From: an uncultured Bacteroidota bacterium
Lineage (GTDB): Bacteria > Bacteroidota > Bacteroidia > AKYH767-A > JABDAW01
Direction: 5' to 3'
Length of the DNA: 35,740 nucleotides
NCBI GenBank assembly: GCA_903844645.1
Contig: CAIMUP010000122.1
Coordinates: 1-35,740, forward strand
Part shown: piece after piece, positions 1 through 35,740 of the stretch
Layout of the letters: each line of letters opens with the position of its first letter
Position numbering within the stretch: position 1 is the first letter of the stretch
Made by a program: the position numbers and the translations under genes
Notes under the pieces: model-generated
Seen by the model: the letters and a program-made list of their open reading frames with translations, nothing else
What the model was told of the DNA's origin: nothing
Databases searched by the model: none

Positions 1-19
1 ACCTGAAGTAGTGATACTA

Positions 20-63
20 ACTCATAATGCCGTGATAATTCGTTATCACGGCTGTGAGTTTTC
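20..63 (+). terminator. Hairpin terminator of a gene off the left edge
   Basis: A perfect 9-bp stem (ccgtgataa/ttatcacgg) closes on a ttcg tetraloop. It is extended by an outer actcata/tgtgagt pairing and followed by a short T-rich stretch (ttttctt). This fits an intrinsic terminator for a plus-strand gene to the left of the window. The T-run is modest, so it could also be a processed 3' end. Confidence 0.6.
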
Positions 64-126
64 TTAGCTATATGCTGAAATAGTAATGGCATCTAATATT
101 ACCTCTAAAAATTTGCGGCTGCAAAC

Positions 127-179
127 CTAAAGGGTTTTGAAATCTATTTTATTAAACCTGAAAGGAGAAAAACCTTTCA
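127..179. repeat. Interspersed hairpin element, copy 1 (CTGAAAG type)
   Basis: The tract holds tgaaag, a 9-base loop (gagaaaaac) and ctttca at 159-179. The preceding ~30 bases (ggttttgaaat...attaaacc) resemble the bases before the copy at 24029. Further copies lie at 4379-4401 and 23984-24053. It is an interspersed REP-like element; its function is unknown. Confidence 0.5.
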
Positions 180-220
180 TTGAAAAAGGAGGATTTTAAG
201 GCTTATAACATTCAAAACAC

Positions 221-485
221 GAATCGCAGCTGCGATTATCACGGATACAGTTGTATTTGCTCGAATCGCAGCTGCGATTGCCACAGAAACGGTAGGATTT
301 GCCAATAGTACACGTGTACTATTGGCAAATACAGTTGCAGGAACGATTGTACACGTGTAGAATTGCCCAATACGGTAGGATTTGCCAATAGTACACGTGT
401 ACTATTGGCAAATCCTGTTGTATTTCCAGATCTACACGGAACAATGTCACGGATCCTGTTGAATTTGCCAATAGTACACGTGTAC
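221..485. repeat. Array of large perfect palindromes, ~42-bp spacing
   Basis: Two copies of the palindromic gaatcgcagctgcgatt (221-237 and 263-279) start 42 bp apart. They are followed by palindromes centred on GTACACGTGTAC at 308, 349 (partial), 391, about 432 (degenerate) and 474 (half), spaced 41-42 bp. The palindrome at 297-330 is perfect over 34 bp and the one at 377-416 over 40 bp. Linkers such as aatacggtaggatttg and atcctgttgtattt also recur. The array ends about 245 bp before the promoter of the next gene. It has no unique spacers, so it is not CRISPR. Cruciform formation or dimer binding is possible but unproven. Confidence 0.85.
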
Positions 486-730
486 ATTTGAAATCGAATG
501 TAATTTCCCCCGATTCCCGCCCTGCAATTCCAAAAAAAGTAGGTGGTTTCAGGTTAAAACACTCCTTATATATAGGCAAGTATTTAAATAAGAGGATTTG
601 GATTGACGAAATATTGCATACTTTCGTGGGAACACATCCTAATTGGCAGCCTGTCAGAATGGTTGCCCGTGCTTTTTTGGGTATAAAAGTTCGTAAAATT
701 GTTGGGTATTGGAATTAATAATATTATTAG
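486..730. other. Intergenic DNA without a supported gene
   Basis: A 76-codon open frame starts at 488, but its first codons lie in the palindrome array and its product has no recognisable domain or signal peptide. A TACTTTCG box at 619-626 resembles a Bacteroidota -7 element and could be a distal promoter for the gene at 775. Nothing else was seen. Confidence 0.4.
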
Positions 731-738
731 TAGTTTTG
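709..738 (+). promoter_or_regulatory. Bacteroidota-type promoter of the 775 gene
   Basis: TAGTTTTG at 731-738 matches the -7 consensus TAnnTTTG. A TTG at 709-711 lies at the expected -33 distance. The leader to the start codon would be about 30 nt. Confidence 0.6.
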
Positions 739-774
739 CTGCGATAAATAAATGTCTAATTAAACAATTTAAAA

Positions 775-1896
775 ATGAAACAAAAAATTACAAAAATCGC
801 AATGGTCATCATGATTGGGTTCGTGATGATGGGAACAACAACTTCGGTGCATGCAGTATCTATTGGTACGCCGACCAAAACAAATGTAACCTGCTTCGGA
901 GGCAGTGATGGTACGATTACCATTCCGGCTGCTACGCCGACCGGTCCTATTTATGAATACACTTATGACGGGGCGAACTGGGGAACGAGTCGCTTCTTTA
1001 CGGGCGTGCCTCCGCAGAACAATTATCCTTGCCAGGCACGGGAACAGGCTAACCACGCTAATGTATCTAACATTCGGCTGACGATTGTTACACAGCCGAA
1101 TATCATCCCCTTGATGATTAATGGGATGACAACCGTTTGTCCTACCCCGGGAACGGTTACCTTGACAGGGTCAAATTCTGGCGCAGGGATGAGTTATTTT
1201 TGGAGTAATGGGTGTACCGTTCGGATTAATCCGGGAGTATCTTGCGGGACTTATACCGTTACCATCGTGAACTCCTTAGGCTGTTCTGTTTCGGCTACCA
1301 AGACGGTGGCATGTTTGTCTTGCGATGCCCCTACGGGGATGTTCAGCACGAGTAATTCGGCAATAGGATCGAATCATCGTTTTACAGCACATTGGTTAGC
1401 CCCTGCAAATGGATGTCATGTAAGTTATTCAGTCATGGTTGCCCCACATGGTTCTACGAGCTATGTATCTGCCGGACCCCCGACGACGAATACTACTTAT
1501 CTAGTTCAAAATTTATCGAGTGCCGGTTCTTATGATTGGGTCGTGATGACCAATTGCAAATCAGATTTATCATCTGTTTCGGCACCGAGTGCTATCTCAA
1601 CGGCAACGGCATTAAGGATGGAAGAGGCAGCAGAAGGTAGTTCGATACCCTCATTTATTACCTATCCGAATCCGGCAAACGATCATGCCACAGTGGTATT
1701 CACTGCGGATAAAGAGGAAGTTTATTCCATACGCTTAATAGACATTACGGGCAGGGAATTAGCGGTTGATAAAATGGTTTCATCGGAAGGGGAGAACCAA
1801 TATCAACTGAATTTATCGGGCATTGCGAAAGGTATTTACGTGTTCTTATTGAGCAATGCGGAAGGAGCTATCCAGAGCAAGGTGGTAGTGCAATAA
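775..1896 (+). CDS. T9SS-sorted surface protein with SprB-like repeat
   Basis: The 373-residue protein starts with a signal peptide (basic MKQK, hydrophobic stretch, cleavage near VHA-V). Residues ~30-60 (NVTCFGGSDGTITIPA) match the SprB repeat pattern, in which TCFG.. DG.I precedes a glycine/aromatic stretch. Residues ~185-275 (PTGMFST...W.APANGC..Y.V) look like a fibronectin type III or Ig-like domain. The last ~80 residues form a T9SS type A sorting domain: YPNPANDHATV, IRLIDITGREL, then GIAKGIYVFLL and a short basic end. It should cross the inner membrane by Sec and the outer membrane by T9SS, probably as an adhesin or gliding-related surface protein. The exact ligand cannot be inferred. 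An intrinsic terminator follows at once, so it is monocistronic. Confidence 0.85.
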   Translation: MKQKITKIAMVIMIGFVMMGTTTSVHAVSIGTPTKTNVTCFGGSDGTITIPAATPTGPIYEYTYDGANWGTSRFFTGVPPQNNYPCQAREQANHANVSNIRLTIVTQPNIIPLMINGMTTVCPTPGTVTLTGSNSGAGMSYFWSNGCTVRINPGVSCGTYTVTIVNSLGCSVSATKTVACLSCDAPTGMFSTSNSAIGSNHRFTAHWLAPANGCHVSYSVMVAPHGSTSYVSAGPPTTNTTYLVQNLSSAGSYDWVVMTNCKSDLSSVSAPSAISTATALRMEEAAEGSSIPSFITYPNPANDHATVVFTADKEEVYSIRLIDITGRELAVDKMVSSEGENQYQLNLSGIAKGIYVFLLSNAEGAIQSKVVVQ

Positions 1897-1921
1897 ATAC
1901 TTCCAATAATCCTAATAAAAG

Positions 1922-1949
1922 AAGCGATACTTGGTGTATCGCTTTTTTT
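1922..1949 (+). terminator. Intrinsic terminator of the 775 gene
   Basis: A perfect 9-bp stem (aagcgatac/gtatcgctt) with a 5-base loop is followed by a T-run. Confidence 0.9.
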
Positions 1950-1955
1950 ATGTCC

Positions 1956-1984
1956 TTTGCACAACCTATAATTCGCTACCTTCG
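1956..1984 (+). promoter_or_regulatory. Promoter of dprA
   Basis: TACCTTCG at 1977-1984 fits TAnnTTyG, and TTTG at 1956-1959 sits at the -33 position. The leader is about 45 nt. Confidence 0.55.
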
Positions 1985-2033
1985 CCCCCTCGAATATTAA
2001 TTTCTTTTCTTCCATTTAATAAATATCATCTGT

Positions 2034-3143
2034 ATGAATCCTGAATCACTTCGTAATCTTTTAGCACTTAATTTTATCCCGAAAATAGGTCCTGTTCATT
2101 CTAAGAATCTGGTGAGTTATTGCGGAGGAGTAGAGGGTATTTTTAAAGCTAACAAAGCACAGTTGCAAAAAGTTCCGGGTATTGGAGAAGTCCTCGCGAC
2201 AACCATCTTGAAGCATCGTAGCTTCGAACGAGCGGATAAGGAATTGGAGTTTATGGAGAAGAATAATATAAGGGCAATAACCTATTTCGATGAGGATTAT
2301 CCGCTACGATATAAGATGGTTGAGGATAGCCCTATCATATTATTTACTAAAGGGATTATTAATATGAATATCCCGAAAGTATTAGCCATTGTCGGCACTC
2401 GAAAGAATACACAATATGGAAAAGATAGTTGTAATAAATTGATAGAAGACCTTGCAAGTAGCGATGTTTTGATAGTTAGTGGTTTGGCTTATGGAACTGA
2501 TGTATGGGCACATAATGCTGCTATCAAAAACAATCTACAGACGGTGGGAGTTTTGGCTCACGGCTTAGATAGGATATATCCATTAGAAAATAAACCGACT
2601 GCCAAGAAAATGGTAGAGAATGGAGGATTGATAACGGAATATCCCAGCGGCACGAAACCGGATAAGGAGAACTTTGTTCAGAGAAACAGAATCATTGCCG
2701 GTATTGCTGATGCCGTTGTTATTATTGAATCTGCAATGAAGGGAGGTTCTTTATTGACAGCAACCTTTGCAAGTAATTATAACCGCGATGTCTTTGCTTT
2801 TTCTGGCAGAACAACGGATACGTATTCACAAGGCTGTCATTATATCATCAAAAGGAATCTCGCTACACTTATTGAATCGGCAGATGATGTGATTTATAAC
2901 ATGGGTTGGGATGAAGACACAAAACCTAAGAAGGTAAAGCAGGTTGTAATTGACTTTAACTTGTTGTCTGATGAGCAAAAGATAATATATGACATCATCA
3001 AAGTTTACGAAGGCGGATTGGATATTGATACCATCACTATTAAATCCAATATTTTTGGAGGAAAGGTAGCAGGCATCTTATTACAAATGGAATTTGCCGG
3101 GATATTAAGATCGCTGCCTGGAAAGATTTTCCAATTAGTTTAG
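2034..3143 (+). CDS. dprA: DNA-processing protein DprA/Smf
   Basis: DprA binds incoming single-stranded DNA in the cytoplasm and loads RecA during natural transformation. The 369-residue protein has the full family layout. Residues ~1-65 are a helix-hairpin-helix region (VPGIGEVLATTIL). A Rossmann-like core begins at VLAIVGTRKNTQYG (~115) and carries SGLAYGTDVWAH (~149), TVGVLAHGLDRIYPLEN and NRIIAGIADAVVIIESAMKGGSLLTA in separate conserved blocks. The C-terminal ~65 residues form the winged-helix domain. Length is normal. No other competence gene is in the window, and DprA is kept by many bacteria not known to be transformable. kbl follows after 30 bp and is probably co-transcribed. Confidence 0.95.
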   Translation: MNPESLRNLLALNFIPKIGPVHSKNLVSYCGGVEGIFKANKAQLQKVPGIGEVLATTILKHRSFERADKELEFMEKNNIRAITYFDEDYPLRYKMVEDSPIILFTKGIINMNIPKVLAIVGTRKNTQYGKDSCNKLIEDLASSDVLIVSGLAYGTDVWAHNAAIKNNLQTVGVLAHGLDRIYPLENKPTAKKMVENGGLITEYPSGTKPDKENFVQRNRIIAGIADAVVIIESAMKGGSLLTATFASNYNRDVFAFSGRTTDTYSQGCHYIIKRNLATLIESADDVIYNMGWDEDTKPKKVKQVVIDFNLLSDEQKIIYDIIKVYEGGLDIDTITIKSNIFGGKVAGILLQMEFAGILRSLPGKIFQLV

Positions 3144-3173
3144 TTTATTTGCGACAACAAAATAAATACAGAT

Positions 3174-4364
3174 ATGTTTGATACATTAAAACCAATTTTA
3201 GAAAAGGAATTAGCAGGGATAAAAGAAGCAGGTCTCTACAAAAATGAACGAATCATTACCTCGCCACAAGGTGCTGACATCCGAATCAGTACAGGACAAG
3301 AGGTCATTAACTTCTGTGCGAACAACTACTTGGGTTTATCCTCTCATCCCAAAGTTATTGAAGCTGCTAAGAAGGCTATAGACAGTCATGGATATGGAAT
3401 GTCTTCCGTTCGATTTATCTGCGGAACACAAGATATTCACAAGGAATTAGAAGCGAAGATAACCAAGTTTCTTGGTACAGAAGATACCATCCTTTATGCC
3501 GCTGCCTTCGATGCTAATGGCGGTATCTTTGAACCTTTATTCAATGAGCAGGATGCAATCATTTCTGATGAATTGAATCATGCCTCTATCATTGATGGCG
3601 TTAGACTTTGTAAGGCGCAACGCTTCCGGTATAAGAACAATAACATGGAAGATTTGGAAGCTCAATTAAAAGCAGCCGCATCATGCAGAATCCGTATTAT
3701 CGTTACCGATGGCGTCTTCTCAATGGATGGTTCTATTGCGCAATTAGATAAAATTGTAGTATTAGCAGAAACTTATAAAGCCCTTATCATGATAGATGAA
3801 TGCCACGCTTCCGGGTTCATGGGCAAGACTGGCAGAGGTACTCACGAGCATCACGGCGTGATGGGCAAGATAGATATTATTACCGGCACCTTAGGCAAGG
3901 CTTTGGGTGGAGCATCCGGTGGTTTCACATCGGGAAGGAAGGAAATTATTGAGTTATTGCGCCAGCGTTCTCGTCCTTATTTATTTTCTAATACTGTTGC
4001 GCCAAGCATCGTTGGAGCATCCATTGCAGTTCTTGATATGTTAAGTGATACCACGGCTTTGCGAGATAAATTATTCGAGAATACCACTTACTTCCGCAAG
4101 GCAATGACCGATGCTGGTTTCGATATTAAACCTGGCGAACACCCTATTGTGCCTATCATGTTATACGATGCAAAACTTTCTCAAGACTTTGCCGCTAAGC
4201 TATTGGAAGAAGGCATTTATGTCATCGGATTTTATTATCCAGTGGTAGCAAAAGGCTTGGCAAGGATACGGGTACAGATTTCTGCCGGACATGAGCGTCA
4301 TCATTTAGACAAAGCCATTCAGGCATTTATCAAAGTAGGAAGAGAATTACAAGTTCTTAAATAA
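3174..4364 (+). CDS. kbl: Glycine C-acetyltransferase (2-amino-3-ketobutyrate CoA ligase)
   Basis: This PLP enzyme of the alpha-oxoamine synthase family cleaves 2-amino-3-ketobutyrate with CoA into glycine and acetyl-CoA, the second step of threonine breakdown. The 396 residues match KBL length. Diagnostic segments are [18 protein letters not shown] near the start, [13 protein letters not shown], the cofactor-binding DECHASGF, and [14 protein letters not shown], in which Lys242 should form the Schiff base. Related serine palmitoyltransferases and AONS enzymes share the fold, but the N-terminal motif favours KBL. The threonine dehydrogenase partner is not in the window. Confidence 0.93.
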
Positions 4365-4378
4365 TCATCACACGGTTT

Positions 4379-4401
4379 CTGAAAGGAGAAATAACTTTCA
4401 G
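4379..4401. repeat. Interspersed hairpin element, copy 2
   Basis: CTGAAAG, loop gagaaataa, CTTTCAG. The sequence after it (gattgcggggcatt) resembles the one after the copy at 24029 (gattatgggtcatt), so the repeat unit is longer than the hairpin. It lies just after kbl and may act at its 3' end, though no T-run follows. Confidence 0.5.
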
Positions 4402-4518
4402 GATTGCGGGGCATTCATTTTACTTTTTCCAAGAAATTTTTGAATGCCTTAAACCACCATTAATTATTTTTGTTAAACAAAATATTAACAAGAATTAAAA
4501 ATAAAACAACAACGATTA

Positions 4519-4716
4519 TGGACAGAAATCTTCGATATAAATGGCAAGAAAATAGGCGATTTGATTAACCAAAAAATGAATGCCGGTGACCAACAAGTTT
4601 CGGTATCGAGAAAGGGAAAAGGGTATTCATTAACGGCGGGCAGCTACGTGTATCAACTGACGGTGGAAAACGAACATGGCACCTTCCGCCAATGCAAAGT
4701 AATGACCGTAAAATAG
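4519..4716 (+). pseudogene. Orphan fragment of a T9SS C-terminal sorting domain
   Basis: An open frame from tgg at 4519 to the stop at 4714-4716 reads WTEIFDINGKKIGDL, then LTAGSYVYQLTVENEHG and ends in VMTVK. This is the typical last ~65 residues of a T9SS cargo protein (DINGK..., then AGSYVYQL, then a lysine-rich end). No start codon fits a secreted protein, no signal peptide is present, and a stop lies in frame at 4486-4488. The body of the gene appears to be missing. It faces the end of another T9SS gene (4764-6491). A small protein starting at Met codon 4576 is possible but unlikely. Confidence 0.65.
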
Positions 4717-4763
4717 TGGGATTCTCTCCTGCCGAGAGAGGCAATAGTAAACCGTAAACCCTT

Positions 4764-6491
4764 TTACTCCACCAGTAGCTTCCCGATGCCGATGACCTCT
4801 TTATTCTCATCAATGAGTTTATAGAAATACATGCCTGCGGGTAGGTTGCTGCGGGGAATGGTTACTTCTTTGCTTGTGCCGACGGGTATGCTTCTTACTT
4901 CTTGACCGAGGAGGTTGTAGATGAATAAGGAGGGGTTATTATAAGTGCCTTGAAGGGTGAGGATGGCTTGAGTGGAGAAGGGATTGGGATAAATTTGAGA
5001 GGTGGATTGTTTGTTAATAAAAGGAATTCCTAATTCAGAACTTGAGGCGCAAGATGTATCAACTGAAACAGGAGAGGTTAATATAGGAGTATAATATACG
5101 ACTGATTTTGTTGCATCATCGAAGTAATCGAATATGACAGAATCTATGTGTTGAGTGCTTGTTGTGCCCCAGTAATTACTATCAAGATGAAGATTTGGCA
5201 AGCCGTAAGCAATATTGTTATAGAACTCGTATTGAGACATAGGATTTGAGAAATTGTTATTGGTCATGTTCAAAAAAGGAGATGTAGAATTGTTCATAAT
5301 TGAAAAATTTACAACATCGATAGCTACATTATTAATGAAATTATTGTTGTTAATGTTCATAAATGACCCACCATATAGATCCATATTGAATTTGCAGCAA
5401 ACACCTGAAGTAACAGAATTATTTCTTATTGTATTATTTGAGAATGTAATTGAACTTGCGGAACCTCCCTCAATTTCAGAAACAACAACACTGTAACCAA
5501 AATTACTATCAAATATGTTGTGATCAATGATTGAACCTCCATAAGGAAGATAGATTATTCCATGATCATTTACATGATTAGAAACAAATTTGTTACAGGA
5601 TATCAATCCACCTGACGACAAAATACATCTTCCAGCATTTGCTGTATTATTCTCAAAATAGTTTTTAGTCGTATTGCCGCCATTAACGTTAACGACTGCT
5701 CCATTAGAAGTTATAGTATTATTTATAAAAGTATTTTCTGTGACTTCTAAATTTGGACCTCCAACTGTCAGTGCTCCTTTTTGTAGATTCCCATAAAAAT
5801 AGTTTTTCTTAATAATGGGTTGACACGTTAAAGTTGAATTAGTAACAATGACTCCGCCCCCACTATTGCTGACGATACTATCCCCAATAATTGTCAATCC
5901 ACATGAAGTGAGACTAATATTGTTAAAATGAAGTCCTATACCTGTGCAATTTTTTACAATGCTTGAATCAATTAAATAAGATGAACCATTACAATAAATT
6001 CCATCATTGGAGCTATTAGCAGTATTCCAGTGGCTGAAATACGGTGATGAACTTTCAATATGTATTTCACCATTGCCTAAGCCTCCACCGTAAAGCACGT
6101 CACAATATTTCATAATACTTCCCGAAAGATAATTTCCATTTCCATCAAATGTTGCACTGACACAGGTACTTGAGAAATGCATCTCCGACCAATCACCTGC
6201 TTGAGGAGTTGATAAATTTGAAATAAAAGAAATTCTGTTTTGAGGATTGCCAATAGCAATTAATTCCCCATCAATTTGCAATGCTTTTGCAGAATTAAAC
6301 TTCACAATTACTCCAGGATTAATGGTCAATGTGAAACCTTGAGAGACCAAAGCATTCCCAGTTATTATATAAGGTGAACCACCTATGTCCCAGGTAGTAT
6401 TTGCATTAATAAAACCGCTTATATTAGTTTGTCCCATTGTATTCAAGCCAACTATGGCGAGCATCACGATTAAAAGTATCCGTGTTTTCAT
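4764..6491 (-). CDS. Secreted parallel beta-helix protein with T9SS sorting domain
   Basis: The 575-residue product has a signal peptide (MKTRILLIVMLAIVGLNTMGQ). A long central region of short imperfect repeats is rich in N, G, S, I and V (for example ENTFINNT, NYFENNTANAGR, NTIRNNSVTSG). This is the signature of a right-handed beta-helix as in pectate-lyase-like or NosD/right_handed_beta_helix families. No catalytic residues of a polysaccharide lyase can be assigned. The last ~75 residues are a T9SS type A domain (IYPNPFSTQA, FIYNLLGQEV, LPAGMYFYKLI). It is likely a surface or secreted carbohydrate-binding protein. The start lies 28 bp after the DUF5615 gene with no clear promoter box between, so read-through from the toxin-antitoxin operon is possible. 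Confidence 0.85.
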   Translation of the reverse strand: MKTRILLIVMLAIVGLNTMGQTNISGFINANTTWDIGGSPYIITGNALVSQGFTLTINPGVIVKFNSAKALQIDGELIAIGNPQNRISFISNLSTPQAGDWSEMHFSSTCVSATFDGNGNYLSGSIMKYCDVLYGGGLGNGEIHIESSSPYFSHWNTANSSNDGIYCNGSSYLIDSSIVKNCTGIGLHFNNISLTSCGLTIIGDSIVSNSGGGVIVTNSTLTCQPIIKKNYFYGNLQKGALTVGGPNLEVTENTFINNTITSNGAVVNVNGGNTTKNYFENNTANAGRCILSSGGLISCNKFVSNHVNDHGIIYLPYGGSIIDHNIFDSNFGYSVVVSEIEGGSASSITFSNNTIRNNSVTSGVCCKFNMDLYGGSFMNINNNNFINNVAIDVVNFSIMNNSTSPFLNMTNNNFSNPMSQYEFYNNIAYGLPNLHLDSNYWGTTSTQHIDSVIFDYFDDATKSVVYYTPILTSPVSVDTSCASSSELGIPFINKQSTSQIYPNPFSTQAILTLQGTYNNPSLFIYNLLGQEVRSIPVGTSKEVTIPRSNLPAGMYFYKLIDENKEVIGIGKLLVE

Positions 6492-6519
6492 CTTCCTAAA
6501 TTATTTAGTGAATGGTATT

Positions 6520-6867
6520 TTATATCTCCCGTGAACGGATTTTATTGATCGTTACGGTGGTGAATTTATTGAACAGAAGTTCTCCTCTTTGATGGATAAG
6601 ATTAATTAATGTGAGGATGATTTTGTCTTTTTCATCAATGGAATATCTCAAAAAGAGTACGCTTATTTCTTTGACCTTATGGGCAAAGACCCATTCGCCA
6701 AAGTCTTTGTCTTCGGTGAGAATAATCCGGTTCATGTCTTTCGATAGTTGAATGATTTGTTCGTCTTTCATACCTGAATATTCTTCCTGAATGGAGATCA
6801 CATCTATCCTATTTTCCCTTAATGCCTTGATGATGGCGGCATGGACATTTTCATCGGCAATAATCAT
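6520..6867 (-). CDS. DUF5615 PIN-like toxin
   Basis: The 115-residue protein matches the DUF5615 group of PIN-like nucleases, the predicted toxin partner of DUF433. The acidic residues expected to bind metal are visible: Asp5 and Glu6 in IIADEN, and Glu52, Asp53 and Asp55 in ILTEDKDFGEWV. The start codon overlaps the stop of the upstream gene (ATGA, 6864-6867), so translation is probably coupled. The likely role is an RNase toxin held inactive by its partner, acting in the cytoplasm. The family assignment is confident; RNase activity is inferred from the PIN fold. Confidence 0.88.
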   Translation of the reverse strand: MIIADENVHAAIIKALRENRIDVISIQEEYSGMKDEQIIQLSKDMNRIILTEDKDFGEWVFAHKVKEISVLFLRYSIDEKDKIILTLINLIHQRGELLFNKFTTVTINKIRSREI

Positions 6868-7100
6868 TTCGAGGAGCTGATCATTTCCTCGCCTGATATG
6901 ACCGCCGAAGCGTAATCGAGTGCTGCCATTACATCTTCTTTTTTCAGGTGGGGATACATTTCAAGCATGTCGTCGGTGGTGGCTCCTTCGGCTAATTTTT
7001 TGAGGATAATCTCTACCGTAATTCTTGTTCCTTTGATAATCGGTTTGCCGAGCATGATGCTGTGGTCGGAGGTGATTCTTTCTTGATAATTCATCTTCAT
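6864..7100 (-). CDS. DUF433 antitoxin
   Basis: The 78-residue DUF433 protein includes the family block ITSDHSIMLGKPIIKGTRITVE, followed by ILKKLAEGATTDDMLEMYPHL and an acidic C-terminus. DUF433 proteins contain a small HTH-like fold and act as antitoxins for DUF5615 PIN-like toxins, probably repressing their own operon. It is the first gene of the module and overlaps the toxin by 4 bp. A second Met (7094) two codons in is an equally plausible start. A TAATTTTG promoter box lies 19 bp upstream. Confidence 0.88.
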   Translation of the reverse strand: MKMNYQERITSDHSIMLGKPIIKGTRITVEIILKKLAEGATTDDMLEMYPHLKKEDVMAALDYASAVISGEEMISSSK

Positions 7101-7118
7101 TAATTATTTATTGAGTGG

Positions 7119-7126
7119 CAAAATTA
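7119..7126 (-). promoter_or_regulatory. Promoter -7 box of the DUF433/DUF5615 operon
   Basis: The minus strand reads TAATTTTG. The surrounding 17 bases (7112-7128) are identical to those around the promoter box at 14469-14476, so it may share a regulator with the T9SS gene at 13381. Confidence 0.6.
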
Positions 7127-7154
7127 GGAAAAAGGAAATCATTCCCACAAGGGG

Positions 7155-7494
7155 CATTTTGAGAAAAGTTCCGGTTTTACGTCTGAAAACCTCCTTTTTA
7201 CGTCTAAAAATGTTCACCGGAGCAATTCGCGTTACGCCCTTTGCTAAGGTCGTTACGCCCTTTGCTATTGTCGTTACGCCCTTTGCTATTGTCGTAACCA
7301 CCTTTGCTATTGTCGTAACCACCTTAGCTATTGTCGTAACCACCTTAGCTATTGTCGTAACCACCTTAGCTATTGTCGTAACCACCTTAGCTATTGTCGT
7401 AACCACCTTAGCAAAGGTCGTAACCACCTTAGCAAAGGTCGTAACCACCTTAGCAAAGGTCATAACGACCGTTGCTAAGGGCAATAAAAATGAA
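7155..7494. repeat. 21-bp tandem array A
   Basis: Thirteen consecutive 21-base units run from 7222 to 7494 without a single slip in register. The commonest unit begins gctattgtcgtaaccacc. Units at the left carry gttacgccc, and those at the right replace gctatt with gcaaag. To the left, two units of another type (tttacgtct at 7176 and 7197) keep the same 21-base spacing. Because 21 is a multiple of 3, long open frames appear on both strands; I do not take these as coding. The array fills the gap between the DUF433 promoter and the terminator at 7525. Confidence 0.95.
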
Positions 7495-7524
7495 TAATCA
7501 GACAGTTTAAAAACCATTATTAAT

Positions 7525-7563
7525 AAAAAAGCAGCCCTGAATCTTATAGGATTCAGGGCTGCT
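7525..7563 (-). terminator. Intrinsic terminator of the 7587 gene
   Basis: A perfect 14-bp stem (agcagccctgaatc at 7530-7543 with its complement at 7550-7563) has a 6-base loop. On the minus strand it is followed by six T. Confidence 0.95.
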
Positions 7564-7586
7564 GATTTAAGTTGATGTTGATTTGC

Positions 7587-8447
7587 TTAGGAAGCTGTGC
7601 GAGAAATTGGGTCGCTCAATCCATAAGGATTATCAACATCTTCAACAATCAATTCATGACGAAAATATACCAATTGCCCACGTGTATAACCTCCCGATTT
7701 GGTATGATTATTTTTGGTTGGTCGCAGCCTCGTCCAGTTAATATTATCTAATGAAAACCACCAATCGTGTAGTCCCCTGATACCATCAGGATCTACATTG
7801 CCTGTCAATAAAAATTGTCCTGCAACTACCGAAGTGCGTACCCCGAAAACAGCCAGATGATTCCCTCCAGGACCGACGACATGGAAGCCTCCCGATTGCA
7901 GCGTAGAAATTCCATGGCTTCTGTTTGCTGGGACTTTTACAAAGGTGTTGAAGAGTTGGAGAATCGGCTCGAATGCATCAATCATATCTCGGTAAAATTC
8001 GTGGACAGCAGGTTCATGCGCAGCTTCATAATTGTTCACCGAAGTGGTGGCTACGGTGAGTAATCCACTGGCAACCGAAACGTGGATATTGCTTGTGCAA
8101 TCAGAAATTATTTGTCTGCCAAGCTCCACGGTAACGGATTTGTTATCACCCGTCATGTTCAGCACCCCTTTTACTACTTGGTTAGGGTCAGGTAATGACA
8201 TTAAAATAATGGGCATTCCGCGTTCTAATTTCAATCCCGTTCCGTGGTCATCGGTGAGGATAATAATGGAGTTTTCAAAGCCCTTACGTCGCCTTAATTT
8301 TTCGGCAAGCGTTCTTCCTTTCCATGTGTTCGGGAAGGAGAATTTCAGACCTTCCCCAATAGGTTTTACTTCTGCTGCCGCTACCTTTTTCCACTCCAGG
8401 ATGTAGGACATCATTACGATTACAAATGTTACGATTTTGTTTTTCAT
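7587..8447 (-). CDS. Uncharacterised exported protein, family shared with 14870 and 29908
   Basis: The 286 residues begin with a hydrophobic, signal-like segment (KIVTFVIVMMSYILEW...AAA). I do not recognise a named domain. Residues ~115-185 are probably helical (VNNYEAAHEPAVHEFYRDMIDAFEPI is its core) and end in SGGFHV. The last ~100 residues contain WWFSLDNINWTRLRP and YFRHELIVEDVDNPYG, which look like a beta-sandwich in the fibronectin III/Ig style. This order of helical region, G(G/C/F) motif and beta domain recurs in the products at 14870-15544 and 29908-30600, so I treat the three as one diverged family. The gene has its own promoter and a strong terminator. Confidence 0.7.
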   Translation of the reverse strand: MKNKIVTFVIVMMSYILEWKKVAAAEVKPIGEGLKFSFPNTWKGRTLAEKLRRRKGFENSIIILTDDHGTGLKLERGMPIILMSLPDPNQVVKGVLNMTGDNKSVTVELGRQIISDCTSNIHVSVASGLLTVATTSVNNYEAAHEPAVHEFYRDMIDAFEPILQLFNTFVKVPANRSHGISTLQSGGFHVVGPGGNHLAVFGVRTSVVAGQFLLTGNVDPDGIRGLHDWWFSLDNINWTRLRPTKNNHTKSGGYTRGQLVYFRHELIVEDVDNPYGLSDPISRTAS

Positions 8448-8553
8448 TTTTGTTAATTTTATATTTAATTCTCTGAGCTTTCTGTTTCGGAATATAGTGC
8501 GGAGGAGCTGGGTCCCTTTGTATATCCAGTTACAGACTGGAGAGGAGTAACGG

Positions 8554-8563
8554 TGCGAAGATA
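8554..8563 (-). promoter_or_regulatory. Promoter -7 box of the 7587 gene
   Basis: The minus strand reads TATCTTCGCA, a TAnnTTyG box. The leader would be about 100 nt and holds a small hairpin (tccagt/actgga at 8525-8541), longer than for most genes here. Confidence 0.5.
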
Positions 8564-8609
8564 GGAAAGGAATCGGAATTTTTAATTCGTAATTCGCACT
8601 TAATTTTAT

Positions 8610-9542
8610 TTATTTCCGCACCCCGACTCTCGCCGTGTCCGGCAACCCATAATTGCCACTCGTAAGGATTTTATCTGACAACGAAAACTTGGGCGTAAGG
8701 ATCTCGATATTCTGTTTATCGTGAATGCCGGGCATCACCGAAACCTTGATAGCGGTAGTATCATTGATTAATTTCATAACCCAGAATTCGGTCTGCGTTT
8801 CATTACTTAATACTGCCGATTTCGGAACAATCATCGCGTGGTTGTTCTGCGATTTCACTATCGAAACCGTAGCCAAAAGATTTTCAGGAACCGAGGTAGA
8901 AGTAGTGGGCTTCACCATGTAACTGATCATCTGCGAGGCGGCATCCATCTCATTCATTTTAGAATCCACCACCCCCTTAATTTGCGTAGCATCCGGCAAT
9001 ACTATCGTGCAAGCATCATGCAGATGGATATACTTGTTCAACTCGTATGGAACCTGTAATAAAAACACCAAACTATTCCTGTCGCTGATGGTACAAAGCT
9101 GATCGCCATCCATCACGTATTCCCCCATATAGTGCGCTATCTGGCTCACCACCCCGTCGCAGGTAGCCTTAATTTTTATGATGCCCTGATAGCTGATATT
9201 CGTGTCCTTCAAGTTCAGGTTTTTGTATGCCGCAGCCTCCTTTGTTTGCAACGTAAATAATACCGTCCCCATCTTCACTTCCTGCCCGATAGCGGCATCT
9301 ACGGTCTTAATATATCCACTTGCCGTGGACTTCAAGGTATTCTTTTTCAGGAACGAAGAAGTTGCATTCAGGGTAATCGTTTCCGCGATACATTCCTCCG
9401 CTACCGAGGCAACGGTAACAGGCGTTTTTACTTGCTTGGCAGTTTTGTCATCCTCGTCCTTATCCTTGTGGTTACAAGCAACGAGGGTCAGCATAGAGAA
9501 GGTCAGGCAAAGGATTTTAATAAGATAATTTGGGTTTACCAT
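8610..9542 (-). CDS. RND-type efflux periplasmic adaptor (HlyD/MFP), lipoprotein
   Basis: The 310-residue product has a lipoprotein signal with lipobox LVAC (Cys23) followed by a charged linker. After it come the adaptor elements. STASGYIKTVDAAIGQEVKMG and IKATCDGVVSQIAHYMGEYV, in separate blocks, form the lipoyl/barrel-sandwich halves; the helical hairpin between them is very short. A beta-barrel and membrane-proximal region follows (VPKSAVLSNE, ILTSGNYGLPDTARV). It should link an inner-membrane pump to an outer-membrane channel. The start overlaps the TolC-like gene by 7 bp, so the two are coupled. No pump gene follows; the next gene has its own promoter. Substrate cannot be inferred. Confidence 0.85.
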   Translation of the reverse strand: MVNPNYLIKILCLTFSMLTLVACNHKDKDEDDKTAKQVKTPVTVASVAEECIAETITLNATSSFLKKNTLKSTASGYIKTVDAAIGQEVKMGTVLFTLQTKEAAAYKNLNLKDTNISYQGIIKIKATCDGVVSQIAHYMGEYVMDGDQLCTISDRNSLVFLLQVPYELNKYIHLHDACTIVLPDATQIKGVVDSKMNEMDAASQMISYMVKPTTSTSVPENLLATVSIVKSQNNHAMIVPKSAVLSNETQTEFWVMKLINDTTAIKVSVMPGIHDKQNIEILTPKFSLSDKILTSGNYGLPDTARVGVRK

Positions 9543-10780
9543 ACGATATAATTATAAGAATTGATCAGTAAAAGTTCTTTTATTTCAGCGGCATTCAAAT
9601 CGTTTTGGAGGTCTAATAACCGCTTTAAGTTTAGGGTGTAATCGGTGATCGAAAGCGACCCCTCGTTGAGTTGTATTTTATTTAATTCCAAAAGCGTTTG
9701 AATGTCTGTTCCTTGTTTGGATAATAGGTTTTTGATACTTGCATTAGCCCTCAAACTTTCATCAAGTTGTTGCAGTTGAATTTTAGTTTGGATGGATAGA
9801 AACGACTTATAATTTCGGCGTGTATCTTCTGCATATTCCAATTTTTTATATCCCAATTGCCGTTGATGACCATCGTACAGCGGCATGGTAAAATTCAACC
9901 CGATACTAAAGCCATAAGCCTGCTCCACACCCACTATCGGCACGGCATTCAAGCCTGCATTCGCAACTGCCGAAAGCTGTGGGCGGTAGTTTAAATCTAT
10001 CAACTTCTTGCTATTTGTATTCGTCAAACTATCCAGATAAAACTTCATGAACGCAGGCAACAATTCCAAAGAAAAATCACGATGCTTCAAAACATTCGGA
10101 GGAGCAATAACCACTGTAGAGGTATCCAATATTCCACAAAGATTATTCAAGGAATAAAGATCCGATTTGTATTGCACTTTGAGCTGCTCGTAAGCAATCT
10201 CCTGCGTTTGTAATTCGATAGTGAAGGAGAGTAGATCGCCTTGTTTATACATCCCTTCGGCAGCCAATTCTTTAAGGATAACAGTTTCTCTTTTTAATAA
10301 ATCTATCACCGGTTCCGCTGCCTCCAATTGCTTCTTATCTTGATAGGCAATCAGGTATTGATCGGTGATGCTTTTCTTTAAATCATGTTCCGAAATCTTA
10401 GCGGTATTGGTCATGCTTTGATTTTGGAGATGGAGCGTTTCGTATTGGGCAGCGACATATTTCTTGTTCGCAAGCAGCTTTGAAACATTCACCATCCCGA
10501 TATATGCACCTCTGTTCGTTCCCGCTTCATCATACCCAAAACCTTTGTAAACAGGGGCAATAAGCACTTGCCCTATCAAGGTAACTTGCGGTTTTTGGTT
10601 GGCGGTGATGATTAAACTATCGGTTTCTGCCGACTTAATTTGATTGGATAAATCCTTCAACAGAGGGCTGTTCTTTACGCCTTCATCGAGATAAAAATCC
10701 AGGGTTCGCGTGGTTTGAGAATACAGCAGCAATGGGAAGAGGAGCGTGAGAATTATGATTATAGAATTACTTTTTTGCAT
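9536..10780 (-). CDS. TolC-family outer-membrane efflux channel
   Basis: The 414 residues carry a signal peptide (hydrophobic SIIIILTLLFPLLLYSQ). Two long coiled-coil-rich halves follow in the TolC pattern: residues ~25-200 (LKDLSNQIKSAETDSLIIT) and ~235-410 (YRPQLSAVANAGLNAVP, IGLNFTMPLYDGHQRQLGYKK, then LQQLDESLRANASIKNLL). The phrase FTMPLYDGHQR is the usual strand leading into the second helical half. A good Shine-Dalgarno (aggagg) lies 6 bases before the start, which is unusual here. It follows the PepSY-like gene by 44 bp without an obvious promoter, so PepSY-like, channel and adaptor probably form one operon. Confidence 0.88.
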   Translation of the reverse strand: MQKSNSIIIILTLLFPLLLYSQTTRTLDFYLDEGVKNSPLLKDLSNQIKSAETDSLIITANQKPQVTLIGQVLIAPVYKGFGYDEAGTNRGAYIGMVNVSKLLANKKYVAAQYETLHLQNQSMTNTAKISEHDLKKSITDQYLIAYQDKKQLEAAEPVIDLLKRETVILKELAAEGMYKQGDLLSFTIELQTQEIAYEQLKVQYKSDLYSLNNLCGILDTSTVVIAPPNVLKHRDFSLELLPAFMKFYLDSLTNTNSKKLIDLNYRPQLSAVANAGLNAVPIVGVEQAYGFSIGLNFTMPLYDGHQRQLGYKKLEYAEDTRRNYKSFLSIQTKIQLQQLDESLRANASIKNLLSKQGTDIQTLLELNKIQLNEGSLSITDYTLNLKRLLDLQNDLNAAEIKELLLINSYNYIVW

Positions 10781-10785
10781 ACCAT

Positions 10786-10791
10786 ACCTCC
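10786..10791 (-). promoter_or_regulatory. Strong Shine-Dalgarno of the TolC-like gene
   Basis: The minus strand reads aggagg, six bases before the ATG. Most genes in the window have only A-rich leaders, so this supports the chosen start and implies strong translation. Confidence 0.6.
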
Positions 10792-10824
10792 TATTTAATT
10801 CAATAACCTTTCCTCTAAAAATCC

Positions 10825-11274
10825 TTAATCTTTCTTTTCCTTCGCTACCTGTTTTACCTCCTTCAAGAAGCCGCCTTTGGCATCAAAAATAACTTCCAAT
10901 CCCTTACATTCCGCTTCATAAGTGATGACCCCTTTGGCATCGGTAATCTTGGATGCTTCCTTGATTTTTTTATCGGGATACGTCTTCTTCATATAATCCA
11001 AAACAGCTTGCGGAAGTGCTGAAACATTGATTTCGGATTCGACATCCATCATGTTTCCGGAGGCATCGAAAGTTACAGAAGTTTCCACTTTATTCAAATC
11101 AAAGTTAGCTTCAAAGTTGCCACCTTCTTTCTCCCATTTGGGTTCTTTGATGGCAGGATAAAGTTTAATGAACGAGGCGGTTACCGAAGCGGGTACATCT
11201 TTAGAATTCATCTTTTGGGCATTGGCAAAATTAGCCATCAATGCAAGGGCGAGGATTACGATTACTTTTTTCAT
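10825..11274 (-). CDS. PepSY-like periplasmic protein
   Basis: I start the gene at ATG 11274, giving 149 residues with a clean signal peptide (MKKVIVILALALMANFANAQ). A longer frame to 11526 would run through the 21-bp array and the promoter. The mature part repeats a PepSY-like beta-lactamase-inhibitor-fold pattern twice: FIKLYPAIKEPKWEKEGGNF with VTFDASGNMMDVE, then YMKKTYPDKKIKEASKI with VIFDAKGGFLKE. Such proteins are abundant in the Bacteroidota periplasm, with no assigned activity. Its position ahead of the channel and adaptor genes hints at an envelope role. Confidence 0.85.
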   Translation of the reverse strand: MKKVIVILALALMANFANAQKMNSKDVPASVTASFIKLYPAIKEPKWEKEGGNFEANFDLNKVETSVTFDASGNMMDVESEINVSALPQAVLDYMKKTYPDKKIKEASKITDAKGVITYEAECKGLEVIFDAKGGFLKEVKQVAKEKKD

Positions 11275-11317
11275 TTCATTAATTATTTTATTAGACATTT
11301 GTTTGTTTACATGGCGG

Positions 11318-11325
11318 CAAATATA
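11318..11325 (-). promoter_or_regulatory. Promoter -7 box of the PepSY/TolC/adaptor operon
   Basis: The minus strand reads TATATTTG followed by CCGCC, a good TAnnTTTG box with a leader of about 40 nt. Array B begins only 28 bp further upstream. Confidence 0.65.
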
Positions 11326-11352
11326 GGTAAACGATGGACTTCTTGGGGTATG

Positions 11353-11457
11353 TTTTCGGAGACCCCCGTTAAGTTTTCGGAGACCCCCGTTAAGTTTTCG
11401 GGGACCCCCGTTAAGTTGTCGGGGACTCCCGTTAAGTTTTCGGGGACTCCCGTTTAA
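11353..11457. repeat. 21-bp tandem array B
   Basis: Five contiguous 21-base units begin ttttcggagacccccgtt. Changes between units are point substitutions only (gag/ggg, ccc/tcc, one tttt/ttgt). The array sits directly upstream of the promoter at 11318. Confidence 0.95.
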
Positions 11458-11510
11458 TGAGGAATTACAGCTAAAATCCATTAAACAGCCCCTTTTACCT
11501 TCATTATCCC

Positions 11511-11540
11511 AAAAAAAATGCCCCATAGATTATGGAGCAT
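11511..11540 (-). terminator. Intrinsic terminator of the 11567-13245 unit
   Basis: A 10-bp stem with one G-T pair (11518-11527 with 11531-11540) has a 3-base loop. On the minus strand it is followed by eight T. Confidence 0.88.
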
Positions 11541-11566
11541 CTTTTCTTTAAAGGGTTATTTGGTTT

Positions 11567-12427
11567 TTAATTACATCCCATCGTGCCGAATCCGGTAACG
11601 GTTTGGTAAGTGAGGTTGCCATTGAGGTTATAATTTCCTTGAGCATCCAAGAAACCGGATACCTCGAGGTACTCACCGTTATACATCATCGAACCGCCAT
11701 TAACATTAATGTTTCCTCCGCTGGATAAGAAGAGTCTGCCGTTTTTAAAATCAAAAATAAAGGCGAAACATTTATGGTCGAATGAACTGGAATCGCTCCA
11801 ATCATGGTTCGTCCAATCAATCACATCATACTGTCCGGAAGGTCTTCCATCATACACAAAGTAGAAGGCAAGCCCTTTGAAAATGTCAGTGAATTTGGTC
11901 GTAGAATCGGAATGTTGCAGCATGGAGAAATCTCCGCTTACGCCGATAACGCCTGATAAACCGTTGCCGGGAGCACCTGTGGAGGAAAATAAACTACCGC
12001 CCAAAGCACTTCCATTATCATCGTAAGAGAAGCAGAAGGTGTAGTTAATATCCATCGAAGTAGGACCTGCCACCACGGTTCCGCTGGAGGAGGCATTGGA
12101 GCCAAAGGCATTTGATGAAACGTAGATGGTTCCATTAGGATCGGAGTACGCGGACTGGTCAGAGGAGGGGTCAGAGAAGTTCCAACCGTTATCCTTCGAC
12201 ATGTTATGCCGATGATAAGTAACGCCTTGGGTTTGCTTGTTATCCACCTTGATTCGGGGCAAGCGGCTCAACAAATCCTTGACTCTTTTGTCGCGCATCT
12301 GTATCGAGGCATCGGCAGTGGTGGCTACGGTATTGGTCTTCTTACAATCTTCCTTTTTACAGGCAGACGTAACCAAAAGCCCGATGACGAAGAGTGCGGT
12401 TAGCGATTTAATAATTATCTTTTTCAT
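11567..12427 (-). CDS. Lipoprotein of unknown function
   Basis: The 286 residues start with a lipoprotein signal ending in lipobox VTSAC (Cys23), followed by KKEDCKK. The mature part is rich in Ser, Gly, Asn and Asp. It contains probable beta strands such as MDINYTFCFSYDDNG, GLAFYFVYDGRPSG and CFAFIFDFKNGRLFLSSGG. I recognise no family. The alternating strands suggest a beta-sandwich or small barrel. It begins 53 bp after the barrel gene at 12481 with no clear promoter between, so the two are probably co-transcribed and may act together at the outer membrane. Confidence 0.72.
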   Translation of the reverse strand: MKKIIIKSLTALFVIGLLVTSACKKEDCKKTNTVATTADASIQMRDKRVKDLLSRLPRIKVDNKQTQGVTYHRHNMSKDNGWNFSDPSSDQSAYSDPNGTIYVSSNAFGSNASSSGTVVAGPTSMDINYTFCFSYDDNGSALGGSLFSSTGAPGNGLSGVIGVSGDFSMLQHSDSTTKFTDIFKGLAFYFVYDGRPSGQYDVIDWTNHDWSDSSSFDHKCFAFIFDFKNGRLFLSSGGNINVNGGSMMYNGEYLEVSGFLDAQGNYNLNGNLTYQTVTGFGTMGCN

Positions 12428-12480
12428 GTTTTAATTATTTTAATTACAGATAAAATGTTTTGCAGAAATAGTTCTTTAAC

Positions 12481-13245
12481 TTAGAACAACCATCCCAATT
12501 TGAATTGTCCGATGGCGTTTGGTCCTAATTGGAAGCTGGAGCCTTGTTTAGATGTTTTGGCAGAAGAGATTCTTGCAGCTCCGTTAGAATCATATTCTAA
12601 TGAAGTGTTCGTAACATCTGGCATGCTTACCATAGATAATCCGAATCCGATTTCTGCTCCGATAGAGAAACTTTTTGCAAAATAATAATCGAAACCGGCA
12701 ACAGCATTCAAGCCGATAGTGGTGTTTGCTCCCTTGCCTTTGGTGCTGCCAGTATATACTGACCATGCCGTAGCAGGAGTCGTGTTGCTTCCATTTCTAG
12801 CTACAAAATCGCTATCCACAGAAGCGGTGGTCATAGAGAAATTCGCTTCCACGCCCCAGTATGGCGAAAGATGCTCTGTACCTGCATAATGCCATTCATA
12901 TCCTGGACGGATGGCGAAGGTCATACCTGATTGCTTTCTGTCTAATTCAGGGAGTTTGCCGAGCTTTGCGTTACCAGCTACCGAATCTGCCGGTTGTCCG
13001 ATAACATCGGTCTTGCTGTTGAAGCCGAGGAAGAAGTTCAGACGCATGGCATGAGTACCATCTGTACTGAATTTACGATACGCAATTCCTCCGATAGAAA
13101 TTGGTGAGCCACCAAGCGGGGCGAACATTACCTGGAGATTGTTTTCTCCACCTTTTTGTTTAAAATCTTGTCCGTAAGAGTTTACGGAAACTACTGTCAG
13201 CACGAGGGCTGCGATTGCGATTGCTACTGTTTTTAAATTTTTCAT
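12481..13245 (-). CDS. Outer-membrane beta-barrel protein
   Basis: The 254 residues have a signal peptide (MKNLKTVAIAIAALVLTVVSVNSYGQ). Alternating amphipathic strands follow, separated by polar loops: LQVMFAPLGGSPISIGGIAYRK, MTFAIRPGYEWHY, TIGLNAVAGFDYYF and SIGAEIGFGLSMV each read as one. It ends in IGQFKLGWLF, with the terminal Phe typical of outer-membrane barrels. The size suits an 8-stranded barrel like OmpA_like/OMP_b-brl families. Substrate is unknown. A TATTTTTG promoter lies at 13286-13293 and the lipoprotein gene follows. Confidence 0.8.
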   Translation of the reverse strand: MKNLKTVAIAIAALVLTVVSVNSYGQDFKQKGGENNLQVMFAPLGGSPISIGGIAYRKFSTDGTHAMRLNFFLGFNSKTDVIGQPADSVAGNAKLGKLPELDRKQSGMTFAIRPGYEWHYAGTEHLSPYWGVEANFSMTTASVDSDFVARNGSNTTPATAWSVYTGSTKGKGANTTIGLNAVAGFDYYFAKSFSIGAEIGFGLSMVSMPDVTNTSLEYDSNGAARISSAKTSKQGSSFQLGPNAIGQFKLGWLF

Positions 13246-13285
13246 TCTTTTAAATTATAAATTATTGTATGGTTAGTTAAGGGGG

Positions 13286-13293
13286 CAAAAATA
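13286..13293 (-). promoter_or_regulatory. Promoter -7 box of the barrel/lipoprotein operon
   Basis: The minus strand reads TATTTTTG followed by CCCCC, about 40 bases before the start codon. Confidence 0.6.
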
Positions 13294-13334
13294 AAAAAAA
13301 GATGGTTCGGTAAAAATGATCTTCCTCGGTTTTT

Positions 13335-13354
13335 ATTCACAACGGATTGTGAAT
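13335..13354. other. Hairpin downstream of the 13381 gene
   Basis: A perfect 8-bp stem (attcacaa/ttgtgaat) has a 4-base loop. It is not followed by T on the minus strand, so it is not a classical terminator. It may stabilise a 3' end or bind a protein. Confidence 0.4.
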
Positions 13355-13380
13355 AGTAAAGTACGTAATCAGGTTTATCT

Positions 13381-14445
13381 TTATTCCTTCACCACCTTCC
13401 TTATCACTCTTTCCTTTTCATTACTTATTTCTACGAGATAGATTCCCTTTGCGAGGGTCTCGATGTTTAAGGAAGTGCTGCCGGTGAAGGGTTGATGCAG
13501 CAGCTTGCGACCGGTAATATCATAAAGAATAACCTCCGATGGACTTTGATTATTCGTGGTGATGGTTACTGCATGGGTGGCGGGATTGGGGAAGATGGAG
13601 GGGGTGGGAGGTGGAGTGGATTCAGTGATTCCAGTAATAGAACAATCAGGAACTGGTGGAGATGCTTGTGCAAGTGTATAAAGTCGTACATCATCCAAAA
13701 CCAATTCTGTACAGTGTGAACAAATATGTCCCCAGTTGGTGAATTTAATAGTATGTGAGGTTGAGGTGGCTTTAAACTCAACTATATATCTTTTACCAAT
13801 GCTATCATAGATAAATGATGAAGTTGAATTGTTTCTTAAAAGGGTATCTCCAAATCCAACATCTACCGCAAATAATCCTTTAATAGGGTAATTACCTCCA
13901 CCTTCTCCACCAGCCCAAAATTCTAAAACATAAATATTACCTATTATTAATCCGGTAACAGTTTGCTTTAGACTTATTCCAATTGTTCCTCCATAACCAG
14001 AATCTCTACTATGAGGATAACCAGAATTAATACCAGTTATAGAACAATCTACATTATTTAAACAAGATGTATCACCAAATATTGAAGAACAAGAGTTAGC
14101 ATAATAATTCCCAAAATATGCTGCTCTGGTTCCTTCGATAATATTTGAATAATTACTATCATAAATACAAGCATAGGTTTGACTGCCACCTCCAGTGCAT
14201 ATCCAATTAGCAATATCACATGAATGTCCAATTGAATTTGGGCAAAAAGAAGTATGAGAACTTGTGCTTCCATGATTGGGAATACAATTACTATTCTCAA
14301 ACCCTCCATTCAAAATAAGATTATTCCCACCATGCATTATTGAATCATTCTGATCGTAGCAATAGATGCAGAGCACTTGCGAGTGCAGCGTGAAGAACGA
14401 AGAGTGAAGAATGAGGAGGACGAGGATTAGTTTTAGATTTTTCAT
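13381..14445 (-). CDS. T9SS-sorted protein with galactose-binding-like N-terminal domain
   Basis: I use the ATG at 14445 (354 residues) because it begins a clear signal peptide (MKNLKLILVLLILHSSFFTLHSQ); the in-frame ATG at 14505 lies upstream of the promoter box. Residues ~40-250 start with LILNGGFENSNC and include ANWICTGGG, GTRAAYFGNYY, FWAGGEGGG and LVLDDVRLYTL. This layout (NGGFE, a W/Y-rich beta sandwich, a closing DDV) resembles DUF642/CBM-like galactose-binding folds. The last ~75 residues are a T9SS type A domain (IFPNPATHAVTI, VILYDITGRKLL, LAKGIYLVEI). It is probably a surface carbohydrate-binding protein; the ligand is unknown. Confidence 0.82.
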   Translation of the reverse strand: MKNLKLILVLLILHSSFFTLHSQVLCIYCYDQNDSIMHGGNNLILNGGFENSNCIPNHGSTSSHTSFCPNSIGHSCDIANWICTGGGSQTYACIYDSNYSNIIEGTRAAYFGNYYANSCSSIFGDTSCLNNVDCSITGINSGYPHSRDSGYGGTIGISLKQTVTGLIIGNIYVLEFWAGGEGGGNYPIKGLFAVDVGFGDTLLRNNSTSSFIYDSIGKRYIVEFKATSTSHTIKFTNWGHICSHCTELVLDDVRLYTLAQASPPVPDCSITGITESTPPPTPSIFPNPATHAVTITTNNQSPSEVILYDITGRKLLHQPFTGSTSLNIETLAKGIYLVEISNEKERVIRKVVKE

Positions 14446-14468
14446 GTTGCTATATATATAATGAGTGG

Positions 14469-14476
14469 CAAAATTA
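14469..14476 (-). promoter_or_regulatory. Promoter -7 box of the 13381 gene
   Basis: The minus strand reads TAATTTTG, about 25 bases before the start. The sequence around it (14462-14478) is identical to 7112-7128. Confidence 0.6.
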
Positions 14477-14521
14477 GGGAAAAGTTTGGGAATATCGCAA
14501 ATCATCCTACCTGAAGCCTCA

Positions 14522-14728
14522 AAAATCCGTACGGATTCTCTGAAGTTCCGTACGGATTACGGGAATTTCCGTACGGATTCTCTGAAGTTCCGTATAGGTC
14601 AGGGAAAATTCCGTAAGGATTCTCTGAAGTTCCGTATGGGTCAGGGAAAATTCCGTAAGGATTCTCTGGCGTTCCGTAAGGAAATTCCCGTAATCCGTAC
14701 GGAACTTCAGAGAATCCGTACGGATTTT
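14522..14728. repeat. 21-bp tandem array C with a 49-bp inverted repeat
   Basis: About ten 21-base units alternate between two types, gaagttccgtacgg-like and aaaattccgtaagg-like, with attctct or gtcaggg ends. The first 49 bases (14522-14570) and the last 49 (14680-14728) are perfect reverse complements, so the array could fold into one long hairpin with a 109-base loop. ccgtacgg is itself palindromic. The array lies between the divergent promoters of the genes at 13381 (-) and 14870 (+). Confidence 0.95.
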
Positions 14729-14827
14729 ATTGGATTCAGTATCGAAATCTGAATCAAAAACGTAGTTTTGAGATTGCCAAAAACTTATTTTTAATATTTA
14801 CTGGCATTATTCCAATATTTAAAATGT

Positions 14828-14835
14828 TATATTTG
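14828..14835 (+). promoter_or_regulatory. Promoter -7 box of the 14870 gene
   Basis: TATATTTG followed by CAGCC, with a leader of about 30 nt. Confidence 0.65.
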
Positions 14836-14869
14836 CAGCCAATAAAATTTACAATTTAATACTGATAAC

Positions 14870-15544
14870 ATGAGTGCAATTACAGGAGATGTATCGTACG
14901 AGTTCTTAGACGGAACTCCTACAGAAAAAGTAACCTATGGAAGAGGGCAAACCAATAAGCTGGGGATCAATGTCAGCATTTTTGGTTCGCCGAAGGTGCC
15001 TCTTATTGATTATAATGCTGCTAATGATTTGTTGGAAACAACGGAGCAGCATTGGAATGATGATGGCGGTCACGCAAATGTCGTGGCAAGAAATAACGCT
15101 GAAAAAGCCTGGGATAAGTTGGCTAAAAAAGAAACTTATTATGTCGGCGGAATGGCAAATGGGGATGAGGCGATCATGATAAAAGGGGGCTGTACAATCA
15201 CCAAAACGAATTCGACCCCGACGCCTAAACCGAATCCCATCATCAACCCTAAATTTTCGAGAATTGATGGTTCATCGGGCTGTGCTCACTTTGAAAGCGA
15301 CCACGATAAATTGGTCGTCGTTGAGAGCTTTGTGTACATTGTCGGAACAGGAACATTTAATGTTGTGAATGATCAATTGGTGATTGGTCCGGGTGCTGTT
15401 ATCGTTGCTATGAAAGCCGATACCCACCGGAAAACAGACATCACCGGTTTGCCCATTAAGCAAGATTTGAATGGATGGATTTATTCGATAAATGCTGCCG
15501 GAGCGGGGCATATTTCAGGACCGCATCCTATCTACACTTTGTAG
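14870..15544 (+). CDS. Uncharacterised protein, family shared with 7587 and 29908
   Basis: The 224-residue product has no signal peptide. Residues ~40-100 look helical (NAANDLLETTEQHW, NNAEKAWDKLAKKETYYV) and lead into GDEAIMIKGGCTITKT. Then come a Pro/Asn/Thr linker (STPTPKPNP) and a beta-rich C-terminal domain of ~95 residues (KLVVVESFVYIVGTG, LVIGPGAVIVAMKADTH). In Bacteroidota many uncharacterised proteins share the block GDEA.I..(S/G)GF/C ahead of a fibronectin-like domain, and this one fits. The function is unknown. It has its own promoter and terminator. The absence of a signal peptide sets it apart from its two relatives here. Confidence 0.72.
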   Translation: MSAITGDVSYEFLDGTPTEKVTYGRGQTNKLGINVSIFGSPKVPLIDYNAANDLLETTEQHWNDDGGHANVVARNNAEKAWDKLAKKETYYVGGMANGDEAIMIKGGCTITKTNSTPTPKPNPIINPKFSRIDGSSGCAHFESDHDKLVVVESFVYIVGTGTFNVVNDQLVIGPGAVIVAMKADTHRKTDITGLPIKQDLNGWIYSINAAGAGHISGPHPIYTL

Positions 15545-15563
15545 TTTAATAAGAACCGAAAAT

Positions 15564-15603
15564 GAAAAAGCCTCCTTACGCAAGTTCGGGGGCTTTTTCT
15601 TTT
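15564..15603 (+). terminator. Intrinsic terminator of the 14870 gene
   Basis: The stem gaaaaagcctcc / gggggctttttc (one G-T pair) is followed by a short T-run. Confidence 0.85.
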
Positions 15604-15636
15604 AAAAAAGAAGAACCCGACACTTACGCATCGGGT
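15604..15636 (-). terminator. Intrinsic terminator of the FadL-like operon
   Basis: The stem acccga/tcgggt (15615-15636) is followed on the minus strand by cttcttttttaaa. It is convergent with the terminator of the 14870 gene. The stem is only 6 bp plus flanking pairs. Confidence 0.65.
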
Positions 15637-15666
15637 CCGTTCACCAGAAACTAAACAAAAATCACT

Positions 15667-17154
15667 TTAAAACTTATACCCTATCGTCATCACGAAGATG
15701 TTGTTATTTAATTTGATCGTAGCCCCTTCCACCGGCTGGTCATTCAGAAAGTAAGGCTCATAATATTCCTTGGTCATCGAATAAACAAAACCCAAATCAA
15801 TTGTCAGCGCATGGTCCTTCACGCCGATGCCTCCACTGAAGCTGTTGGTCGTTTGGTCAGCCCCTCCCGGCGGCATCGAATTAGATGAAAACGGAGTGCC
15901 ATAAAAAGCATATCCCCCCCGCAGGCTGATATTATTTACCTTCCATTCCGTACCCACGCGGAAGTTCGACCCTTGGGAATATTTTTGCTGGATGACGGCA
16001 TTCGCATCGGCAAAATTGTAGGTCGTAGAAGACAATTGAGAGGACGTATAATCCACAAATTCGTAGTCGCCACTAATCACCCCGCTCTGCCCGATAATGA
16101 AGGCGATACTCCCGATAACCCGCATAGGCGTAGTAAGCGTGTAATCGAACGTACCTTGCGGACTGGCATGGGTGTAATGCCTTGCAGAATCGAAATCGGA
16201 GGCGATCGTAGCGGAATAATTATCGTGCATCTGGTAAAAAGTAGGCGTATGGAATGCCAGCCCGAAGCGCAGGAAATCATTGGCACGGTATATCATGCCG
16301 AGCTTCAGGTTAATGCCGTTGCCGGAGGTGTTCAGCGTTCGGTTCAAGTCATATTTAATAAGGCTCGAGGTGGTATTATCCATGTTCGTTTCGGTATAGT
16401 GGGAGTTCTCGTTATAGTTTAAGAAATCAATGCCCATCGTAGCCCCGAAGTAGAGTTTATTATCATAATTCGCCCCTAACGACATCACCATCTCCCCCAT
16501 CGAACCGGTAGAATTGATGGTCATTCTCTGGCGTTCACCGGCAACCGGCAACACGCTGTTGTAATGCAAAGAATTGCTGCTGTCAGGGTTAATCAAATAG
16601 CTCCAATAAGCAAGGGCGGCATCTTGTTTAAAGACATTCTCGGCATCCAAATCGCTTGTCGGCGTACCACCATTACCATTCACCTGATGCAAGAAGAAAT
16701 CGAGCAAGGAATTGTTTTGATTCGTCCCTTGGAAGGTGATATTTGTTTGGAAACTATTCTGGCGGTTATACCCGATACCGAAGTCAATATTCTGCCAGCC
16801 CTCGGGGTTCGCATTCGGAATTCCATAATGCCCCACGAGCCCAATATTACCGATGTTGAAGTTGTACCTGGAATCATTTGCATTCGTGCCGAGGTAGGCA
16901 GAGTTGGCTTTCATATCCCCCAATGAAGGCGAGAACGTGAATTCGCTTTTACGATAAATCGCGATACCGGCAGGGTTCATGCTTAGGGAGGAAAAATCTC
17001 CACCCAATGCCCCGAAAGCTCCACCCATAGCCATCGAACGGGCTGTTCCGTCAGGGTATATTTGGGAATAACGCAAGACGTCAACATCTGTTTGTGCGGT
17101 TAATTGGAAGGCACATAGGAATGCCATAGCCAATAATACTATTGTCTTTCTCAT
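15667..17154 (-). CDS. OMPP1/FadL/TodX-family outer-membrane transport protein
   Basis: The 495 residues have a signal peptide (MRKTIVLLAMAFLCAFQLTAQ). The diagnostic N-terminal hatch follows: DGTARSMAMGGAFGALGGDFSSLSMNPAGIA spans residues ~35-66 and contains the family NPAG motif. The rest is a large barrel with strands such as MSLGANYDNKLYFGATMGIDF, FLRFGLAFHTPTFY and TIDLGFVYSM, ending in IFVMTIGYKF with the terminal Phe. The family imports long-chain fatty acids or aromatic hydrocarbons; the substrate here is not determined. It starts 34 bp after the Tyr/Gly-rich gene and is probably co-transcribed. Confidence 0.9.
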   Translation of the reverse strand: MRKTIVLLAMAFLCAFQLTAQTDVDVLRYSQIYPDGTARSMAMGGAFGALGGDFSSLSMNPAGIAIYRKSEFTFSPSLGDMKANSAYLGTNANDSRYNFNIGNIGLVGHYGIPNANPEGWQNIDFGIGYNRQNSFQTNITFQGTNQNNSLLDFFLHQVNGNGGTPTSDLDAENVFKQDAALAYWSYLINPDSSNSLHYNSVLPVAGERQRMTINSTGSMGEMVMSLGANYDNKLYFGATMGIDFLNYNENSHYTETNMDNTTSSLIKYDLNRTLNTSGNGINLKLGMIYRANDFLRFGLAFHTPTFYQMHDNYSATIASDFDSARHYTHASPQGTFDYTLTTPMRVIGSIAFIIGQSGVISGDYEFVDYTSSQLSSTTYNFADANAVIQQKYSQGSNFRVGTEWKVNNISLRGGYAFYGTPFSSNSMPPGGADQTTNSFSGGIGVKDHALTIDLGFVYSMTKEYYEPYFLNDQPVEGATIKLNNNIFVMTIGYKF

Positions 17155-17188
17155 TTTGTATAAATTATATTAGTTTGGAATATTTGTC

Positions 17189-18784
17189 TTAACGACGACC
17201 ACCACCAGAAGCATGACCACCACCACTGCTACTTCCGCTTGATGAAGAATGTCCACTACTGCTACCTCCGCTACTCCCACTTCCAGAACTACTTCTTACA
17301 GAACCACCACCACCCGAAGGAGCAGAAACGTGAGGAGCAGAATAAGATGGAGATGAATGTGGGGAAGAATAAGAAGGAGATGAATTGTGAGAAGAAGAGC
17401 CGGTAGAAGAATTTGGATTAGCATAATGACTTCCGTAACGACTGGCATATCCTCCGGAATTAGTTGAGGAACTATTATTGTAATTGTATCGAGGGTTATT
17501 ACCTCTTGGCTTCTCGTTGCTTGGCTTAGGCTGCGGGTTTTGCTGATACTCATTTCTGCCACCGCCACTTGGGTTTGGAGTTGGATTCACTTGCGGCGTT
17601 GGTTGAGGATTCCTTTGAATGTTATCATTCTTCGGGGTATTAGTTCCTCTTTCAGAAGAGCGTTGATAATTATCATTCGACCTGCTTGGGTTTGGGTTTG
17701 GGCTTGGACTTGGGTTCGTATTTCCTCTACCAACATTGGAGTTCATCGAGTTTCCCTGACCTTGGTACGAAGAACGATTAGGCATAGATTTCGGAGCATC
17801 GTTTTCTCTCAACAAAGAAGTATAAGAACTTGCATGTGCTCTTGCAGTAGATACACTCGCAACTTGAGCATTACTCACCGCGGTAACTTTACTGACAATG
17901 GGTCTTTCGGCACTTGCCATCAATCCTTTATCCGAACTCATAGAAGTACGGCTGCCACTTGATCCAATAACCTGACGACTATCGGTAAGATTATGGTTGT
18001 TATAATTCTCCCCGATGCTTTGAGTTCTATTGGTGCCATTATCATTTCCAAGATGCGAATAAGAATCTCTATGTCCTCCGCCATTGGAGGAATAGGAATC
18101 ACGATGACCATAATAAGTATTCCTTTCATGGCTGTTGTAATAATATGGATTGTATGAATCATATCCATAATTTCCCCCATACCCATGATACCCACATCCA
18201 TAATACCCCCCATATCCATATCCACCCCAACCGTAATTATATCCACCCCAACCATACCCATACCCATAACCTCCATACCAGAAAGGATTGTAATAATTAT
18301 AACTCGGTGCCCAGAAATTATATCCGCAATAGATACTTACTCCATAGTAATAAGGATTGTAGTTATACCAATAACTATTGGTGTACCATGGATCGTAATA
18401 TCCAAAGCCGGACATAGGCATATAATACCTGCGAATCCTTGCACTATATCCATAATCATAATCATCGTTGCCATAATTATTATAGTTATTATAAGTATTA
18501 CCATTGCCAGTTTCGTTTATATCGGGATTGGCATTTGCATAATCATAGTTAGGTTGTGGAGTACGCACTGGAGCAGCAGTATCTGTTCCACCACCACTGG
18601 AATTATCTGCTGGTCTGGCAGTATTTGTTCCTTGTGCAGGAGTTTGTGCAGTTACGTTTTTATCATTCTTTGGGGAATAATAAACTCCGTCATCATTGTT
18701 AGATGAATTACTCTGGCTGCTTGCAGTAAAGGCACTCAAGCCTATCATCAAACAGATACCGATTAAATTTGTTAGTGTTTTCAT
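17189..18784 (-). CDS. Exported low-complexity Tyr/Gly- then Ser/Gly-rich protein
   Basis: The 531-residue protein has a signal peptide (MKTLTNLIGICLMIGLSAFTASSQ). Residues ~25-110 are Asn/Asp/Thr-rich and end in SARIRRYYMPM. Residues ~115-225 are extremely rich in Tyr, Gly, Asn and Trp (WYTNSYWYNYNPYYYG, YGYGYGWGGYNYGWGGYG). Residues ~330-470 are Pro/Asn/Ser-rich. The last ~60 residues are almost only Ser, Gly and His. I recall comparable proteins with RIRR[YF] followed by YYDP.YTN in other Bacteroidota, but no activity. The composition suggests a disordered or self-associating envelope protein. A strong Shine-Dalgarno sits 8 bases before the start. Confidence 0.75.
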   Translation of the reverse strand: MKTLTNLIGICLMIGLSAFTASSQSNSSNNDDGVYYSPKNDKNVTAQTPAQGTNTARPADNSSGGGTDTAAPVRTPQPNYDYANANPDINETGNGNTYNNYNNYGNDDYDYGYSARIRRYYMPMSGFGYYDPWYTNSYWYNYNPYYYGVSIYCGYNFWAPSYNYYNPFWYGGYGYGYGWGGYNYGWGGYGYGGYYGCGYHGYGGNYGYDSYNPYYYNSHERNTYYGHRDSYSSNGGGHRDSYSHLGNDNGTNRTQSIGENYNNHNLTDSRQVIGSSGSRTSMSSDKGLMASAERPIVSKVTAVSNAQVASVSTARAHASSYTSLLRENDAPKSMPNRSSYQGQGNSMNSNVGRGNTNPSPSPNPNPSRSNDNYQRSSERGTNTPKNDNIQRNPQPTPQVNPTPNPSGGGRNEYQQNPQPKPSNEKPRGNNPRYNYNNSSSTNSGGYASRYGSHYANPNSSTGSSSHNSSPSYSSPHSSPSYSAPHVSAPSGGGGSVRSSSGSGSSGGSSSGHSSSSGSSSGGGHASGGGRR

Positions 18785-18791
18785 TTTAATG

Positions 18792-18799
18792 TCCTCCTT
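18792..18799 (-). promoter_or_regulatory. Strong Shine-Dalgarno of the Tyr/Gly-rich gene
   Basis: The minus strand reads aaggagga with 8 bases to the ATG, an almost ideal ribosome site that is rare in this window. It suggests high expression. Confidence 0.65.
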
Positions 18800-18852
18800 A
18801 TTTCTTTTTAGATTTACTTATTTCTACTTAGTTTAATCAACCTTTAATTTCT

Positions 18853-18860
18853 TATTTTCG
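18853..18860 (+). promoter_or_regulatory. Promoter -7 box of proS
   Basis: TATTTTCG followed by CAGCG fits TAnnTTyG; the leader is about 75 nt. Confidence 0.5.
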
Positions 18861-18902
18861 CAGCGTTAGAATTTTATACAGTTCGTTTTTCAAATATCGT
18901 AC

Positions 18903-18910
18903 CAAAATTA
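18903..18910 (-). promoter_or_regulatory. Possible promoter of the Tyr/Gly-rich/FadL operon
   Basis: The minus strand reads TAATTTTG. It would give a leader of ~115 nt, overlapping the proS promoter region in the divergent direction. Confidence 0.35.
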
Positions 18911-18937
18911 CAAAAAGTTTAGTTAATACAAATAATT

Positions 18938-20410
18938 ATGGCAAAAGATTTCCCAACAAGGGCAGATAATTACTCCCAATGGTATCAGGATTTAGTGGTA
19001 AAAGCAGACCTCGCCGAGAACTCGGATGTCAAGGGTTGCATGGTGATAAAGCCCTATGGTTACAGCATCTGGGAGAAGATGCAGGCGGCTTTGGATAAGA
19101 TGTTTAAAGAAACGGGGCATCAGAATGCGTACTTCCCTTTGTTCATTCCTAAATCTTTTTTCAGCAAGGAGGCATCGCATGTGGATGGCTTCGCAAAGGA
19201 ATGTGCCGTTGTTACGCATTACCGTTTGAAGGCTTCTCCTGATGGCAAGGGAGTCATCGTGGATGAAACCGCTAAGCTGGAAGAAGAATTAATTGTTCGA
19301 CCAACTTCGGAAACTATCATCTGGAACTCCTACCGCAACTGGATTCAATCCTACAGAGACCTTCCGATTCTTATTAACCAATGGGCAAATGTTGTTCGTT
19401 GGGAAATGCGTACTCGTTTGTTCTTGAGGACTACTGAATTCCTTTGGCAGGAGGGGCATACAGCGCATGCTACCAAAGAAGAAGCCATCGAAGAAGCAGA
19501 GAAAATGTTAGACGTTTATACCGAATTCGCGCAAACCTTTATGGCACTCCCCGTTTTGAGGGGAACCAAGACGGCGAACGAGCGTTTTGCAGGTGCTTTG
19601 GAGACTTATTGCATCGAGGCATTGATGCAGGATGGAAAAGCTTTGCAAGCAGGTACTTCTCATTTCCTTGGGCAGAATTTCGCTAAGGCATTCGATGTAA
19701 AATATGCAACGAAAGAAGGCAAACAGGAATTCGTTTGGGCTACCTCATGGGGCGTTTCTACCCGGTTGATGGGAGCATTGGTAATGGCTCATTCCGATGA
19801 TGATGGCTTGGTATTGCCTCCTAAATTGGCTCCGATACAGGTGGTTATTATTCCGATTTATAAAAATGAGGAACAATTAGCTATCGTTTCGGAGGTTGCT
19901 ATTAAAATAAAGAAGGATTTGGAGGCGAAAGGCATCTCCGTTAAGTACGATTCAAGAGATACTCACAAGCCGGGCTGGAAGTTTGCCGAATATGAATTCA
20001 AAGGAGTACCCGTTCGTATAGCCATCGGTCCGCGGGACATCGAAAACCAAACGGTGGAGGTGGCTCGCCGCGATACCAAGGAGAAATCTGTCTATCAGAT
20101 AATGGATATTGACCTTAAAGTGTTGCATTTGTTGGATCAGATTCAGGATAATATCTATAAAAAAGCCGTGGACTTCCAGAATGCAAACACCTTCCGTGCG
20201 GACTCCTACGAAGAGTTCAAGGAATTAATAGAAAAAGGCGGTTTTGTCCTTGCGCATTGGGATGGAACATCGGAAACGGAATTAAAAATAAAGGATGAAA
20301 CCAAAGCCACCATCCGTTGCATCCCATTAAACAACAAAATGGAAAGCGGCAAGTGCATCCTCACCGGAAATCCTTCTACCCAGCGGGTTGTTTTCGCCAA
20401 GGCGTATTAA
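18938..20410 (+). CDS. proS: Prolyl-tRNA synthetase (archaeal/eukaryotic-type)
   Basis: ProS charges tRNA-Pro with proline in the cytoplasm. The 490-residue enzyme is the short form without the editing insertion found in the E. coli type. Class II motifs are visible: motif 1 around [15 protein letters not shown], motif 2 in [16 protein letters not shown] (~residue 163), and motif 3 in [20 protein letters not shown] (~270). [15 protein letters not shown] binds proline/adenylate. The anticodon-binding domain starts at [11 protein letters not shown], and the C-terminal domain ends in the family's Tyr (AKAY). This form is the usual one in Bacteroidota. Confidence 0.96.
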
Positions 20411-20435
20411 GATTTAAAGTTTTCTTAAAGCTCCA

Positions 20436-20613
20436 TTCCACCGTATGCTCACGAGCTTCCACCGTTAGCTCAAGGTCTTCCACTGTTAGCTCACGGTCTC
20501 TCACTGTTAGCTCACGGTCTTCCACCGTTAGCTCAAGGTCTCTCACTGTTAGCTCACGGTCTTCCACCGTTAGCTCAAGGTCTTCCACCGTTAGCTCAAG
20601 GTCTTCCACTGTT
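20436..20613. repeat. 21-bp tandem array D
   Basis: About 8.5 units of 21 bases start ttccaccgttagctcaag. The variants are ttcc/tctc, accg/actg and aagg/acgg, reused in different combinations. The array begins 25 bp after the proS stop. Confidence 0.95.
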
Positions 20614-20617
20614 CGGT

Positions 20618-20707
20618 GAAATGAAATCGCGCACTCGCGAAATGAAATCGCGCGCTCGCGAAATGAAATCGCGAGCTCGTGAAATGAAATCGCGAGGTTG
20701 GGAAATG
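20618..20707. repeat. 21-bp tandem array E (different unit)
   Basis: Four and a partial fifth unit of 21 bases begin gaaatgaaatcgcg and end in variable cactcgc, cgctcgc, agctcgt or aggttgg. It adjoins array D but shares no sequence with it, only the period. The units are GC-palindromic in part (tcgcga, gagctc). Confidence 0.93.
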
Positions 20708-20983
20708 CCCCCAATTATTTATTAACTATATTCATAATCATATAAATACAGCTAAACTTCAATAAAAATTTGGGTGAACGACCAGAAATGTCCGGAGGCT
20801 TCCTTACCGGCAATCGTCCCTTCGCGATTACCAATAAGGTTGCCGTTTTGTAACCCGCGAGCCAATGTATTTTCAGGGCATCCAAAGAATTTTGTACGAC
20901 ATCAGTAGTCCTTTTCGCAGCATTATGAAGCCCCGTATTGAAGACACTACCTCAAACCACAGACTTTAAACCTTGAACTTTTA
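20708..20983. other. Intergenic DNA, nothing clear
   Basis: No start codon with a plausible gene is present. On the minus strand 20760-20910 stays open for about 48 codons (ending GHFWSFTQIFIEV) without a start. It may be the residue of a decayed gene, but I cannot name a family. Confidence 0.3.
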
Positions 20984-20991
20984 TATCTTTG
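20984..20991 (+). promoter_or_regulatory. Promoter -7 box of the 21015 gene
   Basis: TATCTTTG followed by CGCC. The start codon is only 24 bases downstream, so the leader is very short. Confidence 0.65.
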
Positions 20992-21014
20992 CGCCTTATC
21001 AAATAAAATAAAAG

Positions 21015-21509
21015 ATGAAAACAATAAATTCCCTCCTTCTCGCCGTATCGCTCCTGATTATTTCATTATCGAGCTGCAAAAGCCAAGCCGTTGCTAAGAA
21101 TAAAACGGTGGAACCAGCCAAAAAACCAGCTCCTGCGGCACAGCAAAGCGTATCGCCAAACCATGCTCGGGTTACGGCAACGGTAATTTATATTAATCCC
21201 GTTTTAATGCCTGGCGATTCTACCGACCCTTGCCATAAAGCCCCTTGCAAAACGCGGTTGCGGATCGAATCGGTACTCGGAATAGGGCAGGCATTCGGCA
21301 ATCCGAAGGCTCCCGGCGATTCTATCTACGCTACCTTTATGTTTACCACCCATGCCGCGACCAAAGATTTGTTTCCGGTATTGAATGACCGGTATCCCGG
21401 AGTAAAAGTGGGGGATGTAATCCAAACCGACCTCGAATCTCGGATGGGGATGGGCGGTGGCGGTAGTATTTCGTACTTTGTCTATGGATATAAGGTGCTC
21501 GGCAAGTAA
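21015..21509 (+). CDS. Small lipoprotein of unknown function
   Basis: The 164 residues have a lipoprotein signal (MKTINSLLLAVSLLIISLSSC, lipobox LSSC, Cys21). A Lys/Ala/Pro-rich linker follows (KNKTVEPAKKPAPAAQQ), then a compact domain with ARVTATVIYINPV, CHKAPCKTRLRIESVLGIG and YPGVKVGDVIQTDLES. The conserved look of CHKAPC and the VTATV...VGD spacing suggest an OB- or beta-barrel-like fold, but I recognise no family. The WG-repeat gene follows after 19 bp, so they likely form an operon. Confidence 0.72.
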   Translation: MKTINSLLLAVSLLIISLSSCKSQAVAKNKTVEPAKKPAPAAQQSVSPNHARVTATVIYINPVLMPGDSTDPCHKAPCKTRLRIESVLGIGQAFGNPKAPGDSIYATFMFTTHAATKDLFPVLNDRYPGVKVGDVIQTDLESRMGMGGGGSISYFVYGYKVLGK

Positions 21510-21528
21510 TTCGGAGAGAAAAAAGTAG

Positions 21529-22830
21529 ATGACCCTCACCGTTTTTAATAAAAGGAATGCCTTTTTATACCTTGTCCTAGGATTCTTTTTATTTTTCATC
21601 CCCTACCCCGCCATTTCCCAATATATTCCCTACCATCAAGGCAGCAAATGGGGCTTTTGCGATACCGCGAAGAACATTATTATCCCGCCTCGGTACGAAT
21701 CGCTTGACCTTTTCAATCATGGGCATGCGCGGATACTGATTAACAACCGCTGGGGCTTTATTGACACGGTCGGGAATGAATTTTTCTTGGCAGACAGCGT
21801 AAGCTTTATTGCATACTACGGCGAATTTATCCTGATTACGAATGGGAAGAAGAATGCCCTGCTCGATGCCCAGTTTAAGTACATCGTTCCGTTTAAATAT
21901 GATGCTATTCTCGACTTTGATCATAGTATTGCACCTGTTCGGAACGGCGATAAATGGGGATATATAGATAAAACAGGCAAAGAAATCGTTCCGCTCATCT
22001 ACGGACCGGGTTATCACGGCAAAATAACGGAAAACGTAACCTGGCAAATGCTCGATGGCAAGGCAGGATACATAGATACGATAGGAAAAACCGTTATTCC
22101 CTTTATTTATGATCTGGGAACGCCCTTTCTGAATGGATTTGCACAGGTACGCAAGGGCGGCAAATGGATTTATATCAATCATCAAGGGAAAGAAATGAAT
22201 AACCTAAAGTATGATTATGTCGGACCATTCTTTGATGGATTATCAGCTGTGAAATTAAGCGGAAAAACAGGGTTTATGGATACTTCCGGTACCTTAGTCA
22301 TCCCTATCCAATACGATAATACCGGTTTCTTTCACGATAGTATGGCGGGCATAGTAATGAATGACCAATGGGGATATATTAATAGCAAAGGGGAGACGAT
22401 TATCAAGCCGAAATATACCTATGGCGGCGATTTCCAAGAAGGCTTCGCCAATGTTAAAGCAGAAGACGACTGGATGATGATCAATAAGAAAGGAAAGAAG
22501 GTGCTTCGTGGGGAATACGATTATATTATCCGCGTAGATACCGGATTATATATTATTAAGAAGAAAGGATTAGCCGGCGTGGCAGGTTTTACAGGAAAAA
22601 ACAAAGGGAAAATCCTTATCCCAATGGATTATAAATATATTACCTACCTCGGCAACGGTTTGTTCATCCTATCTAAGGATGGAAAATCGGGCATAGTAGA
22701 TAAAACGAATAAGATTTTGATCCCCTTCCTCTACGATTCGATAGAAGCCAACCTCCCCGGATTATTTTATGCCAAACGCGGCACCAAATACGGTTATATC
22801 AACATCAAAGGGAAAGAGTTTTGGGAATAA
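21529..22830 (+). CDS. Exported WG-repeat protein
   Basis: The 433-residue product has an N-terminal hydrophobic signal segment (AFLYLVLGFFLFFIPYPAISQ). About eleven tandem WG (KWG) repeats of 35-40 residues fill the rest. The pattern is K.GYID..GK.(I/V)(I/V)P..YD, for example DKWGYIDKTGKEIVPLIY and DQWGYINSKGETIIKPKY; the third, GKAGYIDTIGKTVIPFIYD, has lost the Trp. Repeats eight to ten are more diverged. WG-repeat proteins are probably beta-propeller- or solenoid-like binding proteins, here in the periplasm or at the surface. No enzyme domain is attached. Confidence 0.88.
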   Translation: MTLTVFNKRNAFLYLVLGFFLFFIPYPAISQYIPYHQGSKWGFCDTAKNIIIPPRYESLDLFNHGHARILINNRWGFIDTVGNEFFLADSVSFIAYYGEFILITNGKKNALLDAQFKYIVPFKYDAILDFDHSIAPVRNGDKWGYIDKTGKEIVPLIYGPGYHGKITENVTWQMLDGKAGYIDTIGKTVIPFIYDLGTPFLNGFAQVRKGGKWIYINHQGKEMNNLKYDYVGPFFDGLSAVKLSGKTGFMDTSGTLVIPIQYDNTGFFHDSMAGIVMNDQWGYINSKGETIIKPKYTYGGDFQEGFANVKAEDDWMMINKKGKKVLRGEYDYIIRVDTGLYIIKKKGLAGVAGFTGKNKGKILIPMDYKYITYLGNGLFILSKDGKSGIVDKTNKILIPFLYDSIEANLPGLFYAKRGTKYGYINIKGKEFWE

Positions 22831-22961
22831 TAGAGGATTTAAGGTAAACACCCAGATAGCCTCGCCAAATTCCTTCCAGATGGTTCACACGCCGCAATTG
22901 GTAAACTCCCCGCATTCAGGAATTAAGAATACCGCCACAAAATAAATTCCTTTTTATTCTC

Positions 22962-22969
22962 TATTTTTG
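22962..22969 (+). promoter_or_regulatory. Promoter -7 box of pdhB
   Basis: TATTTTTG followed by CCCC, 20 bases before the start codon. pdhB is therefore transcribed with a very short leader and independently of the WG gene. Confidence 0.65.
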
Positions 22970-22988
22970 CCCCGATTAAATAATAACT

Positions 22989-23966
22989 ATGAGAGAAGTA
23001 CAATTTAGAGAAGCCCTTCGTGAAGCCATGTCCGAAGAGATGCGCAGGGATGAAAACATTTTCCTGATGGGCGAAGAAGTGGCTGAATATAACGGTGCAT
23101 ACAAAGCCAGCCAGGGCATGTTGGAAGAATTTGGTCCGCGCCGCGTCATTGATACGCCTATTGCAGAGCTGGGGTTTGCGGGCATCGGCATTGGTGCTGC
23201 CATGAATGGTTTGCGACCTATCATTGAGTTTATGACGTTTAATTTTTCCCTCGTCGCGATTGATCAGGTGATTAATGGGGCAGCAAAAATGATGTCTATG
23301 TCAGGTGGGCAGTTCACGGTGCCAATTGTTTTCAGAGGACCTACCGGTTCTGCGGGCATGTTGAGTTCGCAACATTCCCAAGCATTTGAAAGTTGGTACG
23401 CTAACTGTCCGGGGCTGAAGGTTATTGTGCCCTCCAATCCTGCTGATGCGAAGGGTTTATTAAAATCCTGTATTCGGGATAATGATCCTTGTATTTTCAT
23501 GGAATCGGAGCAGATGTATGGCGACAAAGGCATGATTCCTGATGGCGAATACATCATCCCGATTGGTGTTGCAGAGATTAAAAAAGCAGGTACAGATGTT
23601 ACGATTGTTTCCTTCGGGAAGATGATGAAGATTGCCCTCAAAGCTGCCGAAGAATTGGCTGGTGAAAATATTAATGCAGAAGTGATTGACCTGCGAACTG
23701 TCCGCCCAATAGATTATAAAACCATTATTGAATCGGTGAAGAAGACGAATCGGTTGGTTATTGTGGAGGAATCTTGGCCTCTTGGTTCTATTGCGACGGA
23801 AGTGGCATTCAAAGTGCAGAAAGAGGCTTTTGATTACCTTGATGCGCCTGTGAAACGGGTGATGGGGGGCGATGTTCCGTTGCCTTATGCCCCGACATTA
23901 ATCGAGGCGTATCTTCCGAATCCTGCTAGGGTTATTAAGGCGGTGAGGGAGGCTATGTATCTTTAG
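22989..23966 (+). CDS. pdhB: Pyruvate dehydrogenase E1 component, beta subunit
   Basis: With the alpha subunit this protein decarboxylates pyruvate using thiamine diphosphate and feeds the E2 core. The 325 residues match PdhB. VFLMGEEVAEYNGAYK-like residues at ~20-36 carry the catalytic-site Glu, then comes EFGPRRVIDTPIAELGFAGIGIGAAM. The pyrimidine-binding half has GGQFTVPIVFRGPTG and SSQHSQAFESWYANCPGLKV. The C-terminal transketolase domain holds IDLRTVRPIDYKTI and VIVEESWPLGS. SSQHSQ and the MYG segment favour pyruvate over branched-chain substrates. The alpha subunit and E2 are not adjacent; only this subunit lies here. Confidence 0.93.
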   Translation: MREVQFREALREAMSEEMRRDENIFLMGEEVAEYNGAYKASQGMLEEFGPRRVIDTPIAELGFAGIGIGAAMNGLRPIIEFMTFNFSLVAIDQVINGAAKMMSMSGGQFTVPIVFRGPTGSAGMLSSQHSQAFESWYANCPGLKVIVPSNPADAKGLLKSCIRDNDPCIFMESEQMYGDKGMIPDGEYIIPIGVAEIKKAGTDVTIVSFGKMMKIALKAAEELAGENINAEVIDLRTVRPIDYKTIIESVKKTNRLVIVEESWPLGSIATEVAFKVQKEAFDYLDAPVKRVMGGDVPLPYAPTLIEAYLPNPARVIKAVREAMYL

Positions 23967-23983
23967 AATTAGGCACGAAGTAT

Positions 23984-24012
23984 CCTGAAAAGTTTTTCTC
24001 TTTTCAGGTTTT
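23984..24012 (+). terminator. Probable terminator of pdhB
   Basis: A perfect 9-bp stem (cctgaaaag/cttttcagg) has a 7-base loop and is followed by tttt, 18 bases after the stop codon. The T-run is short. Confidence 0.6.
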
Positions 24013-24053
24013 GAATGATATTTATAAACCTGAAAGTAGAAAAACCTTTCAGG
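23984..24053. repeat. Interspersed hairpin element, copies 3 and 4
   Basis: Two hairpins lie in tandem: CCTGAAAAG/CTTTTCAGG (23984-24008) and CCTGAAAG/CTTTCAGG (24029-24053). The second matches the elements at 157 and 4379, including its loop (tagaaaaac) and, for the 4379 copy, the following bases. Confidence 0.6.
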
Positions 24054-24142
24054 ATTATGGGTCATTGACCAATGGCGTTGACTTTTTGCATTTCAGCGAT
24101 GTGGTTTATACCACGACTCCTTAATTTCACCATGTTTAACGA

Positions 24143-24472
24143 GGGTCTGTCATGTTCCTTCGAGGGTCTGTCATGTTCCTTGAAGGGTCTGTCATGTTCC
24201 TTCGAGGGTCTGTCATGTTCCTTCGAGGGTCTGTCATGTTCCTTGAAGGGTCTGTCATGTTCCTTGAAGGGTCTGTCATGTTCCTTGAAGGGTCTGTCAT
24301 GTTCCTTCGAGGGTCTGTCATGTTCCTTGAAGGGTCTGTCATGTTCATTGAAGGGTCTGTCATGTTCCTTCGAGGGTCTGTCACACTCCTTCAAAGGTCT
24401 GTCATACTCCTTCGAGGGTCTGTCATTGACCTTCGAGGGTCTGTCACACTCCTTCGAGGGTCTGTCATTGAA
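24143..24472. repeat. 21-bp tandem array F
   Basis: Nearly 16 units of 21 bases begin gggtctgtcatgttcctt. Two main versions end in cga or gaa and are mixed along the array. The last five units replace atgttc with acactc, atactc or attgac, so the right end is most diverged. The frame stays open in several readings, including one giving GLSCSFE-type heptapeptides, which I attribute to the 21-base period. The array lies between pdhB and the 3' end of the tRNA-Thr gene. Confidence 0.95.
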
Positions 24473-24683
24473 TGATGTAATCTTTATATACAATAGCACA
24501 GTCGCTATATCCGACAGCGAAGTTTATATATTGAATAACCCACGAAATCCGGCGGCTACGGATTTATTTCTATGAGATAAGAAGCGACAAGGGAAGCACG
24601 AGAGGGAAGTTCATCAAAGAATAGTTTAAGGTTTAAAATCTAAGGTTGTGCACGAACCTTAAACCTTAAACCATAAACTTTTC
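24473..24683. other. Intergenic DNA with an imperfect inverted repeat
   Basis: At 24632-24672, aaggtttaaaatctaaggtt faces aaccttaaaccttaaacc around gtgcacg. This could end the tRNA transcript on the minus strand, but there is no T-run. Nothing else was recognised. Confidence 0.35.
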
Positions 24684-24759
24684 TGGAGCCGCTCAGGGGA
24701 CTTGAACCCCCGACCTGCTGATTACGAATCAGCTGCTCTACCAACTGAGCTAAAGCGGC
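24684..24759 (-). tRNA. tRNA-Thr (anticodon CGU)
   Basis: The minus strand folds as a complete cloverleaf. The acceptor is GCCGCTT/GAGCGGC, the D arm is GCTC AGTTGGTA GAGC, and the anticodon arm is GCTGA TTCGTAA TCAGC with anticodon CGT. The variable loop is AGGTC, the T arm is GGGGG TTCAAGT CCCCT, and discriminator T is followed by an encoded CCA (24684-24686). It reads the threonine codon ACG. It is 76 nt including CCA and has its own promoter just upstream. Confidence 0.96.
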
Positions 24760-24772
24760 TTGTATTGCGGCG

Positions 24773-24780
24773 CAAATGTA
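24773..24780 (-). promoter_or_regulatory. Promoter -7 box of tRNA-Thr
   Basis: The minus strand reads TACATTTG followed by CGCCGC, about 13 bases before the mature tRNA 5' end. Confidence 0.65.
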
Positions 24781-24866
24781 TAAAACTGGAAATAAAAAGA
24801 AAGATTGGTTGGGGTGAAATGATGTATTTTGTATTTTGTAGTTTTGAACCGTCTAAAATTATTGTT

Positions 24867-26564
24867 ATGTGTATTAAAAATTATTGTCTGAATATTGTTG
24901 CCATCTTGTCGGTTTGCCTTGCTGCTAACGGGCAGACCGCGATGGATGATGCCAAGGAAATGGCGAATCTGAAACAACATATCTTGTACCTTGCCTCGGA
25001 TAAACTGGAGGGGCGCGAGACGGGGAAGAAGGGGGAAGGACTTGCGCAGAAATATATAGTCGGGCAGTTTAAGAAGATTGGCTTGGTGCCGATGGGGACG
25101 GACAACTATGTTCAGGAATTTCCTTTTACGGAGGGCGTGGATTATGGGAAGGGTACGCAGCTTTCGGTTAATGGAAAGGCTTATGAGCGGGGCGTGGATT
25201 GGTATCCTTTGCCTTATACTCCGAATGGGGTTTCTAAGATTAGCGGGGAGTTGATCAATGCGGGATATGGTATCACCACTCCGAATCATGGCTGGGATGA
25301 TTACGCCGACATCAAGAGGGATAAGAAGGGGAAGATATTTTTGATGGAAGTATCGAGCCCTGATGGTATGGGTCCGCATTCAAAGTTTAAAGAATACTCG
25401 GACATCAGAACGAAGCTGGATACTGCAATTGCTCTTGGGGCTGCTGCTGTTATCTTTATTAATTCGGATACTTCGGTTGAGAATCTGATGGCGGATTTTA
25501 AGAATAAGATTACGCCATCGAATATTCCGGTTATCTTTGCGACGGCTGCTTTGGCTAAGGTTCTGAAGGGGAAAGTTACGAATTGCGAGCTTACTATTGA
25601 CATTAAACGGTTGTCGCATACGGGGCATAATATCATCGGGTATATTGACAATGGTGCGAAGAACACGGTTGTTTTCGGTGCGCATTATGATCATCTTGGG
25701 TTTGGTGGCGAGGGTTCTGGTTCTTTGTATCGTGGCAAGCCGGATATTCATCATGGTGCCGATGATAATGCGAGTGGTACTGCTGCTTTGATTGAATTGG
25801 CGAGGTATTATAAGACATCTACTTCAAAGAATAATAACTATTTATTCTGCGCATTCAGTGGGGAGGAAAAGGGGTTGCTGGGGTCTAATTACTTTGTGAA
25901 GAATCCAACGCTTCCTTTGGCGAATATGAATTATATGGTGAACATGGATATGGTAGGGAGGTTGAAGCCGGATGAAAAGAATCTTTCTATTAATGGTGTT
26001 GGTTCTTCGCCAGTTTGGCATTCATTGGTGGATACGATTAAGCGTGATGGTATGAAGGTAAAGACTACTGAATCGGGCATTGGACCGAGTGATTATACCT
26101 CGTTTTATTTGAAAGATATTCCGGTGATCTTTTTCTTCACGGGTACGCATAATGATTACCACAAACCATCAGATACGGAGGATAAGATCAATTATACTGG
26201 GGAGTTATCGGTGATGAAAATAATCATCGCAATGGTTGATTCATTAAATACTAAAGGCAAACTGACTTTCACCAAGACCAAGGAAGAAGATAGTAAAGAA
26301 ACACCCCGATTCAAAGTTACTATGGGTGTGATTCCTGACTATGCTTTTGATGGTGAAGGGATGCGTATTGACGGGGTATCTGATGGTAAGCCTGCTTTTA
26401 AAGCAGGACTAAAAGCTGGTGATGTACTCACCCAAATGGATGACTTTAAAGTTGTTGATATGACCTCTTACATGAAGGCTTTGGGTATGCACAAGAAGGG
26501 CGATACGGTAACTCTGAAGATATTGCGAGGTAAAGAAATTAAAGACATTAAACTCACATTTTAA
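24867..26564 (+). CDS. M28-family zinc aminopeptidase with PA and PDZ domains
   Basis: I start at ATG 24867 (565 residues), which gives a signal peptide (CLNIVAILSVCLAANGQ). An in-frame extension to 24702 would run through the tRNA gene. Residues ~45-220 include a PA-like insertion (KISGELINAGYGI, GKIFLMEVSSPDG, AAAVIFINSD). The M28 catalytic domain shows GAHYDH (His273), HGADDNASG (Asp299), FSGEEKGLLGS (Glu333/Glu334), NMDMVGR and THNDYHKPSDT, a complete two-zinc set. The last ~85 residues form a PDZ domain (DGVSDGKPAFKAGLKAGDVL). It should trim peptides in the periplasm or outside. gpsA begins directly after the stop codon. Confidence 0.92.
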   Translation: MCIKNYCLNIVAILSVCLAANGQTAMDDAKEMANLKQHILYLASDKLEGRETGKKGEGLAQKYIVGQFKKIGLVPMGTDNYVQEFPFTEGVDYGKGTQLSVNGKAYERGVDWYPLPYTPNGVSKISGELINAGYGITTPNHGWDDYADIKRDKKGKIFLMEVSSPDGMGPHSKFKEYSDIRTKLDTAIALGAAAVIFINSDTSVENLMADFKNKITPSNIPVIFATAALAKVLKGKVTNCELTIDIKRLSHTGHNIIGYIDNGAKNTVVFGAHYDHLGFGGEGSGSLYRGKPDIHHGADDNASGTAALIELARYYKTSTSKNNNYLFCAFSGEEKGLLGSNYFVKNPTLPLANMNYMVNMDMVGRLKPDEKNLSINGVGSSPVWHSLVDTIKRDGMKVKTTESGIGPSDYTSFYLKDIPVIFFFTGTHNDYHKPSDTEDKINYTGELSVMKIIIAMVDSLNTKGKLTFTKTKEEDSKETPRFKVTMGVIPDYAFDGEGMRIDGVSDGKPAFKAGLKAGDVLTQMDDFKVVDMTSYMKALGMHKKGDTVTLKILRGKEIKDIKLTF

Positions 26565-27560
26565 ATGAACATTGCAGTTATTGGCGGGGGTAGTTGGGCA
26601 ACGGCTTTAGTAAAAATACTATCTCATAATTCTGAAGGTCAACGAGATATTAATTGGTGGGTGCGTAAGACTGAAACAGTTGATTTCATTAACCTTAATA
26701 AACATAATCCTTCTTATTTATCAGATGTTGAAATCAATCTTTCACGAGTTCATGTTTCTAATAATTTGAAGGAGACTATTGAGAATTCTAAGATTGTAAT
26801 TCTTGCCGTTCCGTCAGCCTTTCTGAAAGATACTTTAGACCCTCTTCCTCCTGATATCTTCTTTGAAAAGATTGTTTTTTCTGCCATTAAAGGCATCATT
26901 CCTGAAGACTTGCTCATCATCGGGGACTTTTTGAATCAAGCCTACCTTATTTCATTAGATAACATTGGGGTTATTACAGGACCATGTCATGCAGAGGAAG
27001 TTGCGATGGAGAAGCTATCTTATTTAACCATCGCCTCAAAAGATACAGAGAACGCCGCTACCCTTGCTTCCATGATGAATTGCCGTTACATAAAGACGAT
27101 TGTCTCCGATGATATTTATGGCACAGAATATTCCGCCGTTATTAAGAATATTATTGCCATCGCGAATGGTATTTGTCATGGTTTGGGATATGGCGATAAC
27201 TTCCAGGCTGTGCTTATATCTAATGCTATTCAAGAGATAAAACGATTCGTGGATAAGGTGCATCCGATAGATCGCGACATTAATGATTCCGCCTACCTTG
27301 GCGACTTATTGGTTACGGCTTATTCTCAATTCTCTCGTAACAGAACCTTTGGAAACATGATAGGTAAGGGACATTCCGTTGCCACTGCTCAATTGGAAAT
27401 GAACATGATTGCGGAGGGTTATTATGCCGTAAAATGTATCCATGAAATAAATAAAAAATACCAAGTGGATATGCCCATCACTACTGCAGTTTTCAACATT
27501 CTTTACTTAAAAACCAATCCTATGGCAGAGATGAAGGCTTTGACGGAGAAGCTATCCTAA
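26565..27560 (+). CDS. gpsA: Glycerol-3-phosphate dehydrogenase [NAD(P)+]
   Basis: GpsA reduces dihydroxyacetone phosphate to sn-glycerol 3-phosphate for phospholipid synthesis. The 331-residue protein has the dinucleotide-binding start MNIAVIGGGSWATALVKIL, then ILAVPSAFL and FSAIKGI. The catalytic region includes ITGPCHAEEVA, TEYSAVIKNIIAIANGICHGLGYGDN with the conserved Lys, and RNRTFGNMIGKG. The usual GPSFA motif reads GPCHA here, a variant I recall in other Bacteroidota. The start codon abuts the peptidase stop (taaatg), so translation is likely coupled, though no functional link is obvious. Confidence 0.92.
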   Translation: MNIAVIGGGSWATALVKILSHNSEGQRDINWWVRKTETVDFINLNKHNPSYLSDVEINLSRVHVSNNLKETIENSKIVILAVPSAFLKDTLDPLPPDIFFEKIVFSAIKGIIPEDLLIIGDFLNQAYLISLDNIGVITGPCHAEEVAMEKLSYLTIASKDTENAATLASMMNCRYIKTIVSDDIYGTEYSAVIKNIIAIANGICHGLGYGDNFQAVLISNAIQEIKRFVDKVHPIDRDINDSAYLGDLLVTAYSQFSRNRTFGNMIGKGHSVATAQLEMNMIAEGYYAVKCIHEINKKYQVDMPITTAVFNILYLKTNPMAEMKALTEKLS

Positions 27561-27690
27561 GGAGTTTTTTCAATACGAATCTTTTAAAATTCTGGTAGCA
27601 TATCAGTTTAAAAAGAAACTATTAGACTTAATATCCATAGGAAGCTATGTAATTCCCTTCGGCAAAAGAAAGTATCATTTCGGTAAAACC

Positions 27691-27984
27691 TATTTGCGTT
27701 TGAGCCAAACCTATTTGAGTTTGCTCCAAATGTATTTGAGTTTACGCCAAATGTATTTGAGTTTGCGCCAAACCTATTTGTGTTTGAGCCAAACCTATTT
27801 GAGTTTGCTCCAAATGTATTTGAGTTTACGCCAAATGTATTTGAGTTTGCGCCAAACCTATTTGTGTTTGCTCCAAACCTATTTGTGTTTGCGCCAAATG
27901 TATTTGAGTTTGCTCCAGACCTATTTGTGTTTGAGCCAAACCTATTTGTGTTTGAGCCAAACACATTCGTATTTGAGCCAATAG
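27691..27984. repeat. 21-bp tandem array G
   Basis: Fourteen contiguous units of 21 bases begin tatttgagtttgcgccaa. Variants at three positions (gag/gtg, gcg/ctc/acg/gag, atg/acc) mix along the array. Units 2-4 are repeated exactly as units 6-8 and unit 9 differs little from unit 5, so an 84-bp block was duplicated. atttg and caaat give each unit a weak dyad. It fills the gap between gpsA and the phosphate operon. Confidence 0.95.
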
Positions 27985-28099
27985 GGAATGAGGTAATCAG
28001 TATCAGAAATGGGTTTGACTGATAAAAATTCAAAATGATACAATACCAAAATACTTTACGATTTATTAACATAGGCTTAATTTTACCATAAACTTTTGG

Positions 28100-28107
28100 T
28101 AGATTTG
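28100..28107 (+). promoter_or_regulatory. Promoter -7 box of the phosphate-transport operon
   Basis: TAGATTTG followed by CAGCC, 23 bases before the start codon. Confidence 0.65.
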
Positions 28108-28130
28108 CAGCCGAATAAATAATATTAGAA

Positions 28131-28775
28131 ATGAAAGTAGATAGTTTTTTGCAATACCTTATCCCTAAGGATAAAAAGTTTTACCTCTTGCTTGAGAAAG
28201 CTTCTGGAAATCTAGTTGAAATCTCCCACGTCTTGGTGGAGATGGTGAATTCTCCTGAAGAAAAGCGCAGGGAGATGATTAAACAAATCAGCCATCTGGA
28301 ACATGTTGGCGATGATATTTCTCATGAGATATTCCACGAGTTGAATGCCACCTTCATCACTCCGTTTGACAGGGAAGACATTCATGCTTTGACTTCTGCT
28401 TTGGACGATATTGTGGATTATATCCACGGCTCGGCGAAGCGGATAGAATTGTATAAAATCACGAACATGACTAATGATTTTATCCAACTATCCGAACTGA
28501 TCGAGAAGTCTTCTAATGAATTGCACAATGCCATTCTGGAATTAAGAAATATGAAAAATGTTTCTAAGATTAAGGAAGCCTGCATCCGTATCAACAGCAT
28601 CGAAAACCATGCTGATGACATCTTCGATAATTCCATTGCCCGTCTGTTTGAGGAAGAGAAAAATGCGGTCGAGATTATCAAGATAAAAGAGGTGTTGAGT
28701 TCGTTAGAGACAGCTACCGACAAGTGCGAAGATGCCGCAAACATCCTCGAATCCATCATCGTTAAATCCAGCTAA
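28131..28775 (+). CDS. DUF47/PhoU-like phosphate transport regulator
   Basis: The 214-residue, all-helical protein belongs to the DUF47 (TIGR00153) family, structurally like PhoU. Family features are KKFYLLLEKASGNLVEISHVLVE near the start, ISHLEHVGDDISHEIFHELN, FITPFDREDIHALTSALDDIVDYI (~residues 75-100) and the final SLETATDKCEDAANILESII. The acidic ExxxD-type sites on the helices are expected metal ligands. It is encoded 6 bp upstream of the Pit transporter. In other bacteria this partner modulates Pit transport; that role is inferred here. Confidence 0.92.
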   Translation: MKVDSFLQYLIPKDKKFYLLLEKASGNLVEISHVLVEMVNSPEEKRREMIKQISHLEHVGDDISHEIFHELNATFITPFDREDIHALTSALDDIVDYIHGSAKRIELYKITNMTNDFIQLSELIEKSSNELHNAILELRNMKNVSKIKEACIRINSIENHADDIFDNSIARLFEEEKNAVEIIKIKEVLSSLETATDKCEDAANILESIIVKSS

Positions 28776-28781
28776 TCAAGG

Positions 28782-29825
28782 ATGCTGACATTAGTTTTCG
28801 TTACTATTTTTGTAGCCCTGCTTTTTGATTTCGTCAATGGGATGAACGATGCGGCAAACTCTATCGCCACTATCGTTTCTACCCGTATCCTTTCGCCGAG
28901 AGCGGCAGTTATTTGGGCGGCATTCTTCAATTTTGTTGCCCTTTTTATCTTCGGTGTACCGGTGGCGAAGACTATTGGAACGGGCATTGTAATGAAAGAT
29001 GTTATCTCCGTTTATTTAGTCCTCGCAGCTTTGGGCGGAGCGATTATCTGGGCATATTTTTTCTGCGCCAGATTAGGCATTCCCGTCAGTTCATCGCATT
29101 CGTTGATAGGAGGATTGATAGGCGCGGCATTGATGAAAGGAGGTGTCGGTGCATTGGTATTGGGCAGCGGAATGGCGATACTGCATTCCAAGATATTCAT
29201 CACCATTTTATTCATTGCCTTGGCTCCTATTATAGGATTAATCATGGGGTATTTAATCATGGTTCTCACGCTCTGGATAGCCAAAGAATTCTCTCCGCAG
29301 AAGGTAGATAAAGTCTTTCGGGTGGGGCAATTATTATCGTCAGCAGCCTTTAGTGTGGGGCATGGCGGCAACGATGCTCAAAAAACGATGGGCATTATCG
29401 CGATGCTGTTATATACCTCGAAAGAGGTCCCTTTTGTTCGCGATTATTTATATCATTACAACGATTTGCAAGTACCGTTTTGGGTGGAGGTATTGGCTCT
29501 TTCGGTGATTGCATTAGGTACCTTATCGGGAGGGATGAAGATTGTAAAAACGATGGGCATGAAGCTTACGCATCTGAAGCCTATCGGGGGATTCAGTGCC
29601 GAAACTGCCGGTGCGATCACCCTGTTTTCAGCTACGGCATTAGGGATACCGGTGAGCACCACTCAAACTATTGCCGGAGCTATTATGGGGGTAGGGACGA
29701 CGCGTAGATTCTCTGCCGTTCGGTGGGGAATTGCCGGAAATATTATCGCGACCTGGATATTGACCATCCCGGCTTCTGCCTTTATCAGCGCGATACTTTA
29801 TCTGATCATCAAACAATTTATCTAA
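28782..29825 (+). CDS. pit: Low-affinity inorganic phosphate transporter (Pit family)
   Basis: The 347-residue inner-membrane protein imports phosphate, probably as a metal-phosphate with protons. Both inverted signature repeats are present: DFVNGMNDAANSIATIVSTR (~17-36) and VGHGGNDAQKTMGIIAMLL (~192). About ten membrane spans can be read, with PVSSSHSLIGGLIGAAL and IPVSTTQTIAGAIMGVG as the paired re-entrant motifs. It is co-transcribed with the DUF47 gene and followed by a bidirectional terminator. Confidence 0.94.
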   Translation: MLTLVFVTIFVALLFDFVNGMNDAANSIATIVSTRILSPRAAVIWAAFFNFVALFIFGVPVAKTIGTGIVMKDVISVYLVLAALGGAIIWAYFFCARLGIPVSSSHSLIGGLIGAALMKGGVGALVLGSGMAILHSKIFITILFIALAPIIGLIMGYLIMVLTLWIAKEFSPQKVDKVFRVGQLLSSAAFSVGHGGNDAQKTMGIIAMLLYTSKEVPFVRDYLYHYNDLQVPFWVEVLALSVIALGTLSGGMKIVKTMGMKLTHLKPIGGFSAETAGAITLFSATALGIPVSTTQTIAGAIMGVGTTRRFSAVRWGIAGNIIATWILTIPASAFISAILYLIIKQFI

Positions 29826-29853
29826 GCCGATTTTGGTTTTTATTCTAATAAAA

Positions 29854-29884
29854 AAAGCCCCTCGATTATTCATCGAGGGGCTTT
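29854..29884. terminator. Bidirectional terminator between pit and the 29908 gene
   Basis: A perfect 13-bp stem (aaagcccctcgat/atcgaggggcttt) has a 5-base loop. It is preceded by an A-run and followed by cgctttt, so it serves both convergent transcripts. The minus-strand T-run is the stronger. Confidence 0.93.
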
Positions 29885-29907
29885 CGCTTTTCCTTTCTTT
29901 TATTTCA

Positions 29908-30600
29908 TTAAATGGTACTGAATTCTACGATTACACTCATTGCGCCAAGCCCTTCGCTGTTGACGGGAATGACACCTGCATTCATCTTCAATCGGGGCGC
30001 AAATCCATGCAGCGTTTCGTGAATGCCTCCTTCGGGAATAATGATACATCCAGGATTGTTGGGCGGCAAAACGACATGTCCGCCAGCTATAGTAATATCA
30101 AACACTGTTGAAGTAAAAATCACCCACATATAGTGAGTCGCTCCGGCAGTTTTCTCAACTGAAAATGCGACATCGCCACCAGCTGTAGCTACCGCTTTTG
30201 GGGTATTTCCTCTTGCTGGAGTGGTCTTTGGGTTACGCTCTCCGGCAGTAGCCTCGAAGCCAGCAGAGTGAATTTTCGCGACATTACCTCCCGCTATCGG
30301 GTCGGCAAATACGGTAATCGCATCCAGCATATCCACCAATGCTTTTTCGGCATCAATTAATTCTTGTGGGTCGGCAGCGCGGTTGCGATACGCATTCCGA
30401 ACCCGAAGATTGGCGGCATCCAAAGCCGCATGGGTAACGGGGATGGCTCCAAAAATGGCTACCGTATAAATGTGAGCCGCTACATTTTCTCCGATAGAAG
30501 CCAATGCCAATGCCCCTTTCCCGTTCCAAGTGTGTTTGATATGAATACCGCGAACGATGGTGAACATAACGATAATTTGTAAGATGATTTTTTTGAACAT
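29908..30600 (-). CDS. Uncharacterised protein, family shared with 7587 and 14870
   Basis: The 230-residue product opens with a hydrophobic segment (KKIILQIIVMFTIVRG) that could be a weak signal peptide or anchor. Residues ~35-115 are helical (VTHAALDAANLRVRNAYRN, ELIDAEKALVDMLDAITVFA) and end in GGNVAKIHSAGFEATAG. This matches a Bacteroidota pattern of uncharacterised proteins with an A..L..A......A block and a SGFE motif. A Pro/Thr linker follows (NPKTTPARGNTP), then a beta-rich C-terminal domain of ~95 residues in the fibronectin-like position. Function is unknown. A second Met at residue 12 is an alternative start. Confidence 0.75.
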   Translation of the reverse strand: MFKKIILQIIVMFTIVRGIHIKHTWNGKGALALASIGENVAAHIYTVAIFGAIPVTHAALDAANLRVRNAYRNRAADPQELIDAEKALVDMLDAITVFADPIAGGNVAKIHSAGFEATAGERNPKTTPARGNTPKAVATAGGDVAFSVEKTAGATHYMWVIFTSTVFDITIAGGHVVLPPNNPGCIIIPEGGIHETLHGFAPRLKMNAGVIPVNSEGLGAMSVIVEFSTI

Positions 30601-30640
30601 AATTTTTGTTATTTGATTAATTAAAATTTTTTTTGCGCGG

Positions 30641-30648
30641 CAAAGGAA
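30641..30648 (-). promoter_or_regulatory. Weak promoter candidate of the 29908 gene
   Basis: The minus strand reads TTCCTTTG followed by CCGCGC, one mismatch from TAnnTTTG, with a leader of about 35 nt. Confidence 0.35.
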
Positions 30649-30739
30649 CGGTTAAAACTTCAATACCGCAAGAGAAATCTCACTATTCCAAACATTTAAC
30701 TAAAATCCTATTGTTAAATGCCCAAAATCTCTTTTTGGA

Positions 30740-30897
30740 GGAACTAACTCGTTTCTGTCAGGAACTAACTCGTTTCTGTCAGGAACTAACTCGTTTCTGT
30801 CAGGAACTAACTCGTTTCTGTCAGGGACTAACTCGTTTCTGTCAGGAACTAACTCGTTTCTGTCAGGGACTAACTCGTTTCTGTCAGGAACTAACTC
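30740..30897. repeat. 21-bp tandem array H
   Basis: About 7.5 units of 21 bases begin ggaactaactcgtttctg. Only gga/ggg varies, so this is the most homogeneous array and probably the youngest. It lies in the divergent gap between the genes at 29908 (-) and 31029 (+). Confidence 0.95.
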
Positions 30898-30980
30898 AAA
30901 CGGCTAAAAACGGAACTTTTTTACTCCTTATATATAGGAGTGTTTTTCGGGGAATGTTTGGCGATGTCATCCTGAATACC

Positions 30981-30988
30981 TATTTTTG
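30981..30988 (+). promoter_or_regulatory. Promoter -7 box of the 31029 gene
   Basis: TATTTTTG followed by CATCC, with a leader of about 35 nt. Confidence 0.65.
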
Positions 30989-31028
30989 CATCCAATAATA
31001 ATTTGTGTAAACAATAAAAAAGAGAGTT

Positions 31029-31715
31029 ATGAAGAGAATTTATAGCCTGAAATTGGGAATCATACTGGGTATCGTTTTATCCTTTGGGATGGTTCATGGA
31101 GCAGTAACTTTCACTACCGTTTGTTTTGGTGTAAGCAATTGTTTTACTCATGATGGTTCTATTTTAATAACCGCAACTGGCGGAACGACTCCTTATATGT
31201 ATTCAATAAATTGTGGGCTGACTTGGCAAAGCTCTTATTCTTTTAATGGATTACATGCCGGAGCTTATGAAATAGAAGTGAAGGATGCTTTAAACGATTC
31301 GTCGGTTTGTGTGGCGATAACAGTAGGGTATAATGACCCTATCATTTATACCACCAGCATCACCAATGTTACTTGCAATACATGTAGTGATGGAAGGGTC
31401 ATCGTTATGGCAAGTGGAGGTGGTGGAGGTGGTTATTTATATTCTAAGAATTGTGGAATAACATTTGGAACACCAAGTACCTTTAATAATTTAACATCCG
31501 GTTGGTTTCATATACAGGTTAAAAATGGATATGATTGCATTACGAATTGCGATTCGGTTTATGTTGGAAGTCCTGCTGGTATGAATGAAATAAATACTGA
31601 TGCAGAGATGAAGGTTTATCCCAACCCGGCAACTACTACCATAACCATCCATTCTCAACTATCCATTCTCAACTCTCAACTCTCAACTCTCAACTCATCA
31701 TCACCGATGTATTAG
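31029..31715 (+). CDS. SprB-repeat surface protein, sorting domain out of frame
   Basis: The 228-residue reading frame has a signal peptide (LKLGIILGIVLSFGMVHGA) and two SprB-type repeats of ~75-80 residues. One starts at TFTTVCFGVSNCFTHDGSIL, the other at TSITNVTCNTCSDGRVIV, each followed by GG..P(Y)-like and G.Y/F.I.VK. A T9SS sorting domain begins (MKVYPNPATTTITIHSQ), but after the heptanucleotide repeat at 31668-31695 the frame ends in SSSPMY-stop. The missing domain lies in another frame at 31697-31840. As read, the protein would be exported to the periplasm but could not use T9SS. A change of repeat number would restore it. Confidence 0.8.
   Translation: MKRIYSLKLGIILGIVLSFGMVHGAVTFTTVCFGVSNCFTHDGSILITATGGTTPYMYSINCGLTWQSSYSFNGLHAGAYEIEVKDALNDSSVCVAITVGYNDPIIYTTSITNVTCNTCSDGRVIVMASGGGGGGYLYSKNCGITFGTPSTFNNLTSGWFHIQVKNGYDCITNCDSVYVGSPAGMNEINTDAEMKVYPNPATTTITIHSQLSILNSQLSTLNSSSPMY
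31668..31695 (+). repeat. (CTCAACT)4 heptanucleotide repeat within the sorting domain
   Basis: Four perfect tandem copies of ctcaact are preceded by one more copy at 31654-31660, separated by atccatt. Because 7 leaves remainder 1 on division by 3, each gain or loss shifts the frame. Five or two copies join the upstream frame to the sorting-domain frame at 31697; four or three do not. Confidence 0.92.
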
Positions 31716-31840
31716 GGAATAAGATTTATCAACAAACAATTACGAATGCCACCCAATCAACCATTGACATCAGCAAATGGAGCGAGGGGGTATATTTTTA
31801 TGAAGTGAATGGAATAAGAGGGAAGTTTGTGAAGCTATAA
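31697..31840 (+). pseudogene. Out-of-frame remainder of the 31029 T9SS sorting domain
   Basis: In the frame starting at atc 31697 the sequence reads IITDVLGNKIYQQ, ISKWSEGVYFYEVNG and ends GKFVKL-stop at 31840. These are the usual second half of a T9SS type A domain. No start codon belongs to it. It has no internal stop, which suggests recent or reversible loss of frame rather than decay. Confidence 0.85.
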
Positions 31841-31843
31841 AAC

Positions 31844-33148
31844 TTACCTTGTCAGCACTTCGATGATTGCTGTAGCTTTCAGGAGGCATTCGTCGTACTC
31901 TTTTTCAGGGATGGAATCGAAGGTGATCGCGCTGCCGACCATGAAGGAAAGGTACTTCGTGCCGGCATTGTAGAGGATGCTTCGGATCACGACGTTGAAG
32001 TCGAAATCGGCATCTGGGGTGATGTATCCTACGGTGCCGGAATACAATCCGCGTTTGGTTTTTTCGTAGTCTTCGATGAGTTGCATGGCACGGATTTTAG
32101 GTGCACCAGTCATCGAACCCATCGGGAAGGTGGTCTTGATTATTTCGATTAGTTGGTCGGGATTTGTAATCCCGTCCTCCACTTCAGATGTTACGGTTGA
32201 AATCATTTGATGTACTTGCCGGAAGGGGTAGATTCCGAAGAGTTCTTCGACCTTTACAGTGCCCCGCTTTGCCGTTCTCGAAAGGTCGTTGCGGACTAAG
32301 TCCACGATCATCACATTCTCGGCTCGTTCTTTCGCATCGAGGAATAATGTTTGCTTTAATTCTTCGTCATGCAGAGGGTCTTGCAAGTCGCGCCGAATAG
32401 TACCTTTGATAGGTTGGGAGATGAGTTTGTTTCCTTTCTTCATCAAAAATCGTTCGGGGCTGGCACAGATTAAATAATGGTCATCCGCCCGATAAAAGCA
32501 TGAGAACGGCGTAGGGGAAGCTGCGTTTAATTTAGCATACAATTGCTGCGGATTGCAGACGACATTTTCGGCATAGAATTCCATGCAGTAATTCATTTCA
32601 TAAATATCACCCAGCGCGATATGTTGCTTGATTTGTTTGATCGTCGCGAGGTATTCCTCCCTCGAAACACGTTGCTGAATGGCGGGTTTAAGCGTTTCTG
32701 TGGGAGGAATAATTTGTGTATTTATTTCGTGGAATAGTTGATTAATCGTTTCGTCGCTACTTTCTTTTTGATGATGAATAATAAGCTGCTCGCCCTTTAT
32801 TTCAAATAACAGATCGGGATGAAAGAAATGCAACAAAGGCATCTCGATGTTATCATTGTTGTTGGAGGAAAGGTGTTCGATTTCGTTCTTCAAATCGTAA
32901 GTCATAAACCCAAATGCCCAATCGTTATTAAGTATGCCTTTAAGAACATCAAATGCTCCACTCTCCCCTTGGAGAGGGGCTGGGGGTGAGGCTGAAACAG
33001 CCATCAGGCAATCATAATTCTTGTAAACATTGCCTTCGTAATATCCATTACTATCAAGATAACAAATGCAGGGATAGTTCATTGCCCATTGCAGCATTCG
33101 TTGCTTGAATTCGTGGACATTGGTATGGGGATAAATAGAAATTTTCAT
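31844..33148 (-). CDS. pabB: Aminodeoxychorismate synthase component I
   Basis: PabB converts chorismate with ammonia to 4-amino-4-deoxychorismate for folate synthesis. The 434-residue protein carries the chorismate-binding domain. SQPIKGTIRRD (~residue 243) has the Lys that distinguishes PabB from anthranilate synthase. Then come AENVMIVDLVRNDLSRTA, HQMISTVTSEV, FPMGSMTGAPKIRAMQLI and GLYSGTVGYI. Two segments look like in-frame insertions of palindromic repeats: SASPPAPLQGESGA (~52-65) and DGITNPDQ (~324-331). Both fall where the family is variable, and neither interrupts a motif. It is convergent with the 31029 gene (3-bp gap) and divergent from recG. Confidence 0.92.
   Translation of the reverse strand: MKISIYPHTNVHEFKQRMLQWAMNYPCICYLDSNGYYEGNVYKNYDCLMAVSASPPAPLQGESGAFDVLKGILNNDWAFGFMTYDLKNEIEHLSSNNNDNIEMPLLHFFHPDLLFEIKGEQLIIHHQKESSDETINQLFHEINTQIIPPTETLKPAIQQRVSREEYLATIKQIKQHIALGDIYEMNYCMEFYAENVVCNPQQLYAKLNAASPTPFSCFYRADDHYLICASPERFLMKKGNKLISQPIKGTIRRDLQDPLHDEELKQTLFLDAKERAENVMIVDLVRNDLSRTAKRGTVKVEELFGIYPFRQVHQMISTVTSEVEDGITNPDQLIEIIKTTFPMGSMTGAPKIRAMQLIEDYEKTKRGLYSGTVGYITPDADFDFNVVIRSILYNAGTKYLSFMVGSAITFDSIPEKEYDECLLKATAIIEVLTR
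32155..32178. repeat. Palindromic element inside pabB (copy 1 of the recG type)
   Basis: The sequence centres on cgggatttgtaatcccg, a 7-bp inverted repeat with a 3-base loop. On the coding strand 22 bases are identical to recG 33651-33672, and both are read in the same frame as DGITNPDQ. Confidence 0.85.
32959..32990. repeat. Palindromic GC-rich element inside pabB
   Basis: ctctccccttggagag is an inverted repeat followed by gggctgggggtgag. It is far more G/C-rich than the surrounding gene and encodes SPPAPLQGE. I recall similar tracts as interspersed repeats in Bacteroidota genomes. Confidence 0.65.
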
Positions 33149-33153
33149 GGCTT

Positions 33154-33161
33154 CAAAACTA
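33154..33161 (-). promoter_or_regulatory. Promoter -7 box of pabB
   Basis: The minus strand reads TAGTTTTG followed by AAGCC and then the ATG, only 5 bases downstream. The transcript would be leaderless or nearly so. Confidence 0.4.
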
Positions 33162-33203
33162 AATTAAATCTCGGTAACGGATTTATTTTGCAAACAAATA
33201 ATC

Positions 33204-33211
33204 TACTTTTG
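33204..33211 (+). promoter_or_regulatory. Promoter -7 box of recG
   Basis: TACTTTTG followed by CATCC, 21 bases before the start; a TTTTG lies 14 bases upstream of the box. Confidence 0.6.
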
Positions 33212-33232
33212 CATCCATAGAAATAAGAACTG

Positions 33233-35359
33233 ATGGCACACGATTTTTTTGATACTCCTATAGAATTCCTCAAGGGCGTAGGTCCGAAGAAGGCGGAAAC
33301 ACTGCAAAAGGAGCTGAACATTTTCACTTATGGCGGCTTCATTCGGCATTATCCTTTTCGGTATGTGGACCGTTCCAAGTTTTATAAAGCCAATGAGATT
33401 ACCGAAGATATTCCTTATGTCCAGGTGCGGGGAATTATTGGTAATGTGCAAGTCCTTGGCGAGAAAAGAGCACAAAGATTGACGGCTTTATTCAAGGATT
33501 CGACGGGAACTATTGAATTGGTTTGGTTTAAAGGAACGAAGTGGGTACGCGATTCTATCAAGCCCGGAACGGAATATATTATCTTCGGCAAACCCAATCT
33601 TTTTAATGGCAAGATAAACATTGTGCATCCCGAAATAGAGCCTGTTATTAAGGACGGGATTACAAATCCCGATCAGCAATTGGGAAATCTCTCCACATTA
33701 TTTCCGGTTTACAATACTTCTGAAAGAATGAAGGCTGGTTTTCTTGATAGTAAAACCATCGCGAAGTTGCAAAAGACTTTAATAAGCATTATGCCGCCCA
33801 TTATTCCTGAAGTTCTGCCTGAAAATATTGTTCAGGATTTGAAATTAATGAGTGGCTTGGAGGCTTTGATTAACATTCACAACCCCACTTCTGACAAGGC
33901 TTTGAAGAATGCCGAATTCCGCCTCAAGTTTGAAGAATTATTCTTCTTGCAAATGGAATTATTAAAAATAAAAGTCAATAGAAAGGAACAAAATAAAGGA
34001 CAAATATTCGCTAAAATCGGCGATTTCTTCAATAACTTTTATACCACGAAACTTCCCTTTGAATTAACCAATGCGCAGAAGAAGGTTCTCAAGGAAATTC
34101 GCGTGGATATGGGTTCCGGCAAGCAGATGAACCGCTTGTTGCAAGGCGATGTCGGCAGTGGCAAGACATTGGTGGCGTTGATGAGCATGTTGATTGCCTT
34201 GGATAACGGTTATCAGGCTTGCATGATGGCTCCTACCGAACTTTTAGTTACGCAACATTTCAATACCATTAGTAAGATGCTTGAGGGCTTGGGTATTAAG
34301 ATCGAAATCCTTACCGGTTCCAGCAAAACAAAGAAGCGCAGGGCTATTTTAGAACAACTTCTTTCCGGAGAAATACATATTGTGGTCGGGACTCATGCCC
34401 TTATCGAAGAGAGTGTACAGTTCAAGAACCTCGGCTTGGTGGTTATTGACGAGCAGCATCGTTTTGGGGTGGAGCAACGTAGTAAATTGTGGAATAAAAG
34501 CGCTATTTTCCCGCATGTTTTGGTGATGACGGCAACGCCTATTCCGCGTACTTTGGCGATGACTGTTTATGGTGATTTGGATACTTCTATTATTGATGAA
34601 TTACCTCCTGGTCGGACGCCCGTTACCACCGTACATCGCTTTGATAGCAACCGTTTGCGTGTCTTCGGCTTTATGAAGGAGCAGATTCTGTTAGGTCGGC
34701 AAATATATATCGTATATCCTTTGATAGATGAGTCTGAAACGCTCGATTATAAAGATTTGATGGACGGTTTCGAGAGTATTTCCCGTGCTTTTCCGATGCC
34801 AGAATTCCAAGTCAGCATTGTTCATGGCAGAATGAAAGCCGATGTCCGCGATTATGAGATGCAACGCTTCGTAAAAGGCGAAACGCACATCATGGTTGCG
34901 ACTACGGTCATCGAAGTGGGTGTAGATATTCCGAATGCGAGCGTGATGGTGATAGAAAGTGCGGAGCGTTTCGGGCTTTCACAACTGCATCAGCTACGGG
35001 GAAGGGTAGGGCGCGGTGCGAAACAAAGTTATTGCATATTAATGTCATCGTTCAAGCTCTCGAGTGATGCCAAAACCCGCATAGAAACCATGGTTCGGAC
35101 GACGGATGGTTTTGAAATTGCGGAGATAGATATGCAACTGCGCGGTCCGGGAGACATTGCCGGCACGGCACAAAGTGGTATTCTCAATCTTCGTTTGGCG
35201 GACATCGGGAAGGATGCTGAAATACTGAAATTAGCAAGGGTTACTGCCATCAAAATATTAGAAGAAGACCCGCATCTGCAGGCTCCTATTAATAAATGTT
35301 TGCTTGATATTTATAATGCCAGGAAAAGAGTCAAGACGAATTGGAGCCGGGTTTCTTAA
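33233..35359 (+). CDS. recG: ATP-dependent DNA helicase RecG
   Basis: RecG reverses stalled forks and branch-migrates junctions. The 708 residues follow the family order. The N-terminal wedge/OB domain starts at FLKGVGPKKAETLQKELNI and contains YVQVRGIIGNVQV. The helicase core has Walker A GDVGSGKT (~305), the DEQH box IDEQHRFGVEQR (~405), motif III MTATPIPRTLAMT, VGVDIPNASVMVIESAERFG and QLRGRVGRG. The C-terminal TRG region includes DMQLRGPGDIAGTAQSG. Residues ~140-148 (KDGITNPDQ) are encoded by a palindromic repeat also found in pabB and look like an in-frame insertion between wedge elements. Confidence 0.96.
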   Translation: MAHDFFDTPIEFLKGVGPKKAETLQKELNIFTYGGFIRHYPFRYVDRSKFYKANEITEDIPYVQVRGIIGNVQVLGEKRAQRLTALFKDSTGTIELVWFKGTKWVRDSIKPGTEYIIFGKPNLFNGKINIVHPEIEPVIKDGITNPDQQLGNLSTLFPVYNTSERMKAGFLDSKTIAKLQKTLISIMPPIIPEVLPENIVQDLKLMSGLEALINIHNPTSDKALKNAEFRLKFEELFFLQMELLKIKVNRKEQNKGQIFAKIGDFFNNFYTTKLPFELTNAQKKVLKEIRVDMGSGKQMNRLLQGDVGSGKTLVALMSMLIALDNGYQACMMAPTELLVTQHFNTISKMLEGLGIKIEILTGSSKTKKRRAILEQLLSGEIHIVVGTHALIEESVQFKNLGLVVIDEQHRFGVEQRSKLWNKSAIFPHVLVMTATPIPRTLAMTVYGDLDTSIIDELPPGRTPVTTVHRFDSNRLRVFGFMKEQILLGRQIYIVYPLIDESETLDYKDLMDGFESISRAFPMPEFQVSIVHGRMKADVRDYEMQRFVKGETHIMVATTVIEVGVDIPNASVMVIESAERFGLSQLHQLRGRVGRGAKQSYCILMSSFKLSSDAKTRIETMVRTTDGFEIAEIDMQLRGPGDIAGTAQSGILNLRLADIGKDAEILKLARVTAIKILEEDPHLQAPINKCLLDIYNARKRVKTNWSRVS
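33651..33676. repeat. Palindromic element inside recG (copy 2)
   Basis: cgggattacaaatcccg (7-bp arms, 3-base loop) lies within a tract identical over 22 bases to the coding strand of pabB 32155-32178. Confidence 0.85.
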
Positions 35360-35455
35360 ACAAACTATTTTATTAAAATACTTAATCCCTCTCGCCGATT
35401 CCGTATCATTACATCCTTAAATAAATCCCTTTTTTTATTAAATACCCGAACAATT

Positions 35456-35677
35456 ATGAATGAAAAAACAAAGGACAAGAACGGCTTCATGGAGGATGAA
35501 GTGAGGATTATCAAAATCTCTATTAAAGGATTGAGCCGGAAGGATATGGCTGACAAACTCGGGATGAAATTTGAAACTTTGAAAGCGCATCTGACCGACA
35601 TTTTTTTCCGGCTCGGCATTCATTCCATATTTCAGTTGGCTTTGTATGCCGTAAAAATGGGCTATGCCGTTATGTAA
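35456..35677 (+). CDS. Stand-alone LuxR-type HTH protein
   Basis: The 73-residue protein is essentially one GerE/LuxR helix-turn-helix. EDEVRIIKISIKGLSRKDMADKL is followed by the recognition helix FETLKAHLTDIFFRLGI and the closing ALYAVKMGYAVM. The usual pattern is GLS..EIA..L......TVK.H...I..KLG; ETLKAH stands for TVKTH. It has no receiver or sensor domain. Such single-domain members could regulate DNA directly, partner with a response regulator, or be a remnant of one. It lies 96 bp after recG with no obvious promoter box. Confidence 0.78.
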   Translation: MNEKTKDKNGFMEDEVRIIKISIKGLSRKDMADKLGMKFETLKAHLTDIFFRLGIHSIFQLALYAVKMGYAVM

Positions 35678-35740
35678 TTCCGTTTTAAAATTTTCTTCAA
35701 ATAAATTTTATTTTTCAAAAGCACCTTTTAGGGTGGATCA
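35678..35740. other. Right edge, non-coding as far as visible
   Basis: These 63 A/T-rich bases show no start of a gene or a terminator. Confidence 0.4.

Follow-up and report, generated by a model that had tools for sequence, protein, structure and literature searches.

Does the heptanucleotide repeat that interrupts the T9SS sorting domain of a SprB-repeat protein mark a switch that can be thrown back, or a gene that is being lost? The question arises at one locus of the window, i.e. the whole 35,740-nt stretch analyzed here, which corresponds to contig 122 of a draft genome (G000; 3.84 Mb, 143 contigs, 98.7% complete). This genome encodes the T9SS, including complete PorU (NF033707, 1267 bits) and SprA (TIGR04189, 2599 bits), and at least 150 type A C-terminal sorting domains (CTDs; the best 150 of 354 candidates scored). 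The original prediction held that the protein encoded from 31029 loses its T9SS tail at (CTCAACT)4, a repeat of non-triplet length within a surface gene. The gene structure bears this out, as the array is exact, marks the frame break, and separates two CTD halves lying in different frames. The features of the locus are:

31029 to 31715, plus strand: open reading frame of 228 aa with a putative signal peptide, SprB repeats, and the beginning of the type A CTD; it terminates at a stop out of the CTD frame
31137 to 31217, plus strand: best SprB-repeat match (PF13573, residues 37-63, E=1.8e-9, two stretches)
31614 to 31700, plus strand: beginning of the CTD (VYPNP...), read in the same frame as the gene and matching PF18962 positions 1-28 and positions 1-24 of a genome-specific CTD model
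31648 to 31667, plus strand: degenerate heptamers of the same family, 5' of the perfect array (TCCATTC TCAACTA TCCATT)
31668 to 31695, plus strand: (CTCAACT)4, the perfect heptanucleotide array and site of the frame break (exact sequence)
31697 to 31841, plus strand: rest of the CTD (IITDVLGNKIYQQ...GVYFYEVNGIRGKFVKL, stop), intact in the reading frame shifted by two bases

The putative signal peptide, as read from the sequence, is MKRIYSLKLGIILGIVLSFGMVHGA. At the other end of the protein, the CTD is not continuous in one frame, since the reading frame closes at 31715 and the tail lies two bases off. Taken alone, the N-terminal part of the CTD scores below the curated cut-off of PF18962. The remainder, which reads IITDVLGNKIYQQTITNATQSTIDISKWSEGVYFYEVNGIRGKFVKL in the second frame and is closed by a stop codon at 31839-31841, matches TIGR04183 over model positions 13-70 with 32 bits, above the cut-off of 23. 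Each part fits the family model, and the two overlap within the (CTCAACT)4 array. By its C-terminal domain (TIGR04183/PF18962) the protein is a T9SS type A cargo, albeit one whose sorting domain is split over two frames. The tail contains no stop or further lesion and shows no decay. It had been predicted to be intact from 31697 to 31840, which stands except that the end is 31841 when the stop is counted. Similarly, four perfect units are present as predicted, but the array as a whole is longer and more degenerate than that, with 6.3 copies assigned by TRF over 31653-31696 when the degenerate units are included.

Frame arithmetic gives 2, 5, and 8 as the copy numbers that join the two halves, in agreement with the predicted rejoining by five or two copies, and 1, 3, 4, 6, and 7 as those that do not. 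A chance origin of the array was rejected, as only ~8e-8 perfect 7-periodic runs of such length are expected in a genome of 3.84 Mb; the gene therefore contains a non-triplet tandem repeat beyond chance, as contingency loci do. All three forward frames of CTCAACT repeats are open and encode the identical cyclic peptide LNSQLST, so that a slip leaves the local peptide the same and alters only what lies downstream. The reverse strand contains a stop in each frame. A search of the three closest genomes (G001-G003) yielded no orthologue of the window gene, only paralogues with at best 38-41% identity.

The proposal to look for this heptamer at the corresponding site of other T9SS genes in the genome proved fruitful, with arrays of its family in the same CTD loop found in at least six other genes. 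A perfect three-copy CTCAACT array is unique to the window within the genome, and a search of 40 relatives found no perfect array there, but a degenerate family, TCMAYTN, has seven zero-mismatch loci in the genome, five of which lie in CTDs (C1:82295, C19:12510, C54:10693, C58:43579, and the window). CTDs make up ~1.5% of the sampled bases, giving a nominal P of 1.5e-8 for five of seven loci, a value that makes the enrichment look stronger than it is, as CTD paralogues are not independent. When mismatches were permitted, further arrays of this family were found in the CTDs at C58:60853, C27:34054, and C138:52778. The array at C54:10693 is antisense and located in a different CTD loop. The six sense arrays besides that of the window (C1:82295, C19:12510, C58:43579, C58:60853, C27:34054, and C138:52778) all follow the first beta strand of the CTD and are all in frame. 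Five of them leave the loop as long as in array-free CTDs (roughly xSQLSxLNSQLxI), and the loop at C58:43579 is three residues longer than the standard form. By our own count, the window gene exceeds this standard form by 14 nt, or about two heptamers. Compared to codon-shuffled controls, period 7 and its double, 14, were the only clearly enriched short periods in 140 CTDs.

A second broken CTD is found in another species of the same genus (G002). In a gene on its contig C27, the same CTD loop contains an array of another heptamer, (GAATTAC)3, at which the reading frame ends, and the remaining CTD is intact and two bases out of frame. The downstream neighbor of this gene is a paralogue whose CTD is in frame and which shares 88% identity over 254 bp. 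We surveyed 810 kb of G000 (49 full CTDs) and 384 kb of G002 (21), i.e. 70 CTDs in 1.19 Mb, for frame breaks, and the window gene and the G002 gene were the only clean cases. Further split CTDs were not found in this 1.19 Mb, where the other partial matches consisted of orphan remnants, ends of stretches, or hits to unrelated models. The window itself contains one such orphan (24558-24618, plus strand), the C-terminal end of a CTD with no gene in front of it and beside a 21-bp array, a remnant of a lost cargo gene. The most perfect arrays in this loop are those of the two broken CTDs, and the in-frame arrays are more degenerate, the pattern expected from slippage at perfect repeats. With two out-of-frame cases among about a dozen array-bearing CTDs, stability is nevertheless the norm. 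The frame arithmetic, the intact tail, and the case in the congener together indicate that a change in copy number would toggle the frame and leave the remaining gene intact, again as in a contingency locus. This second case in a related species, along with the in-frame repeats at the same site, suggests a recurrent and possibly reversible frame switch.

Heptamers are over-represented among the short periods in this genus, occur in many different unit sequences, and are dispersed and mostly non-coding, as in the heptameric repeat class of Nostoc, Xanthomonas, and Beggiatoaceae. Eight arrays of period 7 were found in the G000 sample and 24 in the G002 sample, compared to at most two for any other period between 4 and 13; period 14, the double of 7, gave 4 and 10 arrays, respectively. 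Non-coding arrays make up most of both samples, with 10 of 14 in G000 and 27 of 32 in G002. Most of the coding arrays are located in signal peptides or CTD loops, and one more lies at window position 24823, close to a doubtful start. Long arrays in the signal peptides of large reading frames occur in G000 (C1:68381-68413, L330:8381-8413, 4-5 copies) and G002 (C2:25526-25599, L357:5526-5599, about ten copies), and for on/off phase variation of the classic kind these two are the better-placed candidates. Another signal-peptide array is located within a CTD-bearing gene (G000:C6:441). In the window, a degenerate heptamer array is also present on the minus strand at 14381-14418, in frame within the signal peptide of the T9SS-cargo gene at 13381-14505 (LILHSSFFTLHSQ). 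Orthologous proteins of 990 and 1032 aa in G000 and G002 share an array-bearing signal peptide but differ in the heptamer it contains, which implies turnover, with new arrays arising at sites of this kind. The TCMAYTN family is nearly absent from G001, the third genome of the genus. Many heptamer arrays form closely spaced inverted pairs capable of hairpin formation (L083:1577-1651 on G002:C35; G002:C8:19-86, C33:5106-5209, C38, C59, C60, C81, C110, C121, and C185; G000:C129:7131-7198).

The window also contains longer-period tandem arrays at 7238-7454, 11352-11454, 14526-14682, 20436-20613, 20618-20707, 24140-24468, 27686-27962, and 30739-30897. These eight arrays are mostly intergenic, with units of 21 bp (or 42, 63, or 84) and sequences unrelated between arrays. 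A period of 21 or a multiple thereof characterizes 212 of the 259 tandem arrays in 810 kb of G000, about one per 3.8 kb, and the congener shows a similar picture. A length of 21 bp corresponds to two turns of DNA. Our literature search found no paper on arrays of this period.

Outside the genus, at least 119 stretches in the genome collection contain the exact sequence (CTCAACT)3, the matches listed including Bacteroidales, Fibrimonadales, Verrucomicrobia, Planctomycetes, and a cyanobacterium, among others. Three to four copies are found in frame within the single-copy housekeeping proteins CarA, GlpK, PyrC, PheT, Dcp, and TrpF of unrelated bacteria (stretches L266, L239, L251, L241, L260, and L240), three and four exact copies being the usual lengths. 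The heptamer is a widespread dispersed repeat that is tolerated as an in-frame insert, and its presence by itself thus implies no selected switch. Among the matches listed, none of the arrays of other organisms lay in a CTD that the genome-specific CTD model could recognize, and the concentration in CTDs is therefore known only from this genus.

Tandem 7-bp units at surface-protein genes are known from Haemophilus influenzae hmw1A and hmw2A, mostly as promoter tracts of 13-38 units, and in strain PittAA, (AATTTTG)14 lies inside the hmw1A reading frame with a frameshift that fits slippage (PMC2651432). The window gene resembles these loci in having non-triplet tandem heptamers at a surface-protein gene, within the reading frame as in PittAA. 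Unlike the promoter tracts, its array lies near the 3' end and affects only the secretion and anchoring signal; its four perfect units exceed the threshold of three used in that study and fall far short of known switching heptamer tracts. The heptameric repeats of Nostoc and Xanthomonas, in which four units are a favored length (PMC4692102), and the tandem TAACTGA repeats of Beggiatoaceae, cyanobacteria, and some Bacteroidetes (PMC4679880) are likewise dispersed and mostly intergenic, as are the heptamers of this genus. Those classes are rare or under-represented in coding DNA and have not been described in secretion signals, unlike the coding arrays found here, and the unit CTCAACT matches none of the published ones (GGGAATC, GGGGAYT, and TAACTGA). 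In the literature searched, which left most subscription journals uncovered, no paper was found on repeats in, or phase variation of, T9SS sorting domains.

Several explanations of the split gene have to be weighed. Being in the -1/+2 frame, the tail could formally be reached if the two frames were joined during translation or transcription, by programmed -1 frameshifting or slippage, which would make a switch in the DNA unnecessary. On inspection, the array contains neither an X XXY YYZ slippery site nor a homopolymer; we rejected programmed frameshifting on the absence of the slippery site and consider a joining of this kind extremely improbable. It is also very unlikely, if less so, that the copy number is an assembly or consensus error and that the real gene is in frame. 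A draft genome of 143 contigs leaves room for such errors, and a mixed population can collapse to a single copy number, but the 28 perfect bases are far below the usual short-read length, the array is free of homopolymers, and the congener shows a similar break. The original prediction that the gene is off holds for the assembled consensus, and no further.

One-way decay has appreciably more in its favor, although we still regard it as a minority possibility. It assumes that arrays are often born and are tolerated where sequence hardly matters, such as signal peptide cores and CTD loops, making the window gene a young pseudogene for secretion instead of a selected switch. The abundance of mostly non-coding heptamer arrays in both genomes, their turnover in orthologous signal peptides, the in-frame CTCAACT arrays in housekeeping proteins, and the orphan CTD remnants are all consistent with this view. 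It accounts less well for a CTD tail without a stop or added lesion, for two independent hits on the same CTD loop, and for the concentration of coding arrays in targeting signals. A lone past expansion followed by loss would, however, look identical.

We therefore consider it probable, on the evidence of sequence, that slippage of a coding heptamer array shifted the frame of a CTD that was functional until recently, a change that would be reversible in principle and makes the array a candidate switch of protein location. The window gene encodes a T9SS cargo, an SprB-repeat surface protein, and the loop that joins the first two beta strands of its CTD contains a heptamer array presumably prone to slippage. 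Slipped-strand mispairing or unequal recombination may have added about two units (14 nt) to this loop relative to the standard in-frame paralogues, and as the array is about two units too long, the product stops soon after it, without the greater part of the sorting signal. The truncated product would still cross the inner membrane through its signal peptide (Sec) but would be expected to escape T9SS recognition, and thus to be neither exported nor anchored, with retention in the periplasm as the predicted outcome. As the same processes could restore the frame, the array is a candidate C-terminal phase switch that would act on location and not on expression.

That a selected phase switch is maintained at this array is plausible. 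Recurrence at targeting signals, the intact tails, and the two independent cases point toward selection, and the short tract, the mostly in-frame CTD arrays, and the plain explanation by tolerance point away from it. More tentatively, and with considerable doubt, the coding arrays in both targeting signals of this genus's exported proteins (signal peptide cores and CTD loops) might form a set of contingency loci, in which a slip in the signal peptide would turn the protein off and a slip in the CTD would spare the protein but change its destination, between retention in the periplasm and export with anchoring. If the array does switch, it would represent phase variation in the destination of a surface protein, not in its synthesis, and a T9SS repertoire of at least 150 cargoes could be diversified cell by cell. 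Even without switching, the coding heptamer arrays of this genus gather in secretion signals and are a recurrent source of frame breaks.

Follow-up and report, generated by a model that had tools for sequence, protein, structure and literature searches.

In-frame copies of a dispersed palindromic repeat, probably a RAYT-type REP of Bacteroidota, in pabB and recG

Repetitive extragenic palindromes (REPs) owe their name to their position outside genes, and we know of no settled mechanism for their movement. In Rickettsia, the palindrome RPE-1 decorates proteins while leaving their reading frame intact. Two REP superfamilies, GTAG and CGTC, with intragenic in-frame copies were described by Di Nocera et al. 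(2013; PMC3733652), where the likewise in-frame intragenic Rickettsia elements RPE-4 and RPE-6 are classed as CGTC-type REPs and REP-bearing strains without a RAYT are also recorded. Quentin et al. (2018; PMC6006769) equated RAYT subclass 2.6 with RAYT group 5 and defined it by the HUH motif NH[LIV]H, the motifs WQ and YIH[QN]NP, a length of ~179 aa, occurrence in Bacteroidetes, and hairpins without GTAG. In-frame intragenic REPs, including RPE-4/6, are thus known already; new here are the sequence of the family, its concentration in genes, and a footprint of partial replacement.

The window, i.e. the whole stretch of 35,740 nucleotides that was analysed, stems from the source genome (G000), which was compared with its two congeners (G001 and G002). 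It contains the following features:

13381-14505, minus strand: REP-free paralogue of a REP-bearing gene of the same genome (locus L017, contig C95), from the ORF list and sequence comparison
31787-31840, plus strand: T9SS sorting tail GVYFYEVNGIRGKFVKL followed by the stop, with no REP; its counterparts in L010 and in loci of G001 and G002 carry one
31844-33148, minus strand: pabB, a REP host encoding a chorismate-binding enzyme, aminodeoxychorismate synthase component I (ORF, Pfam, solved homologues)
32152-32177, minus strand: REP copy in pabB, read as EDGITNPDQL; net +4 residues against 29/29 homologues
33233-35359, plus strand: recG helicase gene, a REP host, with the REP directly past the wedge/OB region (ORF, Pfam, solved homologues)
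33652-33677, plus strand: REP copy in recG, read as KDGITNPDQQ; net +7 residues against 27/29 homologues

The sequence-only reading had noted a 22-base tract, translated as DGITNPDQ, in two neighbouring, unrelated genes. Both observations were reproduced: recG and pabB share a run of 22 identical bases, with AGGACGGGATTACAAATCCCGA present at 33651-33672 and, on the minus strand, at 32157-32178, and the reading is DGITNPDQ in either gene. Exact matches to CGGGATTACAAATCCCG were located at 32158-32174 (minus) and 33655-33671 (plus). Allowing ≤3 mismatches, four matches were obtained in the window, namely the two sites on both strands, compared to 0.15 expected and a maximum of 2 in 100 shuffles. 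A chance origin of the shared tract was ruled out by these shuffles together with the control pattern, the reversed sequence, which had 0 copies in the three congeneric genomes.

PabB and RecG were each aligned with the best 30 loci from 41 genomes, self excluded (n = 29). At the REP site, exactly 4 residues were missing in 29/29 PabB homologues. Similarly, 28/29 RecG homologues were shorter (7 residues missing in 27/29, 8 in 1/29), while the RecG of congener G002 (1/29) had 15 residues more and an inverted palindrome pair at the same site. Between G000 and G002, 23/26 bases of the recG REPs agree, and the agreement at third codon positions of recG is 0.53. Across four tested sites, GI[TA]NP was absent from all homologues except the G002 RecG; homologues from unrelated bacteria sharing the residues, the finding named beforehand as fatal to an insertion, did not appear. 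Conserved family residues were rejected as an explanation, the homologues being without those of the octapeptide. The expectation that the octapeptide occupies positions of shorter loops held in that residues are extra, but the net gain is 4 (PabB) and 7 (RecG), not 8, so that a clean 24-nt insertion does not account for the PabB octapeptide. Unoccupied sites were seen in homologues of PabB, RecG, and PanC, and for TruA there was no net gain at the REP site in the homologue alignment. Net gains amounted to 0, 12, 15, and 21 nt against a REP unit of 26-28 nt. As single-copy REPs added 0-8 residues, mostly less than the element length, host codons must have been replaced or trimmed. Clean insertion of all copies is contradicted by TruA and by the L017 gene, in which a stretch is replaced at the REP site relative to its paralogue in the window.

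The genome-wide search proposed by the sequence-only reading revealed a dispersed family, inside and between genes, with the palindrome core GG[T/A]CNNGATT[A/G]CAAATCNNGACCAGC and 51 (G000), 36 (G001), and 23 (G002) copies. The unit, 26-28 nt long, is a hairpin whose 10-bp stem starts G-C G-C and whose loop spans 3 nt, with AGC left unpaired as a tail; its consensus is bounded by GGG[T/A]C and ACCAGCG. Stems co-vary, with paired changes at positions that the search left free. The family therefore has the attributes of a REP (20-40 nt, palindromic, hairpin-capable, dispersed in many copies). It shows neither the GTAG or GTGG at the 5' foot of the GTAG superfamily nor the CGTC layout (terminal CGTC, 8-9 bp stem, AT in the first and second pairs, loop of 4-5). 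Two inverted REPs at short spacing, as in a REPIN/BIME (PMC6006769), were found in G002 recG; here the pair lies within coding sequence, and single copies, including both in the window, predominate in the genus. The exact pattern was absent from 394/395 genomes sampled across the phylum, the one match being G000 itself, so the family is patchy. It is not common throughout the phylum, the at least 113 matching stretches stemming from scattered genera. Two further origins were likewise rejected: phage, since viral contigs gave 0 exact matches, and a known RNA family, since the sole Rfam hit in the window was one tRNA.

Outside the genus, the same sequence accompanies RAYT genes. Among the matches listed for 101 named stretches, full-length RAYT ORFs lay ≤73 nt from a REP in 8/8 cases, leaving aside two weak RAYT-profile hits (L177 and L194) that are fragments. 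In these eight named records, nearly all of them Bacteroidota, REPs flank the RAYT gene in the manner of a REPtron; the element is therefore a REP family. All nine aligned RAYTs (9/9) matched NF047646 and Y1_Tnp. Their ORFs comprise 180-210 aa, their HUH motif is SHLH or NHLH/NHVH, and most carry WQ and YIH[HQN]NP. Judged by these motifs and the missing GTAG tag, they are consistent with subclass 2.6, a Bacteroidetes group of ~179-aa RAYTs with WQ and YIH[QN]NP flanked by recurrent hairpins without GT[AG]G (PMC6006769). The passages of that paper on the subclass give neither a hairpin sequence nor intragenic copies, whereas in the present genus many copies are intragenic and a RAYT was not found. 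RAYT searches returned 0 matches in the drafts G000-G003, where absence is not proof, so the mover is missing in the genus as sampled; in none of the three REP-bearing drafts (G000, G001, G002) was a cognate RAYT found. A Y1 transposase remnant of G000 (L022) was rejected as the mover, given its IS200-type likeness, its break into two overlapping ORFs, and no adjoining REP.

In total, 30 homology-confirmed genes with an in-frame copy were identified across the three genomes, including those for PanC, TruA, MutL, RsmA, and T9SS sorting tails. The census was based on mechanical ORFs, a gene being an ORF with a family match or a solved homologue; the matched stretches do not always span the REP. 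L297 (no family match) and ORFs in L003, L281, L291, L292, L025, L152, L304, L315, L317, and L303 are outside this count. Confirmed genes hold 12/51 copies in G000 and 6/36 in G001; in G002, with 23 copies in total, 12 genes are hosts. Copies are hence mostly intergenic, as expected of REPs, in G000 and G001, and weakly so in G002. The copies within genes of G000 are mostly read as the stop-free peptide GITNPDQ. Judging from sequence alignments, most surviving copies appear to occupy loops, linkers, or ends of their hosts. With copies near stretch ends dropped and 12 stretches of the two congener assemblies set aside, 7/25 exact copies in the genus fell in ORFs of ≥200 aa, compared to 3/105 elsewhere among the matches listed. 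Much of this excess comes from G002 (6/7 exact copies; G000 3/14 and G001 1/15, before the end filter). A frame test, chosen after the data were seen and with counts entered by hand, gave 8/12.

In-frame palindromes in ORFs for functional proteins characterize the Rickettsia elements, to which the sequence-only reading had likened the tract, and are seen here in hosts presumed to be functional. That comparison stands for the behaviour, as RPE-4 and RPE-6 also decorate proteins with the frame intact; it does not extend to the identity of the element, which here is a REP of the RAYT kind known from other Bacteroidota, while RPE-4/6 are alphaproteobacterial, carry the CGTC tag, and have no RAYT tie in the portions of PMC3733652 that treat them. 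The GTAG/CGTC REPs are similar in being dispersed 20-40 nt palindromes placed in frame in genes, many for DNA repair, and tRNA pseudouridine synthase genes are hosts in both cases. They differ from the present family, which has neither tag, and the corresponding passages take intragenic copies to be insertions and mention no net-length footprint (PMC3733652).

We consider it probable (about 0.84) that both palindromes are copies of a REP of a Bacteroidota RAYT/TnpA-REP family that landed in and between genes. In other genomes this REP borders the gene of a ~180-aa HUH/Y1 enzyme that probably processes it. Copies would have reached genes as well as intergenic DNA in this genus, and the survivors would have kept the frame by replacing host sequence or being trimmed to fit. 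The mover was presumably a RAYT, either lost later or absent from the drafts. The host enzymes are likely still functional and the REP peptides tolerated rather than useful. No polymorphic REP insertion was seen among the genomes compared here, so movement itself is not demonstrated. Of the idea of a small mobile palindrome creating protein segments, the dispersal, the intact frame, and the added residues are borne out; movement, with no RAYT found in the three genomes, is not.

A selfish element with a coding-sequence niche, similar to the Rickettsia elements and unrelated to RAYT/REP, would suit the 30 in-frame hosts and the recurrent stop-free peptide. It is nevertheless improbable, as confirmed genes hold a minority of copies in G000 and G001, long ORFs elsewhere hold 3/105 among the matches listed, and the identical sequence flanks RAYT genes. 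RecG and TruA do have loops of this kind whose length and sequence vary, yet ordinary family residues or a chance convergence of two loops can practically be dismissed in view of the 22 identical bases, the genome-wide family, the four residues missing in all 29 PabB homologues, and the restriction of GI[TA]NP, among homologues at the four tested sites, to G002 RecG. An assembly or binning artefact deserves equally little credence: the draft genomes of the genus comprise 143 to about 300 contigs each and several copies are close to contig ends, but the frames of confirmed hosts stay open throughout and the recG site is also occupied in a second assembly (G002).

More weight, although still well short of a likely explanation, may be given to spread without a transposase, in which existing REP copies would seed new ones through template switching, microhomology, or gene conversion, overwriting the target, and the RAYT tie in other genomes would be historical. 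The lack of a RAYT in the genus, the small net gains, and the replaced stretch in the L017/window pair speak for it, as do several G001 T9SS tails with one REP variant in common and similar flanks. Against it, the RAYT is perhaps only missing from drafts, clean insertions trimmed later would leave the same lengths, and the T9SS tails resemble near-clean 24-nt insertions, the homologous point in the window tail being about 31812/31813. A bolder and somewhat more doubtful proposal is that orphan REPs, their RAYT lost from the genus, spread chiefly by replacing loop-coding DNA, up to ~26 nt, with T9SS tails as a hot spot. If so, a GITNPDQ-type segment would have been handed to dozens of unrelated proteins, and new protein loops would have a repeat-driven origin distinct from insertion.

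The ~30 gene-embedded copies and the unoccupied sites in relatives make footprints, tolerance, and possible benefit measurable. Furthermore, the poorly described hairpins at Bacteroidota RAYTs gain a sequence definition, and with the enzyme genes at hand GTAG-free recognition becomes accessible to in vitro testing. Peptides that recur in enzymes as unrelated as RecG and PabB could otherwise mislead annotation. Hairpins at RAYTs of other members of the order were surveyed at eight loci: none occurred at five, unrelated ones at two, and a related core at one (L325).

An identical 22-mer, AGGACGGGATTACAAATCCCGA, was located in two neighboring genes:
31844-33148, minus strand, pabB, contains the 22-mer
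33233-35359, plus strand, recG, contains the 22-mer

As the sequence-only reading had stated, it lies in the same frame in both and is read as DGITNPDQ. With up to three mismatches, its 17-base core matched the window four times (two sites, both strands) versus 0.15 expected, and hairpin folding in single-stranded DNA gave z-scores of -4.4 and -3.9 for the two copies.

Homologues were collected from 41 genomes spanning the genus, family, and order (best 30 loci each, self excluded from counts). Exactly four residues were missing at the PabB site in 29/29 homologues, and four likewise in the three solved PabB homologues with listed alignments. At the RecG site, seven residues were missing in 27/29 homologues and eight in one, while one was 15 residues longer. 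The latter belongs to G002, one of two congeners of the source genome (G000); here the same site is occupied by GGTCGGGATTGCAAATCCCGACCAGCG, followed after a spacer by its inverted copy; the pair folds with a z-score of -10.3 and keeps the frame. Neither site is occupied in the other congener, G001. Fourfold-site identity in recG was 0.41 with G002 and 0.27 with G001. Among the 29 PabB and 29 RecG homologues, none from unrelated bacteria had the DGITNPDQ residues at either site. The sequence-only reading had proposed an insertion, against which the same residues in unrelated homologues would have told; as homologues lack them, extra sequence is upheld at both sites.

The genome search which that reading had suggested revealed a dispersed family in G000, including copies inside genes. 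The 17-mer had ten exact and 12 one-mismatch occurrences, its reversed control none. Aligned copies gave a unit of about GGG[T/A]CGGGATT[A/G]CAAATCCCGACCAGCG, with conservation dropping one or two bases beyond it. With the variable stem bases left free, a pattern run on 41 genomes matched 46, 41, and 23 times in the three genus genomes, 0-2 times in each of 37 others, and not at all in one other genome of the family; reversed, it matched in none of the 41. Pooling the stretches fetched for both patterns, allowing three mismatches and removing duplicates, gave 51 (G000), 36 (G001), and 23 (G002) copies. Among these 110, the two free stem positions vary as pairs: the first is Watson-Crick in 89 (G-C 65, T-A 19, C-G 4, A-T 1), G-T in 12, and unpaired in nine, the second Watson-Crick in 106 (G-C 85, A-T 15, C-G 6). 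At the third stem position, 37/110 have an A-A mismatch.

An exact-pattern scan of GTDB species genomes matched at least 113 stretches, nearly all from Bacteroidota (two from a Chlorobiota MAG, one from a Methylococcaceae MAG). Twelve of those listed, from the two congener assemblies, were excluded. In eight of the remaining 101 listed matches, the palindromes adjoin an ORF that has HUH and Y motifs, as in REP-associated tyrosine transposases (RAYTs), and spans about 180-210 codons; the nearest palindrome lies within 73 nt in 8/8, and most of these ORFs are flanked on both sides. Sources include Mucilaginibacter arboris, Pedobacter terrae, Larkinella humicola, a Flavobacteriaceae isolate, and MAGs, among them that of Methylococcaceae, whose RAYT is diverged. 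Nine RAYT-type proteins were aligned (five palindrome-flanked, four from genomes of the order), and 9/9 matched Pfam Y1_Tnp and NCBIfam NF047646 (REP-associated tyrosine transposase), the first scoring 115.7 against a cut-off of 80. The adjoining genes and these profile matches identify the palindrome as a repetitive extragenic palindrome (REP).

No GTAG or CGTC tag, the former underlying the REP recognition treated in PMC8266576, was present in the aligned copies. This agrees with subclass 2.6 RAYTs, described in PMC6006769 as mostly from Bacteroidetes, about 179 aa long, with WQ and YIH[QN]NP motifs and atypical flanking hairpins without GT[AG]G. The RAYT profile matched in 20 of the 41 genomes, some weakly, and not in G000, G001, G002, or G003, which are drafts, and repeats break assemblies; the genus thus has REPs without a detected RAYT in draft assemblies. 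In G009 (L325:1356-1478 and 2255), which belongs to a different family of the order, the hairpins flanking a RAYT have a related but shorter core, GCGGATTTGTAATCCGC, suggesting that the enzyme and its REP change in step. In four G000 stretches (L012, L021, L019, L005), REP copies terminate a longer shared sequence of about 45 nt, which has its own small inverted repeat and ends in ATAAAAGGAATAGG, perhaps a composite repeat.

Mechanically called ORFs spanning REP copies, confirmed by family search or homology, gave 12 hosts in G000, six in G001, and 12 in G002.

Confirmed REP hosts
G000: RecG, PabB, PanC, TruA, M16 peptidase
G000: polyphosphate kinase, REP near N-terminus
G000: family-2 glycosyltransferase, methyltransferase, DUF4190 protein, three T9SS sorting-domain proteins
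G001: six proteins, all with T9SS sorting tail
G002: RecG, inverted pair
G002: MutL, REP between two domains
G002: RsmA, P-type ATPase, methyltransferase, DUF1501, hexapeptide, and glycosyltransferase proteins
G002: BNR/sortilin-type protein, three proteins with T9SS tails

A single frame, xGIT[N/T]P, is used in 8/12 G000 hosts; a post hoc binomial test gave p 1.6e-4 if one frame in six is assumed and 5.8e-4 if one in five. Among the matches listed from other genomes, three long ORFs carry a REP; two contain the same peptide, and two have a Pfam match. Under the same criteria for both groups (copies exact and with space for an ORF, ORF length 200 aa or more), 7/25 genus copies lie in ORFs versus 3/105 of the matches listed elsewhere (Fisher p 3.6e-4), much of the excess coming from G002. 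REPs recur in the final turn of T9SS C-terminal sorting domains (L032, L149, L310, L319, L320, L323 in G001; L033, L150 in G002; L010 in G000). As two different reading frames are used there, more than one event is likely.

The REP unit measures 26-28 nt, yet pabB has a net gain of 12 nt, recG of 21-24 nt, panC of 15 nt (five residues missing in 25/29 homologues), and truA of zero (equal length in 22/29; the two congeners two residues longer). Only T9SS tails resemble near-clean 24-nt insertions, judged against the window's unoccupied tail. Between G000 stretch L017 and its window paralogue, about 41 nt including the REP face about 35 unrelated nt within nearly identical flanks. Such gains below unit length, together with this pair, show that host codons were lost, either by replacement or by subsequent trimming, both of which fit the recG divergence given above.

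These footprints favor the main rival explanation, in which template switching or gene conversion would have spread the copies, as do REP variants common to several G001 sorting tails. We rank it below spread by a RAYT: most likely, such an enzyme, now lost or unassembled, would have spread single-stranded REP copies in the genus, with selection retaining those in frame and at tolerant places. The data analyzed gave no indication of a benefit from REP-encoded peptides.

PMC3733652 describes REPs lying in frame inside genes, many of them genes for DNA repair, and also presents Rickettsia RPE-4/6 as CGTC REPs; PMC6006769 reports REPs inside RAYT genes with the frame intact. Among open-licence papers, none on such gene-embedded REPs in Bacteroidota was found. 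New here are the family's sequence, its high in-gene share within a single genus, the lack of a detected RAYT, and a footprint of partial replacement.

The window also holds eight tandem arrays with a period of exactly 21 nt (seven codons) and a different unit in each:
7238-7454, 21-nt array
11352-11454, 21-nt array
14526-14682, 21-nt array
20436-20613, 21-nt array
20618-20707, 21-nt array
24140-24468, 21-nt array
27686-27962, 21-nt array
30739-30897, 21-nt array

Nearly all lie between evident genes, and several frames stay open; a common period despite unrelated units is unusual. A 7-nt array (TCTCAAC, 31653-31696) lies within a T9SS-type reading frame, and related Ser/Leu-rich stretches occur in another T9SS-type protein of the window (ORF 13381-14505).
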